Below are positions 1 to 64,000 of a DNA stretch of 64,000 nt, piece after piece (within the stretch, counting starts at the first letter, position 1; the number at the start of each line of letters is the position of its first letter). The DNA lies in contig JARFQY010000348.1 of the NCBI GenBank assembly GCA_029287535.1, positions 1-64,000 of the forward strand. The letters are read 5' to 3'. The translations under genes and the position numbers were made by a program. Source of the DNA: Filomicrobium sp. Lineage in GTDB: Bacteria > Pseudomonadota > Alphaproteobacteria > Rhizobiales > Hyphomicrobiaceae. Below the pieces are notes generated by a model. The model was not told the DNA's origin, made no database searches, and saw only the letters and a program-made list of their open reading frames with translations.

Positions 1-1
1 G

Positions 2-670
2 CAACAGGTCACGCTCGGCCGGTTCGGATGGAAAGCCGGCAACCCCTCGGTGCACCAGCAAAGCTCCGACGCATTCGCCGGAGACATGGGCCTGTCAACG
101 CCAATGTTCGACAAACCTTCGGGCGATTGCACGAAGGCACAAGCCAGATGTCTGGGAGCACCCAGCGGCGAGCAGAATTCAAACCCAGAAGTGACCGGGG
201 TAATGATCGACTTGGTGGTCTTCTACAGCCAGAACGTTGCCGTCCCCAGACGACGTAATCCGGAAAGCCCGGAAGTCCTGCGCGGCAAGAAGATCTTTCA
301 AACCCTGGGTTGCGCCGCCTGTCACAAGCCGAGTTACAAGACCGGCAAGGTCCCCGGGCAACCGCATCTCAGCAACCAGGAGATCTGGCCCTACACCGAT
401 CTACTGCTCCACGACATGGGTGAAGGACTGGCTGACAATCGGCCAGAGGGCCTCGCCAGCGGACGGGAATGGAAAACGCCGCCTCTTTGGGGCGTCGGGC
501 TAACCCAAACAGTGAGCGGGCACTCGTTCCTGCTGCATGACGGCCGCGCGCGCGGCGTTGAGGAGGCAATCCTTTGGCACGACGGAGAGGCAGCCGCGGC
601 CCGCAGCGCTTACTCGGCTTTGTCAAAACCGGAACGCGATGCCCTGATAGCCTTTGTGAATTCTCTTTAG
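2..670 (+). CDS. Di-haem oxidoreductase (DHOR/DUF1111, thiol oxidoreductase-like), C-terminal part
   Basis: The 5' part of this gene lies outside the window; the reading frame is already open at base 2 and ends with TAG. The visible 222 codons contain a GRFGWKAG segment and a single CAACH haem-c motif, followed by a region rich in His and Trp ending in the FLHDGRARG-type segment typical of the di-haem oxidoreductase family distantly related to MauG and cytochrome c peroxidase. A second CXXCH is expected upstream. Such proteins are periplasmic electron carriers or peroxidase-like enzymes; the substrate cannot be told from sequence. It runs in the same direction as the cassette that follows but is separated from it by about 340 bases, so it is probably a different transcription unit. 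Confidence 0.85.
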   Translation, partial: QQVTLGRFGWKAGNPSVHQQSSDAFAGDMGLSTPMFDKPSGDCTKAQARCLGAPSGEQNSNPEVTGVMIDLVVFYSQNVAVPRRRNPESPEVLRGKKIFQTLGCAACHKPSYKTGKVPGQPHLSNQEIWPYTDLLLHDMGEGLADNRPEGLASGREWKTPPLWGVGLTQTVSGHSFLLHDGRARGVEEAILWHDGEAAAARSAYSALSKPERDALIAFVNSL

Positions 671-1009
671 GCGGCTCAAACTGAGACAGTTTGTTAAGGA
701 ACTTGAACGCCGTTCCAACATGGTCTTGCCTGTGTAATCCGCAAGGCAGCGAAAATGTCATTCTTCGCCTAATCGATAAGCTTTGATCGAACAACTTAGC
801 AGTCTCTTTACGCTACCCAATTATCTTAAGCATAAATCTGCGAAGTGGCTCTCCGTGAATCTTGGAGGTCACGAACCGATGCGCGTTCACAGCCTCATAG
901 TCGCCACCTGGCCGGAACGCACATCAAACCAAAATGGCGCGGTTTCGTTTCACGAAGCAAGGCTCGATCCCGCCATTTCAGTGTACCCTTAGTTTGGACG
1001 TCCGGGCCG
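671..1009. other. Intergenic stretch without a recognised gene
   Basis: No open frame here resembles a known protein and no RNA gene or terminator was recognised. The frame of the following pentapeptide gene is open back to base 845, but that stretch lacks pentapeptide character and reads like noise. The promoter of the downstream cassette should lie here; no convincing -35/-10 pair could be assigned by eye. Confidence 0.5.
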
Positions 1010-1957
1010 ATGACCAAGTTCAATCCACAGCGCAATTCCACGGTCGTGGCGGAATTGAAACTGCTGAACCCCTGGGTTGAGAACACCGACCACAACGACG
1101 ACATCGTCCACCTGGCGCGTGCCCTGCTGGGCAACATTGGTCCCATTTCCGAAAAAGCTCACTTTGAGCAGCGGCTTGCAACAATGAGCCGCTTTGCATC
1201 CGGCCGCACCGCATGGAACGCATGGTCACAAGAGATGCTCGAGATTCGCAGTCTCGCGGGATCCGACCCTGCCCTCGTCGCCGTGTGCGATGCCCTGGCC
1301 AAAGCTAACTTCTCAGGAACCCGTTTTACAGAGGGCGTCGACTTCGCGGCTTTGGTATTCCCTGGCCAAACGGACTTCGCCGGAAGCGAGTTTGAATCCG
1401 ACTGCTGGTTCCAAGGTGCGACCTTCTTTGGCCAAGCAACGTTCCAACAGGCAGCCTTCCTCGGTGAAGCGAGCTTTGAGCGCGCATCGTTCTACGGACT
1501 GGCCGACTTCTCCAACTCGATGTTCATGACTCCTGCGCAGTTCCGAAACCTGCAGGTTTTGGGGCCGGCTGTGTTTGAAAACACGGACTTTTCCGAGGGC
1601 GGGTGGTTTTCGGCTAGCAAGTTCAACACGGCAACATTCGACAACGCCCGTTTCGGTGACGCCGCTTCATTCACCGACTGTGAGTTTGTGGGCCCGGTTT
1701 CATTTAAACGGGCCTTGTTCCAGGCTTGCTGCGGCTTTGAAGGTGCGCAGTTCCGAAAATCAGTCAATCTCGCGCAGGTCGAAATTGACGGAGCGGCATG
1801 GTTTCAGGACGTCAAATTCGCCCAGTTCCCGGACCTAGCCAGCGTACAAGTCGGTGGCGGTGGCGATTTTCAAAAACTCATGCGCTCGCCAAGAGTTGAC
1901 CACCAATCTGGCAACAACGCTCAGTGGGGCAGACAGAGCTGTGCTGAAAGAAGCTGA
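1010..1957 (+). CDS. Pentapeptide-repeat protein, first gene of nucleotide cassette
   Basis: The product is about 315 residues. From roughly residue 95 to 285 it is built of degenerate pentapeptide repeats with Phe at the central position (ANFSG, TDFAG, ATFQQ, ASFER, ADFSN, TTF/ATFDN-like units), which fold as a right-handed quadrilateral beta-helix. The first ~90 residues are not repetitive. There is no signal peptide or membrane segment, so a cytosolic location is likely. The ATG at 1010 is chosen because upstream codons of the frame look non-coding; no strong Shine-Dalgarno sequence is visible. Its 3' end overlaps the next gene in another frame. Pentapeptide proteins range from DNA mimics to effectors, so the family gives no firm function; the partners suggest a part in nucleotide signalling. 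The last ~45 residues lose the repeat pattern, and a frameshift joining it to the next protein cannot be excluded. Confidence 0.75.
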   Translation: MTKFNPQRNSTVVAELKLLNPWVENTDHNDDIVHLARALLGNIGPISEKAHFEQRLATMSRFASGRTAWNAWSQEMLEIRSLAGSDPALVAVCDALAKANFSGTRFTEGVDFAALVFPGQTDFAGSEFESDCWFQGATFFGQATFQQAAFLGEASFERASFYGLADFSNSMFMTPAQFRNLQVLGPAVFENTDFSEGGWFSASKFNTATFDNARFGDAASFTDCEFVGPVSFKRALFQACCGFEGAQFRKSVNLAQVEIDGAAWFQDVKFAQFPDLASVQVGGGGDFQKLMRSPRVDHQSGNNAQWGRQSCAERS

Positions 1958-3410
1958 AACAAGACCGCGGCAAACGCCACAGGCACCCTGTGCTGGAAAA
2001 CGCATTTCAGTCTCACTGGAATCGTTTGAGCAGGTGCGCGGGCTGTTAGCGAAATTCAACCCCGACTGTGAGGTTACATTCGTCGTTGTGATCCACGATC
2101 GTGGCAACGCCCTTATTGCTTCGAGCATGGACCCGCGACCGGCTTTCGTAACGCCGAACCGCAATCAGCAAGCAAATCGGCAGAGCAACATCACGCTCGT
2201 CTCGTGCGAGAACGAACGCAATCCCATCGTGGAAGATGCCATTCTGGGATACTTCAACCATTTGCAGATAACCCCTGGTGCCGCCGACTTTGTCTTCAAA
2301 TCAACACGCACCGAGATCGACCACCGAACCGTTGGATTCTTGATCACCAGGCCGGACAAGAGCGGTGCGCGCGCCGCCGCGACCGAGCCGGAGCCATTCG
2401 TGATCCGTCAGCTGTTCGACGCCCTCGTTTACGTATCACTGCAGTACTGCCTTTCGCCTCGGCAATCAGAGACGTTCTTCGGACTGGCTCCCGACCTGTT
2501 GTCGCGCGCCGCCTCACAGCTTTTTCTGCAAAAGATCTCGCAGGAAGCCACCGGCCGCATGAACTACGGGCTCTACGAATTATGCTGCGATCTCGCCGCC
2601 GCCCAATACGAAGGGCGTGCTGGCGCCGGCTACATCATACTGGCCCGTCGCGGCAGCAAGGACATCAAACCCAGCATTGAATTCCGTCGACCAGTCCACC
2701 TGTCGCACAACACCGGCGTGCGCAAGCTTATAGAAATGGCGTCACAGCAGTTCGCGCTGCTGTTTGACGGCGACTATTTCTATGGGTTCGTAGACTTCGA
2801 CCAGATTCGCGATCGCCATCACATTCTCTTCAAGGGGCGTGGAATCTGGACCATGCAGCGCGGCGAGCAACTTCTCGCCATGGTCTCCTATGGCACGCCG
2901 GTTGAAGCCGATCGAATTCTCACCAAGGATGTCTTCCAGGCCCACGTCAGGAAGTGCCTTCCGATGGTTGATCACGACGGGCTCGAGAAGCTCTGGAACA
3001 TCGCCATGATCGCTGCCGAGCAGCCCGTGGGCACCAATATCTTGTTCACGCCAGGCGCGAAGCAGGAAGCAAAACGCCTGGCTTCGCAGTGCATCCCCAT
3101 TCGCCCTGTCGCACTCACAGCGGACGTGACCACACAGCTGACCGCCATCGACGGAACGTTGATCGCCGACGCTAATGGCAATGTGCACGCCGTCGGAGCC
3201 ATCATGGATGGAAGCTCCACGCATAGCGGAACCTGGCAACGCGGCGGCCGCTACAATTCTGCCGCCAACTACGTCACCAGCAGCCCGCATCCGTCGATGA
3301 TCTTCATCGTCTCCCAGGACGGTTACGTTGACATCGTGCCGCCGATGAACCCGAAGGGCGACAAATGGTCCATGAAGCGGTACCTAAAGTTGAACTCCAC
3401 TGCCATCTGA
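1941..3410 (+). CDS. Protein with C-terminal DisA-like nucleotide cyclase domain and large N-terminal sensor-like region
   Basis: The frame is open from an ATG at 1854, but the GTG at 1941 gives a smaller overlap with the pentapeptide gene; the start is uncertain. With the 1941 start the protein has about 489 residues. The last ~110 residues match the DisA_N/diadenylate-cyclase fold: a GTNILF segment, then an IDGT motif near base 3147 where classical cyclases have DGA, then RGGRYNSA near base 3240 where they have the G-T-R-H-R motif, then FIVSQDG. The ~380 residues before it are unlike anything I can name and resemble in layout the N-terminal sensor regions (DACNx type) that precede divergent DisA-like domains. 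No membrane segment is seen, so it should be cytosolic. Established cyclases of this fold make c-di-AMP from ATP; whether this variant is active and on which nucleotide is unknown. The stop lies inside the next gene, so the two are translationally linked. Confidence 0.72.
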   Translation: MLKEAETRPRQTPQAPCAGKRISVSLESFEQVRGLLAKFNPDCEVTFVVVIHDRGNALIASSMDPRPAFVTPNRNQQANRQSNITLVSCENERNPIVEDAILGYFNHLQITPGAADFVFKSTRTEIDHRTVGFLITRPDKSGARAAATEPEPFVIRQLFDALVYVSLQYCLSPRQSETFFGLAPDLLSRAASQLFLQKISQEATGRMNYGLYELCCDLAAAQYEGRAGAGYIILARRGSKDIKPSIEFRRPVHLSHNTGVRKLIEMASQQFALLFDGDYFYGFVDFDQIRDRHHILFKGRGIWTMQRGEQLLAMVSYGTPVEADRILTKDVFQAHVRKCLPMVDHDGLEKLWNIAMIAAEQPVGTNILFTPGAKQEAKRLASQCIPIRPVALTADVTTQLTAIDGTLIADANGNVHAVGAIMDGSSTHSGTWQRGGRYNSAANYVTSSPHPSMIFIVSQDGYVDIVPPMNPKGDKWSMKRYLKLNSTAI

Positions 3411-4396
3411 TTGGTGTTCTCAACGCACGCCTCATCAAGGCTCTCGGCGCCGCGGGCCAACGCGTCCTGGTCGCGCCAGATGACGTCACGCCTGTCGGCG
3501 ACGACGAGGGGGCCGACGGATTTGCCCGCTGGCTTACAACAGTCGAGCCTTACAAGAGCGCGGATTGGCGAACCTATCTGCCCGTCTTGAACTGGCATAT
3601 GGAGCGGCTCGAGGAACAGGGCGTCGTGTACGCCGAGCTGATGATTTCACCGCTGATGTTCCCGCGCGATCTGAGCGCGGCGGTCGACGAACTCGCCGAG
3701 TTCCGTCATTGGGTCAGGTGCAACGAACGCGGTCGTGTCCAGATGGAGTTCCTGGCTCTGATCCCGCGCAGCCTGCCCGAAGAACTGATCCAGAGCGATA
3801 TCGAAAGATGCATAGCATTCGCCGAGGCGGACGGCATCTGCGGGATCTCGATCGCCGGACTTGAGCAGGATTGTCCGGTATCGCGCTTCCGGCGCATGTT
3901 CCATGAGCTTAAGGACCACGGACTCGGCATTGAGATTCACGCCGGCGAGCGCGGTGGCCCGCAAGAGGTCCGCGAAGCGCTCGACATCGGTCTTGCGGAC
4001 CGGATTGGCCATGGCATAGCGGCCTTTCAGGACGATGGCCTTGTCGAACGCCTGCGCGACCAGAACGTCCACATCGAGTTCTGCCCGACCAGCAATGTCA
4101 AGATGGGCGCCGTATCGGACATGTCACGGCACCCGATATCGCGCGCACGAGACTTCGGGATGAATTTCAGTATCAATACCGATGACCCCGGGGCATTCGA
4201 TTGCGACCTGAACCACGAGTTTAAGGTCGTGGAGGAAACCTTTGGCTTCAACCGCGCCGACTTTCAACGGATCGCGGACAATGCCCTTGCCGCACGCTTT
4301 CAACGCAACCTGCGATACCCGCCGGCCCGCTCGCTAGCCGAACAAACACCGGGCACCGGCCCCTTCGCTCTTCGGCCCTTTAAGGCAACCGCCTAA
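3365..4396 (+). CDS. Adenosine deaminase-family metal-dependent (deoxy)adenosine/adenine deaminase
   Basis: The 343-residue product has the full metal and catalytic set of the adenosine/AMP deaminase family: HCH at residues 12-14 (the H-x-H metal ligands), HAGE at 192-195 (metal His and catalytic Glu), RIGHG at 213-217, CPTSN at 240-244 and NTDDP at 271-275 (metal Asp). The usual Asp after the first motif (HLDG) is Ile here. The expected reaction is hydrolytic deamination of an adenine nucleoside or related compound to the inosine form in the cytosol. The first 46 bases overlap the end of the cyclase-like gene and encode the H-x-H motif, so this overlap is needed for activity and the start is well supported. 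Placement directly after a nucleotide-cyclase-like gene suggests that its substrate may be linked to that signal; ordinary purine salvage is the alternative. It ends tail to tail with cysNC. Confidence 0.88.
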
Positions 4397-6324
4397 ACCT
4401 CGTCTATGATCCGGTTCGAGACCAGGTATTCGATCACATCATCAACGAGCGCCTCAGGCGACCTGGAACCACCATGCAGCGTCACCTCTGGGTACTCGGG
4501 AGGCTCATAGGGCGACGAGATCCCGGTAAAGTTCTTGATGTCGCCCGTACGCGCCTTGGCATAGAGCCCCTTGGGGTCACGCGTTTCGCAGATCTCGATC
4601 GGTGTATCGACGTAGAGTTCCAGGAATTCACCCCCTTCAAACCGCTCGCGCGCGAAGCGGCGCTCGGCCCGGAAGGGTGAGATGAACGACACCAGCGTGA
4701 TCAATCCGGCGTCGACCATTAACCTCGCCACTTCGGTAACCCGCCGGATGTTCTCAACGCGATCGGCATCGGTAAACCCAAGGTCCCGGTTGAGCCCATG
4801 ACGAACGTTGTCGCCGTCCAACAGATACGTGTGCCGCCCTTGTGAATAGAGCCGCTTCTCCAGCAGGTTGGCGACGGTCGACTTGCCCGATCCGGAAAGC
4901 CCCGTGAACCACAAACAGCACGCCCTTTGATGCTTCAGCGTCGAGCGGACATCCTTGTGGATGTCAACCGCCTGCCAATGCACGTTGTGCGCTCGGCGCA
5001 ATGAGAACCGGATCATACCCGCGCCGACGGTCTCGTTCGTCAGGCGGTCAATCAGGATGAACCCACCGCTTTCGCGGCTATCCTCGTAGTGGTCAAAAAC
5101 GATGGGCTTCGTCACCGACAAGTTGCACAGGCCGATCTCATTCAGCTCCAGCTGCCGGCTGGCGACATGCTCAAGTGTCTCGACGTTGATCTTGTGCTTG
5201 AGCTCACTGATTTGGCATACCGTCGACTGCTGACCAAGCCGCAGAAGGTAGGGCCGCCCCTTGAGCAACGGACGCTCACTCATCCACACAACGTCCGCCG
5301 CGAACTGATCGGCAACCTCCGAGCGGTCGTTGGCCGCACATACGACGTCGCCACGCGAGATATCGATCTCATCGACCAGAGTCAGCATGACCGCGTCCCC
5401 GGCCGTAGCAGAATCCAGATCACCATCCGCGGTGACGATACGAGAAACAGAACTCCCCCGGGCACTCGGCAGAGCAACAACGTGATCTCCGGTCTTCACC
5501 GAGCCGGAAGTGATCGTACCGGCGTAGCCCCTGAAGTCGAGATCGGGGCGGCAGATCCACTGCACCGGCATGCGCAGCGGTGCACTCGCCGCGGCTGTGC
5601 TGACATCGACGGTCTCGAGTTTCTCAAGCAATGTCGGCCCGTCGTACCAGGCCGTCTGATCGCTGCGCTGCGAGATGTTGTCTCCCTGCAGGGCCGACAT
5701 TGGTATGGTCGTGACATGAGGAATGCCGAGAGCACCGGCAAACTCCAGATAGTCCTTCTCGATCTCCGCGAATCGCTTCGCATCGAAACCAACCAGGTCC
5801 ATCTTGTTGATCGCCACAACGACGTGCTCGATCCCAAGCAGGTGCGCGATGCAGCTATGGCGACGGGTCTGGGTCACGACTCCCTTGCGCGCATCAACCA
5901 GAATGATCGCCAGATCACACCGCGAAGCGCCGGTCGCCATGTTGCGGGTGTATTGCTCATGGCCGGGCGTATCCGCGACGATGAACTTGCGCCTCGGCGT
6001 TGAGAAATACCGGTAGGCCACATCGATCGTGATGCCCTGCTCGCGTTCCGCCTGCAGTCCATCAACCAGCAGCGCGAGATCAAGCTCATCCCCGGTCGTA
6101 CCGAAGTTGCGGCTTTCCACCGAGAGACTTTCCAACGTGTCTTCGTGGATCAGCTGGCAATCGAAGAGTAGCCGCCCAATGAGTGTGGATTTGCCGTCGT
6201 CAACGCTGCCGCAGGTCAGGAACCTCAGAATTGGCAGTTGAGATTCACCGGTCGCGCCATCTCTATCGGAATGGGCGGCACCGGTTTCCGTTGACGCGTT
6301 CGCTCGCGCTGAAACCTCGGCCAT
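4393..6324 (-). CDS. cysNC: Bifunctional sulfate adenylyltransferase GTPase subunit / adenylylsulfate kinase CysNC
   Basis: The 643-residue protein begins with an EF-Tu-like GTPase domain (G1 GSVDDGKST at residues 39-47, DTPGHEQ and NKMDLV further on), continues through the two beta-barrel domains, and from about residue 460 carries an APS kinase with Walker [10 protein letters not shown] and the [11 protein letters not shown] substrate motif. With CysD it makes adenosine 5'-phosphosulfate from ATP and sulfate, driven by GTP, and the fused kinase converts it to PAPS. It is the second gene of a two-gene operon, overlapping the end of cysD by one base. The fused NC form is common in Alphaproteobacteria. 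Its stop codon shares bases with the convergent deaminase gene. Confidence 0.96.
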
Positions 6325-7226
6325 CAGAAGTAACCCTCTTCCTTCTTCTTCTCCATGGAGCCGGATTGATCGCGATCGATCACACGGCCCTGTCGCTCGG
6401 ATGTACGGGCGGCTTTGATCTCATTCACGATGTCCTCGATCGTGTCGGCTGGCGACTCGATCGCACCCGTTAGCGGATAGCAGCCGAGAGTCCGGAAACG
6501 GACCCTCATGCTCTTTGGCGTTTCGCCAGGCTCCAAGGGCGCGCGATCGTCATCGACCATCATGAGCATGCCGTCACGCTCGATAATTGGACGCTCTGCC
6601 GAGAAATACAGCGGTACGATCGGAATCTGTTCAACCTGGATGTATTCCCAAATGTCGAGCTCGGTCCAATTCGACAGCGGGAACACACGCATGGTCTCGC
6701 CCGGCGACAGACGGCCATTGTAGATCTGCCAGAGCTCGGGCCGCTGTTTCTTGGGGTCCCAGCGGTGGTCAACTGTCCGGTGAGAGAAGACCCGCTCCTT
6801 GGCGCGCGACTTTTCCTCGTCCCGCCGTGCACCGCCAATCGCAGCATCAAACTTATGCCTTTCCAGCGCCTGGCGCAGGCCTTGCGTCTTCATAATGTCG
6901 GTATGCAACGCGCTGCCGTGCGTAAAAGGGCCCACCCCTTCCGCGATCCCATCTTCGTTGATGTGCACGATGAGGTCCAACCCGTGACGCCGCGCCGTCT
7001 CGTCGCGAAACGCGATCATCTCCCGGAATTTCCAGGTGGTATCGACATGCAATAACGGAAATGGCGGCTTTGCAGGGTGGAACGCCTTGAGGGTCAGATG
7101 AAGAAGAACAGATGAATCTTTCCCAATCGAATACATCAGGACCGGCCGCTCGAACTGACCGGCGACCTCCCGTAGGATATGGATGCTCTCCGCCTCCAGG
7201 TCCTTCAAATGCCTGTTCTTTTCCAC
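6324..7226 (-). CDS. cysD: Sulfate adenylyltransferase subunit 2 CysD
   Basis: This 300-residue protein of the PP-loop ATP pyrophosphatase family has the SIGKDSS nucleotide-binding loop at residues 33-39 and the family end region rich in Arg and Lys. It is the catalytic subunit of ATP sulfurylase and works with the GTPase domain of CysNC encoded directly downstream (one-base overlap), producing APS for cysteine synthesis or sulfation. It is the first gene of the unit, so its promoter should lie in the 340 bases upstream. Full length and no abnormality seen. Confidence 0.97.
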
Positions 7227-7569
7227 GTATCCTCACTTGATAGCGGTTCCAATGGCGGCTGCTTGCCGCGATACCGACGGACTCTCTACAGCCATGCCGC
7301 AAGACTGCCAAGCCATCGAAGTGGTGCGAATGACACACGCCTGTTGAAGGCTCAAGTAACCATCTGCCGCAGTACAATCATTCGTCCCGGTACGCACGCG
7401 TGCGTCTAGCGTAAAACTCCCCGAAAAACGTCCACTGGCGACCAGTAATGCCGGACGCCACCGGCATGCAAGAAATCACAGAACACCAAAGCGCAGCATG
7501 CGATATAGACGCTTGCGACCGTCAGCACCAGTCGTGCTTGCTCGTCGGTGGGTAACTTCTAGCGGCGCC
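7227..7569. other. Intergenic region upstream of cysD
   Basis: This stretch between the start of cysD and the end of the DUF4336 gene contains no recognisable gene. It holds a perfect 14-base palindrome, ACGCACGCGTGCGT, at 7392-7405, about 165 bases before the cysD start codon, which could be an operator but could also be chance in GC-rich DNA. No CysB-type site or terminator was identified. Confidence 0.45.
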
Positions 7570-8271
7570 CTAGCCTATCCACGCAAAGGCTTTCTCCAGA
7601 AACAGCTTTCCACCGGAGATTTGGACTTCGCCGTGCGCCATGACCACGCGCTCCGGATCCCAGGCCAGGACCTTGTCTCTGGACCGGCGGGTCGCCTTTC
7701 GGTCTAAAAAGGACAGGCGCCATTCAAGCGGCGCGTATCCGGTTCCTTCGGTAATCCCCCAATGCCTTGCGATCCATCTCTGCCAGGGTTTCCAATTCTC
7801 CCTGAGGAAATGCTCACTGAAGTTCTCCGACAGATCTGCAAGAATAGCCGTGCGTGAAGCCTTATGAAAAAAGACGATCTCGTCGAGAAGCGGCGAGCCT
7901 TTGAACCACGCCTGATCCAGGCTGGACGTCCAATCCGCCGGTGGCTCGGCTTCAAGCGGCGCCTCGAAGGCCAGATCAGGACGCTTCTTGATGGTTGATC
8001 GCGGCCCCCACAGCTTGGCCTCCGGAAAGGCTCTATGCCACTCCGTGAGGTAGAGATGATGGATCTTGTTGGGGCTGACGAGGTGCGCCACGGGTCCAAG
8101 CTTGCGCACCTCGGCTTGCAGTTCCGGCGACAGCCTTATCGGCGACCAGACCCACAAGCTGCCATCAGCCAGACGAACAAGCACACTGCGAGTCGGGTAG
8201 GGAAAGCCATAAAAGTTGACGATCTCCCCTTCCGCGATCCATAGATCCTCCGCAATCGGCTGAATACCCAT
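7570..8271 (-). CDS. DUF4336 family protein (metallo-beta-lactamase-like fold)
   Basis: The 233-residue protein matches the DUF4336 family: an opening segment IAEDLWIAEG, SVLVRLADGSLWVWSPI, a HLVSPNKIHHLYL segment and near the end VMAHGE. The fold is that of metallo-beta-lactamases, but the canonical HxHxDH metal motif is replaced by NKIHHLYL, as is usual for this family. No signal peptide is seen. Function is unknown. It is transcribed away from the glutaredoxin gene, with 35 bases between the two start codons, so the two probably share a regulatory region. Confidence 0.85.
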   Translation of the reverse strand: MGIQPIAEDLWIAEGEIVNFYGFPYPTRSVLVRLADGSLWVWSPIRLSPELQAEVRKLGPVAHLVSPNKIHHLYLTEWHRAFPEAKLWGPRSTIKKRPDLAFEAPLEAEPPADWTSSLDQAWFKGSPLLDEIVFFHKASRTAILADLSENFSEHFLRENWKPWQRWIARHWGITEGTGYAPLEWRLSFLDRKATRRSRDKVLAWDPERVVMAHGEVQISGGKLFLEKAFAWIG

Positions 8272-8306
8272 TGGCCGGCGCCCTTACCACACAGAAGTTG
8301 ATCAGT

Positions 8307-8945
8307 ATGAAGCTCTATATGTTTGAGCATTGCTCGCTGTGTTTTCGAGTCCGCATGACCGCGGCACTCAAGGAAGTCGCGTTGGAAGAAGTGCCGGTCC
8401 TCGACGATGATACGGACACGCTTGTTTCCCTTGTTGGCAAACGCGTCATCCCGATACTTGTCAAGGACGACGGCACGGCAATGCTCGAAAGCATGGATAT
8501 GGTCGACTACATCGAGGCCAAGGGTGCCCCGGTCCTCACCGGCAGCGAACGCCCTGAAATCGAAGCCATCGCGGCAAGACTCCTGAAGACGTCACCGTCC
8601 CTCACAATGCCACGCTACGCGCTGCTTCAACTGCCTGAATTTGCAACAGGCGCCGCGCGCGATCACTTCATCGCTCGTAAGGAAAGGGTCTTCGACAGTT
8701 TCGTTGAGCTGCGTGCCCGAACGAGCGAATTGATTGCTGAACTCGTGCCAGTCATTGACGATCTTGATCAACTCATAGAATCCCCCGATGCCATCAACGG
8801 AGAGCTCTCTCGGGACGATGTCCGCATCCTACCGCTGTTGAGGTCCGCTGCCGTCGTGAAAGGGCTTGAATTTCCTATCAAAGTGAGGACCTATTTCGAA
8901 AGTATGTTAAAGCGAACGGGGTTTAGCCCGCTGCCGGTCATATAG
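8307..8945 (+). CDS. grxB: Glutaredoxin 2 (GrxB family)
   Basis: The 212-residue product has an N-terminal thioredoxin-fold domain with the active site C-S-L-C at residues 9-12 in place of the usual CPYC, the cis-Pro region VIPILV, an MLESMDMVDYIE glutathione-site segment, and a helical GST-like C-terminal domain as in E. coli Grx2 (215 residues). It should reduce disulfides or glutathione mixed disulfides in the cytosol. The ATG at 8307 is chosen because it aligns with the family start MKLY; an in-frame start 36 bases upstream would add a non-conserved tail. Divergent from the DUF4336 gene. Confidence 0.88.
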   Translation: MKLYMFEHCSLCFRVRMTAALKEVALEEVPVLDDDTDTLVSLVGKRVIPILVKDDGTAMLESMDMVDYIEAKGAPVLTGSERPEIEAIAARLLKTSPSLTMPRYALLQLPEFATGAARDHFIARKERVFDSFVELRARTSELIAELVPVIDDLDQLIESPDAINGELSRDDVRILPLLRSAAVVKGLEFPIKVRTYFESMLKRTGFSPLPVI

Positions 8946-9064
8946 ACGAAGTAACAAAACGAGGTGGTCTGCCGGTTGACCTGCCTCAATGCTAAAATAG
9001 TCGAACACATGCTATAGCCTCGACGTTTTCGCACCCCCACCATCTAGCCATCGGATTGTAAAGA

Positions 9065-9883
9065 ATGGGCGCCGCAACTCAGGTTGAAAATCTCGATTCC
9101 GAGAGCTTCGTCATCAACTCGGTCGTTTTTGATGCCCCCTGGAGCTGGCTTGCTGCCGGCTGGCGGGATCTGTCAGCGACACCGATGCTGAGCCTCGGAT
9201 ACGGGTTGATCTTCGCTTTGATTTCCATGGCCTTGGCCTATGGATTGACGCAGTTCGGCTGGCAAGCCGTCGTTATTGCGCTAGCTGGCGGGTTCCTGAT
9301 CATGGGACCGCTGTTCGCCGTCGGTCTTTACGAAGTCTCACGTCGCCGGGCAGATGGCGAGATCATCGCATCTGACAAGATCACTTTCCATGCGCCCCGC
9401 TCTCCACAGCAACTCGCCTTCATGGGCTTTATCTTGCTGTTCTTATTTTCGGCATGGCTGCGCATCGCGTTTCTGCTGTTTGCGATTTTCTTTGGCAGCG
9501 CGACACTCCCGTCGGCGGAACGCTTCATACCCGAACTCTTGTTCACGACACACGGTCTTGGTCTTCTCATCGTCGGCACCGCAGTCGGAGCCGGGCTGGC
9601 ATTCATTGCCTACACCATTTCCGTGGTTTCAATCCCTCTGCTCATGGAGCATCGCGTCGACGTTTTCACCGCGATGGCGGTGAGTGTCCGCAGCGTCATG
9701 AAAAACCCGAACCCAATGCTGTTATGGGCCGTCTTGATCGTTGCGATCATGGCCTGCGGGATCGCAACGGCCTTTCTCGGCTTGATCGTGGCGTTTCCGC
9801 TCCTCGGCCACGCGACGTGGCACGCCTATCGTGACCTCGTTCATAAGGTGCCAGGTAACTCTGATCCCACCATCGCGAGCTGA
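9065..9883 (+). CDS. DUF2189 family integral membrane protein
   Basis: The 272-residue protein has about six hydrophobic segments and the features of DUF2189: a WLAAGWRDL segment before the first helix, GPLFAVGLYEVSRR after the second, and a final PLLGHATWHAYRDLV. It sits in the inner membrane. These genes often lie beside cbb3 or other terminal oxidase genes, and here it meets ccoS tail to tail with only seven bases between stop codons. Its function is not known; a role in the low-oxygen respiratory block is inferred from position only. Confidence 0.85.
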   Translation: MGAATQVENLDSESFVINSVVFDAPWSWLAAGWRDLSATPMLSLGYGLIFALISMALAYGLTQFGWQAVVIALAGGFLIMGPLFAVGLYEVSRRRADGEIIASDKITFHAPRSPQQLAFMGFILLFLFSAWLRIAFLLFAIFFGSATLPSAERFIPELLFTTHGLGLLIVGTAVGAGLAFIAYTISVVSIPLLMEHRVDVFTAMAVSVRSVMKNPNPMLLWAVLIVAIMACGIATAFLGLIVAFPLLGHATWHAYRDLVHKVPGNSDPTIAS

Positions 9884-9890
9884 AGAAGCG

Positions 9891-10070
9891 CTATCTTCCA
9901 GAGCCGTCGCGGTCTTCGCCGTCCTGCGGCGGCTCATCATCATCAAGGATGCGATAGGCGGCACCATCGAGATCCTCGAACTGCCCTGTCCGCAACGCCC
10001 ATAAAAAGGCGCCCAGCCCCAGAAGGCCCAGAACGAGGGCGGCAGGTATGAGCCAGGCGAGCGCTGCCAT
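9891..10070 (-). CDS. ccoS: cbb3-type oxidase assembly protein CcoS/FixS
   Basis: This small gene encodes 59 residues: one hydrophobic N-terminal helix (LAWLIPAALVLGLLGLGAFLWAL) is followed by TGQFEDLDGAAYRIL, the diagnostic CcoS motif, and a short acidic tail. A GGAG stands directly before the ATG. CcoS acts in cofactor insertion into the cbb3 oxidase, probably at the copper/haem stage with CcoI. It is the last gene of ccoGHIS and starts 28 bases after the ccoI stop codon. Small size is normal for the family. Confidence 0.93.
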   Translation of the reverse strand: MAALAWLIPAALVLGLLGLGAFLWALRTGQFEDLDGAAYRILDDDEPPQDGEDRDGSGR

Positions 10071-10098
10071 CTCCGATCACCACTGAATGACGAGCTTC

Positions 10099-12333
10099 TT
10101 AAAGCTCCAATTTCGCCGTGTTCAGCCGCAAGGCGTTTGCCGTCACCAAGATTGACGAAGCCGACATGGCGATTGCGGCGATGAGAGGCGTCACGAACCC
10201 GGCCATGGCAAGCGGAATACAGATAGCATTGTATACCGCCGCAATGCCAAAATTCTGCAGCGACATACGCCGCGCGCGCCTTGCGACCGCAATCGTCTCT
10301 GTCACTGGTTCCAACCGGTGGCCTTGGATGATGCCGTCGGATGCGATCTGACTGACCTCTGCCGCGGAGGCTGGTGACAAGGAAGCATGTGCAGCTGCCA
10401 GCGCGGGCGCGTCGTTGAGACCATCCCCCACCATTAAAACGTTGCGACCCTTCGCCTCCAGCCGTTTCAGTTGCGCGATTTTTTCATCCGGGCGTTGACC
10501 GGCAAACCAATCCTCGATTCCCGCCGCTTCGGCGGCGGACTTCACGGCTGCCTTCTGGTCCCCCGACAGAAGAGCGACACCAAGCCCCGCTGAATGCAAT
10601 GCCGCGATGGTGTCAGCGGCGTCAGAACGCAGCGCGTCGACAAACCGGAATGCCGCGGCGGCCTCATGGCCGGCCGGCTGATACCACAAGGATGCCGTAG
10701 CTTGGGTATTGTCCGTCACGCCAGGGCCGCCACTGACGCCGCACCAGTCCGCCGAGCCGAGTCTTTCTTCGCCGCCGCTGACCAGTTGGCGCGAAAGCCC
10801 CGCGCCCGGCGTCTCAGTCACGTCAACAGCGGGCACGACCTTCAGGCCACGGCTCTCTGCGGAGCGCACCACGGCTTGCGCGTATGGGTGACGGCTCTTG
10901 GTGGCCAGGGATGCCGCCGCGGAGAGCGTTTCATCACTGATTTCGCCGCCGTTCACGAGCTCCGGCAATCCCTTGGTCAAGGTGCCGGTCTTATCGAAAA
11001 CAACAGTATCAATCTCGGAAAGGCGCTCAAGACCATCCGCAGCGGTCATGATCACTCCCCGGTTGAACAGCCGACTTGTCGCCGCGACCTGAACCGCGGG
11101 AACCGCAAGAGCCAAAGCGCAAGGGCAGGTGATGATAAGCACCGAAATCGCCGTGATCAGCGCCGCCTCCCAACCAACACCGGCCCACATCCAGGCCAGG
11201 AAGGTCACGAGCCCGAGGGTATGAACCACCGGCGCATACAGCGCCGCCGCTTTGTCTGCCAGCCTGACGTAACGGCCCTTGTTTTGCTCCGCCGTTTCCA
11301 TCAGGCGGGTAATCTCGGCCAACAAGGTATCATTGTCGGCAGCCGTCGCCTTAACTTCGATCGGCGCTGTCAGGCATACGGTGCCAGCATAGACCTTGTC
11401 GCCATCTCCGGCCGAGCGGGGCACGCTTTCGCCGGTGATCAGCTGCTCATCAATATCCGTGCGGCCTGCTTCAATGATCCCGTCGACAAAGATGCGCTCA
11501 CCAGCAGCCACCAGAATGCGCATGCCCGGCTCGAGCGCCCGCGCCGGCATGCGTTCACTCGTGCCATCGTCGAGAACGACCGTCGCCCAGCCAGACTTCA
11601 TGCCCATAAGATTCTGTGCAGCCCCTTTTGCCCGACTGCGAAGGCTTTGGTCGAGATAGCGTCCGATCAGTAAGAAGAACAGCAGCGAGACACTGGCATC
11701 GAAATAGATATGGTCGGTGCCACGAATGGTCTGCACCAGGCTCATGCCCGTCGCGAGCAGGATGGCCAAGGATATCGGCACGTCCATATTGAGCCGCCAC
11801 GCCCTAAGCGCGGTCGCCGCAGAGCGGAAAAACGGCTGGCCGGAATAGGCAACAGTCGGCAGCGCGATTAATGCCGAAAGCCAGTGGAAGAGCGACCGGA
11901 TCTCCGCATCCATGTCGCTCGCAAGACCCGCCCAAACCGAGACTGACAGCAGCATGATGTTGGCCGCCGCAAAGCCCGCAACCGCAAGCCGCCTCAACAG
12001 GTCACGGTCAGCCCGGTTGCTATCGTCAAGGTTGTTGTGTGCGAGATCGGCAGCGCGAAAACCGGCATCGGCCAAAGTCTGGATGATCGTTTCGGTGCCC
12101 GTATTCTGCGGGTCAAATGCCACCGTGACGCGCTTTGCCGAAAGGTTGGCGCGGACCGAGGCAATCCCTGGAGCGTCTCCCAGAACGCGCTCGATTTTGC
12201 GCATGCAGCCGCCGCAGTTCATGTTCTCGATTGCAAGAACGGCGCTTTCAGGATCTACCGTTTGCCGACCGGGAAGCTCTTTGGTCGCCGTGCGTTCGGC
12301 GCTTCCCGCGTCGACGTCTACTGCGAAAGCCAT
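10099..12333 (-). CDS. ccoI: Copper-transporting P-type ATPase CcoI/FixI
   Basis: The 744-residue protein has an N-terminal heavy-metal-associated domain with NCGGCMRK, eight predicted membrane helices, the CPC translocation motif in TCPCALA, the phosphorylation site DKTGTLT, and the hinge motif MVGDGLNDAP. Within a ccoGHIS context this is the CcoI copper exporter, which delivers copper across the inner membrane for assembly of the CuB centre of the cbb3 oxidase rather than for resistance. Its start overlaps the ccoH end by 16 bases, indicating translational coupling. Confidence 0.95.
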   Translation of the reverse strand: MAFAVDVDAGSAERTATKELPGRQTVDPESAVLAIENMNCGGCMRKIERVLGDAPGIASVRANLSAKRVTVAFDPQNTGTETIIQTLADAGFRAADLAHNNLDDSNRADRDLLRRLAVAGFAAANIMLLSVSVWAGLASDMDAEIRSLFHWLSALIALPTVAYSGQPFFRSAATALRAWRLNMDVPISLAILLATGMSLVQTIRGTDHIYFDASVSLLFFLLIGRYLDQSLRSRAKGAAQNLMGMKSGWATVVLDDGTSERMPARALEPGMRILVAAGERIFVDGIIEAGRTDIDEQLITGESVPRSAGDGDKVYAGTVCLTAPIEVKATAADNDTLLAEITRLMETAEQNKGRYVRLADKAAALYAPVVHTLGLVTFLAWMWAGVGWEAALITAISVLIITCPCALALAVPAVQVAATSRLFNRGVIMTAADGLERLSEIDTVVFDKTGTLTKGLPELVNGGEISDETLSAAASLATKSRHPYAQAVVRSAESRGLKVVPAVDVTETPGAGLSRQLVSGGEERLGSADWCGVSGGPGVTDNTQATASLWYQPAGHEAAAAFRFVDALRSDAADTIAALHSAGLGVALLSGDQKAAVKSAAEAAGIEDWFAGQRPDEKIAQLKRLEAKGRNVLMVGDGLNDAPALAAAHASLSPASAAEVSQIASDGIIQGHRLEPVTETIAVARRARRMSLQNFGIAAVYNAICIPLAMAGFVTPLIAAIAMSASSILVTANALRLNTAKLEL

Positions 12334-12833
12334 AGACGCTCCTTCAGGCGCAGCCGGATCTCGTCACTGGTGACCGGATCGCGCACTTCGACTGCAACAA
12401 TCCAGTGTCCGGGAGCCAAGTCGATTTTCTCGCTGCGGTAACGGCCCGTTCCAGCGTCTCCGAAAATGACCGCCCTATCGAATCGGTCCGTCGCCGGCCG
12501 CCCGACCTTGCCCTCAACGCGAACCCCACGGATGGGCGAACCCTCTTGATTGAGCAGCGTGACTTCAAGACGCCCATCCTTTTCCAAGATCTTCCCTTGC
12601 CAACCGAGCTTCTCGAACTGACGGGCTTCCTCCAGGCGGGAGTTATAGGCGACGCCTTTGCGATAGGCATCAGATGTTTCCAGGCCCGTGAAGGTGGTCA
12701 CGGCGAAATACAAAAAGATCATGTTGGCCGCGATCATGACACCAAAGAAGCAGATGAGCGCCGCTAGCACGTGCCAGCCTGTAAGCGTCCAGCCACCCTG
12801 ATGCCCCGCTCGTAATCCTTCATGAGTATTCAT
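12318..12833 (-). CDS. ccoH: cbb3 oxidase assembly protein CcoH/FixH
   Basis: The 171-residue protein has one membrane helix near residues 20-45 with a periplasmic domain containing GLETSDAYRKGVAYN, the conserved segment of FixH. CcoH is a single-pass protein that stays associated with the cbb3 complex during assembly. Its start overlaps the ccoG stop in an ATGA arrangement and its stop lies inside ccoI, so ccoGHI are tightly coupled. Confidence 0.95.
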   Translation of the reverse strand: MNTHEGLRAGHQGGWTLTGWHVLAALICFFGVMIAANMIFLYFAVTTFTGLETSDAYRKGVAYNSRLEEARQFEKLGWQGKILEKDGRLEVTLLNQEGSPIRGVRVEGKVGRPATDRFDRAVIFGDAGTGRYRSEKIDLAPGHWIVAVEVRDPVTSDEIRLRLKERLWLSQ

Positions 12834-14386
12834 TGCTTTGGACTCCGGAATTTCGCGCTGCGCCGTGCCTGCGAACCATCTTTGACGTCAGTCACAACGA
12901 ACGTCAGGTCCGTGGATTCACCATTGAGCTGCCGGACCTCATCTATCGGTAGAGTGAGATACACGCGAAGCGCGCGTAGATTATCTGGGGCAACATCAAT
13001 CACTGGATCAGCCTCCTTGAAGCCGACAAAGTCGAGTTTCGGATTGGAAGCTGCGGCCGGCAACCCTTCAACTGAGACTTTATACTGACGGTCTTCATGG
13101 TGCTTGTTGAGGATCTTCAGCGTGTAGCCATTGCGAATACCGCCGTCCGACAAGCGCACGAACAAAGGATTCCGGTCACTCAGGACATTGAGTTGCAACT
13201 CCGACCTGTTGACCCAGCCATATGTCATCAACCCGAGCACCGCCGCCAGGAGTACCACATAGAGGATCGTGCGAGGCCGGAAGATCTTGACGGGCTCGCT
13301 ACCGCCGGTCTCCGCCGCCTTCAAATTATGGAAGGTGTCGTACGCGATGAGGTTCCTGGGACGGCCCACCTTGTCCATGATGTCGTTGCAGGCATCGATG
13401 CACAACGCGCACTGGATACACTCCAGCTGCGCACCGTCGCGGATATCGATTCCCACAGGGCAAACGACGACGCACTGTTTACAGTCAATGCAATCTCCGC
13501 GTCCTTCCCAGGAAGCGCCTTTCTTGTGCGGCCCGCGCGGATCACCCCGATACCCACGATAGCTCACCAACATGGAGTGATCGTCGAACATAGCGCCCTG
13601 GATGCGCGGCCAGGGGCACATATAGATGCAGACCTGCTCGCGCGCCAAACCGCCAAGGGCGTACGTGGTGAATGTGAAAACACCAACGAAGACATAGGCA
13701 ATGTACGGTGCCGTCCCCGTCATGAACTCATAGGCGAGCGTCGGTGCGTCACGAAAGTAGAAGACAAAGGCACCGCCGGTCAGCAACGAGATTAACAGCC
13801 AGCTCGCATGCGTGACACCAAGCTTCCGGAGTTTCTCCCAGCTCCACGGCGCCTTTTGTAGGCGCAGGCGGGCATTGCGATCGCCTTGGAAGAATCGCTC
13901 GACCATGACGAAGAGATCCGTCCATACGGTCTGCGGGCAGGCATAACCGCACCACACCCGGCCCGCGAGCGCGGTGACCAAGAACAGCGCCAGTGACGCC
14001 AGAACAAGCAAGCCGGTCACGTAGTAGAATTCCTGCGCCCAGATTTCCATCGGGCCAAAAAACAGTCGCTGATTTGCAAAATCGATCAATGCGAACTGGT
14101 CGGGAAGTGCCGGGCCACGATCCCAGCGCGCCCACGGGAGAAGATAGTAGACGCCCAGGGTGAGCACCATGACGAGCCACTTGAGATTCCGAAACGTCCC
14201 ATGCACGAGCTTGGGATGGATCTTCACCTGTTCGGCAAATAAGGAACGCTCTTCTTTGGCGTTGACCGCCTTGACATCGTGCTGCAGGACACCGGGCGCA
14301 GCTTCGCGTGCGCCACCCTCCGCCTGTGATGCGGTCTTCTCACCGTCAGGCTTAGGCGTGATGTAGCTTTCTGTGGTGGTCGCCAT
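12830..14386 (-). CDS. ccoG: cbb3 oxidase assembly ferredoxin-like protein CcoG/FixG
   Basis: The 518-residue protein has several membrane helices with CGYACPQTVW and CIYMCPWPRIQ motifs, a double [4Fe-4S] ferredoxin region (CIDCKQCVVVCP and CIQCALCIDAC), and a C-terminal immunoglobulin-like domain. CcoG is a membrane-bound cupric reductase supporting copper delivery to the cbb3 oxidase. It starts the ccoGHIS unit, 162 bases after the ccoP stop; the gap carries a long inverted repeat. The FNR box in front of ccoN is the only clear low-oxygen site seen for this cluster. Confidence 0.95.
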   Translation of the reverse strand: MATTTESYITPKPDGEKTASQAEGGAREAAPGVLQHDVKAVNAKEERSLFAEQVKIHPKLVHGTFRNLKWLVMVLTLGVYYLLPWARWDRGPALPDQFALIDFANQRLFFGPMEIWAQEFYYVTGLLVLASLALFLVTALAGRVWCGYACPQTVWTDLFVMVERFFQGDRNARLRLQKAPWSWEKLRKLGVTHASWLLISLLTGGAFVFYFRDAPTLAYEFMTGTAPYIAYVFVGVFTFTTYALGGLAREQVCIYMCPWPRIQGAMFDDHSMLVSYRGYRGDPRGPHKKGASWEGRGDCIDCKQCVVVCPVGIDIRDGAQLECIQCALCIDACNDIMDKVGRPRNLIAYDTFHNLKAAETGGSEPVKIFRPRTILYVVLLAAVLGLMTYGWVNRSELQLNVLSDRNPLFVRLSDGGIRNGYTLKILNKHHEDRQYKVSVEGLPAAASNPKLDFVGFKEADPVIDVAPDNLRALRVYLTLPIDEVRQLNGESTDLTFVVTDVKDGSQARRSAKFRSPKQ

Positions 14387-14470
14387 GCTAGCTATGCCCT
14401 GATGACGCGTCGGTCTCGCGAAACTTCATCGAACCGCGATCGCAATAACCAGTTCCAATTTAAATTGAAG

Positions 14471-14527
14471 CGTGGCGTGCTTCGAGCTGATGAAGGCCAG
14501 CCCTCAGTCCCTCGACTGCACGCCACG
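14471..14527. repeat. Inverted repeat between ccoP and ccoG
   Basis: Two perfect complementary 10-base arms, CGTGGCGTGC and GCACGCCACG, are separated by 37 bases. Seen from the plus strand the second arm is followed by a run of T, but both flanking genes are on the minus strand, where the structure lies between ccoP and ccoG without a following T tract. It is more likely an RNA-stabilising or partial-termination structure that sets ccoGHIS expression below ccoNOQP than a full terminator. Confidence 0.6.
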
Positions 14528-14548
14528 TGTTTTTTTCGTCACAACGAC

Positions 14549-15424
14549 TTATTTGCCGCCGCCCAGTGAGTGGACGTAAACAGCAAGTTGTTTGAGCGTC
14601 ACATCGTCGAGGCGAGTATGCCAAGGCGGCATGACGCCGCCGCGTCCGGTATGGATCGACTCGACGACGTCTTTCTTGTCGCCGCCATACAGCCAGATGC
14701 CATTCGCGAGGTTTGGCGCTCCTAGCTCCGCGTTGCCCTTTCCGTTCTCGCCGTGGCAGGCCGCGCACTGCTCAGCGTACACGGCAGCCCCACGCTCGGC
14801 AGCTGCCTTATCGGTGGCAGCACCGCTCAAGGACAGAACATACTCCGCGACGTCGTTGATCTGCGGCCTCTCCAGCAGCTGCTCCTCGCCGAATTTGGGC
14901 ATGTCGCTTTGCCGGGAATCATCATCGGCATTGCGGATGCCGTACCGGATCGTGTCATGGATGGCCTCCAAGTCACCACCCCAGATCCAGTCGTCATCGT
15001 TGAGGTTGGGATAGCCTACGAACCCTTGTGCGCCGCGCCCGTGGCAAGGCGCACAGTTATCCTTGAAGGCGGCCGCACCGCCCGCCAGCGCGAATTCGAG
15101 AAGCTCGTCCTTTTGCGGGATTTCGCCGAGCTCCGCTTTGGCGATGGCGTCACGGAATTGGGACTGCGCCGCCTTTCCGGCCTCGACCTGATCCATCACG
15201 ATCTGACGCTGGCTGTAACCGAGCACGCCACGCGTATAGTCGGATGCCAGTGGCCAGGCCGGATACAAGATCCAGTACCCGATCGACCAGATGATCGTCG
15301 CGTACATGATGTAAAGCCACCACTTGGGCAGTGGCTTGTTGAGTTCCTCCAGATCATCGTCCCAGACGTGGCCCGTCGTTTCGACGCCCGTCACTTCATC
15401 AATTTTCTTCTGGTCATCAGCCAT
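14549..15424 (-). CDS. ccoP: cbb3-type cytochrome c oxidase subunit III CcoP/FixP (di-haem)
   Basis: The 291-residue protein has an N-terminal membrane helix and two cytochrome c domains with CAPCHG and CAACHG motifs. It opens with the CcoP segment TTGHVWDD followed by L-N-K-P-L-P-K-W. Its haems accept electrons from cytochrome c or the bc1 complex and pass them to CcoO. It overlaps ccoQ by one base. Confidence 0.97.
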   Translation of the reverse strand: MADDQKKIDEVTGVETTGHVWDDDLEELNKPLPKWWLYIMYATIIWSIGYWILYPAWPLASDYTRGVLGYSQRQIVMDQVEAGKAAQSQFRDAIAKAELGEIPQKDELLEFALAGGAAAFKDNCAPCHGRGAQGFVGYPNLNDDDWIWGGDLEAIHDTIRYGIRNADDDSRQSDMPKFGEEQLLERPQINDVAEYVLSLSGAATDKAAAERGAAVYAEQCAACHGENGKGNAELGAPNLANGIWLYGGDKKDVVESIHTGRGGVMPPWHTRLDDVTLKQLAVYVHSLGGGK

Positions 15425-15615
15425 TACGTCCGGCCTCCGGGTTCCTGTTGCGTAGAGGGATCATGCTCATCGTTATCGAGCGGCATCCGGCTGGCCCGCT
15501 CGAAGACTTTTTTGTTGCCAGGCCAAAGCGCGTAGATGACCACGCCGATGAACAGGACGAAGAACAGGAGCAACGAAAAGCTCTGCGTAAATGCTGCTAC
15601 GTCATGATACGTCAC
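15424..15615 (-). CDS. ccoQ: cbb3-type oxidase subunit CcoQ/FixQ
   Basis: The 63-residue protein has a single membrane helix (SLLLFFVLFIGVVIYALWP) followed by the conserved NKKVFE and an R-M-P-L-D segment. CcoQ stabilises the assembled cbb3 complex. The gene begins 11 bases after the ccoO stop and ends one base into ccoP, in the usual NOQP order. Confidence 0.95.
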   Translation of the reverse strand: MTYHDVAAFTQSFSLLLFFVLFIGVVIYALWPGNKKVFERASRMPLDNDEHDPSTQQEPGGRT

Positions 15616-15626
15616 AATGCCACCTC

Positions 15627-16358
15627 CTAACGCAGGTTCGGACCCGCTGCGTCGTACTTCGTGAAGTCGACCAGCGTGCCGAGCATTTGCAAGTAGGCGA
15701 TCATCGCGTCGAGTTCGGTAACCTCGGAGGTATCGCCATCGAAGTTACTGACCACGGCCTTCGGATATCGGGTCATGACATCCTCCGCTCCGTCGCTGTC
15801 AGGATCGGCCTGAGCGGCCAGATCCTGTGCGGCATTGGCGATCATCTCCTCGGTGTAGGGAACTCCGATGGCCGCCTGCGTCTTGAGCTTCTCGGCCACG
15901 AACGCGGCATCCAGCTTGCGTTCCGCCAGCCACGGGTACCCCGGCATGATCGATTCTGGCACCACGGACCTTGGATTGAGCATATGTGCGACGTGCCAGT
16001 CATCCGAGTACTTGCCCCCCACGCGGGCGAGGTCGGGACCCGTCCGCTTGGAGCCCCACTGGAAGGGATGGTCGTACATGCTTTCCGCGGCGAGGCTGTA
16101 AGGGCCGTACCGTTCAACTTCATCACGAAGCGACCGGATCATCTGCGAGTGGCACGTATAGCACCCCTCGCGGATATAGATGTCGCGCCCGGCCAACTCG
16201 AGCGGTGAGTAGGGGCGCATGCCCTCCACCTTCTCGATCGTTGACTTCAGGTAGAACAGCGGCACGATTTCGACAAGGCCACCGATGGCAACCACGACCA
16301 GAGTGCCGATCGAAAGGAGCCAGGCGTTACGCTCAAAGACACCATGATTGAATGACAT
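15627..16358 (-). CDS. ccoO: cbb3-type cytochrome c oxidase subunit II CcoO/FixO (mono-haem)
   Basis: The 243-residue protein has an N-terminal membrane anchor, the haem motif CYTCHSQ, and the distal ligand region [12 protein letters not shown]. It carries electrons from CcoP to the catalytic subunit in the periplasmic part of the oxidase. It lies 15 bases after ccoN in the same transcription unit. Length is normal. Confidence 0.97.
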
Positions 16359-16373
16359 GGATCGTGGTCTCCC

Positions 16374-18035
16374 TTATTCGGCTGCAGCAAGAGCAGGACG
16401 CAGTTCCGGAGCGGCTGCCACGCGAGGCTGTTCCTCGGCATCGACAGGTTCGTCTCCGCGCGCCGTGCGCCAGAGGTTGTAAGCCATCAACAGTGCGCCA
16501 ATGACGAACAGCGAACCGCCGCCGGCACGGATGATGTAGGGGATGTGCATAGCATCCACGGTCTCAATGAACGAGTACTTGAGGAAGCCGAGCTTGTCGT
16601 AGGCACGCCACATCAGACCCTGCAGGATTCCGGACACCCACATCGCGGTGATGTAGAGAAGGATCCCGATCGTTGCGATCCAGAAGTGCCATTCAACGAG
16701 ACGCATTGAGTACAGCCCGCGACGTTTCCACAGCCATGGGAACAGGCAGTACAAGGCACCGAACGAAATCATGCCAACCCAGCCCAATGCGCCGGAGTGA
16801 ACATGGCCGATGGTCCAGTCCGTGTAGTGGCTCAACGAGTTCACGGCCTTAATCGACATCAATGGACCTTCAAAGGTCGACATACCGTAGAAGGCGACCG
16901 AAACGACCATCATGCGGATGACAGGGTCGGTACGCAGCTTGTCCCATGCACCCGACAGCGTCATGAGGCCGTTGATCATGCCGCCCCAGGACGGCATCCA
17001 AAGCATGATCGAGAAGGTCATACCGAGCGTCTGCGCCCAATCAGGCAGAGCCGTATAATGAAGATGGTGAGGACCTGCCCAGATATACAGGAAGATCAGC
17101 GACCAGAAGTGCACGATCGACAAACGGTAGGAATACACCGGACGCTCGGCCCGTTTTGGAATGAAGTAATACATCATCCCAAGGAAGCCAGCCGTCAGGA
17201 AGAAGCCCACGGCGTTGTGACCATACCACCACTGGGTCATCGCATCCTGCACACCGGAGAAGATAACGTAGCTCTTCGGGCTGGTCAGCGAGACCGGCAG
17301 GGCCAGGTTGTTCACGATGTGCAGCATCGCGACGGTGAGAATGAAAGCAAGGTAGAACCAGTTCGCGACATAGATGTGCGGTTCTTTGCGCTTCAGCAGC
17401 GTCCCCCCAAAGACGATCAGGTAGACGACCCAGACAACAGTCAACCAGAGATCAGCGTACCATTCCGGTTCCGCGTATTCCTTGCTTTGCGTGATCCCGA
17501 GCACGTAGCCGGTACCGGCAATAACGATGAACAGGTTGTAGCCAAGTACGACGAACCAGGGCGACCAACGGCCAAACAAACGCGCCTTACAGGTTCGCTG
17601 CACGACGTAGAACGACGTCGCTAGCAGAGCGTTTCCACCGAATGCAAAAATCACGGCTGATGTGTGTAGCGGCCGCAGGCGTCCGAAACTGATCCAGGGA
17701 AGATCAAAGTTAAGGACCGGGTAGGCCATCTGCCAGGCGATAATCGCGCCGACTAGAAAGCCCGCGAGCCCCCAAAAAACAGAGGCGACGGCCGCAAACT
17801 TTATGGGGCCGTCATTGTAAAAGGGTTGTGGCTCGCTGCGGCCAGATAGCGAGGACAGAACCCAGATCGCGGAAAGAACCGCCGCGACACCCAAAACGGC
17901 GCCGTGGAAGCTCATTACGGGATCTTTTGAGAACAACGTCAGGTAGAAGCCGAGGAACGCCACGAAAGCTGCTCCGAGCACAGCAAGTGCGTCGGAGAGA
18001 GCGGACATCTCCTCGCCGTTTTTTGCTACAGCCAT
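16374..18035 (-). CDS. ccoN: cbb3-type cytochrome c oxidase catalytic subunit I CcoN/FixN
   Basis: The 553-residue protein has about twelve to fourteen membrane helices and the CcoN signature regions, including [31 protein letters not shown] and [15 protein letters not shown], which provide haem b and CuB histidines. It is the oxygen-reducing, proton-pumping subunit of the high-affinity oxidase used at low oxygen. A GGAGA stands about nine bases before the chosen ATG. The gene is divergent from a haemerythrin-like gene, and a perfect FNR box lies 119 bases upstream of its start codon. Confidence 0.97.
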
Positions 18036-18153
18036 CTGTTTTTGTCTCCGGTCAGAGGGAGGAATCTTTCAACGCAAGGGCAGGTTTAAATTGGCATTCT
18101 TGGTGCCCCCTATCCCCGTATAGCTTTCATGCTTTTCCGCCAACTTGTCAGCA

Positions 18154-18167
18154 TTGATCAGGATCAA
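18154..18167. promoter_or_regulatory. FNR/FixK box (anaerobox) between ccoN and haemerythrin gene
   Basis: The sequence TTGATCAGGATCAA is a perfect match to the consensus TTGAT-N4-ATCAA. For a class II position (about -41.5) transcription would start near 18119 towards ccoN and near 18202 towards the haemerythrin gene; both would leave short leaders before the start codons. A fitting FNR protein is encoded about 800 bases away. Confidence 0.9.
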
Positions 18168-18249
18168 TGAGGGCTCCATTGGCCGCACCTACTTTGGCAG
18201 TCACCAAGGCTGCGCTTTTGCTGGTTCAAACCTGGAGGCTCATCAGCCA

Positions 18250-18897
18250 ATGCCGTTACAGCCACTCCACTTGCGCCTCGTGGAGGCGGATGAAGCCATC
18301 CTCGATTCGGACAACTCCATGGATCCAATCTCCGCTTTTGAGGTCGATCACGTCTTGAAACTGGGCCTTTGCGATGTCTTGGAGAGTATCGCCGACGCGC
18401 TGCCGCATACGGCTGACGCATCACTGGCCACAATCGCGGGGCGAATACTTCGCAACGGTTTGCCCGAGCACGTTGCCCTTGAAGAAGAACACCTTTTTCC
18501 AATGCTGCGACGACGCAACGCAGGCGATCAGGCATGTCAGAAAGTCTTATTACAACTTGAGCACGAACACGGCAGCGACGAAACGTTCGCCTTTGAGATC
18601 GCCGACGAGCTCGATCAGATCGCCGAGGCACGCGCACCCAAGAACGCGGAGATGCTGGGCTACATGCTTCGCGGCTTCTTCGTCTCGCTTCGTCGGCACA
18701 TAAGGTGGGAGAACGCGACCGTGATACCGCTAGCCCGCCGCACGCTGACCGAGGCCGACCTATTCGAACTTCGCGATGCCGTTGCAGCCCGGCCCCAGAC
18801 TGAAGACGGGCTCCAGATCTTGGATACCGTCCCGACGGCAATTGCCACCCGCGACAAGAATGAACCGGGTTGCCCAATCGCACCGGACAAGAAATGA
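18250..18897 (+). CDS. Haemerythrin HHE-domain protein
   Basis: The product is about 215 residues and contains the haemerythrin-like pattern of spaced His and Glu: FEVDH, PEHVALEEEHLFP, LEHEHGSDE and RRHIRWENATVIP. Such proteins bind a non-haem di-iron centre and may sense or store oxygen, or handle iron or NO. The ATG at 18250 is preferred over an upstream start at 18145 because the latter would lie on the wrong side of the FNR box at 18154. The gene is divergent from ccoN and probably induced with it under low oxygen. Confidence 0.85.
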   Translation: MPLQPLHLRLVEADEAILDSDNSMDPISAFEVDHVLKLGLCDVLESIADALPHTADASLATIAGRILRNGLPEHVALEEEHLFPMLRRRNAGDQACQKVLLQLEHEHGSDETFAFEIADELDQIAEARAPKNAEMLGYMLRGFFVSLRRHIRWENATVIPLARRTLTEADLFELRDAVAARPQTEDGLQILDTVPTAIATRDKNEPGCPIAPDKK

Positions 18898-18945
18898 ACC
18901 AACCCAAATAATACCTACACGAATAAATCTCAGTTACATATATGA

Positions 18946-19695
18946 TCAGGCAACGGCTTCGTCGTCTCCATCTGCTTTTGACTCAAGCTTGCGAAGATCG
19001 GGAACAACAACCTCTCGGCCGCTGACCAACTGAATGGTGCCCTGGCGCTTGAGATTGGAAAGCTGACGACTCACCGTCTCAATGGTCAGCCCCAAAAAGT
19101 CCGCGATATCGGCCCGCGTGAGCGGCAGCTCGAACCGAGCTGCGTGCGCGCCTAATTCGATCGGCTGACAGCCGATCATCGGTTGGCGCTTGGCGATGAG
19201 GTGCAGAAAACTCGCGACTTTCTCTTGAGCGCTCTTCCGGCCAAGAACGAACATCCACTCGCGCGCAGAATCCAGTTCATTGAGAGTATTCTCGAACAGG
19301 CGGTGCTCCAGCCCGGGATGGTTGCGCAATAACTGCTCGAATCCAGTATGCGGAAAAGTGCAGATCTCGGTGTCCGTTGCCGCCTGCGCGAAATAGGGAT
19401 TTGAACGGGAATAGGCGCGCCCCAGAAAATCTGGCGCAAAGACCAAGCCGACGATTTGCTGGCGGCCGTCCACGGACGTTTTCTCTAGCTTAATGACGCC
19501 GGATATCACGTTCGCGAAAAACGTGGTCGGTTCCTCATCGGCGAGAATAATGTCGCCCGCCTTGAACTTCCGCATCCTGCCGATACGGCTTAGGCTGGTC
19601 AGCTCTTCGTTGCTAAGAGCTCCGCAAACGGTCCGATGTCTGACCGCACAAGTTTCGCAGCTACTCTGCCTAAGCCGAATGGAGTCGTGGGCCAT
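18946..19695 (-). CDS. fnrN: Oxygen-sensing Crp/Fnr-family regulator (FnrN/FnrL type)
   Basis: The 249-residue protein has N-terminal cysteines at positions 13, 16 and 24 and a further one at 112, which matches the [4Fe-4S]-binding set of FNR proteins rather than FixK. The cyclic-nucleotide-like domain is followed by a dimerisation helix and an HTH with ETVSR, whose Glu and Ser/Arg read TTGAT half-sites. It should be active at low oxygen and bind the TTGAT-N4-ATCAA boxes seen at 18154 and 53086. It is transcribed towards the haemerythrin gene. No clear FNR box is visible in its own upstream region. Confidence 0.93.
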   Translation of the reverse strand: MAHDSIRLRQSSCETCAVRHRTVCGALSNEELTSLSRIGRMRKFKAGDIILADEEPTTFFANVISGVIKLEKTSVDGRQQIVGLVFAPDFLGRAYSRSNPYFAQAATDTEICTFPHTGFEQLLRNHPGLEHRLFENTLNELDSAREWMFVLGRKSAQEKVASFLHLIAKRQPMIGCQPIELGAHAARFELPLTRADIADFLGLTIETVSRQLSNLKRQGTIQLVSGREVVVPDLRKLESKADGDDEAVA

Positions 19696-19850
19696 CTTCA
19701 GGCGCCTCCGATCGTCGTTTTGTTGGAATGCTAATCGGTCGGAGCGAAGGCGACAAGAGATTGTGGCTCTGGCGAAAGTGCAATTTTTCTCATGAAATGC
19801 GGCGAATAAGGCCAGAATACTGATCAGTGTCAGTGCTTAATCTTGGTGCA

Positions 19851-21740
19851 TCACATCTCGTGAACGTACGTTCCTGGAGCATCGCAAAGCGCTTCTGGCA
19901 GTGGCGGACGTTTCCCGTTGGTCGCGATGTCGTCAACACTGCGCATGCGATCGTCAGACCGCTCCGCAAGCCATTCAGACCACGAATGCCACCATGAGCC
20001 CTCATGGCGATCGGCTGTCGCCGCCCAGCTGTCGGCCTCGATAAAGTTCTCATCCCCCCGCCGCGTGGCGATCCGAAATGAGCGTCTTGGATGGCCCGGC
20101 TCGGACACGATCCCGCCGTTGTGTCCGCCGCTAGCTAAGACGAAAGTAACAGGGACATCGGCCAACAAATGAATTCGATACACCGACCGCCATGGTGACA
20201 CGTGATCTCGGACGGTCGAAACGACGAACATCGGCACGCGGACATCGCCAACTGATACGGCACGCCCGTCGACCCTGAAGCGGCCTTCCGCAAGATCGTT
20301 ATTCAAAAAGAGCGAGCGCAGGTACTCCGAATGCATGCGATAGGGCATCCGCGTGGCATCTGCATTCCATGACATCAAGTCGTTGCTGTTCTCGCGCTCG
20401 CCGAGAAGATACTCGCGGGTCATTCGCGACCAAATGAGGTCATTGGAGCGCAGCAACTGGAAAGCGCCTGCCATCTGTCGTGAGTCAAGAAAACCTTGTT
20501 CCCACATCATGTCGTCCAGGAAGGCAAGCTGGCTGTCATCAATGAAGAGGCCAAGTTCGCCGGGTGAAGAAAAGTCAGTCTGCGCTGCAAGTAGGGTCAC
20601 GCTCTTCAATCTGTCGTCGCCATCCCGCGCCATCGCACTGGCCATGATCGCGAGCAGTGTTCCCCCAAGGCAGTATCCGGCGGTGTGGATTTGCCGTTCA
20701 CCCGTGAAGTCGCAGATAATGTCGATGGCCTTTTGGAGCCCAAGTTTGCGATAGTCATCAAAACTCAAATCCCGGTGTTCCGGACCAGGGTTTCGCCAGG
20801 AAATAACGAAGACCTCAAAGCCCTGCTCGACGAGATAGCCGACCATCGAGTTGTGCGGTGAAAGATCGAGAATATAGTACTTCATGATCCAAGCCGGCAC
20901 GAGCAGTATTGGCTCGGCATGGACCTTTCTCGTTTTGGGCGTGTAGTGGATGAGCTCGATGAGATCGTTTCGATAAATCACCTTGCCGGGAGTCGTTGCT
21001 ACATCGCGGCCAACCACATGGCTGATCGCATGCCGCGGTTGGTACCCGCCGACCATATCCGACAAATCGCTCACATAGTTCATGGCTCCGCGCACCAGAT
21101 TGAGACCCATCTGTTCGCGGGTGGCCTCCAGCAGTTCTGGATTGGAGTACAGGAAATTCGACGGCGAAACGGTATCGAGAATCTGGCGCGTCGAGAATTC
21201 CACGACGCGGGCGTGACGTGGGTCCAGACCGCGAATTCCGCAGCTAGCATTGTACCACCACTGCTGCTGCAGAAGGAAAGATTGGTAAATGACGTTGAAG
21301 GGCCACTTGCGCCAGCTGTCGGCACTGAAGCGCCTATCCTGTTCGAGCGGTTCGATACACGGATGTCCGTTGCCGGGAACCAGCGCCTCGCTGGCGATAT
21401 AGCGGTTGAAACGGGCGAGCTTTCGGAACGCCTTCTGGTACAGTTCAAACTGCTTGCCGGGCGACATCCAAAGATGGATGGCCCAGTCGAAGTAGGCATT
21501 CGCCAGAGCAGCAGGAGAAATGCCGGCGGTGTAGTGCGCCAACCCGGCATGAAAAGAACGATCCAGAACCTCCGCGGCAGCCGTCGCCGAGTAGGAATCC
21601 CGTATCAGCCTTTCATCCAGATCATCGTAACCGACAGCCCGGCGCGACAGTTCGGTTGTTTCAATCGGGTTGTATCGAGGTTCGTTTGTACTTCCGCCGC
21701 CCACACCAACTTTGGCACGTCCATTAGACGCTTTGTCCAT
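19851..21740 (-). CDS. phaC: Poly(3-hydroxyalkanoate) synthase (PhaC class I-like)
   Basis: The 629-residue protein has an N-terminal PhaC domain and an alpha/beta-hydrolase core with the lipase-like box GYCLGG, giving catalytic Cys at about residue 357, the Asp in TVRDHVSPW near residue 517 and the His in GGHNGG near 545. It polymerises hydroxyacyl-CoA into storage granules in the cytosol. It lies in a minus-strand series with a phasin gene and an Hsp20 gene, which fits granule formation. The FNR gene upstream suggests it belongs to the low-oxygen programme, although no box is seen directly before it. Confidence 0.93.
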   Translation of the reverse strand: MDKASNGRAKVGVGGGSTNEPRYNPIETTELSRRAVGYDDLDERLIRDSYSATAAAEVLDRSFHAGLAHYTAGISPAALANAYFDWAIHLWMSPGKQFELYQKAFRKLARFNRYIASEALVPGNGHPCIEPLEQDRRFSADSWRKWPFNVIYQSFLLQQQWWYNASCGIRGLDPRHARVVEFSTRQILDTVSPSNFLYSNPELLEATREQMGLNLVRGAMNYVSDLSDMVGGYQPRHAISHVVGRDVATTPGKVIYRNDLIELIHYTPKTRKVHAEPILLVPAWIMKYYILDLSPHNSMVGYLVEQGFEVFVISWRNPGPEHRDLSFDDYRKLGLQKAIDIICDFTGERQIHTAGYCLGGTLLAIMASAMARDGDDRLKSVTLLAAQTDFSSPGELGLFIDDSQLAFLDDMMWEQGFLDSRQMAGAFQLLRSNDLIWSRMTREYLLGERENSNDLMSWNADATRMPYRMHSEYLRSLFLNNDLAEGRFRVDGRAVSVGDVRVPMFVVSTVRDHVSPWRSVYRIHLLADVPVTFVLASGGHNGGIVSEPGHPRRSFRIATRRGDENFIEADSWAATADRHEGSWWHSWSEWLAERSDDRMRSVDDIATNGKRPPLPEALCDAPGTYVHEM

Positions 21741-21814
21741 AGCCCACCTCGGCGTAACTCACTGTCTCGGGATATTGCGTCAGGCAAATGAGTTTCAAGT
21801 TAATCCATTGCAGC

Positions 21815-22522
21815 TCAGCGGCAGGCATTGCTTTCTCTAACGCAAGCCAGGCCGTGAGTTCTCGCCTCGCAAACTTCGATGAAGCGCGCCACGATCACGG
21901 GCATGACGGCGAGCCCAAGAATCATCCCCCAGGCCGACATCGGTGGCGGCGTGAGTTGTAGTGCCGCCGCAAGAGGCACCCAGGCTGCTAAGAGCATAAT
22001 CACACCGCAAATGCCAAGTGCCGCCAACAACCCGCATGTGCCAGCCATATCCTTGGCGGAAGACGGCATTCCCTGCTGGATCAAATGGAGGATCTGGAGG
22101 AGCTGGGTCAATCCGAGCGTGAGCAAAGACACCGTCAGCGCGTCTTCGCGGTCGAGCCCGACCCCATGCATTGCTGCGATGTAGCCGACTAATGCCACCG
22201 TCACCGCTGCCAGCCCATTCCGGACGAATATGCCCCGGGACAATCCCCCGAAGAAAGGATTGGAAAAGTGTCGCGGCGGACACTTGGAGAGAACCGCCTC
22301 ATCGTCTTCAGCCGCCCGCGATGTCGCCTCGAATCTCTCGGAGCTTTGCGCAGCTGGCGCTTCGGCCTCCTCTTGAACCACCGCGCGCCGACTACTCGTC
22401 TCGTCGATTTGCACGACAACCAGGCCACAGCACGTCGGCACCATGACGTAGTCGGGGCGAACCGCCGCTTGGTTTCGGGGCTGGATGGTCTCTGGGCGCG
22501 CGAATCTCATGCTGCCGCGCAC
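21815..22522 (-). CDS. Orphan C-terminal membrane domain of a cation P-type ATPase (possible remnant)
   Basis: Residues ~90-230 resemble the last membrane helices of Ca2+/cation P-type ATPases (Cation_ATPase_C): RNGLAAVTVALVGYIAAM, TLGLTQLLQILHL, then a pair of helices and MILGLAVMPVIVARF. The pump core, with phosphorylation and ATP-binding motifs, is absent. The first ~85 residues are unrelated, with Cys-rich CCG and acidic stretches. It may be the relic of a deleted pump gene or an independent small membrane protein. The start is uncertain: the ATG at 22522 lies only 27 bases from an FNR-like box, so a downstream ATG (22510 or 22444) is more likely if that box drives it. Confidence 0.55.
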   Translation of the reverse strand: MRGSMRFARPETIQPRNQAAVRPDYVMVPTCCGLVVVQIDETSSRRAVVQEEAEAPAAQSSERFEATSRAAEDDEAVLSKCPPRHFSNPFFGGLSRGIFVRNGLAAVTVALVGYIAAMHGVGLDREDALTVSLLTLGLTQLLQILHLIQQGMPSSAKDMAGTCGLLAALGICGVIMLLAAWVPLAAALQLTPPPMSAWGMILGLAVMPVIVARFIEVCEARTHGLACVRESNACR

Positions 22523-22548
22523 CCTGCACGGGCCGACCCGGCGAGTCG

Positions 22549-22562
22549 TTGACTAGGATCAA
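22549..22562. promoter_or_regulatory. FNR-like box upstream of P-type ATPase fragment gene
   Basis: TTGACTAGGATCAA matches the FNR consensus with one mismatch in the first half-site (TTGAC for TTGAT). With standard spacing the transcript towards the minus-strand gene would start near 22514. The site stands downstream of the phasin stop codon, so it can only serve the gene to its left or an independent transcript. Confidence 0.6.
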
Positions 22563-22665
22563 CGGCCGACCTTATTCGCCCCGGCCGACTTTCGTTTCCG
22601 CGGGGCAAAGTGTCGCCATAGGCAACGCTCAATCACATCCGTAGTAGAAGCCGAACGAGGGTCCT

Positions 22666-23052
22666 TCAGGCCGCGCTAGCCCTATCCGCGACCTGCGATG
22701 TCTCCTCAGGCGGTTCAGACAGCGATTGAGGACGATCGATGGCATGCAAGCTCTCGCTCATGATCTCCCCCACCTTTTCGGCCTGCACCGAATAGTCTTG
22801 GGCCATCGTCTTGAGGAAATTCATTTGTGTCTCAACCAAGTCCTGAGGACTGCGGCACTGGATAATGGTCATCGGGAGCTGCGCGTCCTTCTGCAGCCGC
22901 CGCGTCAGGAACTTCGTAGTCTCGGCATTAACCGCCATCATCGACCGGAACCAAGCCTGATAGGCTTGAGCGGCCGTTTCCATCGTTGTGTCATCGACAC
23001 CCGGCAGGGCATGCTTCCAGGGGGTGCCAGAGCCATTATGTGTGAACGCCAT
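22666..23052 (-). CDS. Phasin family protein
   Basis: The 128-residue, soluble, strongly helical protein has the phasin pattern: AAQAYQAWFRSMMAVNAET, then a CRSPQDLVETQMNFLKTMAQDYSVQAEKVGEIM segment split over two helices. Phasins coat PHA granules and control their size. The gene is in the same direction as phaC and about 900 bases upstream of it, with an ATPase-fragment gene in between, so co-regulation is likely. Confidence 0.85.
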   Translation of the reverse strand: MAFTHNGSGTPWKHALPGVDDTTMETAAQAYQAWFRSMMAVNAETTKFLTRRLQKDAQLPMTIIQCRSPQDLVETQMNFLKTMAQDYSVQAEKVGEIMSESLHAIDRPQSLSEPPEETSQVADRASAA

Positions 23053-23107
23053 ACCGCAACTCCAATTCTAGGCTGGGGTGGGGGACCTATGCTCTCAAGA
23101 AAGGCCG

Positions 23108-23308
23108 TCAGTAGCCGCGCGTATTGATGCCCAGCAGCGAATACAATGGACAGATCCCAACAAGTCCCGTGATCAGTGGCACAACTCCAATCCAACCAAG
23201 CCACTCATATCCGGTCCTATCACCAGACACCGCAAAGCCGATGAGACCGATGCCCGCAAGTGTGCGCAAAGAACGGTCCGACAGCCCAACGTTTGCATCA
23301 GTATTCAT
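23108..23308 (-). CDS. DUF2892 small inner-membrane protein
   Basis: The product has 66 residues and the DUF2892 layout: a soluble start with LSDRSLRTLAGIGL, one long hydrophobic region broken into two helices, and the ending G-I-C-P-L-Y-S-L-L-G-I-N-T, where the conserved CPLY segment lies. The ATG at 23308 is chosen because the family begins close to this point. The role is unknown. A second member is encoded at about 28.6 kb. Confidence 0.82.
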   Translation of the reverse strand: MNTDANVGLSDRSLRTLAGIGLIGFAVSGDRTGYEWLGWIGVVPLITGLVGICPLYSLLGINTRGY

Positions 23309-23375
23309 GAGCCTGCTGCGCCTACTAAGTTGAATGTCTCCTACGCGACCCGCCAGGCAGTTGGCGAGACTTGCT

Positions 23376-23873
23376 TTAGTCAGCTGACTTAATCTTGATC
23401 CGGCGCGTCTTCGCGGTGGCTTCAGGCGGCTTTGCAATCGTTATGTGCAAAACCCCTTCGCGGAACGTTGCATCAGGTTCCGCGTCACTCGGATCAAAAG
23501 GTAATTGTATCACCCTTTGGAACATTCCGTAAGAGCGTTCCAAGACATGATAGTCCTTATTCTTGTTTTCGCTATCGGACTTCTTCTCACCTTTGATCGT
23601 TAGCATCTTGTCTATCAGGGAAACATGGATCGCGTCCTCGGGAACGCCGGGCAACTCAGCTGTTATCTCCAGTTGGCTATCGGTCTCCGTAACGTCAACC
23701 TTTGGTGCGAAGCCACCGAATGGAAAGGCTTCACCTTTGGCCATCTCAGGCATCGGGAAACCGTGCGAAAAATGGTCGAAGACGCGGCTGACTTCCTTTT
23801 GGAGCCGGTCAAAAGTAGTCTCGACAGCTGTCGGGTCGCGTCGGAACGGAGGAAGTAAGGAAGATCCACTCAT
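23376..23873 (-). CDS. Small heat-shock protein, Hsp20/IbpA family
   Basis: The 165-residue protein has the alpha-crystallin domain between about residues 55 and 160: VDVTETDSQLEITAELPGV, LTIKGEKK and the consensus A-x-x-x-x-G-V-L region as FREGVLHI. It acts as an ATP-independent holdase in the cytosol and often associates with PHA granules. GGAGA six bases before the ATG at 23873 decides the start. A palindrome resembling an FNR site lies 114 bases upstream. Confidence 0.93.
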   Translation of the reverse strand: MSGSSLLPPFRRDPTAVETTFDRLQKEVSRVFDHFSHGFPMPEMAKGEAFPFGGFAPKVDVTETDSQLEITAELPGVPEDAIHVSLIDKMLTIKGEKKSDSENKNKDYHVLERSYGMFQRVIQLPFDPSDAEPDATFREGVLHITIAKPPEATAKTRRIKIKSAD

Positions 23874-23986
23874 AACGATTCTCCATGAATGCATACGGCA
23901 TACAGTATGGATCGGCGCGTTTTGAAAGGCTGCTTGCGCCGAATTGATTTTCTGGGTTCATGTTGTTCAAATTGAATGTGTTTTCA

Positions 23987-24000
23987 TTGACGCCGGTCAA
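23987..24000. promoter_or_regulatory. FNR-like palindrome in hsp20/acyl-CoA synthetase divergent region
   Basis: TTGACGCCGGTCAA is a perfect palindrome of the FNR-family form TTGAC-N4-GTCAA, differing from TTGAT-N4-ATCAA by one base in each half. It lies in the 355-base region between the divergent hsp20 and acyl-CoA synthetase genes, 114 and 229 bases from their starts. The rest of this region holds no gene I can support. Confidence 0.5.
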
Positions 24001-24228
24001 TCGCACTTTTCGATCCAACAGACGGCCATCGATGATCACGACGGCTCTCCATCCGGCACTCGTATTGATCGAGGAACAGACCTGTCCCAAATCGACCGGG
24101 CCTACATCAGATTGCGATAGCGCGACGACAAGCGCCCCCGGACATGACCCGCAAAAGCCGATAAAAGGTTTAAGAAAGGTCCCTAAACTACAGCCCGTAA
24201 AGACACTCGAAATCTAAGGATCAAGACT

Positions 24229-26940
24229 ATGAGCGTTCGGAACCTCCAGCGCCTACTCAAACCGCGGTCGGTCGCGCTGATCGGCGCAAGCTCCAAACCG
24301 GGTTCCATGGGCGACACCGTTATGAAGCGACTCATCTCTTCCGGCTTCAAGGGTAGCGTTTATCTCGTCAATCCGAATTATTCCGAAATCGACGGTAAGC
24401 CCTGTTATTCGTCGATATCCGATATTCCAGAAGCTCCCGACCTCGGCATCATTGTCACCCCCCCGCAAACAGTTCCGGGCTTGATCCATGAACTCGGAGA
24501 GGCAGGATCGCGCGCGGCGGTGGTTGTGACGGCGGGATTGAACGACGACAACGGATTGCGCCAGCGCATGCTAGATGCAGCGCGCCCTTACTGTCTGCGC
24601 ATTCTCGGCCCGAACTGCCTTGGCCTACAACTTCCGGGCATTGGTCTCGATGCCAGTTTCTCGCATCTAACGCCGCAGCACGGCAATCTTGCGCTTCTGT
24701 CCCAGTCCGGAGCGATCGTCGTCGCCATGCTGGACTGGGCCGAGGCCCGTGGGATCGGCTTCTCTGTCGTCGCCTCGCTCGGAGATATGGCGGACGTCGA
24801 CATGGGCGATTTGCTGGACTACCTGGCTGGCGACTACCACACGCGCGCCATTCTTATGTACATGGAACAGGTCACCGATCCGCGAAAGTTTATGTCGGCC
24901 GCCCGCTCGGCAGCGCGAACCAAACCGGTCATCGCGGTAAAGGCCGGACGATCGGGCGTCGCCGCCCGGGCAGCAGCCTCCCATACGGGCGCCCTCGCCG
25001 GGCAGGACTCCGTCTATGATGCTGCGTTGCGCCGCGCCGGCATCCTTCGCGTCGAAGAACTGGAGGATCTGTTCGGTGCCGCGCAGGCACTGGCGCACAT
25101 CAGGCCGCTTGCCTCCGACCGGTTGGCAATCCTGACCAACGGCGGCGGTGCCGGCGTACTGGCTGCCGACGCACTGTCTTTGACGAGCACACGGTTCGCC
25201 GACCTCAGCGAAGAGACCTTGGCCGAACTTGACGAGGTGCTGCCACCGACCTGGTCGCACGACAACCCCGTCGACATTATTGGCGACGCTGATGCCGCGC
25301 GTTACGAAAGGTCTCTGCATGCACTGATACGGGACCCCGGAACCGATGCGGTTTTGGTGATGAACTGCCCGACCGGGCTCGCATCCTCCGCTGACATCGC
25401 CCAGGCCGTCGTCAACGTCCATAACGAAACGGCGAACGGAGCAAGGCGCAGCAAGCCAATACTGGCAACCTGGCTCGGCGAGGCCAATGCTCAAGTTGGA
25501 CGGACGACAATGGCCCCCGCCGGTATCCCGGTTTACCGAACACCGGCTCAGGCCGTGCGCGGTTTTGCCTACCTGGCTGAACAGTCAAAGGCGCAGAAGG
25601 CTCTGATGCGAACGCCTCCCAGTGAGCCGGGGGACTTCGAACCGGATCGCAACGCTGCCAGAGCAACCTTGACGCAGGCGCTTGATGAGGGCCGACCCTG
25701 GCTCAACGAACCAGAAGCCAAGTCCGTGCTCAGGGCGTACGGCATCCCGACGGTCGATACGCGAATCGCCGGTTCCGCCGAACAGGCAGCCGAACTCGCC
25801 GCGGGTATGCTGGCCGACACCTCAGCCGTTGTCCTCAAAATCCTATCGCCGGACATCACGCACAAGTCGGATGTCGGCGGTGTGCGCCTCAACATCGCCA
25901 CCCCTGAAGAAGCCCGCGATGCCGCTGAGGCCATGATTGCGCAAGCGAAAGCACAGGTTCCGCTCGCTAGAATTGAGGGCGTTGTCGTCCAGCCGATGAT
26001 CTATCGGCCCGATGCACACGAGCTGATCCTCGGTCTCGCCGACGACGCCGTGTTCGGCCCGGTTGTCTTGTTCGGTGCCGGCGGAACATCCGTCGAGGCC
26101 GTGCGCGACAAAGCCGTCGCGTTGCCGCCGCTAGATCTGACACTGGCCCAGGACCTGATCAGCGAAACGCGCATATCGCGTCTGCTTGATGGCTATCGCC
26201 ACCGACCCGCCGCTGATCGCGGGGCCATAGCACTGGCACTTGTGCGGCTGGCGCAGCTCGCCGCCGACATGCCGGAAATTCGCGAACTTGACATCAACCC
26301 GCTGCTCGCCGACGAAACCGGCGTCATCGCCCTTGACGCCCGCGTCGCCGTCAAGCCGGCAAAACCGGTTTCACCAGGCGGCAATCCGAGATTCGCGCTG
26401 CGTCCCTACCCCTCGGCCTGGGATCGCACAATCGAAGTCAAGTCGACGGTGATCCGCGTCCGGCCGATCCGCCCCGACGACGAAAAACTCTACGACAAGT
26501 TTCTCTCCAACATCACACCGCAGGATCTACGCTACAGGTTCTTCGGCTTGAGCATGATGAATCCCACGCATGAGCAGATCGCCAGGTTCACACAGATCGA
26601 CTATGCCCGCGCCATGGCATTCGTGGCGATCGATGTCGCCAGCGGAGACCTGTTTGGCGTCTCGCGGCTTGCCGCCAACCCAGACTATACCGACGCCGAG
26701 TTCGCGGTCGTCGTGCGCAGCGATCTACAAGGTCGCGGCATTGGGTGGACCTTGATGCAAACGCTCATTGAATACGCTCGCGAAGAACCGATCGGCACGC
26801 TCTATGGCGACGTGTTGCGTTGGAACAGCGGCATGCTGCGGCTCTGCCGTAATTTGGGCTTTAAGGAAAAAACCAACCCTGATGACCTTGAGTTGGTCCG
26901 CTTCTACATGGATACGCCGCAACCCAGCCCGAACGACTAG
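24229..26940 (+). CDS. ADP-forming acyl-CoA synthetase fused to GNAT acetyltransferase (Pat/YfiQ type)
   Basis: The 903-residue protein contains the CoA-binding and ligase domains of the NDP-forming acyl-CoA synthetase alpha subunit (residues ~1-460), an ATP-grasp beta part (~490-710) and a GNAT domain (~735-900) with the acetyl-CoA loop R-S-D-L-Q-G-R-G-I-G. Such fusions acetylate lysines, classically silencing acetyl-CoA synthetase, or carry synthetase activity; the catalytic His in the alpha part was not confirmed by eye. An AAGGA eight bases before the ATG supports the start. A CobB-type sirtuin at 32.7 kb could reverse the modification. It overlaps the convergent next gene by four bases. 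Confidence 0.92.
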   Translation: MSVRNLQRLLKPRSVALIGASSKPGSMGDTVMKRLISSGFKGSVYLVNPNYSEIDGKPCYSSISDIPEAPDLGIIVTPPQTVPGLIHELGEAGSRAAVVVTAGLNDDNGLRQRMLDAARPYCLRILGPNCLGLQLPGIGLDASFSHLTPQHGNLALLSQSGAIVVAMLDWAEARGIGFSVVASLGDMADVDMGDLLDYLAGDYHTRAILMYMEQVTDPRKFMSAARSAARTKPVIAVKAGRSGVAARAAASHTGALAGQDSVYDAALRRAGILRVEELEDLFGAAQALAHIRPLASDRLAILTNGGGAGVLAADALSLTSTRFADLSEETLAELDEVLPPTWSHDNPVDIIGDADAARYERSLHALIRDPGTDAVLVMNCPTGLASSADIAQAVVNVHNETANGARRSKPILATWLGEANAQVGRTTMAPAGIPVYRTPAQAVRGFAYLAEQSKAQKALMRTPPSEPGDFEPDRNAARATLTQALDEGRPWLNEPEAKSVLRAYGIPTVDTRIAGSAEQAAELAAGMLADTSAVVLKILSPDITHKSDVGGVRLNIATPEEARDAAEAMIAQAKAQVPLARIEGVVVQPMIYRPDAHELILGLADDAVFGPVVLFGAGGTSVEAVRDKAVALPPLDLTLAQDLISETRISRLLDGYRHRPAADRGAIALALVRLAQLAADMPEIRELDINPLLADETGVIALDARVAVKPAKPVSPGGNPRFALRPYPSAWDRTIEVKSTVIRVRPIRPDDEKLYDKFLSNITPQDLRYRFFGLSMMNPTHEQIARFTQIDYARAMAFVAIDVASGDLFGVSRLAANPDYTDAEFAVVVRSDLQGRGIGWTLMQTLIEYAREEPIGTLYGDVLRWNSGMLRLCRNLGFKEKTNPDDLELVRFYMDTPQPSPND

Positions 26941-28559
26941 GCCGACCCTGAACCGCACGATCTCAGAGTCCGCAGCGCCCGCGCCGCGACCTCGTCCGCC
27001 GTACCGCCGGCATCCAACACCGTCCAGGCTGGAAGGGTACGGACACGAGCCGATTGAGCGGCGGCGACCGCAGGTGTTGCATCGGACGCGTCGGCCCCGC
27101 GCTGCTTGATCCGCGCCTGCAGAGCATCAAGGTCAAGTGACAACCAAAGCCCGGTGAAGCGAGCACCGGCCGCCTCTGCGACCCGTTGCAAATCGCCCGC
27201 TTCATCGCCGTCGATAAAGGTCGCATCGACGATGACCGTCGCGCCAGCGCGCAACGCGCGCCCGGCATCCTTGCGCATGATGCTGTAAACCTGGGCGCTG
27301 ACGTCCGGCGCATAGGCTTCGGGCGGCAGCGGCGCCTCGGGAGCAGCCTTGAAGAGCCGCTTGCGGCAAACATCAGACCGGATTGTCAGGGCCCCACATA
27401 GCCCGGGCAATTCCGGCGCGACGGCCTGTGCCACGGTCGATTTGCCCGAACCCGAAAGCCCACCAATTGCGATTAGCTGTGGCGGAGAGTTCAAACTGAG
27501 AACGTCCGAGGCGAATCCGAGGCGCGCGAGCGCCTCTTTCCGCCCCGTGTCACTGTCTTCATTCGTGGCCGCCACCATTGCGCGGACTGCCGCCCTCATG
27601 GATACGAACAGCGCCATCAGCGCCATTCCCTTGTAGTCCCGAGTGAGATTGAAATAGCGGCCGACAAGAACATTCGCATGCCGCCGCAAGCCGCGATACA
27701 ACAGATCCATCACCGTGAACGCCAGATCGTACAGCACGTCTATAGAGGCGATGTCCTCGCTGAACTCGATCGCGTCGAACGGCGTCGGCACACCTTCGAA
27801 CAGGCATACGTTGCCAAGATGCAAATCACCATGGCAGCGGCGCACGAAGCCGTGCCGCCTTCGCGCATCCAACTGCCGCGCCAGTCTGGCAAGTGCCGAG
27901 TGAGCGTCCGCCCGCCATGCCGAGACCTCCGATAACAGGCAATCTCCGACCGGAGCCTCTAAGATGGCCTCCGCGATTTGCTCGAGCGTCTCAGCGAAAA
28001 TTTCGGCCGCGCCGCCGTTGTGCACGACGGGTGCCTGCACGTGCATCCTGGCAATAATATCCGCCAACTGTCGCATATGGGAAAGCTCAAGCAGGCCGGC
28101 CTCCGCCATCCGGTCAAACGCCAAGTCAGGATCAAACGTCGCCATCTCCACGACGTACTCAACCGCCTCGCCGTCAGTCCCGCCTAGCTCTAGCCCGTTA
28201 TCTGTCCGTACGACGGGCAGCACGCCCTTATAGAGCCGCGGCGCATGAGCAATATTGACCTCGACTTCCCGTTCACACAGCGCTTTGCGTTTTTCCAGCG
28301 TCGAATAGTCGACGAAGTTCCGCGTCACCGCCCGCTTCAGTTTGTAGGTTCTGGGACCCGCGATAAAGACGTGCGAAATCGGCGTGTCGATACGGTTCAC
28401 CGGGTGCCCGCCATGTGATTCCGGATCGCCGAGCCAGGCGACGACTTCTGCTTGTGACGCTTCACAACGGCCAAGATCGCCAGGGTTGAGACGGTGCGAC
28501 AAGGTATCCTCCAAGTCGGCTTCTTTGGACTTGATGCGTGAACCGATCCCAGTTATCAA
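26937..28559 (-). CDS. Bifunctional aminoglycoside phosphotransferase-like / P-loop kinase protein
   Basis: The 540-residue protein has an N-terminal phosphotransferase (APH-like) fold with the catalytic-loop segment RRCHGDLHLGN and the metal motif DAIEFSED, and a C-terminal P-loop kinase domain with [10 protein letters not shown] near residue 355. Proteins of this two-domain type are widespread and of unknown substrate; the APH domain name does not imply antibiotic resistance. It is divergent from a DUF2892 gene and meets the acyl-CoA synthetase gene tail to tail. Confidence 0.87.
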   Translation of the reverse strand: MITGIGSRIKSKEADLEDTLSHRLNPGDLGRCEASQAEVVAWLGDPESHGGHPVNRIDTPISHVFIAGPRTYKLKRAVTRNFVDYSTLEKRKALCEREVEVNIAHAPRLYKGVLPVVRTDNGLELGGTDGEAVEYVVEMATFDPDLAFDRMAEAGLLELSHMRQLADIIARMHVQAPVVHNGGAAEIFAETLEQIAEAILEAPVGDCLLSEVSAWRADAHSALARLARQLDARRRHGFVRRCHGDLHLGNVCLFEGVPTPFDAIEFSEDIASIDVLYDLAFTVMDLLYRGLRRHANVLVGRYFNLTRDYKGMALMALFVSMRAAVRAMVAATNEDSDTGRKEALARLGFASDVLSLNSPPQLIAIGGLSGSGKSTVAQAVAPELPGLCGALTIRSDVCRKRLFKAAPEAPLPPEAYAPDVSAQVYSIMRKDAGRALRAGATVIVDATFIDGDEAGDLQRVAEAAGARFTGLWLSLDLDALQARIKQRGADASDATPAVAAAQSARVRTLPAWTVLDAGGTADEVAARALRTLRSCGSGSA

Positions 28560-28565
28560 GCAAAC

Positions 28566-28585
28566 ACATTCAGATTATTGAATGT
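28566..28585. promoter_or_regulatory. Inverted repeat in divergent intergenic region
   Basis: ACATTCA and TGAATGT form perfect 7-base arms around a 6-base spacer, directly before the start codon of the kinase gene and 39 bases before the DUF2892 start. The size and position suit an operator of a dimeric regulator, but no regulator can be named. Confidence 0.4.
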
Positions 28586-28623
28586 ATGCGGTGACTCACC
28601 GCACACTCCAATGGGAGAGCAAG

Positions 28624-28848
28624 ATGTTCAAATCCGCCAATGTCGGGACAGTTGATCGCCTCGTTCGCTTCGGCCTCGGAGCGCTGCTTGTCGCACTACC
28701 CTATCTCACCAGTCTCGAGCTGTGGGCCAACCCGATCGCGCGTTTTGGCATCCCTGCCATCGGCGTGGTCCTGATCCTGACAGGTATTGTTCGGTTCTGC
28801 CCGGCCTATGTCCTGATTGGTGCCAATACCTGCGAACGCCAGAGCTGA
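28624..28848 (+). CDS. DUF2892 small inner-membrane protein
   Basis: The 74-residue product has the family pattern: a start with VGTVDRLVRFGLGALL, a hydrophobic hairpin and the ending FCPAYVLIGANTC. GGGAGAG is placed well before the ATG. It is a paralogue of the protein encoded at 23.1 kb. No function is known; the pair frame the storage and acetyl-metabolism genes. Confidence 0.85.
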   Translation: MFKSANVGTVDRLVRFGLGALLVALPYLTSLELWANPIARFGIPAIGVVLILTGIVRFCPAYVLIGANTCERQS

Positions 28849-28893
28849 ACTGACATTCCTGCGGGCTCAAGGCGCCGTTACCTGGACGTAGCG

Positions 28894-31173
28894 CTAGGAG
28901 GCGCGCCACGTCGCCGCCTCCGCGGCGGCCAACGCCGTCATGTTGAGGAGCCGGCGCACCGTTGCGGTCGGCTCCATGATGTGCACGGGTCGCGCCGCGC
29001 CGATCAGCATCGGTCCCACCGTAATACCATTGCTGGAGGCCATCTTGAGAAGGTTGTAAGCGATATTGGCCGCGTCAACTGACGGCATGATGAGCAGATT
29101 GGCTTCGCTCTTCAGCCGCGTCGCCGGCAGAATTTCATCGAGAATTGGCTTACACAAGGCGGCATCAGCGTTCATCTCGCCATCGATTTCCAAGTCCGGT
29201 GCACGCTCAATAATCGCAACCAGCGCCTCACGCATCATGCGGGCTTCATAAGCATCTGAGCTGCCGAAGCTCGAATGCGAAAGCAGCGCAACCGACGGTG
29301 TCACGCCGAAACGGCGCACCTCTTCGGCGGCCAGCAAGGTCATGTCGACGATCTGATCGACCGTTGGATGGTGATTAACGTAAGTGTCACAGATGAACAG
29401 CTGCCTGTCGGGCAACATGAGCATGTTCATGGCGGCGAGCGTATTGGCACCCCGGCGTTGTCCGATCGCCCTGCGCACATAGGTCAGGTGCTCGGCATAT
29501 GTCCCGCGCAACCCGCACAGCATGGCGTCAGCATAGCCCCGGCGAACATGCATCGCTGCAATGAGCGTCGGTCGGGCGCGCATTTCCTCTCTCGCCGTAG
29601 CCATGGTCACACCACGCCTGGACATCAGTTCATAGTACTCCAGCTCCAGATCGCGATGCTGGTGGTGCGAGACTCCTTGTACGATTTCGAAGTCCTTGCC
29701 TGGCTCGAGACGCAGGCCCAGCGACTTGATCCGCTCCTTGATGGCGTAGTCTCGGCCAACCAGAACCGGGAAAGCGAATCCTTCGTCCACGGCCAGCTGA
29801 GCCACCCGCAGTGTTCGCGTGTCCTCCCCTTCGGCGAAAATAACCCGCTTGGGCTCACGCTTCGCGGTATCAAACACCGGTTTCATGATGGGGCCGGATT
29901 TGTAGACGTAGCGCCCCAGGCTCTGGCGATAGGCGTCCATGTCGGCGATCGGCCGCGTCGCCACACCCGAATCCATCGCCGCTTGGGCCACCGCGGGCGC
30001 GATCCGCTCGATCAGGCGCGGGTCGAACGGTGTTGGAATGAGATAATCAGGACCGAAACTCGAGGGCTGCTGACCATAGGCTTTTGCGACCACATCCGAC
30101 GTCTCCGCCTGCGCGAGTTCGGCAATAGCCTTGACCGCCGCGACCTTCATCGCCTCGGTGATCCCACTGGCCCCGACATCGAGCGCACCGCGGAATATGA
30201 AGGGAAAGCACAGGACGTTATTGACCTGATTGGGATAATCTGACCGGCCCGTACACACGAGGGCATCTGGTCGGGCTTGCCTGGCGAGCTCGGGCAGAAT
30301 CTCGGGGTCTGGATTGGCCAGTGCCATAACGATTGGCCTGCTCGCCATGCTCGCCAGCATTTCAGGTTTCAGCAGTCCCCCGGCCGATAGCCCCAGGAAG
30401 ATGTCCGCCCCGTCGAGGATCTCCGCCAAGGTTCGCTTTTCAGTTTTTTGCGCGAAGCGGCCTTTGTATTCGTCCATCAGCTCCGTGCGGCCCTCATAGA
30501 CCACGCCGGCGATATCCGAAATGGTGATGTTCTCGCGCTTCAAACCGACGTTGACCAGAAGATCGAGGCACGCGAGTGCCGCCGCCCCGGCCCCCGAGCC
30601 GGCAAGCTTGACCTGCGAGATGTCCTTGCCAACCAGCTTCAGCGCGTTGGTGATGGCCGCGGCAACGATAATGGCCGTGCCGTGCTGATCGTCGTGGAAG
30701 ACAGGGATACCCATCCGCTCTCGAAGCACGCGCTCGACAATGAAGCACTCCGGCGCCTTGATGTCTTCCAGATTGATGCCGCCAAAGGTCGGTTCGAGAG
30801 CCGCGATGACCTCAATGAGCTTCGCCGGATCGGCTTCATCGACTTCGATATCAAAAACGTCGATGCCGGCGAACTTCTTGAACAGACAAGCCTTGCCTTC
30901 CATGACAGGCTTGCTCGCCAGCGGCCCGATGTTGCCAAGACCAAGAACTGCCGTCCCGTTGGTCACAACGCCAACCAGATTCTGCCTCGATGTCAGCGTT
31001 GCGGCCTCACCAGCATCGCCATAGATCTCCATGCACGCCGACGCGACACCCGGAGAATAGGCAAGGGACAAGTCGAGCTGGTTTGTCAGGCCTTTGATTG
31101 GCGTGACGGAGATTTTTCCAGGACGCGGATATCGATGATAGTCGAGGGCGGCGGCGGCCAGTTTGTCATCCAT
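28894..31173 (-). CDS. maeB: NADP-dependent malic enzyme with phosphotransacetylase-like C-terminal domain (MaeB)
   Basis: The 759-residue protein has a malic enzyme half (residues ~1-430) with SLAYSPGVA, the catalytic and metal segments around [12 protein letters not shown], and the Rossmann loop [10 protein letters not shown], followed by a phosphate-acetyltransferase-like half (~430-759). It converts malate to pyruvate and CO2 with NADP+ reduction, providing reducing power for PHA or lipid synthesis; the C-terminal part is regulatory and senses acetyl-CoA in studied members. Full length. Confidence 0.96.
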
Positions 31174-31507
31174 ATCCTCAGGTACTCCCCAAACTCGTCC
31201 GATGCTCTTGTGAGCCGGATTTTTTTGCGCAGGTGCAACAGCGCGATGACGTCAGCCATGTAAGTTCAACTGGAGATCGACGCCAATGCAAGATTCAGAG
31301 CACCATTAGCCGTGCCATTTGTCGACGAAATCACGGCATTGATCACATTGCCGAGAGTCAGTCATCGCTGCGTTGATGCCGCTTCACGGCGCTCCGCGTC
31401 AACCGCGCAAAAGGTGGTGTACGCTCGCCGGCTCGGTTCGCGGGGGCGGACGAATGCAACGGTGTCACAGCCCACGGACCCAGGCACAAATCCGCCGCGG
31501 CCATGGG
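31174..31507. other. Intergenic stretch without a recognised gene
   Basis: The region between maeB and the convergently read end of the methyltransferase gene shows only short open frames without family resemblance. It must hold the maeB promoter. No terminator hairpin with a T tract or RNA gene was found. Confidence 0.5.
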
Positions 31508-32542
31508 CTAGGTTTTGCGCCGAACCATGACCTTGGACAAGAACGCCAGCTCTTCTTCGTGCGCTTCAAGCCCCTCCGCCGCGAACATGCCATCCAGATC
31601 GTCGATCGCGTAGCTTCGGAAGTAGGGCTCATGAAAACGCACCGGGAACGCCTCCAGGAGCCCGTCCCAATTGGGTTTGTCACCCATCTGCAAACTATCG
31701 GTGAAGACAAACAGCCCCCCCGGCTTCAACACGCGCGCGATATCCCTGGTGACGACACGGCGCACGTCCGGCGGCAGCTCGTGAAATAGAAAAATACAAG
31801 TGACGATATCCTGGGAGGCATCTTCAAGCGGCATGGCTTCCGCATTGGCATTGATGAAGCGAACCGGCCGAAGCCGCCCCAGAAATCGTTCCGCCTCTTG
31901 CAAGTAGGCTGTGCTGAGGTCAAGGCCCGTCAACTGCATCGCTGGATAGGCCCGCCGTACGTCTTTCAAAAACCGGCCGGTCCCGCAGGCCACATCCAGC
32001 AGCGCCACCTGGCGCTGGTCCCGGCCCTGCATGAAGTGCGCGATCGAACGCAGCCCGGCCCGCCGCATCGCTGCCGCGGCCCCATAGAACAGCGTCTCGA
32101 CCTGCACATCATAGAGCCGAGCCGAACCCTCTGTCAGATAGCCGCCGGTCTGAAAATGGAAGTCCTGTGTGAAGTAGTCCGGCAGCTCCTCATCGGCCAC
32201 GGCCCTTACGGTTGTCGCGTCTCTTTCCTTGCGGCGCCCCACCAGGTCCGGAAGGTCTTGGAACATGTCGCGCAAGCGCCGCAGGTGCTCCAGCGGACTC
32301 GCCGCTTCCTCGTTACCAACAGGGTAGAGCCCCTCTCGTACGGCCGTCGCGTCAGCCATGAGCAGTGCGCGCGCATCCGCCAACAGTTCGTCTCGATCTG
32401 GCACCGGCCGCGTGGGAGTGAAGCTCTGCGGGGAGGTGATCCGCCTCGATTGCCGCTGCAGCACCCAATTGACACCGCTGTACCAGGTCATTCGCGCGAC
32501 ATTACCGGCCAACTGCAGGGCCATTCCCATCTGGTCCGCCAT
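31508..32542 (-). CDS. Class I SAM-dependent methyltransferase
   Basis: The 344-residue protein has the SAM-binding motif LLDVACGTGRFL around residue 180, a following acidic loop at GLDLSTAYL, and the motif IVTCIFLFHELP. The N-terminal third is helical and not diagnostic. The substrate is not predictable; similar proteins act on small molecules or lipids. It stands alone, divergent from the sirtuin gene. Confidence 0.82.
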   Translation of the reverse strand: MADQMGMALQLAGNVARMTWYSGVNWVLQRQSRRITSPQSFTPTRPVPDRDELLADARALLMADATAVREGLYPVGNEEAASPLEHLRRLRDMFQDLPDLVGRRKERDATTVRAVADEELPDYFTQDFHFQTGGYLTEGSARLYDVQVETLFYGAAAAMRRAGLRSIAHFMQGRDQRQVALLDVACGTGRFLKDVRRAYPAMQLTGLDLSTAYLQEAERFLGRLRPVRFINANAEAMPLEDASQDIVTCIFLFHELPPDVRRVVTRDIARVLKPGGLFVFTDSLQMGDKPNWDGLLEAFPVRFHEPYFRSYAIDDLDGMFAAEGLEAHEEELAFLSKVMVRRKT

Positions 32543-32691
32543 GACTTACTGCAACTCCTTCGACGAAAAACGACGGTCCACGGCATTTCGTTGCCGCAAA
32601 TACTGATCTTCTCCCTGGCGAAATCTTCCTAAGGTCGCGCCATTGTGCGATTGCTAACACGGAACCGCATGGAAAGGGAGACCACTCCGGA

Positions 32692-33405
32692 ATGCCACGT
32701 TACGACAAAATCGTCATTTTGACCGGCGCCGGTCTGTCGGCTGAATCAGGCCTCGCCACCTTCAGGGACGAAGATGGCATCTGGGCCCGGTACGACTACC
32801 GGGATGTCGCAACACCGGAGGGCTTCGAACGCAATCCCAGCCTGGTCTATGAATTCTACAACATGCGCCGCCACGATGGCGGCACGGCCCGGCCCAATCC
32901 GGCTCACTACGCACTGACACATCTTCAGCGCAAGCACCCCGGTGAAATCCTGATTGTCACGCAAAACATCGACATCCTGCACGAAGCAGCGGGAGCCACC
33001 AACCTGATCCACATGCACGGTGACATGGCCACAATGCTGTGCACCAACTGCGACGCCCGTCCGCCCTGGATTGGGGACCTCTCCGCGGAGCTTGCCTGCC
33101 CGGAATGTGGACTGACCGGCGGCCTTCGCCCGAATGTCGTGTGGTTCGGCGAAATGCCATACGAAATGGACCGCATCGCTGCCGCCATCGCCGCCTGCGA
33201 CCTGTTCATTTCCATAGGCACCAGCGGCAATGTCTATCCGGCGGCCGGCTTTGTCGCCGGCGCACGTGATGCAGGCGCCCACACCGTCGAACTGAATCTC
33301 GAGCCGTCAGACACGGCAAGTTACTTTGCCGAGCGCCGTCACGGAAAGGCAACCGAGATCGTTCCAGCCTACGTCGACGCGCTGCTCAAGGAAGAGGCAC
33401 GCTAA
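32692..33405 (+). CDS. cobB: Sir2-family NAD-dependent protein deacylase (CobB type)
   Basis: The 237-residue protein has the NAD-binding GAGLSAESG, QNID at residues 91-94, the catalytic His at 109 and a zinc site with cysteines 117, 120, 136 and 139. Tyr56 and Arg59 in YEFYNMRR form the Y-x-x-R pair that lets CobB/SIRT5-type enzymes remove succinyl and malonyl as well as acetyl groups. It should act on protein lysines in the cytosol, opposing the GNAT fusion encoded at 24.2 kb. A GGGAG precedes the start. Its end overlaps the next, convergent gene by four bases. Confidence 0.95.
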   Translation: MPRYDKIVILTGAGLSAESGLATFRDEDGIWARYDYRDVATPEGFERNPSLVYEFYNMRRHDGGTARPNPAHYALTHLQRKHPGEILIVTQNIDILHEAAGATNLIHMHGDMATMLCTNCDARPPWIGDLSAELACPECGLTGGLRPNVVWFGEMPYEMDRIAAAIAACDLFISIGTSGNVYPAAGFVAGARDAGAHTVELNLEPSDTASYFAERRHGKATEIVPAYVDALLKEEAR

Positions 33406-34640
33406 CGTCTCAACACCGCCACCACCTCAACGTGATGCGTAAACAGGAACTGATCGATCGGCGTCACACGCTCCAACCGGTAACCGCCATCGATCATGAT
33501 GCGCAAATCGCGCGCCAGCGTCGCGGGATTGCATGACACTGCTACGACCACCGGAACTTTTGACTTGGCAAGCATCGACGCCTGGTCCTTGGCACCGGCC
33601 CTCGGTGGATCGAACAATACAAGATCGAATGCGTCCAGTTCCTTGCGCGACAGCGGTTCTTGGAAAAGGTCCCGCAGACGCGTTTCGATCGCCCGCACCC
33701 CTTGCGTTCGCCGCTTGGCCTGCTCAAGCGCTTCGAGCGCCGCCTGCTCGTTATCGACCGCCAGCACTTTCGCCCTGGCGGCCAGCGCGAAACTAAACGC
33801 CCCAACCCCGCAAAAGAGATCAGCGGCCTGCCGCGCACGCTTGCCGAAAGCGGCAACAGCCCGTTCGGCGATCGCTGCCTCCGCCACCGCCGACGCCTGC
33901 AAAAAGGCCCCTGGCGGTGGGACAATCTGTGCCGGTCCCACCGTGACGACAGGCGCGCCCGATTGATAGAGCGGATCGCGATCGAGACTGAAACGCACCA
34001 ATTGAAGCTCTGAGGCGGCCTTGGCCAATCCGGCGCGTGCACCAGGAGACGGATTCGCATCGAAGCCGCTGACATCGACATCAAGGCCGTTGTCGGCCCG
34101 TAGCACATGCAAACGAAGCTCGGACCGGGCGCCGAGAAGCGGGCGAACGAGTTCACGCAGCCCCGGTAGAACGTCCACGATCTCGGGAGCCAATACGGGA
34201 CAGACCCGGATATCAACAAGTGACCGGCTGCCGGCTTCATGAAAACCCAGTTGAACAACCGCCCCATCTCGCCTGGCCGTCAGCACGGCGCGCCGGCGCG
34301 AACCGAGCCCGACGCTGACCAGCGGCTCCAGATCGGCCTCAATACCGCGCATCGACAGGGCCGATCGAATAAGCCCACACTTCCAGGCAGAATAAGACTC
34401 GGCATTGAAGTGCTGGAGTGCACATCCCCCACACCGCCCGAAGTGAATGCAAACCGGTTCCACGCGCTCGGCCGAAGGTTCGGTGATGCTAATGAGCCGC
34501 CCGCGTTCCCCTTCGACAGCGACATCTACGGTCTCGCCGGGCAGGGTAAACGGTACGAATACCGGCTCTCCATTATACTCTGCAATGCCGTCACCTTGCG
34601 CTCCAAGCCGGTTGATCTTCAACCGCTGCCTTTCAGGCAT
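33402..34640 (-). CDS. 23S rRNA (uracil-5-)-methyltransferase, RlmD/TrmA family
   Basis: The protein has about 412 residues: a TRAM-like N-terminal domain, a [4Fe-4S] cysteine cluster (CIHFGRCGGC), the SAM motif DLFCGVGAFS, FDPPRAG and the catalytic Cys in AVSCNPATL. It methylates a uridine in rRNA or tRNA; the exact position (U747 or U1939 type) is not decidable here. The ATG at 34640 overlaps the tlyA stop by eight bases, which is decisive for the start and indicates coupled translation with tlyA. Confidence 0.93.
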   Translation of the reverse strand: MPERQRLKINRLGAQGDGIAEYNGEPVFVPFTLPGETVDVAVEGERGRLISITEPSAERVEPVCIHFGRCGGCALQHFNAESYSAWKCGLIRSALSMRGIEADLEPLVSVGLGSRRRAVLTARRDGAVVQLGFHEAGSRSLVDIRVCPVLAPEIVDVLPGLRELVRPLLGARSELRLHVLRADNGLDVDVSGFDANPSPGARAGLAKAASELQLVRFSLDRDPLYQSGAPVVTVGPAQIVPPPGAFLQASAVAEAAIAERAVAAFGKRARQAADLFCGVGAFSFALAARAKVLAVDNEQAALEALEQAKRRTQGVRAIETRLRDLFQEPLSRKELDAFDLVLFDPPRAGAKDQASMLAKSKVPVVVAVSCNPATLARDLRIMIDGGYRLERVTPIDQFLFTHHVEVVAVLRR

Positions 34641-35391
34641 CGCGCCTTGCCCCGATAAGGATTTCGGAATTGCCCGTCTTCCCGGCCAGCGGCGACGGCA
34701 GAGCACCCAGCACCTGCCAGCCAAGTTCCATGAGCCCTTGCCGTATCCGTTCCACGGCCCCAGCTGCGGCATCTTCGTCACGAACAAGGCCGCGTTTGCT
34801 CAGGCCGCCGCGCCCCACCTCGAACTGCGGTTTGATCAGCGCTATGAGCCAGCAGCGATCCGCGGCGAATGAAACCGCTGCCGGCAAGACTTGCGACAAG
34901 GAGATAAAGCTGACGTCAATCGCAATGGCAGAAACTTGCTCGGGAACCTCTGAAACGGACAATCGGCGCACATCATTGCCTTCAAGTGAGATCACGCGTT
35001 GGTCGGCGGCCAAACCCGCGTCGAGCTGGTCCCGTCCGACATCGACGGCGTAAACCCGCGTCGCCCCTCCTTCCAGGAGGACCTGCGTGAAGCCACCCGT
35101 TGAGGCTCCCACATCAAGCGCCACACGGCCCTCAGCCGACAACTCGAACGCTTCAAGACCGGCCAATAGTTTGGCACCGCTGCGCGCGACGTGCGCATTC
35201 GCCTCACGATCGACGTTGAGCGGAACTTCAGGCTCAACGAGTTGCCCGGGCTTTTCGGCGAACACGCCGTCGACCTGCACCGCGCGGCGCATCACCAGAT
35301 CGCGTGCACGCGAGCGGGACTTGACGAGACCCCGCCTTACAAGAACTTGATCCAACCGCTCGCGCATGTCGTTTTTCGATTGCTGAGTCAT
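34633..35391 (-). CDS. tlyA: TlyA family rRNA methyltransferase (S4 + FtsJ domains)
   Basis: The 252-residue protein has an S4 RNA-binding domain (RLDQVLVRRGLVKSRSRA) and an FtsJ-like methyltransferase domain with DVGASTGGFT and the KPQFEVG segment. It makes 2'-O-methyl groups on 16S and/or 23S rRNA. It is the first gene of a pair with the RlmD-like gene. The dxs gene that often precedes tlyA in Alphaproteobacteria is not here. Confidence 0.94.
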   Translation of the reverse strand: MTQQSKNDMRERLDQVLVRRGLVKSRSRARDLVMRRAVQVDGVFAEKPGQLVEPEVPLNVDREANAHVARSGAKLLAGLEAFELSAEGRVALDVGASTGGFTQVLLEGGATRVYAVDVGRDQLDAGLAADQRVISLEGNDVRRLSVSEVPEQVSAIAIDVSFISLSQVLPAAVSFAADRCWLIALIKPQFEVGRGGLSKRGLVRDEDAAAGAVERIRQGLMELGWQVLGALPSPLAGKTGNSEILIGARRDA

Positions 35392-35505
35392 GTTACGATG
35401 GTCAGGCTATGCCTAGTGCCTCGCGCTAATGTTGAGATAAACTCGCGCAGAACTAGACGAACATCAAACAAAATACTTTCCTTTCGTAACAGAGGAGACG
35501 TTGCA

Positions 35506-35919
35506 ATGAGAAACCTGCTTCTGGCTACCGCGCTACTTGTGTCTATCACCGGCGCGGCTATCGCCCAGACAGCTTCGCCCGATGGCGCCAAGGTCTACTT
35601 CATCGAACCCAAGGACGGAGCAGAGGTCTCAAGTCCGGTGACGGTTCGTTTTGGACTGTCGGGAATGGGTGTCGCACCTGCCGGAGTCGAGAAAGCAAAA
35701 ACCGGTCATCACCATTTGCTGATCGACACCAAGCTCGAGGACTACGCCGCCCCCGTCCCTGCCGACGACAATCACAAGCACTTCGGCGGCGGACAGACGG
35801 AAACCAAGGTCGAGCTGTCACCCGGAACGCACACGCTACAGCTCCTGCTGGGCGATCATAACCACATCCCGCATAGCCCGCCTGTAGAGAGCGAGGTCAT
35901 CACCATCACGGTGAAGTAG
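35506..35919 (+). CDS. DUF4399 periplasmic protein
   Basis: The 137-residue product begins with a signal peptide (LLLATALLVSITGAAIAQ) and continues as a DUF4399 domain: VYFIEPKDGAEVSSPV, GHHHLLID, an HFGGGQTE segment and LLGDHNHIPH. The many conserved His suggest metal binding. GAGGAG precedes the ATG with good spacing. Function is unknown; it is exported to the periplasm. It is divergent from tlyA. Confidence 0.9.
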   Translation: MRNLLLATALLVSITGAAIAQTASPDGAKVYFIEPKDGAEVSSPVTVRFGLSGMGVAPAGVEKAKTGHHHLLIDTKLEDYAAPVPADDNHKHFGGGQTETKVELSPGTHTLQLLLGDHNHIPHSPPVESEVITITVK

Positions 35920-35944
35920 CGAATGGGACGCAGCGGTCGGCCGC

Positions 35945-36595
35945 TCAGGCGGCCACCGTATTCGGTTCGGTCTTGCTCTTCTCGCCCGGCTCGGCTCCGG
36001 CTAGCTCGTCGCTGTCGGCCAACTCTTCACTGAGTTGCTCGGCGGCTTCCCTAGCCAATGCAGCGGCAATCGCAACATCAGCCTCCGCATATGCCTCATC
36101 ACGGTTGGCCCGGCAGACACTCCGGTTCTCGGTCACGTCTGGCAGAACTTCGCTGAGTTCCAGCAGCATCCGCTCATAGGCATAGTCGACCGCATCCAGC
36201 TGTCGCCCGGCAGCGTCGTGCAGCGCTTCGATATCACTCGCCTTCTCAATTCCGTCTGCGACAATGCCGCTGACGCGCTCCCATTGCGTCTGCGAGTCGA
36301 TCCGGCCTTCCGGATCTTCAACATCCGCGCTGGCCTCGGCTGCGGTTGGCTCGGCCACCTGCAAGTTCGGCGTCGCAGGTTGCTGAACGCGACCGGACGG
36401 AGCCGTAACCGTTTCCACCTTCTCAACGGTGCGCTTGGGCACCGAGCTGGAAACCGCCAAACGGCCCTTTTTTGGATGAGATTTTGCTGCTGAACGTGAG
36501 AAGCGGACGCCAGCCAGTGCCAGGCTCACAGCCGCAATAATCCCGAGAATGACTGCCCCTTCAAATCCGATAACGGGGACCATATAGAGGTTCAC
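35945..36595 (-). CDS. Hypothetical protein with N-terminal membrane anchor and acidic helical C-terminus
   Basis: I do not recognise the family. The protein has a single hydrophobic segment near its start (GAVILGIIAAVSLALAGV), a proline- and alanine-rich middle likely to be disordered, and a helical C-terminal ~100 residues rich in Ala, Glu and Asp. The GTG at 36595 has an AAGGA eight bases before it; an ATG at 36583 is the alternative, and a TTG at 36628 is possible. Good third-position GC supports it as a real gene. The gene ends 25 bases from the convergent DUF4399 gene. Confidence 0.6.
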   Translation of the reverse strand: MNLYMVPVIGFEGAVILGIIAAVSLALAGVRFSRSAAKSHPKKGRLAVSSSVPKRTVEKVETVTAPSGRVQQPATPNLQVAEPTAAEASADVEDPEGRIDSQTQWERVSGIVADGIEKASDIEALHDAAGRQLDAVDYAYERMLLELSEVLPDVTENRSVCRANRDEAYAEADVAIAAALAREAAEQLSEELADSDELAGAEPGEKSKTEPNTVAA

Positions 36596-37135
36596 CAGTC
36601 CGATCCTTTGCCGTCGCCTCCGCTTCAATCACCGCGTTGAACTCGGAGGAAAGAATCCAAATACACGCAGCCGCAAACGGCATGCGCGCCAAGGCATGGG
36701 AGCAGTATTGCTGCGCGAAAGAAGTCAGACGAGAGTGTGCCTGCCTTGCGAACACGAAGCTGCTCCGAATACATCTATCGAGAGCCAGTCCGACGCATCA
36801 TCCGCCATTCAACACCGCGGAGGCACCAAGCACGACAAAATCATCAGCCCAAGAATTAAACTCTTACGCCTAGAGATTAAACTAATTCGTCCGAAATGAT
36901 TAGCAATAATTTACACGCGCTCGAAGCGACGGCCGCAAATTGAATTGATGCATCTCCAACGATCGGAGAGATTTCGCCAACAAGGCACCGTCGAAACAAT
37001 CCACCACTCGCGTTCAACCGAGGCGATGCGAGTGAATGCGTTCAACGCTCTCGAGTTTGAGCGATCATCTTCAGCGAACCCTCCGGCATAATAATTGACG
37101 CCGAATTCTGTTGCCGAGCCCTCAGCTTGAGATCC
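36596..37135. other. Intergenic stretch of about 540 bases
   Basis: It is more AT-rich than its surroundings, particularly at 36830-36930. The short open frames do not resemble proteins and no RNA gene, terminator or repeat was recognised. It separates two minus-strand genes. Confidence 0.45.
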
Positions 37136-37768
37136 TCAATTCTTCCAGCCCTTGATATTGGGCTTGGCTTTGTAGCGGTAGTGACCGGTGATTTTGCTTC
37201 CGAAAAGCCAGTCTTCCTCGCTCACGCCATAACCAATGTTATGAATCACCAGCGGCACGCCGGCGGCGGTTTTGCGATCCGAAACGATCGCGATATGCGT
37301 CTTTGAGAATGTTCCCTCGGGAAGGTAATAGGTGACCAAATCCCCCGGCTTGTAGTCCTCCGGGTTGTCACTCACTTTGAGGCGCGTTCCCCTGCGAGCG
37401 AAAAACTTCTTAAGAACGCGCACGCGCCTGTGGTCGATATTGCGATCACCCGACCCGAGCCGCGATCGATGAATGAGCTTCTGCAAGTCGATGCCCAGCT
37501 TCCGATAGGCGCGCACCACAACATCGGTACACACGCCGATGTACCACGGCACATCGCCCATTGGATAATCGAGTTTGCGATAGCTGGGATCGTAAATCGC
37601 CAGCACGGCTCGCTGCTGCCTCGCCGCGGCAACCAGTTGCATGGCAAACGACGGTCGTGCCTCAGCGTTTTCCGCACGCGCAGGAATGCAGACGGCACCA
37701 ACCAGAACCGTGACAGACAGAATAATGGCGACAAACATCCAGTAGGTAGTCCAGTCCCCGACACGCAC
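37136..37768 (-). CDS. DUF1287 family exported protein
   Basis: The product is about 210 residues with an N-terminal membrane/signal segment (MFVAIILSVTVLVGAVCI) followed by the DUF1287 domain: YRKLDYPMGDVPWYIGVCTDVV, DYKPGDLVTYYL, THIAIVSD and VIHNIGYG. This places it in the NlpC/P60-like cysteine peptidase fold with Cys in CTD and His in THIA and HNIG, so it may act on the cell wall. The GTG at 37768 has a strong GGAGAG before it; an ATG at 37738 is the alternative. Confidence 0.85.
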   Translation of the reverse strand: MRVGDWTTYWMFVAIILSVTVLVGAVCIPARAENAEARPSFAMQLVAAARQQRAVLAIYDPSYRKLDYPMGDVPWYIGVCTDVVVRAYRKLGIDLQKLIHRSRLGSGDRNIDHRRVRVLKKFFARRGTRLKVSDNPEDYKPGDLVTYYLPEGTFSKTHIAIVSDRKTAAGVPLVIHNIGYGVSEEDWLFGSKITGHYRYKAKPNIKGWKN

Positions 37769-37872
37769 CAGCGGCTCTCCAATGAACAAGTTACCGCATA
37801 ATAGCCCACACTCTCGTGGCGATTTTGCGGGCTTTTAGCAAAAACTGACGCCCACACCGTTGGACAGCGGCG

Positions 37873-38769
37873 TCAATGCAGGTCCTCCAAACCGAGCTTC
37901 TCGATGACATCCGCTGGCGACCACCCTGCTTCGCGCAAACTCCGCAGGCTCGTAGACGCGTCACTCTTGGAGAGCTTCCGGCCCAAGGCATCGCGAACAA
38001 GCCCGTGATGATGATACACCGGAGCTGGATACCCAAGCAGCTCCTGCAGCAAGCGGTGAATGGCCGTTGCCGGCTGCAAATCCTGCCCGCGAACGACATG
38101 CGTGACCGCCTGATAGGCATCATCGACCACCACGGCCAAGTGATAGCTAGTGGGCACGTCCTTGCGTTGCAGGACCACATCTCCCCACCGTAAAGGATCG
38201 AGGCTTACCGAGCGCGGGCCGTCCTCGCAGTCGATCTCATCAAAGGACAGCACCGCTCCTGCCTTCTCGCCCAACAGCTGCACCGCGCGAGCCATTTTGA
38301 GCCGCATGGCGAAAGACTCGCCGGCGGCGATACGCCCGCTGGCGACATCGGCCGGCAGGTCGCGATGCAATCCTGGATAAATCCTGGCCCCGTCAGGATC
38401 GAGACCCGATTTCATGCGAACGGCCGCCTCGTTGATCTCCGCGCGGCTGGCGAAACAGGGATAGAGCAATCCGAGTTCTGAAAGCCGCCCGGCGGCCTTC
38501 TCGTAGGCGTCCAAGCGGGAGGACTGTTGTAGAATCGGCTCTTCCCACTCAAGACCCAGCCAGGCGAGGTCCTCATAGATTGCATCGACAAAAGACTGCC
38601 GCGTCCGCCCGAGATCGATGTCCTCGATGCGCAACAGAAAACGCCCGCCATGACGGCGCGCCATCGCTCGATTGATGAGCGCCGACGCCGCATGCCCAAG
38701 ATGCAGGTACCCATTGGGACTTGGCGCAAACCTGAACACAGGCCGCGAATGCGCCGTTATCGCTGTCAC
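37873..38769 (-). CDS. gluQ: Glutamyl-Q tRNA(Asp) synthetase (GluQRS)
   Basis: The protein of about 298 residues is a truncated class I glutamyl-tRNA synthetase with FAPSPNGYLHLGH (HIGH type) and KLSKS motifs and no anticodon-binding domain. It attaches glutamate to queuosine 34 of tRNA(Asp). The zinc-binding cysteines of the E. coli enzyme are mostly missing: only one Cys remains in YPCFASR and the later Cys is replaced in YPGLHRDL. GGAGG four bases before the GTG at 38769 decides the start; a GTG six codons further upstream is in frame. Confidence 0.93.
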   Translation of the reverse strand: MTAITAHSRPVFRFAPSPNGYLHLGHAASALINRAMARRHGGRFLLRIEDIDLGRTRQSFVDAIYEDLAWLGLEWEEPILQQSSRLDAYEKAAGRLSELGLLYPCFASRAEINEAAVRMKSGLDPDGARIYPGLHRDLPADVASGRIAAGESFAMRLKMARAVQLLGEKAGAVLSFDEIDCEDGPRSVSLDPLRWGDVVLQRKDVPTSYHLAVVVDDAYQAVTHVVRGQDLQPATAIHRLLQELLGYPAPVYHHHGLVRDALGRKLSKSDASTSLRSLREAGWSPADVIEKLGLEDLH

Positions 38770-38851
38770 GCTTCCTCCCGCAGACACGATTGGGATAATA
38801 ACTCATACAGTCTATGCTACCGCCGCCTGCATGTTGAGGACGAACGCGCAT

Positions 38852-39535
38852 ATGCCCGCACGCCGCCGGAAACCGGCCGCCGGTCCGACCATAGAAACGC
38901 CCGAAGATATCCGCCGCGGTTGCCGCGCCTTGCGTCGTCGTTGCCGGCACATGCGAAGAATACACGATGCCATCGGCGATCCGCCGCTAAGGCGTCGCCA
39001 GGGCGGGTTCCCCGGTCTGGCGAGAATCGTCGTCGGGCAACAGCTCTCGATTGCCAGCGCCGATGCCATATGGAACCGAATGTCGACTGGCATCCATCCT
39101 TTCGAACCCGCCGCGGTCTTGCGCCTCGAGGACACCGAACTTCGCGCACTGGGTCTCTCCCGTCCGAAAATCAAAACCCTTCGCGGCATTGCCGCGGCTG
39201 TCGCCGAGGGCGAGCTGGACTTCGATGCCATTGGATGCGTCGACGAAGGCCAAAGACGCGAGCACCTTACCTCCCTGCCAGGCATTGGTCCCTGGTCAGC
39301 AGATATCTACGGCCTCTTTTGCCTCGGCGCTCAGGATGGGTTCGCACCCGGCGACTTGGCCCTGCAGGAAGCCGTGCGAATCGCTTTGAAAAGCGAATCG
39401 CGGCCGGGTCAGGATGAGCTTTTGGCGATGGCCGAACGCTGGAAGCCCTGGCGTGGTGTTGCCGCAAGGCTTCTGTGGTCCTATTACGCGTGGTCGAAGT
39501 CAAGTCAGAGCACTCCCACCGGCAGAGCCTCGTAG
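38852..39535 (+). CDS. DNA-3-methyladenine glycosylase II-like (AlkA/HhH-GPD family)
   Basis: The protein has about 227 residues with the HhH-GPD fold: IVVGQQLSIASADAIWNR, the helix-hairpin-helix LPGIGPWSADIYG and the catalytic Asp in PGDLAL. It excises alkylated purines in base-excision repair. No [4Fe-4S] cysteines are seen, as in AlkA. An ATG at 38831 is an alternative start. Divergent from gluQ. Confidence 0.88.
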   Translation: MPARRRKPAAGPTIETPEDIRRGCRALRRRCRHMRRIHDAIGDPPLRRRQGGFPGLARIVVGQQLSIASADAIWNRMSTGIHPFEPAAVLRLEDTELRALGLSRPKIKTLRGIAAAVAEGELDFDAIGCVDEGQRREHLTSLPGIGPWSADIYGLFCLGAQDGFAPGDLALQEAVRIALKSESRPGQDELLAMAERWKPWRGVAARLLWSYYAWSKSSQSTPTGRAS

Positions 39536-39775
39536 TTGCCGGGCAGGGACTGCTAATGCCTTGTAAATCGCGTTCAAATGCACCATTTGAAAATCGTTTT
39601 GAGATGCATGGCTCGTGTCCCTTCTGTCACACTACAAACCATTGTGGCTCAAGTTCCACTCCACACGGGATGGCTTCGCGTGGAGCTTCACAGAGCTGAC
39701 ATGCATGTCTAGTATTCGGAACACGGTCTGGTGGCGCGGACCGATTCTTGCAAGAACCCAACAGGAGGCACGAAC

Positions 39776-40336
39776 GTGGATCGTTCTGCTGTAATGCTGG
39801 ACAATTCTCCGGCCCTGGTTCTAAACGCCGACTTCCGGCCCTTGAGTTATTATCCGCTGTCGCTCTGGAGTTGGCAGGAAGCGGTAAAAGCAGTCTTTCT
39901 TGATCGCGTAAACATAGTCTCTGAGTACGACCGCCACGTTTCAAGCCCAACATTCAAGATGCGGCTGCCGAGCGTGGTTTCACTCAAGACCTACGTCAAA
40001 CCGGCACTGTTTCCGGCATTCACGCGCTTTAATGTGTTTCTTCGCGACCGGTTTACCTGTCAATATTGCGGAGATCTGCAAGACCTGACGTTCGACCACG
40101 TCATTCCCCGCTCACGCGGTGGCTTGACGCGTTGGGACAACGTTGTGACCGCGTGTGCGCCTTGCAATCTCGCAAAAGGCGGCGACATGCCCGAAGTTGC
40201 CGGGATGTTGCCGAAGCAGGCGCCTTATCGTCCAACGGTTTTCGAACTGCATCGTAACGGACGCTTGTTCCCGCCCAACTACCTTCATGAGAGCTGGCTC
40301 GACTACCTGTATTGGGACACCGAGCTGGAGCCCTAA
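39776..40336 (+). CDS. HNH endonuclease family protein
   Basis: The 186-residue product opens with LVLNADFRPLSYYPLS, typical of the widespread chromosomal HNH proteins of bacteria, and carries the HNH motif at CQYCGD, FDHVIPRSRGG, WDNVVTAC and CNLAKG with two zinc CXXC pairs. The family is often chromosomal and of unknown role rather than mobile. AGGAGG seven bases before the GTG at 39776 decides the start. A strong terminator follows the stop. Confidence 0.92.
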   Translation: MDRSAVMLDNSPALVLNADFRPLSYYPLSLWSWQEAVKAVFLDRVNIVSEYDRHVSSPTFKMRLPSVVSLKTYVKPALFPAFTRFNVFLRDRFTCQYCGDLQDLTFDHVIPRSRGGLTRWDNVVTACAPCNLAKGGDMPEVAGMLPKQAPYRPTVFELHRNGRLFPPNYLHESWLDYLYWDTELEP

Positions 40337-40359
40337 AGGTTGGCGCGAGGTTCGTAGGC

Positions 40360-40389
40360 AAAAAGGGCGCCTCAAGGCGCCCTTTTTTT
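40360..40389. terminator. Bidirectional rho-independent terminator
   Basis: An 8-base stem (AGGGCGCC / GGCGCCCT) with loop TCAA is preceded by a run of A and followed by seven T, so it can end transcripts in both directions. It lies between the convergent HNH gene and the small gene at 40398. Confidence 0.93.
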
Positions 40390-40397
40390 GTCTCAAG

Positions 40398-40622
40398 CTA
40401 TGCGGCTCGCTTGTCTGATGGCGCGCACATTGCCTCGGCGATGATTTCAACCGCCTTGCTCCAATCGCCGCTCGCTTTATCCGCGTCGCGCGCCAGCCCG
40501 AAGGCCGCGAGCGCATCCGCTGGAGCACCACCATCGCGGAACACCCGCGCGCAAACCTGGCGCGCGTATCCAAGCGTTTGGTGCCATTGCATTGTATCGA
40601 CGTACTCTGGGGGCATCTGCAT
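40398..40622 (-). CDS. Small hypothetical protein
   Basis: The product has about 74 residues and starts M-Q-M-P-P-E-Y-V-D-T-M. The central part QTLGYARQVCARVFRDGGAPADALAAFGL looks like a folded helical domain conserved as a short protein, but I cannot name a family. A GGAG nine bases before the ATG supports the start; an ATG five codons upstream (40637) is possible. It ends at the bidirectional terminator, which supports it as a transcribed gene. Confidence 0.6.
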   Translation of the reverse strand: MQMPPEYVDTMQWHQTLGYARQVCARVFRDGGAPADALAAFGLARDADKASGDWSKAVEIIAEAMCAPSDKRAA

Positions 40623-41061
40623 TTTCCTGTGCTCCATAAACTTGGGCAGCCCGTTGAACGGCGGCAGGTGCGAGGAACAAGGTGTGCTGTAACGCGCAAC
40701 CGGGATACACAGCACTTCGATCGAGCAGTACTCTCTCGCGCTCGACGCACCTGCCATTTCCTGCAGACCCGGGCTATCGTGCTCTCCGGTGCCGCATCTG
40801 AAATTACGCAGTCGGGCTAAGGGCTTGACGCGGACTACAACCAACCGAAACGCGCTTACTTTTTGACGCTTACGTTACTCAGCACCAACTCAACGATGTC
40901 GCTGATCGGTTGCCATGTGGTCTCACTCGTGTTCACCTTACGCCTCTCAACTCAATTGAATTGCGGTCCACGACCGGCGCTCAATGGCGCCGCACCAGCC
41001 ACGCCGGTCGCGGTGACCTCGCTTCGCCAGTTCTCGCGGGGGGGGGAGAGCCGGCAAACGC

Positions 41062-41346
41062 TTACGACGCACGACACGCTACAGATACGACTGGGGTGTT
41101 GATTTGCTTACCGATACGCATGGACTTAATCCGGCGGGCAAACTTCCTCGACTCTTCAAACATCGCCGGAAGCGTGTTCTTGGGAGAGGACACCGATACA
41201 AACGCGTTACCAGTACACAAACGCCGCTTTAGGAAGTCAGACGCCGTACGACCCGAAGTCGGACCTCCAAGCCGCAACTCACTCAACTGCAACTCAGACG
41301 CTGGAACTACGCCACTATCCAGAACACTACGCATGGAAAACGCCAC
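41062..41346 (-). CDS. Possible small protein inside skewed island
   Basis: The 94-residue frame reads plausibly as a protein: DSGVVPASELQLSEL, then TASDFLKRRLCTGNAF, then NTLPAMFEESRKFARRIKSMRIG, with basic and helical character toward the end. Codon use is rich in T and G at third positions, unlike the GC-rich neighbours. No family is recognised and no good ribosome site precedes the ATG. It may be a decayed phage gene or a chance frame. Confidence 0.3.
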   Translation of the reverse strand: MAFSMRSVLDSGVVPASELQLSELRLGGPTSGRTASDFLKRRLCTGNAFVSVSSPKNTLPAMFEESRKFARRIKSMRIGKQINTPVVSVACRAS

Positions 41347-41430
41347 TCACGGTTACGACTCAAAATCACCACGACACAACAACGCGAACTGGGTAGAGCC
41401 AAAGTACGCGGCTCAAACGACTCAGCAGCT

Positions 41431-41449
41431 GCCGACACCGAGTGTCGGC
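41431..41449. repeat. Perfect hairpin in skewed island
   Basis: GCCGACAC and GTGTCGGC pair over 8 bases with the three-base loop CGA and no T tract on either strand. A second nested hairpin (CCGC...GGGG-ACAA-CCCC-GCGG) lies at 41554-41577. Confidence 0.6.
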
Positions 41450-41714
41450 GATGCCCCTGGAACGCGGGCGCACATACTTGAAACCGGCAAACAAACGCTA
41501 CTGGACATCTGGCGAAACAAACTCAACTCGCAACCATCGATCCCTTGTCTCGTCCGCTTGGGGGGACAACCCCGCGGCTGTCGTGAATTAAGCGTCCCAT
41601 TTGGGCAACAAGAAGACACGAAATAGACGCCTCCACGGCAATTACATTGACGAAAGATGAACGGGCCACACCGACCCGTTCGATCCGCATCTTACCTGGA
41701 TGAAATATGGGGTT

Positions 41715-42245
41715 TCAGAGGGTTTCGCGCTGCTCAACACACGCGAAAGCGGCCTTGAGCGTGCCGACAAATATGACGAAGGAAATCAATGCGTTCCAGC
41801 CGGCAAATGAGAGACCGAGGAACCAGAACTCGGGCTCGTCGCAGCGTGGAACTTTCGTCTTCTGTAAATCAGCCAGAAGCGAATCTGCCGAAGCGTTGAG
41901 GGCCTCTCCGCCGGAACAACTCTGTGGCCCGGGCCAGAATCCGTATTCAGCCCCTGCTTGATAGACGCCAAGGCCCGAATTCGCCAGGAAAGCCAAGGAC
42001 ACGACAAAAAACACCAAAGCCGCCATTTTCGCTTTTTCGGCGCTGAGCAGGATCAGCGAAACGAATAGCAAAGGCACGCCCGCATAGTAGGCATAACGCT
42101 GAACCAGGCACAAAGGGCAGGGTTCATACTGACCAACGTACTCAAATGCCAGGGCCGCCAGGATGACCGCGGCCGACAAGAACAGCATCCACCCGCCAAG
42201 CTGGTAAGCGTGAGATTTCACGGGGCTGACCTGTTCAGAACGCAT
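41715..42245 (-). CDS. dsbB: Disulfide bond formation protein DsbB
   Basis: The 176-residue protein has four membrane helices, the first periplasmic redox pair in PCPLCLVQRYAYY and the second pair formed by Cys in PQSCSG and PRCDEP. It reoxidises DsbA with quinone in the inner membrane, supporting disulfide formation in periplasmic proteins and cytochromes. It follows the DedA-type gene after 28 bases in the same direction, probably one unit. Confidence 0.92.
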   Translation of the reverse strand: MRSEQVSPVKSHAYQLGGWMLFLSAAVILAALAFEYVGQYEPCPLCLVQRYAYYAGVPLLFVSLILLSAEKAKMAALVFFVVSLAFLANSGLGVYQAGAEYGFWPGPQSCSGGEALNASADSLLADLQKTKVPRCDEPEFWFLGLSFAGWNALISFVIFVGTLKAAFACVEQRETL

Positions 42246-42273
42246 CGTGGGCTCCTGTTACGCGGCCTCGGAG

Positions 42274-42855
42274 TTAGATCAGATACTTGATGGCAACGAA
42301 CCCGCCGAAGAGCAAGACCACAAAGATGGTGAACATCAGTCCCAACCGCTTCTCGATGAAATCGCGGATCGGCGGACCAAACCAGTACAACAGCGCCGCG
42401 ACAACGAAAAAGCGCAACCCCCGCGACAGTACGCTAGCGAGCATGAACACGAAGATATTGAGCGCTGTCGCACCGCTGGCGATGGTGATCACTTTGTAGG
42501 GAAACGGGGTTACGCCAAAGAAGAACACGATCCAGGCGCCGTAGTCATTGTACTGGTTGGCGAACTTCTGAAATTTCTCCGAATACCCGTAGAATTCGAG
42601 CATTGGCTGACCGACCGCATCGAACAGATAATAACCGATCAGATAGCCGAACACGCCCCCTAGAACGGACCCGACCGTCGCAACAAAAGCGAAGAACCAT
42701 GCTTTTGCCCGCTCCGCCAAAACCATCGGAATCAGCATCACGTCCGGTGGTATCGGAAAAAACGAACTCTCGACAAAGGAAACCGTGAAGAGGGAAGGAA
42801 CCGCGTTCTTGTGCGCGGCAGCCTGCATGGTCCAGTCGTAAAGGCGTCTGATCAT
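42274..42855 (-). CDS. DedA/VTT-domain membrane protein, YqaA type
   Basis: The 193-residue protein has about five hydrophobic segments, the family segment ESSFFPIPPDVMLIPMVLA, GVFGYLIGYYLFDAVG and FFGVTPFPYKVITIASGA. DedA/VTT proteins take part in membrane lipid or anion transport and help under stress. It is upstream of dsbB in one unit. Confidence 0.9.
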   Translation of the reverse strand: MIRRLYDWTMQAAAHKNAVPSLFTVSFVESSFFPIPPDVMLIPMVLAERAKAWFFAFVATVGSVLGGVFGYLIGYYLFDAVGQPMLEFYGYSEKFQKFANQYNDYGAWIVFFFGVTPFPYKVITIASGATALNIFVFMLASVLSRGLRFFVVAALLYWFGPPIRDFIEKRLGLMFTIFVVLLFGGFVAIKYLI

Positions 42856-42911
42856 CGTACCGGATTGGATTGAGGAAAGGGGTAACTTGGTCTAAATCAC
42901 GAACGGCGGCG

Positions 42912-44147
42912 TCATGATGACGGATGATGAGGAACGAAGCTCTGCGAAAGCCGTAAGACGAGCTCATTGATTAAAAGCCGGCCGGGACCAACCGCGCGAA
43001 TCGTCTGCCCATCAACCGATACCCCTAAAGCGCCTTGCTTGACCAGCCGCCCAATAGCATCAGCTCCAACCGTCACGCCGCCTGTTTCCGCGAGCCGGGC
43101 AAGATCAAGGCCTTCCGCAAGCCTCAGTCCCATGAGCAGCAACTCATCGGCCGCGGCCGTTTTCGAGATCGCCTCCCTGGTGACAATACCGTGCCCGTCA
43201 GTTTCGACCCGGCCTGCCCAGGCTTCTGGGTGGCGCTCCGTGTTCGTCGCCAGACGCTCACCTTTGGCCACGACGCGGCCGTGCGCACCAGGACCTACGC
43301 CGGCGTATTCGCCATAACGCCAATAAACAAGGTTGTGCTGGCTTTCTTGTCCGGCCCTGGCGTGATTCGAAACCTCATAGGCGGGTAGCCCTGCCGCCAG
43401 GGTCATTTCCTGAGTGAGTTCGAACATATCCGCGGCCAGCTCTGGCTCCGGTATCACCAGCCGTCCCGCCGAATGCAGCGTGTGAAAGACCGTGTCCGGT
43501 TCGATCGTCAGCTGATAGAGCGACAGGTGCGAGGGCGAAAATGACAACGCCTCCTCGAGTTCCTCACGCCAGGCTTCCAATGTCTGTCCGCTGCGCGCGT
43601 AAATGAGGTCAAATGACACCCGCTCGAAGGTCGTGTTCGCGATCTCCAGTGCCGCGCGGGCCTCCGCGACGCTATGAATCCGCCCGAGCGCCTTCAGGTC
43701 GCCCTCGACAAGCGACTGCACGCCTAGCGACACGCGGTTGACACCCGCCTCCCGGTAGCCGCGAAAACGACCCGCCTCGACCGACCCGGGATTCGCTTCC
43801 AGCGTAATCTCGGCGGCAGGCTCAAGCTCCCAGAGTTCGGCGATTTCAGCAACAATGGTCGCCACTGTTTGTGCTTGCATCAAAGACGGTGTGCCACCGC
43901 CAAAGAAGACGCTCGACACCCGCCGGGCTCCCGTCAGCCGGCGCCAGAACCGCAACTCCTGCACGTAGGCAGCAACAAAACGCGACTCATCCCAGCCGCT
44001 CCGCCCGTTGGCGCCGCCAAACCGCACGTGGCTGTTGAAGTCACAGTAGGGACACTTCTGTGCACAAAACGGCCAGTGCACGTAGATCGCAAAGCCCGGA
44101 TCCTGGCCGCCACCAGCAATGTCGTGCGACTGGGTGCCCGGTTGCAT
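42912..44147 (-). CDS. hemW: Radical SAM haem chaperone HemW
   Basis: The 411-residue protein has the radical-SAM cluster Cys28, Cys32 and Cys35 in CAQKCPYCDFNSH, FFGGGTPSL, and the HemW C-terminal domain. HemW binds haem and delivers it to respiratory enzymes; it is not a coproporphyrinogen oxidase. The ATG at 44147 lies just after the rdgB stop codon, so an upstream start within rdgB is rejected. It belongs to the rph-VOC-rdgB-hemW unit. Confidence 0.93.
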   Translation of the reverse strand: MQPGTQSHDIAGGGQDPGFAIYVHWPFCAQKCPYCDFNSHVRFGGANGRSGWDESRFVAAYVQELRFWRRLTGARRVSSVFFGGGTPSLMQAQTVATIVAEIAELWELEPAAEITLEANPGSVEAGRFRGYREAGVNRVSLGVQSLVEGDLKALGRIHSVAEARAALEIANTTFERVSFDLIYARSGQTLEAWREELEEALSFSPSHLSLYQLTIEPDTVFHTLHSAGRLVIPEPELAADMFELTQEMTLAAGLPAYEVSNHARAGQESQHNLVYWRYGEYAGVGPGAHGRVVAKGERLATNTERHPEAWAGRVETDGHGIVTREAISKTAAADELLLMGLRLAEGLDLARLAETGGVTVGADAIGRLVKQGALGVSVDGQTIRAVGPGRLLINELVLRLSQSFVPHHPSS

Positions 44148-44155
44148 GACCTTGC

Positions 44156-45055
44156 CTACGCGCGGCGGCTCCCCGCCAGCAGGGCTTTGGCTATCAAACG
44201 CCAACGCGGCTCCACCTCCAGATTGGGGCTGTCCTCGATAAATGACCCAATGGCTTTCAAGTAGGCATCGAGGTCCGCACTCTTCCAACTATCAGGGTTA
44301 TCCTTCAGGTCCCCGCGTAGATTGGCGATGAACGTTGCGAGTTCATCGGCCGTCGACAGATTGGCTGCGGCCGCTGCGAGCCCTTCGTAGGCACCTGCAC
44401 CGGTTGTTGCGGAAGCCGAAGATTCGCCAGCCACCGCTAACCCGGCGAGCTTCTCCGCCCGGAACAATTCGAAAGCCCGCGCCCTGTGCGACATGGAGTG
44501 TTTACGGGCGGGCTCCATCTCACCGAAAGTCTGATCTTCACCGTCGGGTTGGAACATCGGATCATAACCAAAGCCCTGCCCGCCGCGCGCCGGCCAGACA
44601 AGGACACCGTCCACCCGTCCTTCGAACAACTCGGTCTCGCCATCAGGCCAAGCCAGGCACAACGCGCAAGTGAAGTTCGCGCGCGGACCGGGCGCTGCCC
44701 AGCCATGCCGCTGCGTGACCTCCTCGGCGACCTTTCGCATAGCGATTGCAAAGTCCTTCTGCGGACCTGCCCAACGCGCCGAATAGATCCCTGGTGCACC
44801 CCCAAGGCAAGCGACCTCCAGGCCCGAATCGTCAGCCAATGCCGGTCGTCCGGACGCCTTTGCTGCCGCCACCGCTTTCAGCGCGGCGTTACCCCGGAAG
44901 GTCGTCTCCGTTTCCTCGGGCTCGGGCAAATCAAGCTCGCCCGCGGAGATGGCGTCCAGCCCAAACGGAGCGATCAGTTGCTTGATCTCCCACACCTTGC
45001 CTGCGTTGTGGCTGGCAACAACAAGCTGCATCCCAGGAGCAAGCACGTAGCTCAT
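44156..45055 (-). CDS. rdgB: RdgB/HAM1 non-canonical purine NTP pyrophosphatase with extra C-terminal domain
   Basis: Residues 1-205 are a full Rdg[12 protein letters not shown], the ADDSGLEV substrate motif and [17 protein letters not shown], and SHRARA. It hydrolyses dITP, ITP and XTP to monophosphates to keep deaminated purines out of DNA and RNA. The normal length is about 200; here a low-complexity linker and a further ~65-residue domain follow ([30 protein letters not shown]), resembling the DUF7660-type helical domain. The frame shows no stop between the parts. The start overlaps the VOC gene stop by four bases (ATGA). Confidence 0.93.
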
Positions 45056-45474
45056 TCAAGTCCCCAAATTCTTGGTTCCGCAAACTCAAGACAATTGCCC
45101 GCGGGATCGCGGAAATAGATCGAGCGCCCGCCTTGCGGCCATTCAAAATCCGCTTCGATCGTCAGACCCTTATCTTCCAAGTGCTTGCGCCAACTGGAGA
45201 TCTCCACACCGCTCGCACGAAAACAGACGTGTCCATGCCCCAACGCTCCGTGCACTGGCACGGGTAAGCGAGAGTCAGCGGGTGCTGGAACGACGGTGGC
45301 GTTCGGGTTGAAGATCAATAGCATTTGGTCGCCACAACGAAAAAAGAGCTGCCTACCGTGCTGCTTGGAGAAAACCTTGAAGCCCAGCACATGGCAATAA
45401 AAGTCTTCCGCCGCTTCGAGGTCTTCAGCGTAAAGTATCGTCTCCAGGATACCGCTCGGCATCAGCTCATCCAT
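45052..45474 (-). CDS. VOC-superfamily (glyoxalase/bleomycin resistance-like) protein
   Basis: The 140-residue protein has two beta-alpha-beta-beta-beta modules with [23 protein letters not shown] and [14 protein letters not shown]; the metal ligands are plausible at His in HVCF and Glu in LEFAEP. Substrate unknown. The ATG at 45474 is chosen from the family start; an ATG at 45528 would add a non-conserved tail. It lies between rph and rdgB and is translationally coupled to rdgB. Confidence 0.83.
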
Positions 45475-45557
45475 GCTGGCCCCACTGGAATTCCCGCAAG
45501 ATTGGCAGTCCCGAGCGTCGCGCGGCAACGACCTATAGGAAAGCGCGACGCTGGTGT

Positions 45558-46271
45558 TCAGCTAATCGTCAGCTTCTGGAGTTGTAGCAGCTCGCCGATC
45601 CCTTTCTTGGCAAGCCCCATCAAAGCATCGAAGTCTTCTTGGCTGAACGGCGCCGTCTCGGCCGTCCCCTGGACTTCAACGATTTTGCCGGAGCCGGTCA
45701 TGACGAAGTTCGCGTCGGCATCCGCACTGGAGTCTTCCGCATAATCAAGGTCCAGCACCGGCATTCCCTTGTAGAGTCCGCATGAGATTGCCGCCACCTG
45801 ATCGGATAGCACATCGCCGGACACCATTTCGCGGACCTTCATCCACTCAATGCACTCATGCAAAGCCACCCATCCGCCCGTGATCGCCGCCGTCCGAGTG
45901 CCGCCGTCGGCCTGGATGACGTCGCAGTCGACCGTGATCTGCCTCTCGCCAAGCCCTTCAAGATTGACGACCGCCCGCAGTGCTCGCCCGATCAACCTTT
46001 GGATCTCGTGCGTGCGTCCGGATGGTGAACCACGCGTCACCTCGCGGCGGGTGCGCTCGAGTGTCGCGCGTGGCAACATCGAATATTCGGCGGTGACCCA
46101 GCCCCGTCCCTGGCCCTTCAGCCAGGGCGGTACGCGTTCTTCCAGCGTTGCGGTACAAAGCACCTGGGTATTGCCGAAGTTGATCATGCACGAACCTTCC
46201 GCGTGCATGGAAACAGCACGGTCGATCGATACACGGCGCAGTTCATCAGGCTGGCGATTGGAAGGACGCAT
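45558..46271 (-). CDS. rph: Ribonuclease PH
   Basis: The 237-residue protein has the phosphorolytic RNase PH fold with [11 protein letters not shown] at the start, [22 protein letters not shown]-type substrate region as [15 protein letters not shown], and [17 protein letters not shown]. It trims tRNA 3' ends using phosphate. It is divergent from hrcA, a common arrangement in Alphaproteobacteria, and heads the rph-VOC-rdgB-hemW unit. Confidence 0.96.
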
Positions 46272-46526
46272 GGATGTGGGCTCTGGTGACGGCCTGAAAG
46301 CGCAGCATGAAGACTCAGCCGGCCCGACCCGTGAAACGCGGTTTGCGCAAAGAGTGTGGGACCCTAAAAGAGCCTGCGCGGAGGTTCAAGTACCGGTAAG
46401 CAGTCTAACTCAACGACCTGGCGGGCATCATCCGATTTGAAAATTGACGATGACGCCGAGTGTGCCTAGCTACTGGATACAGTGCGGACTCCGGCGCTGG
46501 CGGCCCTGAGAGGCAAACCGAGCACG

Positions 46527-47606
46527 ATGAAGGACACGAGAATCGATACGGCAGACCGGGTCTTCAACATTGATGAGTTGAACGAGCGCTCCCGCGCGAT
46601 CCTCCGCCAAATCGTTGAATCTTATCTACAAACGGGTGAACCTGTTGGCTCACGCAACCTCGCCCGCGTGCTTCCTATGAACCTTTCGCCCGCCTCGATC
46701 CGCAACGTGATGTCGGATCTGGAGCACCTGGGCCTGATTGCTTCCCCGCATACTTCGGCGGGCCGCCTGCCGACCCAGATGGGTCTGCGCTTGTTCGTGG
46801 ACGGGCTATTGGAGGTCGGAGACCTCACCGACGACGAGCGCAGGTCGATCGAGACCCAGATCATGGGCCATCAATCAGGCTCGTTCGACACGCTTTTGAA
46901 CGAAGCCGGAGAAATGATCTCCGGGCTGTCCCACTGCGCTGGCGTGGTGCTGGCCGACAAGCAGGTTGAGCGCCTGAAACACGCTGAATTCGTGCCGCTG
47001 GCGCCCGGGAAGTCGCTCGTCATTCTGGTCGGTGAAAGCGGTGAGGTCGAAAACCGCGTCATCGAATTGCCCGCCGGGCTCCCGCCTTCGGCGCTGACCC
47101 AGGCGAGCAATTACCTCAACGCCCGCATCCAGGGCCTGACAATCGCTGAAGCGATCGCAAAGTTGCAGGCCGAGCAAAAGCAGGCACGTGTTGAACTCGA
47201 CGAGCTGACTCAGCGGGTCATCTCACTCGGCCTGGCCGAATGGTCGGGCACGCTTGATGATCGCAAGAGCCTAATCGTCCGTGGGCGCTCGAATCTTCTA
47301 AAGGAGGTTTCGGCGCAAGAGGACCTGGAGCGCATCCGCCAGCTCTTCGACGATCTGGAGTCAAAGAGCGACCTCATGCAGATCCTGGGGCTTGCGGAAG
47401 AAGCCGAGGGCGTAAAGATTTTCATTGGATCGGAGAACAAACTTTTCTCACTATCAGGCTCTTCAATGGTGGTGGCCCCATTCCGCGACGACCAACGCAA
47501 GATCGTCGGCGTCATTGGCATCATTGGTCCGACGCGGCTGAATTATGCTCGCATTATCCCAATGGTTGACTACACAGCAAAGCTGGTAAGCAAGTTGCTG
47601 ACTTGA
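46527..47606 (+). CDS. hrcA: Heat-inducible transcription repressor HrcA
   Basis: The 359-residue protein has an N-terminal winged helix ([37 protein letters not shown]) and the HrcA ligand domain. HrcA represses groESL in many bacteria by binding CIRCE. No CIRCE (TTAGCACTC-N9-GAGTGCTAA) was found before hrcA, grpE or dnaK, so in this strain targets probably lie outside the window. The ATG at 46527 aligns with the family; a GTG 15 codons upstream is in frame. grpE follows after about 120 bases. Confidence 0.95.
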
Positions 47607-47724
47607 ATTCGCGCCCCTCACGCTGATATCGAGATCGCTGAAATCGCTAAGACGGCAGCGGAATTGCGCCGCGACAGGGCCCTTAACGAGCCCGCACAGT
47701 CGGAATCATCGGATCGGAGAGACA

Positions 47725-48537
47725 ATGAGCGACGAGACCAACAAGCCCGGTCAAAACGCAAACGCACCGCAGTCCCCCCATGCTGCGAACAATCCAAGGC
47801 CAACATCCGCTCCAAAGCCGCAAGATACCTTTGCGGGCGGAGACCGCGACGAGCCGCCGGGAAACGACGCAGCGCCCTTTGACGTGCCCGATTTGCTGAG
47901 GGCCGAACTTGACGAGATGGAAAAGCAGCAGGCCGAGCTGGCCAGCCGACTCGCTAAGGCGCAGGAGGAGATTCATCGCTACCAGGCAGAAATCCAAAAC
48001 CTGCATCGCCGCCGCGAAAAGGAAGCCGAAGAGGCCAGCAAGTTCGCTATCACCAAGTTTGCCCGTGACACCGTTGACGTCGCGGATAACTTTGAACGCG
48101 CCATTCACTCCGTCCCCGCGGAGGCGACGAAGGACAATCCGGTCCTCAAGTCTCTGCTCGACGGCGTCACGATGACCGAGCGAGAATTCCTCAACGTTCT
48201 GGAGCGCCACGGCGTCGCGCGGGTCAGCCCAAAAGGTGAGCTATTCGACCCTCATCGGCATCAGGCCGTGATGGAGCAGGAAGACAGCACCGTCCCAGCA
48301 GGCACGGTCCTTCAGGTTTATCAGCCGGGTTATGTCATCGCCGAGCGCGTGCTGCGCCCAGCCATGGTCGTCGTTGCTCGTGGCGGTCCGAAGCCAGAAA
48401 GACCCGCTCAGTCGGCCTCCACCGCACCGGCAACTGACGCGCCACAGGAACAACGAGGCCCGCATGAGGAGGGGCCCGGAGCAGCGAATCGGGGTCCGGG
48501 CAACGACCCGCCGGAGAATGGCGGCGCCGCAGGATGA
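47725..48537 (+). CDS. grpE: Nucleotide exchange factor GrpE
   Basis: The 270-residue protein has a disordered Pro/Ala-rich N-terminus, a long coiled coil (ELDEMEKQQAELASRLAKAQEE and IQNLHRRREKE), and the GrpE head domain ending with VAR-VSPKGELFDPHRHQAV and VLQVYQPGY. An extra Pro/Gly-rich tail of about 60 residues follows. It releases ADP from DnaK. It is in the same direction as hrcA and dnaK, but an alkB gene on the other strand separates it from dnaK. Confidence 0.95.
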   Translation: MSDETNKPGQNANAPQSPHAANNPRPTSAPKPQDTFAGGDRDEPPGNDAAPFDVPDLLRAELDEMEKQQAELASRLAKAQEEIHRYQAEIQNLHRRREKEAEEASKFAITKFARDTVDVADNFERAIHSVPAEATKDNPVLKSLLDGVTMTEREFLNVLERHGVARVSPKGELFDPHRHQAVMEQEDSTVPAGTVLQVYQPGYVIAERVLRPAMVVVARGGPKPERPAQSASTAPATDAPQEQRGPHEEGPGAANRGPGNDPPENGGAAG

Positions 48538-48749
48538 TCATAGTGACTGCCTACGCCAATCCCACTCGTCTCTAAGAACCGCTGTCCGGCCTCATCACAA
48601 AAAAAACGCGCTGCAAGTAAAAATGCAGCAAGGCGCAATAAAAGACAAAATATACCGGACCACACCTAAATATACGACCAACAACGAGATGCAACAGGCC
48701 AGAAAGACAAGTATTTCTCATGACGCGAACAATATGGCGGGGGCCATAA

Positions 48750-49361
48750 TCACGTTTCGATCGGAGTGACTCTCCGCAGGGTTAGGTTTATTCTTCCACC
48801 CTCCTTCACAAGATTAGAAGTGCCCCCGTTTATCTTGTCGATTCCGTGATATGCTAGACGAGCTTCACCGGCGAGCACGATGACATCTCCAGACTTGAGC
48901 ACCATTCGTGTCTTGGGATCGCCTCTGGCGCGCCCACCGACGTGAAACACCGCGTCGTCGCCGAGCGAAATGGAAACAACCGGGGCTCGCGTTTCCTCCT
49001 CATCGGCATCGACGTGACTGCCCAGCTTCGTTCCGATCGCATACTGGTTAATGAGACAAGCCTCGGGCTCGCCTGGCCAATCTGCGACGTCAGCCCACAA
49101 AGCGAGCAGCCGATCAGGCATTTTCGGCCACCGCCTGCCAGTCTGTGGATGCGTGCGCTGATAACGGTAGCCGCCGGATTTGTCGGAAACCCACCCAAGC
49201 TCACCGCAATTGGTCATCTGCACGGAAAACGGCTTGCCCGAGCGCGGCATGGTCGGCCGATACAGGGGGCTTTCCAACACGATCTCGTAGACCATCTCCA
49301 ACAGCGCGAGCTGCTCGGAATGGGGCAAATATCCCTGAAGATGCCTGAATCCGTCCTGCAT
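48750..49361 (-). CDS. alkB: AlkB-type 2-oxoglutarate/Fe(II)-dependent DNA dealkylase
   Basis: The protein of about 203 residues has the jelly-roll dioxygenase motifs: H-V-D in GSHVDADEEE, the distal His in LAYHGID and Arg in GRINLTLRRV for 2-oxoglutarate, plus NQYAIG. It removes methyl groups from 1-methyladenine and 3-methylcytosine in DNA or RNA. The ATG at 49361 is preferred (Q-D-G-F-R-H-L-Q-G-Y start); in-frame starts at 49394-49397 are possible. It is inserted in opposite direction between grpE and dnaK. Confidence 0.92.
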   Translation of the reverse strand: MQDGFRHLQGYLPHSEQLALLEMVYEIVLESPLYRPTMPRSGKPFSVQMTNCGELGWVSDKSGGYRYQRTHPQTGRRWPKMPDRLLALWADVADWPGEPEACLINQYAIGTKLGSHVDADEEETRAPVVSISLGDDAVFHVGGRARGDPKTRMVLKSGDVIVLAGEARLAYHGIDKINGGTSNLVKEGGRINLTLRRVTPIET

Positions 49362-49519
49362 TAGGCCGGTCCCTACTGTTGAGAGCAGCGCCATCACGCC
49401 CGCAAGCTAGCGTCGGCGTCACTGGGCCTCATCAACAAAAGCCCCGCTCTATGCGGTTGCACGGCGAATTCGCCAGCTTATATAACGACTACGTGATCCA
49501 CGTTCTCAAGCCCAACACG

Positions 49520-49650
49520 GGTTTGCCGGGCGTTGGCTGCTAATCCCGCGCGGGTTTTCCCCGTGTCATGGTGGACCCGACATAGGTTTGCCGCGCGGTT
49601 ATAGCAGACCCGGCGCAGGCACACCGTGTGTTGGTAGCAGTTCAAGGGGA
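49520..49650. repeat. Imperfect 33-bp tandem repeats in the dnaK leader region
   Basis: Four units begin at 49520, 49553, 49585 and 49618, each starting GGTTTGCC or a close variant, with a shared TTGG/TAGCAGACCC part. Units one and three agree at about 22 of 33 positions. The surrounding 49362-49760 region has no gene. The repeat may be a regulatory RNA or protein-binding array or neutral slippage DNA. Confidence 0.5.
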
Positions 49651-49760
49651 CCGTGCCCGGGCGCCTGTTGTTGGCGCATGTCTTCAGCAGGCGTTGAGGT
49701 AACGAGGCGCCGCAATTTTGGGCCTACACGGTCTGCCGCAACAAAAGGGGAAGAAAAAGA

Positions 49761-51683
49761 ATGTCCAAAGTCATCGGCATCGATTTAGGCACGACGAACT
49801 CATGTGTAGCCGTAATGGAAGGTGGCAAACCCAGGGTTCTTGACAATGCCGAAGGTGCCAATACCACACCCTCGATCGTCGCTTTTACCGAGGACGGCGA
49901 GAGGCTGGTGGGTTTACCTGCCAAACGACAAGCCGTAACCAATCCGCTCAATACCTTATTTGCCATCAAGCGCCTCATCGGCCGTCGGTTCGACGACGAG
50001 ACGGTGAAGAAGGACCAGGCGCTCGTCCCATACAAGATTATCGAGGGACCCAACGGTGATGCCTGGATTGAAGCCAACGGTAAGAAATACTCACCTCAAC
50101 AGATCTCGGCCTTCATTCTGCAGAAGATGAAGGAAACCGCGGAAGCGAAGCTTGGCGAAACGGTCACCCAGGCGGTGATCACCGTTCCCGCGTACTTCAA
50201 CGATGCTCAGCGCCAGGCAACGAAGGATGCTGGCAAGATCGCCGGTCTCGAAGTCCTACGCATCATCAACGAACCGACCGCCGCGGCCCTCGCTTACGGT
50301 CTCGACAAGAAGCAGGCCGCGAGCACGATCGCCGTTTACGACCTTGGCGGCGGCACCTTCGATATCTCGATCCTCGAGATCGGCGACGGTGTCTTCGAAG
50401 TGAAATCGACCAACGGCGACACGTTCCTGGGCGGCGAAGACTTCGACATGGAGATCGTCGGCTACCTTGCCGACGAGTTCAAAAAAGAGAACGGCATTGA
50501 CCTGCGTGGGGACAAACTCGCCCTGCAGCGTCTCAAGGAAGCCGCCGAGAAAGCCAAGATCGAGCTTTCCTCCGCTGCGCAGACGGAAGTCAACCTGCCC
50601 TTCATCACGGCCGATCAGTCAGGCCCCAAACACCTGACCATGAAACTGACCCGCGCCAAGATGGAGAGCCTTGTCGGGCATCTCATCGATCGCACTAAGG
50701 GGCCCTGCCAGCAGGCGCTCAAGGATGCGGGCTTAAAGGCAGCCGACATCAGCGAGGTCGTCCTCGTCGGCGGCATGACGCGCATGCCGCGCGTCCAGGA
50801 GGTTGTCAAACAGCTGTTTGGCAAGGAACCGCATAAGGGCGTCAACCCGGACGAAGTCGTCGCCGTCGGCGCCGCCATTCAGGCCGGTGTCCTAAAAGGC
50901 GAAGTTAAGGACGTGCTGCTTCTCGACGTCACGCCTCTATCCCTCGGGATCGAGACGCTGGGCGGCGTGTTCACACGGCTCATCGATCGCAACACCACCA
51001 TCCCGACCAAAAAGAGCCAGGTGTTCTCGACCGCGGAAGACGGTCAGAGTGCCGTGACCATTCGTGTTCAGCAAGGTGAGCGCGAAATGGCTGCCGACAA
51101 CAAGCTGCTCGGCCAGTTTGATTTGATTGGCATCCCACCGGCGCCACGTGGGGTCCCACAGATCGAGGTCACCTTCGATATCGACGCCAATGGCATCGTG
51201 CATGTCTCAGCCAAGGACAAGGCAACGGGCAAGGAACAGTCTGTCCGCATCGAAGCTTCTGGCGGCCTGACCGATTCCGAAATCGACTCCATGGTCAAGG
51301 AGGCCGAAGCACACGCCAGCGAAGACAAGGCCCGTCGTGAGCTCGTGGAGACTCGCAACCAGGCCGAGGCCATGATCCATGCGACCGAAAAAACGCTCGA
51401 GGAGAACAAGGATAACGAGAAGGTCGCTGCGGTAAAGGACGAGGTCGAATCAGCTATCTCATCAGCGAAGGAAGCCATGGCGGGCGAAGACGCCGAAGCG
51501 ATCAAAACCGCGCTGGCGAATCTGACCCAGGCGTCCATGAAGATCGGCGAAGCAGTATATGCTGGCCAACAGCAGGCAGCCGAGGACGCAGCTGAAACCG
51601 ACGCGGCCTCGGATTCCGCAGCCGGTGATGATGTTGTCGACGCTGATTTCGAAGAAGTCGACGACGATAAGAAATCAGCCTAA
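49761..51683 (+). CDS. dnaK: Chaperone DnaK (Hsp70)
   Basis: The 640-residue protein starts with [18 protein letters not shown], has the phosphate-2 segment [19 protein letters not shown] and the substrate domain with [14 protein letters not shown], ending in an acidic tail with VDADFEEVD. It folds and protects proteins with DnaJ and GrpE. AGGGGAAGAAAAAG precedes the start. A strong hairpin separates it from dnaJ. Highly conserved, full length. Confidence 0.99.
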
Positions 51684-51705
51684 CCAAGAACAAGAGACGA
51701 CCAGA

Positions 51706-51732
51706 CGGGACCCGGGCACAAACCGGGTCCCG
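51706..51732 (+). promoter_or_regulatory. Strong hairpin between dnaK and dnaJ
   Basis: CGGGACCCGG and CCGGGTCCCG form a 10-base perfect stem around a 7-base loop, with no T tract after it. It resembles an RNA processing, stabilising or attenuating structure that lowers dnaJ relative to dnaK, rather than a complete terminator. Confidence 0.7.
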
Positions 51733-51878
51733 AAACGCGTTAAGACGTTCGTGTTTAGGCCCTCGTAAAAGGACCTATGGATCAACAAACAGCAATTCAC
51801 CGATTGCGGAGTTTCGATGTTTCGCTTGGCGTGGTCTGGAGCGTTGTTCTGGTGCGCAGCTAAACCGGCAAGGAATCA

Positions 51879-53030
51879 ATGACGACCATGGCCAAGCGCG
51901 ACTACTACGAAGTTCTCGGCATCGAACGCGGTGCGACCGAACAGGACCTCAAGTCCGCATTCCGAAAACTCGCCAAGAAATACCATCCTGATGCCAACCC
52001 CGGCGACTCCAGCGCGGAAAAGAGCTTCAAGGAAGTCAACGAAGCCTACGAGGCGCTCAAGGACCCGCAAAAGCGCGCTGCCTATGACCAATTTGGCCAC
52101 GCCGCCTTTGATGGCATGGGCGGGCGCGGGCCTGGCGGATTCGGTCCCGACTTTGCTTCTTCGATGTCCGACATCTTCGACGATCTGTTCGGGGAATTCA
52201 TGGGCGGACGCCGCGGAGGAACTGGCCGCCGCACGGGACGCGAGCGTGGGGCCGACCTGCGCTACAACATGAGCATCACGCTCGACGAAGCCTTTCAAGG
52301 CAAGACCGCGCAGATCAGGGTGCCGACCAGCGTCACCTGTGAGACCTGCGACGGGAGCGGCGCCAAAGTAGGCACGTCACCGACGACCTGCCCGACATGC
52401 TCCGGCGCTGGAAAAATCCGCGCCAGCCAGGGCTTCTTCACAATTGAACGTCCCTGCCCGACCTGTCACGGCCGTGGCGAAATCATCCAAGACCCCTGTC
52501 CAGATTGCGCTGGCGCCGGTCGCGTCACCAAGGAAAGAACGCTCTCTGTCAATATCCCGCCGGGTGTTGAGGATGGCACCCGTATCCGCCTGGCTGGCGA
52601 AGGCGAAGCCGGTTTGCGAGGCGGCCCGGCAGGAGACCTCTATATCTTCCTTTCAATCGAGCCCCATTCGATCTTCCAGCGTGATGGAGCAGATATCTTC
52701 TGCCGTGTTCCAATTTCCATGACCACGGCCGCGCTTGGAGGTCAGATCGAAGTCCCCACCGTCGAAGGGTCCATCTCCCGCGTTAAGATCCCCGAGGCGA
52801 CACAAAGCGGTAAGCAGTTCCGCCTAAAGGGCAAGGGCATGCCCGTCCTCCGCTCCAAGCTTACCGGCGATATGTACATTCAGGTGGAGGTCGAAACGCC
52901 GACCAATCTGTCCAAGCGGCAGCGTGAATTGCTCGCAGAGTTCCAGAAGCTCAGCAACGGTGAAACGAGTCCCGAGAGCCAGGGCTTCTTCAATCGCATG
53001 AAGGGCCTGTTCGAAGGGAAGACCGGCTAG
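51879..53030 (+). CDS. dnaJ: Chaperone DnaJ (type I Hsp40)
   Basis: The 383-residue protein has a J-domain with YHPDANP, a Gly/Phe-rich linker, four CXXCXGXG zinc repeats ([32 protein letters not shown]) and the C-terminal substrate domains. It stimulates DnaK ATPase. AAGGA stands close to the ATG at 51879; the ATG three codons later (51888) matches the usual start MAKRDYYE and is equally possible. Confidence 0.98.
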
Positions 53031-53085
53031 CGGCGATACTGTACTAAAGCACAAGTAGATCAAAAGGATAGACCTGACGTCTACC

Positions 53086-53099
53086 TTGATCGCGATCAA
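53086..53099. promoter_or_regulatory. FNR/FixK box upstream of cytochrome c gene
   Basis: TTGATCGCGATCAA is a perfect palindromic FNR site. At class II spacing it would start transcription near 53134, leaving about 45 bases to the ATG of the cytochrome gene. It shows that low oxygen probably induces this cytochrome. It lies about 55 bases after dnaJ. Confidence 0.9.
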
Positions 53100-53178
53100 T
53101 CAATCAGACAAAAAAGCATCGTATCGACAGCCAGCCGTTGCCGTCCACTGCGCACCGGCTAAACATGGAGCTACGATC

Positions 53179-53592
53179 ATGAGAGTCACCAAATTCGCCG
53201 TCCCATTCATGGCTCTTGCAGCAAGTCTGGCATTCAACGTGGGCGCTGCCAACGCGGAGATGACCGACGCCGGCAAAAAGGCAATGCGAGCCGCAGGCGA
53301 GATCATGTTCGAGCAACGCTGCCGCAGTTGTCACGCCGACGATCCCGCCCGCAAAGCTTATGGACCAAGCCTGATTGGCGTCCTCGGACGCACAGCCGGT
53401 ACCCTGGAGGGATTTGCATACTCCGATGCCATGAGAAACTCGGGAATCGTGTGGAACGAAAACACGCTTCGGGCCTGGATGGCGGACAACGATGGCTTCA
53501 TGCCGGGCACCCGCATGCGCCACGTTGGCATTGACGATCGCGCAGAGCAGGACTTCCTGCTGGCGTACTTGAAAACGCTGTCCGGAAACTGA
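53179..53592 (+). CDS. Periplasmic class I cytochrome c, FNR-regulated
   Basis: The 137-residue product begins with a signal peptide (FAVPFMALAASLAFNVGAANAE), then the haem motif CRSCH, Y-G-P-S-L-I-G-V and the distal methionine in PGTRMRHVGI. It should carry electrons in the periplasm, plausibly to the cbb3 oxidase made at low oxygen. The ATG at 53179 fits the signal peptide and the FNR box spacing. A paralogue follows after about 175 bases. Confidence 0.92.
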   Translation: MRVTKFAVPFMALAASLAFNVGAANAEMTDAGKKAMRAAGEIMFEQRCRSCHADDPARKAYGPSLIGVLGRTAGTLEGFAYSDAMRNSGIVWNENTLRAWMADNDGFMPGTRMRHVGIDDRAEQDFLLAYLKTLSGN

Positions 53593-53766
53593 GCGCATCC
53601 CGGCCCCACAAGAACAATGGGTTAGACGCCGCTCCCGAGTCCGAGCCGGCGTCGTCCCCAACTGCGCCACAAGACCATCGTTCAGCCCTGTGGACCGCTC
53701 CATTGATCGTCCATCGCTCCTGCTGCGTAAAGAACACGCAAATAAGATCTATGGGAGAAACAACAA

Positions 53767-54216
53767 ATGGGGCTTCGCTTTCCAAAACGACCAGCAGTTC
53801 GCATGCTGGCGCTGAGTTTCCTAATCAGCTCGCCGACTTTCGCTGCCGGGCCGCCGCTTCAGGAGCCACCGCGCCTTCCGCCCATGTCGGAGGTCGAATT
53901 CGGTCGGCTCCTGGTCACCCAGCGCTGCGCCAATTGTCACGCCGTCGCCCCAGACGAGGACCGCTATGCCGCGCCGCTACATGGCCTTTTCGGCCGTAAG
54001 GCAGGCAGTCTCGACGGCTATACGTACTCGCGTAACATCAAGAACCTAGGAATTGCCTGGTCGGCCTCGACACTCGACAACTGGCTTGCTCAGACGACGT
54101 TTGACACTCCCGACATCCGTATGCGCCACGTTGGGATCCCTATGCAGGATCAGCGCGAAGCAATCTTGGCCTTCCTAAAGACCTTGCCAGGTAACGCTCC
54201 TTCGGACCAAGAATAG
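53767..54216 (+). CDS. Periplasmic class I cytochrome c, paralogue of the preceding
   Basis: The 149-residue protein has a signal peptide (MLALSFLISSPTFAAG) and haem motif CANCH, a LHGLFGRKAGS segment and DIRMRHVGIPM with the likely axial Met. It shares the RMRHVGI segment and overall plan with the preceding protein, so the pair derives from a duplication. GGGAGA precedes the ATG. No FNR box is seen between the two genes; it may be read from the upstream promoter. Confidence 0.9.
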   Translation: MGLRFPKRPAVRMLALSFLISSPTFAAGPPLQEPPRLPPMSEVEFGRLLVTQRCANCHAVAPDEDRYAAPLHGLFGRKAGSLDGYTYSRNIKNLGIAWSASTLDNWLAQTTFDTPDIRMRHVGIPMQDQREAILAFLKTLPGNAPSDQE

Positions 54217-54268
54217 TCTGGCTCAGTCATGACGAAGCACTCTAAGTAAGCCGGAGATCGAACTCACC

Positions 54269-54856
54269 ATGAGCGAAGCGCCTCGATTGCTCTTTTTTGC
54301 CGGTTCTGCCCGCAGCGGCTCGTTCAATAAGAAGGTCGCCGAGTTGGGCGCGCGCATCGCTGAAGCGAACGGCATTCACTCAACGTTTGCTGACCTCGGC
54401 GACTACCCGATGCCCTTGTATGACGGCGACCATGAGAAGGATGAGGGGGGTCCCGAGAACGCGAAAAAACTCAAGGCACTCTTCAGCCTCCATAACGGCG
54501 TTCTCATCTCTTGCCCGGAATACAATGCGTCCATCACGCCGTTGTTGAAGAATGCACTTGATTGGGTGAGCCGCGTTCGAGACGAGGATGAGGCCCCGCT
54601 TGAAGTTTACCGCACGCGCGTTTTCGCCCTGGCCGGCGCCTCGCCGGGGGGGATGGGCGGCCTGCGGGGCCTGTTCGCGGTCCGCCATGTTTTGACACAC
54701 GGCCTCGGCGCGCTCGTGCTGCCCGAGCAGTTCGCCGTCCCACGTGCAGCCCAGGCCTTCGAGGAGAATGGGCACTTGAAGGACGTCGCCGCCCAAGAGC
54801 GCTACAAGGACCTTATCGAGAAACTCGCACGCGCCGCTCGCGTGCTGCACGGCTAA
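54269..54856 (+). CDS. NAD(P)H-dependent FMN reductase (flavodoxin-like fold)
   Basis: The 195-residue protein has the FMN-binding GSARSGSFNKK and the family motif S-C-P-E-Y-N-A-S-I-T-P-L-L-K-N-A-L-D. It reduces FMN or related small substrates (azo dyes, quinones, metals) in the cytosol. It is 52 bases after the second cytochrome gene in the same direction and may share its transcript; a functional tie is not evident. Confidence 0.9.
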   Translation: MSEAPRLLFFAGSARSGSFNKKVAELGARIAEANGIHSTFADLGDYPMPLYDGDHEKDEGGPENAKKLKALFSLHNGVLISCPEYNASITPLLKNALDWVSRVRDEDEAPLEVYRTRVFALAGASPGGMGGLRGLFAVRHVLTHGLGALVLPEQFAVPRAAQAFEENGHLKDVAAQERYKDLIEKLARAARVLHG

Positions 54857-54890
54857 AGAAATTCGAGGCGCCAGATCACGAAGCCCATGG

Positions 54891-55829
54891 CTACGATTTG
54901 AGAAACGCCAGCCAAACTGAAACCGTCAAAGCGGAAATGACGGTCCCCAGAGCCACCGCTCCCGACGCTGAATTGACTGCGCGGCCGGTTTTGTTGGCGA
55001 AGATGTAGGCGTTGGCCCCTGTGGGCGCACACGCGATGATTGTGACCACTCCGAGCGATAAGGCATCGAGCCCGAACACGTAGCGGCCCAAAAAGAAAGC
55101 CACCAGCGGCAATAGCGCCAGCTTCAACGTGACAATCATCGCCAGCGTCGGCACCTGCCCTTTGATCTCGAAGCGCACCAGCGACAGCCCCAGTGCCACA
55201 AGCGCAGCCGGCACGCCGGCCTGTGCCAACAGCGACAGAACCTTCATCCCGACTTCTGGCATCTGAAGCCCGCTGAAGCGCCAGATTCCCCCGAGTACAA
55301 TGCCGACGATAATCGGGTTTCGGCCGAGATCGCGAAAGAGCGTCGTAACGATGTCGGCCGCGCTCGATCCAACATCCCGGCTGGCGATATTCGCGTGCAG
55401 CGTCGAGATGAGCCATAGCAAGGGCGCATGGATCGACAGCACCAGCGCCAATGGCGCCGCCGCCGCCGGCCCGAACGTCGTCAGCGAAATCGGGATACCC
55501 AGCATCACTGCATTGCCGAACATCGAAGACATGGCAATCGAAGCCGCGTCGAGTTGTGGCCGCCCGAGCAGAAACTTCGTCCCAAATACGGAGGCGACAT
55601 ACACCGTGATGACCGCGCCATAGAAGCTGAGCCACACACCGGCCACGGAGACATTCGCGAAATCCGCACTGATGATCGTTTTGAAGAGCAGTGCAGGGAT
55701 CGCCAGATGAAAGGCGAACTCGGTAACACCCTGCTCAGCGGTTGATGACAACCAGCCCCGCCAGCCGAACACGTACCCGAGCGTTATGAGCCCGAAAACG
55801 GGCGCGACAATTGACAGGATATCGACCAC
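54891..55829 (-). CDS. AEC-family (auxin efflux carrier-like) transporter
   Basis: The protein of about 312 residues has ten predicted membrane helices with the AEC pattern: SIVAPVFGLITLGYVFG, FHLAIPALLF, NAVMLGIPI, and the final ACAPTGANAYIFANKTGR. It transports an organic anion or similar metabolite across the inner membrane; the substrate is unknown. The GTG at 55829 with an upstream GAAGG is chosen because the frame before it lacks hydrophobic character. Convergent to the reductase gene. Confidence 0.88.
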   Translation of the reverse strand: MVDILSIVAPVFGLITLGYVFGWRGWLSSTAEQGVTEFAFHLAIPALLFKTIISADFANVSVAGVWLSFYGAVITVYVASVFGTKFLLGRPQLDAASIAMSSMFGNAVMLGIPISLTTFGPAAAAPLALVLSIHAPLLWLISTLHANIASRDVGSSAADIVTTLFRDLGRNPIIVGIVLGGIWRFSGLQMPEVGMKVLSLLAQAGVPAALVALGLSLVRFEIKGQVPTLAMIVTLKLALLPLVAFFLGRYVFGLDALSLGVVTIIACAPTGANAYIFANKTGRAVNSASGAVALGTVISALTVSVWLAFLKS

Positions 55830-55931
55830 GGGTGCTGGCCCTTCAGCTTCGGCGCACGAGCCGCCCACCCTGCCGGAGGAATTCGCCGTTCGCAAACGGA
55901 TTTCGCCACGACGGCGGACATCGCTGCAAAG

Positions 55932-57251
55932 CTAGAGTGGGGCGGCCCCCACGGACTGCCCGCCATAAAGCCGGTTCTGATACTGCTGGCTTCGCCCACC
56001 GGCTGCCGGGTTGGCCAGACCAGCCTGGGCTGCGTCACCAATGACCTTCCCGCCGAATTTCTGCACCTCGAAGACCGCCAGCTCACGTTGCGAAGTCCCG
56101 TCGGCAAGCAATGTGAAGGATCCATCGACACCGTCAAATCCACGCGGCAATGTTAGGTTCGCCTGTGTGAACCGTTGCCCCTTGGGCTGCCCCGATAACG
56201 TGATCGCCAGGCGGACGGCATCATAGGCATGGCTCGCCATACGCGGCGGCACGCTCCCGAATGTGTTTGCAAATCGTTCGGAGAAGCGCTGCCAACCTCT
56301 GGGATCCGGACCCGGATACCAACCGCCGACAAACACATCATCACGACCGATGTGTGGATAGTTCCAACCGCTCAGACCGACCAGTTGCGTGGTTCGCGTA
56401 TCGATCTTTGCATATGCGATTTGCGGCCCCAGTGTCGGCAAGGTGTCCTTGTTGCCCGGCAGGAACAAGGCATCAACCGGAGCGCCAGTCCCGGCGGCCT
56501 CGTTGACGACACTGAAAACCCGGCTTGCAGGTTCCAGCATCTTGTTGGCCCCGGGCTCAAAACGCTCGAGCGCAACGATGGTTCCACCACCGCGCAGTAC
56601 CGCACTCCTGAAAGCCAGCTCAACAGCATCACCGTAGGCTCCGACAGGTATCAGTGCCGCGAAGCGCCGCTTGCCGCGAGACAAACAGAACGAGACCATC
56701 CGCTCGACCTCCGCCTGCGGCAGGTAGCTCATCAGATAGACGCCATTGCCGCCCACCGAGCGGTTGTTGGAAAATGAAAGAACCGGAACGTTGGCAGAGC
56801 GTGCGATCGCCGCAACGCCTGGCACGGACGCGCCGTAAAGCGGGCCGACGATTAACTCCGCCCCATCACTCAGCGCTTCCATCGCTGCTTTCTGCGCACC
56901 CGCAGCGCTACCGTCATCGTTTTTGACAATGAGCTGCACGTTCGGATTATCAGCATCAAACAGCGCCATCTCGCCGGCCTGTTTCATTCCCTTAGCGATG
57001 AGAGCGTTGGTCCCGAACCCTTGTAGCGGTAGCAGCATGGCAACCGTGACCGGGCTCTTTCGGTCCGTGCTGACAGGCGGCGAAGCTGGAACTTGACCGG
57101 TAACCTGCCCTGCCTGAGGGACACTGTTGAGATTGGTCGCGCATCCCGCCGCCAAGAATCCAAAAAGCAGGGCTCCGGCGAGCGCCGTAGCCTTGCAAGT
57201 CTCGCGGATTGCCCGGAGCGCTGAATAAATGTTGCGTGCCGAATTACCCAT
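55932..57251 (-). CDS. Penicillin-binding protein activator LpoA-like lipoprotein
   Basis: The 439-residue protein has a lipoprotein signal with lipobox LAAGC and a periplasmic-binding-protein type I fold (VAMLLPLQGFGTNALIAKGMKQAGEMALFD, VGPLYGASVPGVAAIA, SHAYDAVRLAI). It is divergent from rsmI, in the same arrangement as lpoA/yraM of other Proteobacteria, so it probably supports peptidoglycan synthase from the outer membrane; an ABC-transporter binding protein is the alternative. Confidence 0.85.
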   Translation of the reverse strand: MGNSARNIYSALRAIRETCKATALAGALLFGFLAAGCATNLNSVPQAGQVTGQVPASPPVSTDRKSPVTVAMLLPLQGFGTNALIAKGMKQAGEMALFDADNPNVQLIVKNDDGSAAGAQKAAMEALSDGAELIVGPLYGASVPGVAAIARSANVPVLSFSNNRSVGGNGVYLMSYLPQAEVERMVSFCLSRGKRRFAALIPVGAYGDAVELAFRSAVLRGGGTIVALERFEPGANKMLEPASRVFSVVNEAAGTGAPVDALFLPGNKDTLPTLGPQIAYAKIDTRTTQLVGLSGWNYPHIGRDDVFVGGWYPGPDPRGWQRFSERFANTFGSVPPRMASHAYDAVRLAITLSGQPKGQRFTQANLTLPRGFDGVDGSFTLLADGTSQRELAVFEVQKFGGKVIGDAAQAGLANPAAGGRSQQYQNRLYGGQSVGAAPL

Positions 57252-57529
57252 CAGCCGCTTAAATCCCCCATGTCCCTTTGCTCATAACGGAGACTAAGAG
57301 CACACGATTTCCGCCTGATTCGCCAACATCACTTAATCTCGTTAGTTGAACTTGCCGCACAGGAGAAGCTTGCAATCTGACAATGGTGTTCGTAGGGCAC
57401 ATACCCTGAGATATTGTGCCATTTGAGCCCCTTTGAGATGGTTTCGCAAACGGTGGAATCGGACGGCTTGGCGTGGACACGGCGGCAAGGTAGGAAGATT
57501 TCCTTGAGCAAAAACAAGGACCCGACGAT

Positions 57530-58447
57530 TTGGACGACCCCGGAGCGCCAACGCAAGTCTCCAATCGAGCTGCCAGTGAGCTGTTAAGGCTCACCACCCA
57601 GGCTCGTGTCCCCGGGTTGCATCTAGTTGCGACACCAATCGGCAACCTCGGTGATATCTCGCTGCGAGCGCTCGCGGTTCTCGCCACCGCTGACGTGATT
57701 TATGCCGAGGATACGCGCCATAGCGGCCGGCTTTTGAGTCATTTCGGCATTAAGGCAAAGCTGCGGCCTTACCACGAGCACAATGCCGAACGAGAGCGCC
57801 CGGTTATCCTGGCAGCTCTCGCCGATGGCGACAGCGTCGCCGTCATTTCCGATGCCGGCACGCCGTTGGTGTCTGACCCAGGCTACAAGCTTGTTCGTGA
57901 ATGTCTTGCCGCCGGGCATCCCGTCGACAGCGTTCCGGGGCCATCTGCCCCGCTTGCCGCACTCGTTGCCTCCGGCCTACCGACCGACACCTTTCTGTTT
58001 GCCGGGTTTCTGCCGGCGAAAATGCAGGCACGCAAAGCAAGAATCAAAGAGCTGGCCGGAATTCCCAGCACACTCATCCTGTTTGAATCGCCCTCGCGTA
58101 TCGCTGAAACCTTGGGCGATCTGGCCGAAGGACTGGGCAACCGCCAGGCCACGGTCGCACGCGAACTCACCAAATTGAACGAGGAGTTTGTTCGAGATGA
58201 CCTAAGCGGGCTTGCAGCTGAATTCCAAGCACGCAGCAAGATCAAGGGCGAGATCGTGATCGTGATCGGCCCACCACCGTCTGCTGCACCTTCTGATCAG
58301 GAGATTGAGCCGCGACTGGTCGCAGCACTGTCCGAGATGTCACTTCGAGACGCCGCTAGAGCCGTCGCAGACGATCTTGGCGTATCAAGAAGTCGCGTCT
58401 ACGAACTCGGGTTGACACTGCGTCGAAACACGGACGATGCCAACTAA
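57530..58447 (+). CDS. rsmI: 16S rRNA (cytidine(1402)-2'-O)-methyltransferase RsmI
   Basis: The 305-residue protein has HLVATPIGNLGDISLRAL, YAEDTRHSGRLL, and the VISDAGTPLVSDPG segment of the tetrapyrrole methylase-like fold. It 2'-O-methylates C1402 in the decoding centre. The first 20 residues are not conserved and the start may be later. yraN overlaps its end by 11 bases. Confidence 0.96.
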   Translation: MDDPGAPTQVSNRAASELLRLTTQARVPGLHLVATPIGNLGDISLRALAVLATADVIYAEDTRHSGRLLSHFGIKAKLRPYHEHNAERERPVILAALADGDSVAVISDAGTPLVSDPGYKLVRECLAAGHPVDSVPGPSAPLAALVASGLPTDTFLFAGFLPAKMQARKARIKELAGIPSTLILFESPSRIAETLGDLAEGLGNRQATVARELTKLNEEFVRDDLSGLAAEFQARSKIKGEIVIVIGPPPSAAPSDQEIEPRLVAALSEMSLRDAARAVADDLGVSRSRVYELGLTLRRNTDDAN

Positions 58448-58835
58448 CAAGAACCCTCGCAAAGCCGAGACGGCCGTATCGCAACACCGGCAACGCCAGC
58501 GCCGGTATCGATCCGGCCTGACCGCCGAGCGTATCGCCGCATTCTGGCTCACTTTGAAGGGCTATCGAATTCTCGGAACGCGCGTGCGGACACCGGCCGG
58601 CGAAATCGACCTTGTCGCCGTCCGCGCAAATCGCCTTGCCTTTGTCGACGTCAAACGCCGCGCAAATCGCCAAGAGGCGGAAGCGGCAGTGACAGCTCGC
58701 CAGCGGCAACGCGTTCGAGGGGCCGCGAACCTGTGGCTCGCTCGCAATCCGCGCTTCCAGGACCGGGACATCTGTTTCGATCTTGTCTTTCTGGTGCCCC
58801 GCCAGTGGCCGCGACATATAACGAACGGCCTGTAG
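58437..58835 (+). CDS. yraN: YraN family nuclease-like protein (UPF0102)
   Basis: The 132-residue protein has GLTAERIAAFWLTLKGYRILGTRVRTPAGEIDLVAVR and V-D-V-K-R-R, the restriction-endonuclease-like E-D-x-K core of UPF0102. The precise role is unknown. It is translationally coupled to rsmI. In many Alphaproteobacteria gshB follows; here comM follows directly. Confidence 0.92.
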   Translation: MPTNKNPRKAETAVSQHRQRQRRYRSGLTAERIAAFWLTLKGYRILGTRVRTPAGEIDLVAVRANRLAFVDVKRRANRQEAEAAVTARQRQRVRGAANLWLARNPRFQDRDICFDLVFLVPRQWPRHITNGL

Positions 58836-58986
58836 GCGCAGGCCAAACGCAATCGGCCGACTGAACCGTCCAATCCATCCCAGTACCCACGAGAATCATT
58901 GAAGCTAGTTCTATTTTTGTTCTTGCTGAAAATCCGCCCACGCATTATGTTGCGGCTCTATCTTTTACATCGTGCTGGGGGCCGAC

Positions 58987-60516
58987 ATGTACGCTCAAGT
59001 CTCGACCTTGGCCTTTGTTGGTGTTGAAGCCCGATCTGTCGAAGTTCAGGTTCGCATCACGCCGGGCCAGCAGGCGTTCATGATTGTCGGTCTACCCGAC
59101 AAGGCGGTCACCGAGAGCCGGGAACGTGTCCGCAACGCGCTTCACGCCGTGGGTCTGGGCCTGCCCTACAAGCATCTCACCGTGAACCTGGCACCCGCCG
59201 ATCTGCCCAAGGAAGGCAGTAATTTCGACTTGGCCATAGCCTTGGCCCTGATGGCGGCCATGGGTGCCATCTCTCCTGAAACGATTTCCGGATATGCCGC
59301 GATCGGCGAGCTCGCGCTGGACGGTTCAATCCGCCAGGTACCAGGCGCCCTGCCGGCGGCCATAGGCGCTAATGGGCTGGGCAAGGGATTGATCTGTCCC
59401 GCCGCGTGTGGCTCGGAAGCCGCCTGGGCTTCGGGCGACATGGACCTGCTTGCCCCCGATCACCTGCTGAGCCTGGTCAATCACTTCAAGGGCCATCAGA
59501 TGCTCTCGCGCCCCAAACCCAACGCCGCGACTGCAACAACCCCGCTCCCGGATTTGAGAGACATAAAAGGTCAGGAAAGCGCCAAGCGCGCGCTGGAGGT
59601 GGCCGCGGCCGGTGGCCACAATCTTCTGATGATCGGCCCGCCCGGCTCTGGCAAATCGATGCTCGCAGCCCGCCTCCCCTCAATCCTCCCACCGCTGACA
59701 CCTGAAGAAATGCTCGAAGTCTCAATGGTGCACAGCCTCGCAGGGGAGTTGATGGGCGGTAAGCTCGCCACCGAGCGGCCTTTCCGCCAACCGCATCACT
59801 CAGCCAGCATGGCCGCGCTTGTCGGCGGCGGCTCTCGGCCGTGTCCGGGGGAAGTCAGCCTGGCCCACCTTGGCGTTCTGTTTCTCGATGAACTGCCGGA
59901 GTTCAACCCGCAGGCGCTGGACAGTCTGCGCCAGCCCCTTGAGTCCGGCGAAACGGTGATCGCTAGGGCCAACCACCGCATTGCCTATCCGTCGCGCATT
60001 CAGCTGATCGCTGCAATGAACCCCTGCCGCTGCGGTCAGTCGTCACCGGGGCAGTCCTGCAAGCGAGGTCCACGCTGCGCCGATGACTATCAGGCCCGTA
60101 TCTCCGGTCCGCTGATGGATCGCATCGATCTGCAGATTGAGGTTCCCGCTGTCTCAGCCGCCGATCTCGTGCTGCCCCCGGCTCGAGAAGGTAGTGCAGA
60201 GGTTCGCGCCCGGGTCGCGCATGCTCGCCAGCGCCAGCGCGAGCGCTTCGCCGCCCTTGATGCCGGGAAGCTTCGCACCAATGCCGATTGCGCCGGTCAG
60301 ATTCTGGAGGAGACCGCCATGCCTGATGAGGCGGGCTTGGCCCTGATGCGGCACGCGGCCGAAAGCCTTGGCCTTTCGGCCCGCGGCTTTCACCGCACGC
60401 TGCGCGTTGCCCGAACTCTGGCCGACCTCGACGATAAGGACACCGTCAGCCGCATCCATATCGCCGAAGCACTATCCTATCGCGGTGAAACGCTGAAAAA
60501 GCGTCAAGCCGCGTGA
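58987..60516 (+). CDS. comM: YifB/ComM family Mg-chelatase-like AAA+ ATPase
   Basis: The 509-residue protein starts MYAQVSTLAFVGVEA and has a Lon-like N-domain, Walker A GPPGSGKS, Walker B LFLDELPEF, MNPCRCG and a C-terminal Mg_chelatase domain. ComM is a hexameric helicase helping integration of single-stranded DNA during natural transformation, and is present also in non-competent strains. The ATG at 58987 matches the family; a GTG five codons upstream is in frame. Confidence 0.95.
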   Translation: MYAQVSTLAFVGVEARSVEVQVRITPGQQAFMIVGLPDKAVTESRERVRNALHAVGLGLPYKHLTVNLAPADLPKEGSNFDLAIALALMAAMGAISPETISGYAAIGELALDGSIRQVPGALPAAIGANGLGKGLICPAACGSEAAWASGDMDLLAPDHLLSLVNHFKGHQMLSRPKPNAATATTPLPDLRDIKGQESAKRALEVAAAGGHNLLMIGPPGSGKSMLAARLPSILPPLTPEEMLEVSMVHSLAGELMGGKLATERPFRQPHHSASMAALVGGGSRPCPGEVSLAHLGVLFLDELPEFNPQALDSLRQPLESGETVIARANHRIAYPSRIQLIAAMNPCRCGQSSPGQSCKRGPRCADDYQARISGPLMDRIDLQIEVPAVSAADLVLPPAREGSAEVRARVAHARQRQRERFAALDAGKLRTNADCAGQILEETAMPDEAGLALMRHAAESLGLSARGFHRTLRVARTLADLDDKDTVSRIHIAEALSYRGETLKKRQAA

Positions 60517-60555
60517 CGCCGACCGAAGCGGTCGGCACAGCCGCCCCACGCCGAT

Positions 60556-61440
60556 CTAGGCCGTGATTTCAATGCTCCGCTGCATCTGCGCGGCCTGCAG
60601 TGTGTTCTTCAGCAGGCAGGCGATGGTCATCGGGCCAACACCACCCGGCACCGGCGTAATGGCGCTCGCCACCGCAGCGGCTTCATCATAGGCGACGTCA
60701 CCCTTGAGCTTCGCCTTGCCGCCCGGCACTTCCACCCGATTGATGCCGACGTCGATGACAATCGCGCCGGGCTTGATCCAATCGCCCTTGACGAATTCGG
60801 CGATCCCGACGGCTGCGACCACCAGATCGGCGCGCTTCACCACGCTCTGAATATCCCTGGTCCGCGAGTGCGCCACCGTCACGGTGCAGTTTTCCCTCAA
60901 GAGCAGTGCCGCCATCGGCTTACCGACGATATTGGAGCGACCGATGATCACGGCATCCATGCCGGACAGGCTTTCCTGTACGGATTTCGCCAGGATCAGC
61001 GACCCTGTCGGAGTGCAGGGCACCAACGCCTGTTCTCCGACCCACAACCGGCCGACGTTGACGGGATGAAATCCGTCGACGTCCTTGTCAGGGTCTATCG
61101 AGTTCAAGACCTTTTCGGCGTTGACGTGCTTGGGCAGAGGCAACTGTACGAGGATACCGTTGATGGCCGGGTCCTTGTTGAGCGAGTCGACCAACGCGAG
61201 CAGCTCCGCTTCGGACGTCTCCGCGGAGAGCTTGTGTTCGATGGAGTTCATGCCGACTTCTTTGGTCTGCTGCCCTTTATTGCGCACATACACTTGGCTA
61301 GCCGGATCTTCGCCCACAAGGACCACCGCAAGGCCGGGCGTAAACCCGTGCGCGCTCTTCAGCGCCTCGACTTTGCCTTTGAGATCGGCGCGAACCTGCG
61401 CTGCAACGGCCTTGCCATCAATGATACGTGCACCCGACAT
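60556..61440 (-). CDS. folD: Bifunctional methylenetetrahydrofolate dehydrogenase / methenyltetrahydrofolate cyclohydrolase FolD
   Basis: The 294-residue protein has the catalytic YVRNK segment, [20 protein letters not shown], the NADP loop GRSNIVGKP and [13 protein letters not shown]. It interconverts one-carbon folates in the cytosol. It stands convergent with comM and upstream of the DUF167-yggT pair in the opposite order of reading (all minus). Full length, no oddity. Confidence 0.97.
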
Positions 61441-61504
61441 ACTCGAAGTTTCCTCTCTGATTTGTTGTGTCTGATTATCGTTGCGCAGAATAAGCGCGAT
61501 GAAG

Positions 61505-61837
61505 CTAATTGGCCCCAGCTTTGGAGAGCTCCGCGCGAAGCCTTCCTACTAAAGTAGAGGAATCTCCTTGGACATGCAGCAACTTGACGCGCGATCGGCC
61601 GCCCGATCGCAGCGTCACGGAAGATTTCGGCACTTCAAGCCACGACGAGATCAGTTTTTCGACGGCTGCATTGGCCGCGCCGCCCTCCGGAACGGCACGG
61701 ACTTTAACCTGCACCGCCGTACCCTCAGGGGTCTCGCATAGGCCCAATACAGCCTCGGTCGCCGACTTCGGTGTCACCCGAACCCGCACACGTACACCAT
61801 CATTGTCGGCCAGAAAAGGATCGCGGCCGGCGATCAC
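61505..61837 (-). CDS. DUF167 (YggU) family protein
   Basis: The 110-residue protein has [36 protein letters not shown] and the closing [19 protein letters not shown]. YggU-type proteins accompany YggT in most Proteobacteria; the function is unknown. It overlaps the yggT stop by four bases, so the two are translationally coupled. Confidence 0.93.
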
Positions 61838-62142
61838 CCGACCATCTTCGCAATATTCGGGATGACGACGCTCTGCACGAACATGCAGCCGAGCAAAAGC
61901 ACAATCGGCGAGATATCGATGGCGCCAAGGTCCGGCATGACTTGCCGGATGGGTCGCAGCAGCGGTTCCGTCATCGCACGCAAGGCATCATAAATCGCCC
62001 GCACGGTTGGATTGTATCCATTGATCACCCCGAAGCTGATGAGCCAGCTCATAATAACCATGGCCAGGATCACGTAGACATAGAGCGTGATGAGGTAGCT
62101 GATGAAAGTGAGCAGTTCGATCATTCCGCCTGGGCCCGCCAA
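61834..62142 (-). CDS. YggT family membrane protein
   Basis: The 102-residue protein has three to four hydrophobic stretches: FISYLITLYVYVILAMVIMSWLISF, then the MTEPLLRPIRQVMPDLGAIDISPIVLLLG signature. YggT proteins are thought to act in osmotic or cell-division-related membrane functions. It is the first gene of the pair. Confidence 0.93.
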   Translation of the reverse strand: MAGPGGMIELLTFISYLITLYVYVILAMVIMSWLISFGVINGYNPTVRAIYDALRAMTEPLLRPIRQVMPDLGAIDISPIVLLLGCMFVQSVVIPNIAKMVG

Positions 62143-62276
62143 TCTATCTTGTTTCTAGGACCGACGTGTAGCGTTGCGCCGCGCCATCGGCAAGTGCACA
62201 CCCGGCCGATAATCGGTCCGTGCCCACGGTTCCTTGACAACTTTACGGCCCCGTCACTAGATCTGCCCTTCAGGCC

Positions 62277-62352
62277 GGGGCCGTAGCTCAGATGGGAGAG
62301 CGCCGCAATCGCACTGCGGAGGTCAGGGGTTCGATTCCCCTCGGCTCCACCA
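62277..62352 (+). tRNA. tRNA-Ala (anticodon CGC), with encoded CCA
   Basis: The sequence folds into a full cloverleaf: acceptor GGGGCCG/CGGCTCC, D stem GCTC/GAGC, anticodon stem CCGCA/TGCGG with loop ATCGCAC (anticodon CGC), variable AGGTC, T arm AGGGG-TTCGATT-CCCCT, discriminator A and CCA. Acceptor pair 3:70 is G-U, the identity element of alanine tRNAs. Its 3' half is the insertion site of the integrative element to the right. Confidence 0.96.
62323..62352. mobile_element. Inferred attachment (att) region at tRNA-Ala 3' end
   Basis: The integrase reading frame runs into the 3' end of the tRNA and stops within its T arm, which is what results when an element that attaches at this sequence lies beside the tRNA. 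The exact core cannot be set because the second copy, at the other end of the element, lies outside the window. Confidence 0.6.
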
Positions 62353-63468
62353 CCCCTCTGAAACACCTCTGTTAGAGTTGAGATTTTTCGGCGGTATTCC
62401 CAAACCTGTGTCCATGGTTTGGGAATCCATGCTGGAATTGCGAGCCAGGAGACGCTCCATCGCAGCTTCCGCCAGTGACCTTTGTTCCGCCGCTTTGGTA
62501 TAGCGTGAGACTTCCTGCAGCGTGGCATGGCCCGTGATTGAGGCGATTTCGTTTGCCGTGCAACCGGCCTCGGCGAGACGCCGCGCCGCCGCCTTCCTCA
62601 ATCCATGGGTCACGCATCGATCGGGCAAGCCGGCCTGGGAAATCTTGTCGGCCATGTAGTTTCCGAAGCCGTTGCTGCTGAAAGGCCGACCGAAAGCCGT
62701 TTGCAGGATCGTCTCGCCCTCTTCGCCGCAAGCTTGGAGGACGTCCTTGAGAATTGGGTGGATCGGGATCCAGAGCTTCACGCCACTGGTCCGTTTGGTT
62801 TTCAGCGGCGTGACGCAGATCGCGCCCGCCTTTACATCGGTCCAGGACATGCTAACGACGTCGGACCGGCGCTGGCCTGTGTACAGCAGTAATGAGTAAG
62901 CCAACCTTTCGGTCGTGCCGACTCGCCATCTGCGCTCGAAGCGGGCTAGCTCCTCCTCGGTCCAGGTGTGGAACTCGCCCTTGGGGAACTTCTTGATCCT
63001 GAGGGTCGGATCATCCTTGCGCCAGCCATTGTCGATGGCGAAGTGGATTAGCACCTTCAACTTCTGAAGGACACTGTTCGCGGCCCCTGGCGTCGCGGAG
63101 CGTTTGGCAAGGATGCGCCGAACATGTTCGCGGGTCATTTCTCGCACGAGCCGGTGGCCAATCCCCTCATCTAAGAACAGCCGCTCAATCACTGAGCGAT
63201 AGGTCCTTTGCGTAGAAGGTGCGAGCCGCAGAAATTCCGGAGAACAGAAGTAATCTTGTGCAAGGCGGTCGAATGTGCCGGGCCCACCTCGCTGTCTCGG
63301 CCCCCGCTCGACCACCTGCTTGCGCGTCGCCGCCTCATAGGCTGCCATGAACTCGGGCGAACCTGGGCGGCCTGGCAACGGAATACGCGCACCTCGCTTA
63401 GGGCGGTAATAGCAGCGCTCACGCCCGTGACGGTCGGTAAATCGGTCGATGTACTTCAGCCTAATCAT
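62323..63468 (-). CDS. int: Site-specific tyrosine recombinase (integrase) of integrative element
   Basis: The 381-residue protein has an N-terminal SAM-like DNA-binding domain and the catalytic domain with Arg in LLYTGQRRSDVVS, the HxxR box in THGLRKAAARRL, GHATLQEVSRY with His and the nucleophile Tyr. It excises and integrates the element at the adjacent tRNA-Ala. The ATG at 63468 stands just after the excisionase stop codon. The last residues (S-R-G-E-S-N-P) are read from the tRNA T arm and are not part of the conserved protein. Confidence 0.93.
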   Translation of the reverse strand: MIRLKYIDRFTDRHGRERCYYRPKRGARIPLPGRPGSPEFMAAYEAATRKQVVERGPRQRGGPGTFDRLAQDYFCSPEFLRLAPSTQRTYRSVIERLFLDEGIGHRLVREMTREHVRRILAKRSATPGAANSVLQKLKVLIHFAIDNGWRKDDPTLRIKKFPKGEFHTWTEEELARFERRWRVGTTERLAYSLLLYTGQRRSDVVSMSWTDVKAGAICVTPLKTKRTSGVKLWIPIHPILKDVLQACGEEGETILQTAFGRPFSSNGFGNYMADKISQAGLPDRCVTHGLRKAAARRLAEAGCTANEIASITGHATLQEVSRYTKAAEQRSLAEAAMERLLARNSSMDSQTMDTGLGIPPKNLNSNRGVSEGWWSRGESNP

Positions 63469-63470
63469 GG

Positions 63471-63737
63471 TCACGAGTAATCTGCCCACGTATCTTCAGA
63501 TTGGAACCCGAAAATAGCCTCTTCACCACCTTCCCGCGGCAGCGTTTTAAAGGCAAGATCCAGCTCCTCGATGTCCCAAATCCGACGCCCGCCAGCCAGC
63601 CGCGGGCGCGGCATCAAATCTTGCTCAACAAGTCGTCGAAAGAACGATGGCGACAGCGAGAGATAGACCGCGGCCTCACTCTCGCTGAGGCCTCGCCTGA
63701 GCGGAAGTCTAGCGGCAACTTTTGCCTTGCTTCCCAT
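63471..63737 (-). CDS. Excisionase/AlpA-like HTH protein
   Basis: The 88-residue protein has a MerR-like winged HTH of the excisionase family: LSESEAAVYLSLSPSFFRRLVEQ, then LAGGRRIWDIEELD. Such proteins direct excision and may regulate the integrase gene. Its stop codon lies two bases before the integrase ATG, so both are one unit. Full length. Confidence 0.85.
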   Translation of the reverse strand: MGSKAKVAARLPLRRGLSESEAAVYLSLSPSFFRRLVEQDLMPRPRLAGGRRIWDIEELDLAFKTLPREGGEEAIFGFQSEDTWADYS

Positions 63738-63872
63738 TTCGAATCGGTGCCCGGTTAATGTTGTGTGCGCATCGCGCGCTCCGCTGTAGCGCTAGCATGC
63801 ACGCAGCCCAGAAAAAACCGTCATGGGGCAATGTTGGCGTTCGATTCCTGGTCTGTTTTTGTGAGGGGCATA

Positions 63873-64000
63873 ATGACGACTGTTCGACCTCCGATCGATC
63901 CTACGCCTGTGCCGGTCGAGAAGATGCTGAAGTGGTCACTTCTTACCGATCAACTCGAAGGCATGCCCCTCGCAGAGCTTCGGGAACTCGCGCACCAATT
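63873..64000 (+). CDS. Start of an unknown element gene (partial)
   Basis: A GAGGGG five bases before the ATG starts an open frame of 42 codons without a stop up to the end of the window (M-T-T-V-R-P-P-I-D-P-T-P-V-P-V-E-K-M...). It runs opposite to the excisionase gene. Family cannot be told; it is the first cargo gene of the element. Confidence 0.65.
   Translation, partial: MTTVRPPIDPTPVPVEKMLKWSLLTDQLEGMPLAELRELAHQ

Follow-up and report, generated by a model that had tools for sequence, protein, structure and literature searches.

A strand-skewed stretch of DNA between dsbB and a small gene that we call geneX covers most of a structured RNA gene that is new and conserved, a reading to which we assign a probability above 0.9. 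It lies in the window, the 64,000-nucleotide stretch of Filomicrobium sp. DNA analysed here, whose positions are used throughout, and the same unit sits between dsbB and geneX in Hyphomicrobiaceae (Alphaproteobacteria). Judged from the sequence, the RNA gene would be about 0.9 kb long and transcribed along the minus strand from about 41579 to 40663 (Table 1). An earlier note on this DNA had described 40850–41640 as an island of foreign character and offered two readings, a small ssDNA phage or a structured RNA; the second is the correct one. The feature spans about 41651 to 40663, past the limits given then, and it is neither an island nor foreign, being syntenic in relatives and kept in place between dsbB and geneX both within the genus and across the family.

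Table 1. Features of the RNA unit and its neighbours, in the order in which the minus strand is read
Feature	Coordinates	Strand	Basis or remark
dsbB, upstream gene	41715..42245	-	Pfam DsbB, E 5.1e-28
Terminator-like hairpin ending dsbB	41659..41681	-	Scan: 1 found, shuffles average 1.6; weak alone
Conserved promoter-like block of the RNA gene	41572..41651	-	Present in 53/54 gaps
-10-like TTAATT	41586-41591	-	Inferred element
RNA body with G[AC]GT (GMGU) array	40856..41579	-	Holds most of the stretch flagged earlier
ORF1, 94-aa frame overlapping Hb	41062..41346	-	Coding status doubtful
Conserved hairpins Ha and Hb, GCGU in Hb loop	41092..41181	-	Alignment; 9/10 pairs with two-sided changes
ORF2, 26-aa frame (..WQPISDIV..)	40856..40936	-	Plausible small protein; similar frame in relatives
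Three-way-junction RNA, ~95 nt	40663..40755	-	Alignment; covariance-model match 40662-40758
geneX, 74 aa	40398..40622	-	Start at 40622
Inverted repeat with A run and T run	40360..40389	.	Sequence; self-match on opposite strand
HNH endonuclease gene, convergent	39731..40336	+	Pfam HNH, E 4.4e-13

The promoter-like block that follows dsbB leads, in most loci, into a conserved TTCGCGGAACAC-type sequence, and the RNA probably starts near 41579; the window's own block has no match to the sigma-70 consensus. At the other end, the inverted repeat is apparently a terminator shared by geneX and the convergent HNH gene. Both minus-strand frames that had been pointed out earlier, of 94 and 26 codons, are present, the shorter one starting with GTG, and the two hairpins described are likewise real, one being a 12-nt inverted repeat (40968–40979/41002–41013) and the other the hairpin that ends dsbB. 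The part of a listed 148-aa frame that precedes the geneX start is RNA element and not conserved protein.

The skew of the flagged stretch is caused largely by one word rather than by general composition. Plus-strand A+C peaks at 68.9% in a 180-nt window at 41210, bearing out the excess of about 66% claimed for a 180-base part; this is the top 180-nt value in the whole 64 kb (mean 52.9%, s.d. 4.1%), and across all of 40850–41640 the figure is 57.5%. The word is G[AC]GT, which occurs at 40625–41714 38 times on the minus strand versus 4 times on the plus strand, while 1000 dinucleotide shuffles of that segment gave a mean of 20.7 and a maximum of 33, never 38. The densest 400-nt window at the locus holds 20 words, against at most 10 in the rest of the 64 kb. 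The repeated short words noticed earlier thus come down to one degenerate word, and no family of direct repeats reaches 12 nt. An exact search for tandem GMGTN in the genome itself returned 3 places versus 13 in a reversed control, none of them at this locus.

Relatives share both the arrangement and the skew. When 59 related genomes were searched with 40340–41720, 18 matched, those of the same genus in broken, collinear blocks, and wherever the flanks could be placed the block lay between dsbB and a minus-strand geneX, mostly with the HNH gene beyond. A scan yielded 67 geneX loci, mostly recorded as Filomicrobium, Hyphomicrobium or Hyphomicrobiaceae and otherwise under broader names, two being labelled Devosia equisanguinis. 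We found dsbB upstream of geneX in 53 of the 67; among the other 14, upstream sequence was long enough for assessment in 12. Over 54 gaps (the 53 loci with dsbB found upstream, plus the window), G[AC]GT occurs 2064 times in sense and 238 times in antisense, against a shuffled expectation of about 1054, with the skew present in 54/54; in 53 of these 54 loci the count is higher than in every one of 60 shuffles of the same locus. The longer word TTGCGT is still more one-sided (365 sense, 8 antisense), and the second letter of the word is C in 73% and A in 27%. The densest 400-nt window falls inside the gap in 53/53 loci and upstream of geneX in all 12 loci with enough sequence and no dsbB match, so that the array is present in 65 of 65 testable loci. 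The earlier note had counted a segment conserved and unskewed in relatives as evidence against its foreign reading; the segment is conserved, but the skew is conserved with it, which marks it as functional rather than foreign.

Within the array the words lie on a loose lattice. Inter-word distances peak near 5, 9–11, 15, 20 and 25 nt, and a 5-nt period stands out against jittered positions with z 7.5, or 4.7 at distances of 13–62 (two tandem-run loci excluded throughout), values that are upper bounds because the loci are related and the z values overstate independence. A weaker 3-nt period (z 3.6) indicates that coding may shape part of the array. In Hyphomicrobium sulfonivorans (L051) about 26 perfect GAGTT units follow one another at gap positions ~327–455, indicating that slippage feeds the array. 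Long perfect GAGTT tandem runs also occur inside the array in genomes G367, G363 and G017; such a run is a pentanucleotide microsatellite within an RNA gene, and its unit number may vary among strains. Predicted accessibility of GMGU words is barely raised, with a median of 0.039 versus 0.028 for words of the same composition.

The best-defined structure is an RNA of about 95 nt just before geneX, a three-way junction whose outer helix is joined by two arms, one variable and one bearing a large conserved loop. A profile recovered it at 63 of the 67 loci and a covariance model at another 3, which makes 66; the remaining locus (L087) is cut by a contig end. In an alignment of 56 copies, 97.8% of cells are standard pairs, 17 of the 19 pairs show two-sided changes, and slid versions of the alignment pair at 50% or less. 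Cells with two-sided changes number 221 versus 63.5 in shuffles, a count reached by 0 of 500 shuffles. The loop carries an invariant GCGU (56/56 rows), and the window's own copy folds better than its shuffles (z −4.0). A second covarying element, hairpin Hb, lies within the array: the Ha/Hb region was found in 46 of the 54 gaps, and among the 37 best-scoring sequences that were aligned, 9 of the 10 Hb pairs show two-sided changes and the loop displays GCGU in most. Folding of the full-length window RNA is not better than shuffles (z −0.83), nor is the whole 876-nt strand folded either way.

The junction occurs in 89 of 102 genomes of the family and in 24 of its 25 genera; with 71 of the 76 good-quality genomes positive, this is a strongly conserved RNA gene without an Rfam match. 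Each genome has it at one place, a second match in G015 being that place read on its other strand. geneX was found in 90 of the 102 family genomes. In a sample of the order, 14 of 199 genomes carry the junction, 7 of them outside the family, and all 7 have geneX and an upstream sense-strand array as a local maximum, which in one (L189) is weak at 7 words per 400 nt versus 5 outside. Across 397 genomes of the order geneX occurs in 39, and eight of the additional geneX loci (L210–L215, L221, L222) have no array and no junction match. In five of these array-less loci (L211–L215) dsbB is close upstream of geneX. The simplest reading is that the dsbB–geneX pair is older and that the array RNA was gained between the two genes; the alternative is loss. 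At L216 and L220 a junction-like sequence is seen by eye several hundred nucleotides before geneX, and the covariance model reported no junction in L216, L217 or L220.

The geneX protein has an AlphaFold model of four helices with a mean pLDDT of 88.9. Its predicted fold has a best E of 3.1 against the PDB, its profile has 0 matches among PDB sequences, and Pfam gave only scattered weak matches over 67 geneX proteins. Five viral contigs (L313–L317) match geneX over short or weak stretches, the best spanning 39 residues at 40%.

We compared the unit with known array-bearing and long RNAs. Searched against Rfam, 40380–41730 gave no match at E values up to 5, and no family exceeded its threshold for five further arrays described below; a known RNA family is therefore rejected for the unit and for the other arrays. 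CsrA (PF02599) is absent from the genome itself, which is 98% complete, with 3 of 14 control genomes positive, and TRAP (PF02081) is absent as well, with Bacillus subtilis positive as the control. GGA, counted over the gaps, occurs 718 times in sense and 1079 in antisense, versus 1009 in mononucleotide shuffles, so that the sense strand lies below expectation. A CsrA sponge is rejected because CsrA is absent and GGA is scarcer than expected, and a TRAP leader because the TRAP gene is absent. The unit nevertheless resembles CsrB/CsrC (RsmX/Y/Z) in repeating a short protein-binding word many times, in part within hairpin loops, and in that some genomes here also have more than one array RNA; it differs in its word, GMGU rather than GGA, and in being longer, with more words, and ending in a three-way junction beside geneX. 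Set beside TRAP-binding leaders, with their triplets spaced at 5 nt, the unit has a 5-nt lattice, but GAG is the minority form here, C exceeding A at the second position, the word has a following U, and spacing is looser. Like OLE, GOLLD and ROOL in the descriptions accessible to us, it is long and conserved; unlike them it has no Rfam match and is dominated by an array rather than compactly folded. We found no published description of this RNA gene among the article listings and opening parts of abstracts consulted in the open-licence PMC literature.

Arrays also occur at other loci. Three close TTGCGT words were matched in 42 of 60 family genomes, and a comparison of coordinates puts a match at the geneX locus in 36 of these 42. 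Among 20 further places examined, 5 contain at least 12 words per 300 nt; these five arrays, all shorter than the main one and none with a junction, represent two intergenic sites, each in two genomes, and one gene leader. One intergenic array of about 370 nt lies beside a YkuD gene (L253 and L261, minus strand, ~1420–1780 after reversing) and in both genomes ends in a hairpin resembling an intrinsic terminator. The other, likewise at one site shared by two genomes, neighbours an Extensin-like_C gene (L255 and L256). The fifth (L265, ~1450–1600) is in the leader of a gene that by likeness we take to encode a porin-like outer-membrane protein, a candidate mRNA target; the protein has no Pfam match at 0.001. 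Over 800 kb (22%) of genome G029, a stricter word set singled out only the geneX locus (11) and the YkuD locus (10), the next place scoring 6. In the same genome, a leader with a raised GMGT density of 12 per 300 nt (L305, ~17750–18050) precedes a gene presumed to be PopZ-like. Dense places antisense to a gene that we take to be hemW (L091, L097, L104) reflect codon usage and were rejected as arrays.

Word copies on a lattice and in loops, recurring in several kinds of RNA, give the unit the appearance of a protein-titrating RNA, and with CsrA and TRAP absent and GGA scarce we propose that some other protein reads GMGU. By analogy with CsrB or TRAP leaders, we put it at roughly even odds that the array RNA acts by binding one protein in many copies and keeping hold of it. 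Transcription would start just past the dsbB terminator and proceed for about 0.9 kb along the minus strand through the GMGU array, the conserved hairpins, ORF2 and then the three-way junction, probably continuing into geneX. The transcript may act as a multivalent docking site, with copies of a putative RNA-binding partner seated on GMGU words, some in hairpin loops and most in linkers on the 5-nt lattice, and bound protein would be kept from mRNAs that bear the same words in their leaders, this sequestration supplying the presumed regulatory output. The partner could be the geneX product or an unlinked protein. Counting against this reading are the barely raised accessibility of the words, the shuffle-like folding of the full-length RNA, the weaker 3-nt period and the weak array at L189. 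A wider scheme, possible but tentative, with the odds somewhat against it, is a post-transcriptional Hyphomicrobiales network apart from CsrA and TRAP, in which a GMGU-reading protein is titrated by the large and the smaller array RNAs and controls leader-bearing mRNAs; the smaller RNAs would carry their own terminators, and outer-membrane-protein mRNAs would be examples of targets.

The main rival of this titrating role is a cis-acting one for geneX. The unit would then form the 5' part of the mRNA for geneX, its junction and array controlling translation or transcription, with binding by the geneX protein perhaps providing autoregulation. Position is in keeping with such a leader, for the junction precedes geneX at 66 of 67 loci and in the window stops 40 nt short of where geneX begins. 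Yet the eight geneX loci with no array or junction match indicate that geneX does not need them, the junction-like sequences seen by eye in L216 and L220 lie several hundred nucleotides away from it, and arrays elsewhere have no junction; we consider a cis-acting leader rather unlikely, though a serious contender. It is less probable still that the RNA is the scaffold of a ribonucleoprotein in the manner of OLE or ROOL, large and structured and bound by a set of proteins, with a job other than titration. Its length, several covarying elements and co-conserved small genes would suit a scaffold, but few positions are conserved along the degenerate array that makes up most of the RNA, and the whole-length fold is not above shuffles.

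The array might instead be the by-product of a coding sequence, ORF1 specifying a low-complexity protein rich in Ser, Arg and Val. The aligned frame is indeed open and longer than 115 aa in many loci, and the 3-nt period is weakly present. Against this, dN/dS is 0.35–1.18 for ORF1 versus 0.02–0.16 for dsbB. The synonymous rate is strongly lowered, falling below that of dsbB in 15 of 15 pairs computed (19 planned), with 0.315 versus 1.079 between the window and L040, and in 8 of 10 pairs similarity is higher across the gap than in dsbB (86.6% versus 79.7% for the window's pair), which together indicate constraint on nucleotides. The longest ORF1 frames average 130 aa versus 110 aa in shuffles, and the array is equally dense (53 words per kb) in the N-terminal part of ORF1 and in the ORF1–ORF2 interval, its words occupying all three phases. 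We therefore rejected ORF1 as the main point, on its dN/dS, lowered dS and near-shuffle length, and hold the coding explanation to be decidedly improbable. A strand motif acting in DNA, such as a recombination or segregation signal, is more doubtful again: strict strand bias would fit it, but the words are confined to a few places resembling transcription units (two clear outliers in 800 kb of one genome), and compensatory base changes point to RNA. As for the small ssDNA phage proposed earlier, or other foreign DNA, base skew is all that favours a remnant; the unit is conserved in 24 of the 25 family genera and syntenic in relatives, five proteins from its frames reached no better than E 0.15 against PHROGs, and its probability is close to nil. 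A known ordinary gene in decay, which the earlier note had also considered, is rejected, as there are no family matches (Pfam and NCBIfam gave none of note for the tested frames) and conservation of the unit mostly exceeds that of dsbB. What the unit encodes is probably an RNA with small genes in it. A frame of the W..[IL]S[DE]VV-like ORF2 type was found by regular expression in 39 of the 54 gaps, at least one of these matches being spurious (L058), and ORF2 looks like a real small protein.

Hundreds of nucleotides in which one short word recurs on a lattice, together with copies borne in loops, point to a putative protein partner. Should it be found, Alphaproteobacteria lacking CsrA would gain their own protein-titration system, with defined array RNAs and leaders, and the same work would assign functions to ORF2, geneX and the RNA itself, all now called hypothetical.

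Two observations concern the edges of the unit. Just after dsbB, near the start of the RNA gene, a DnaA-box-like TTATCCACA was seen by eye in several species (L043, L050, L051, L052). The product of the convergent HNH gene is well conserved among relatives and matches part of the NCBIfam IscB model at E 2.8e-12, far below the model's cut-off.
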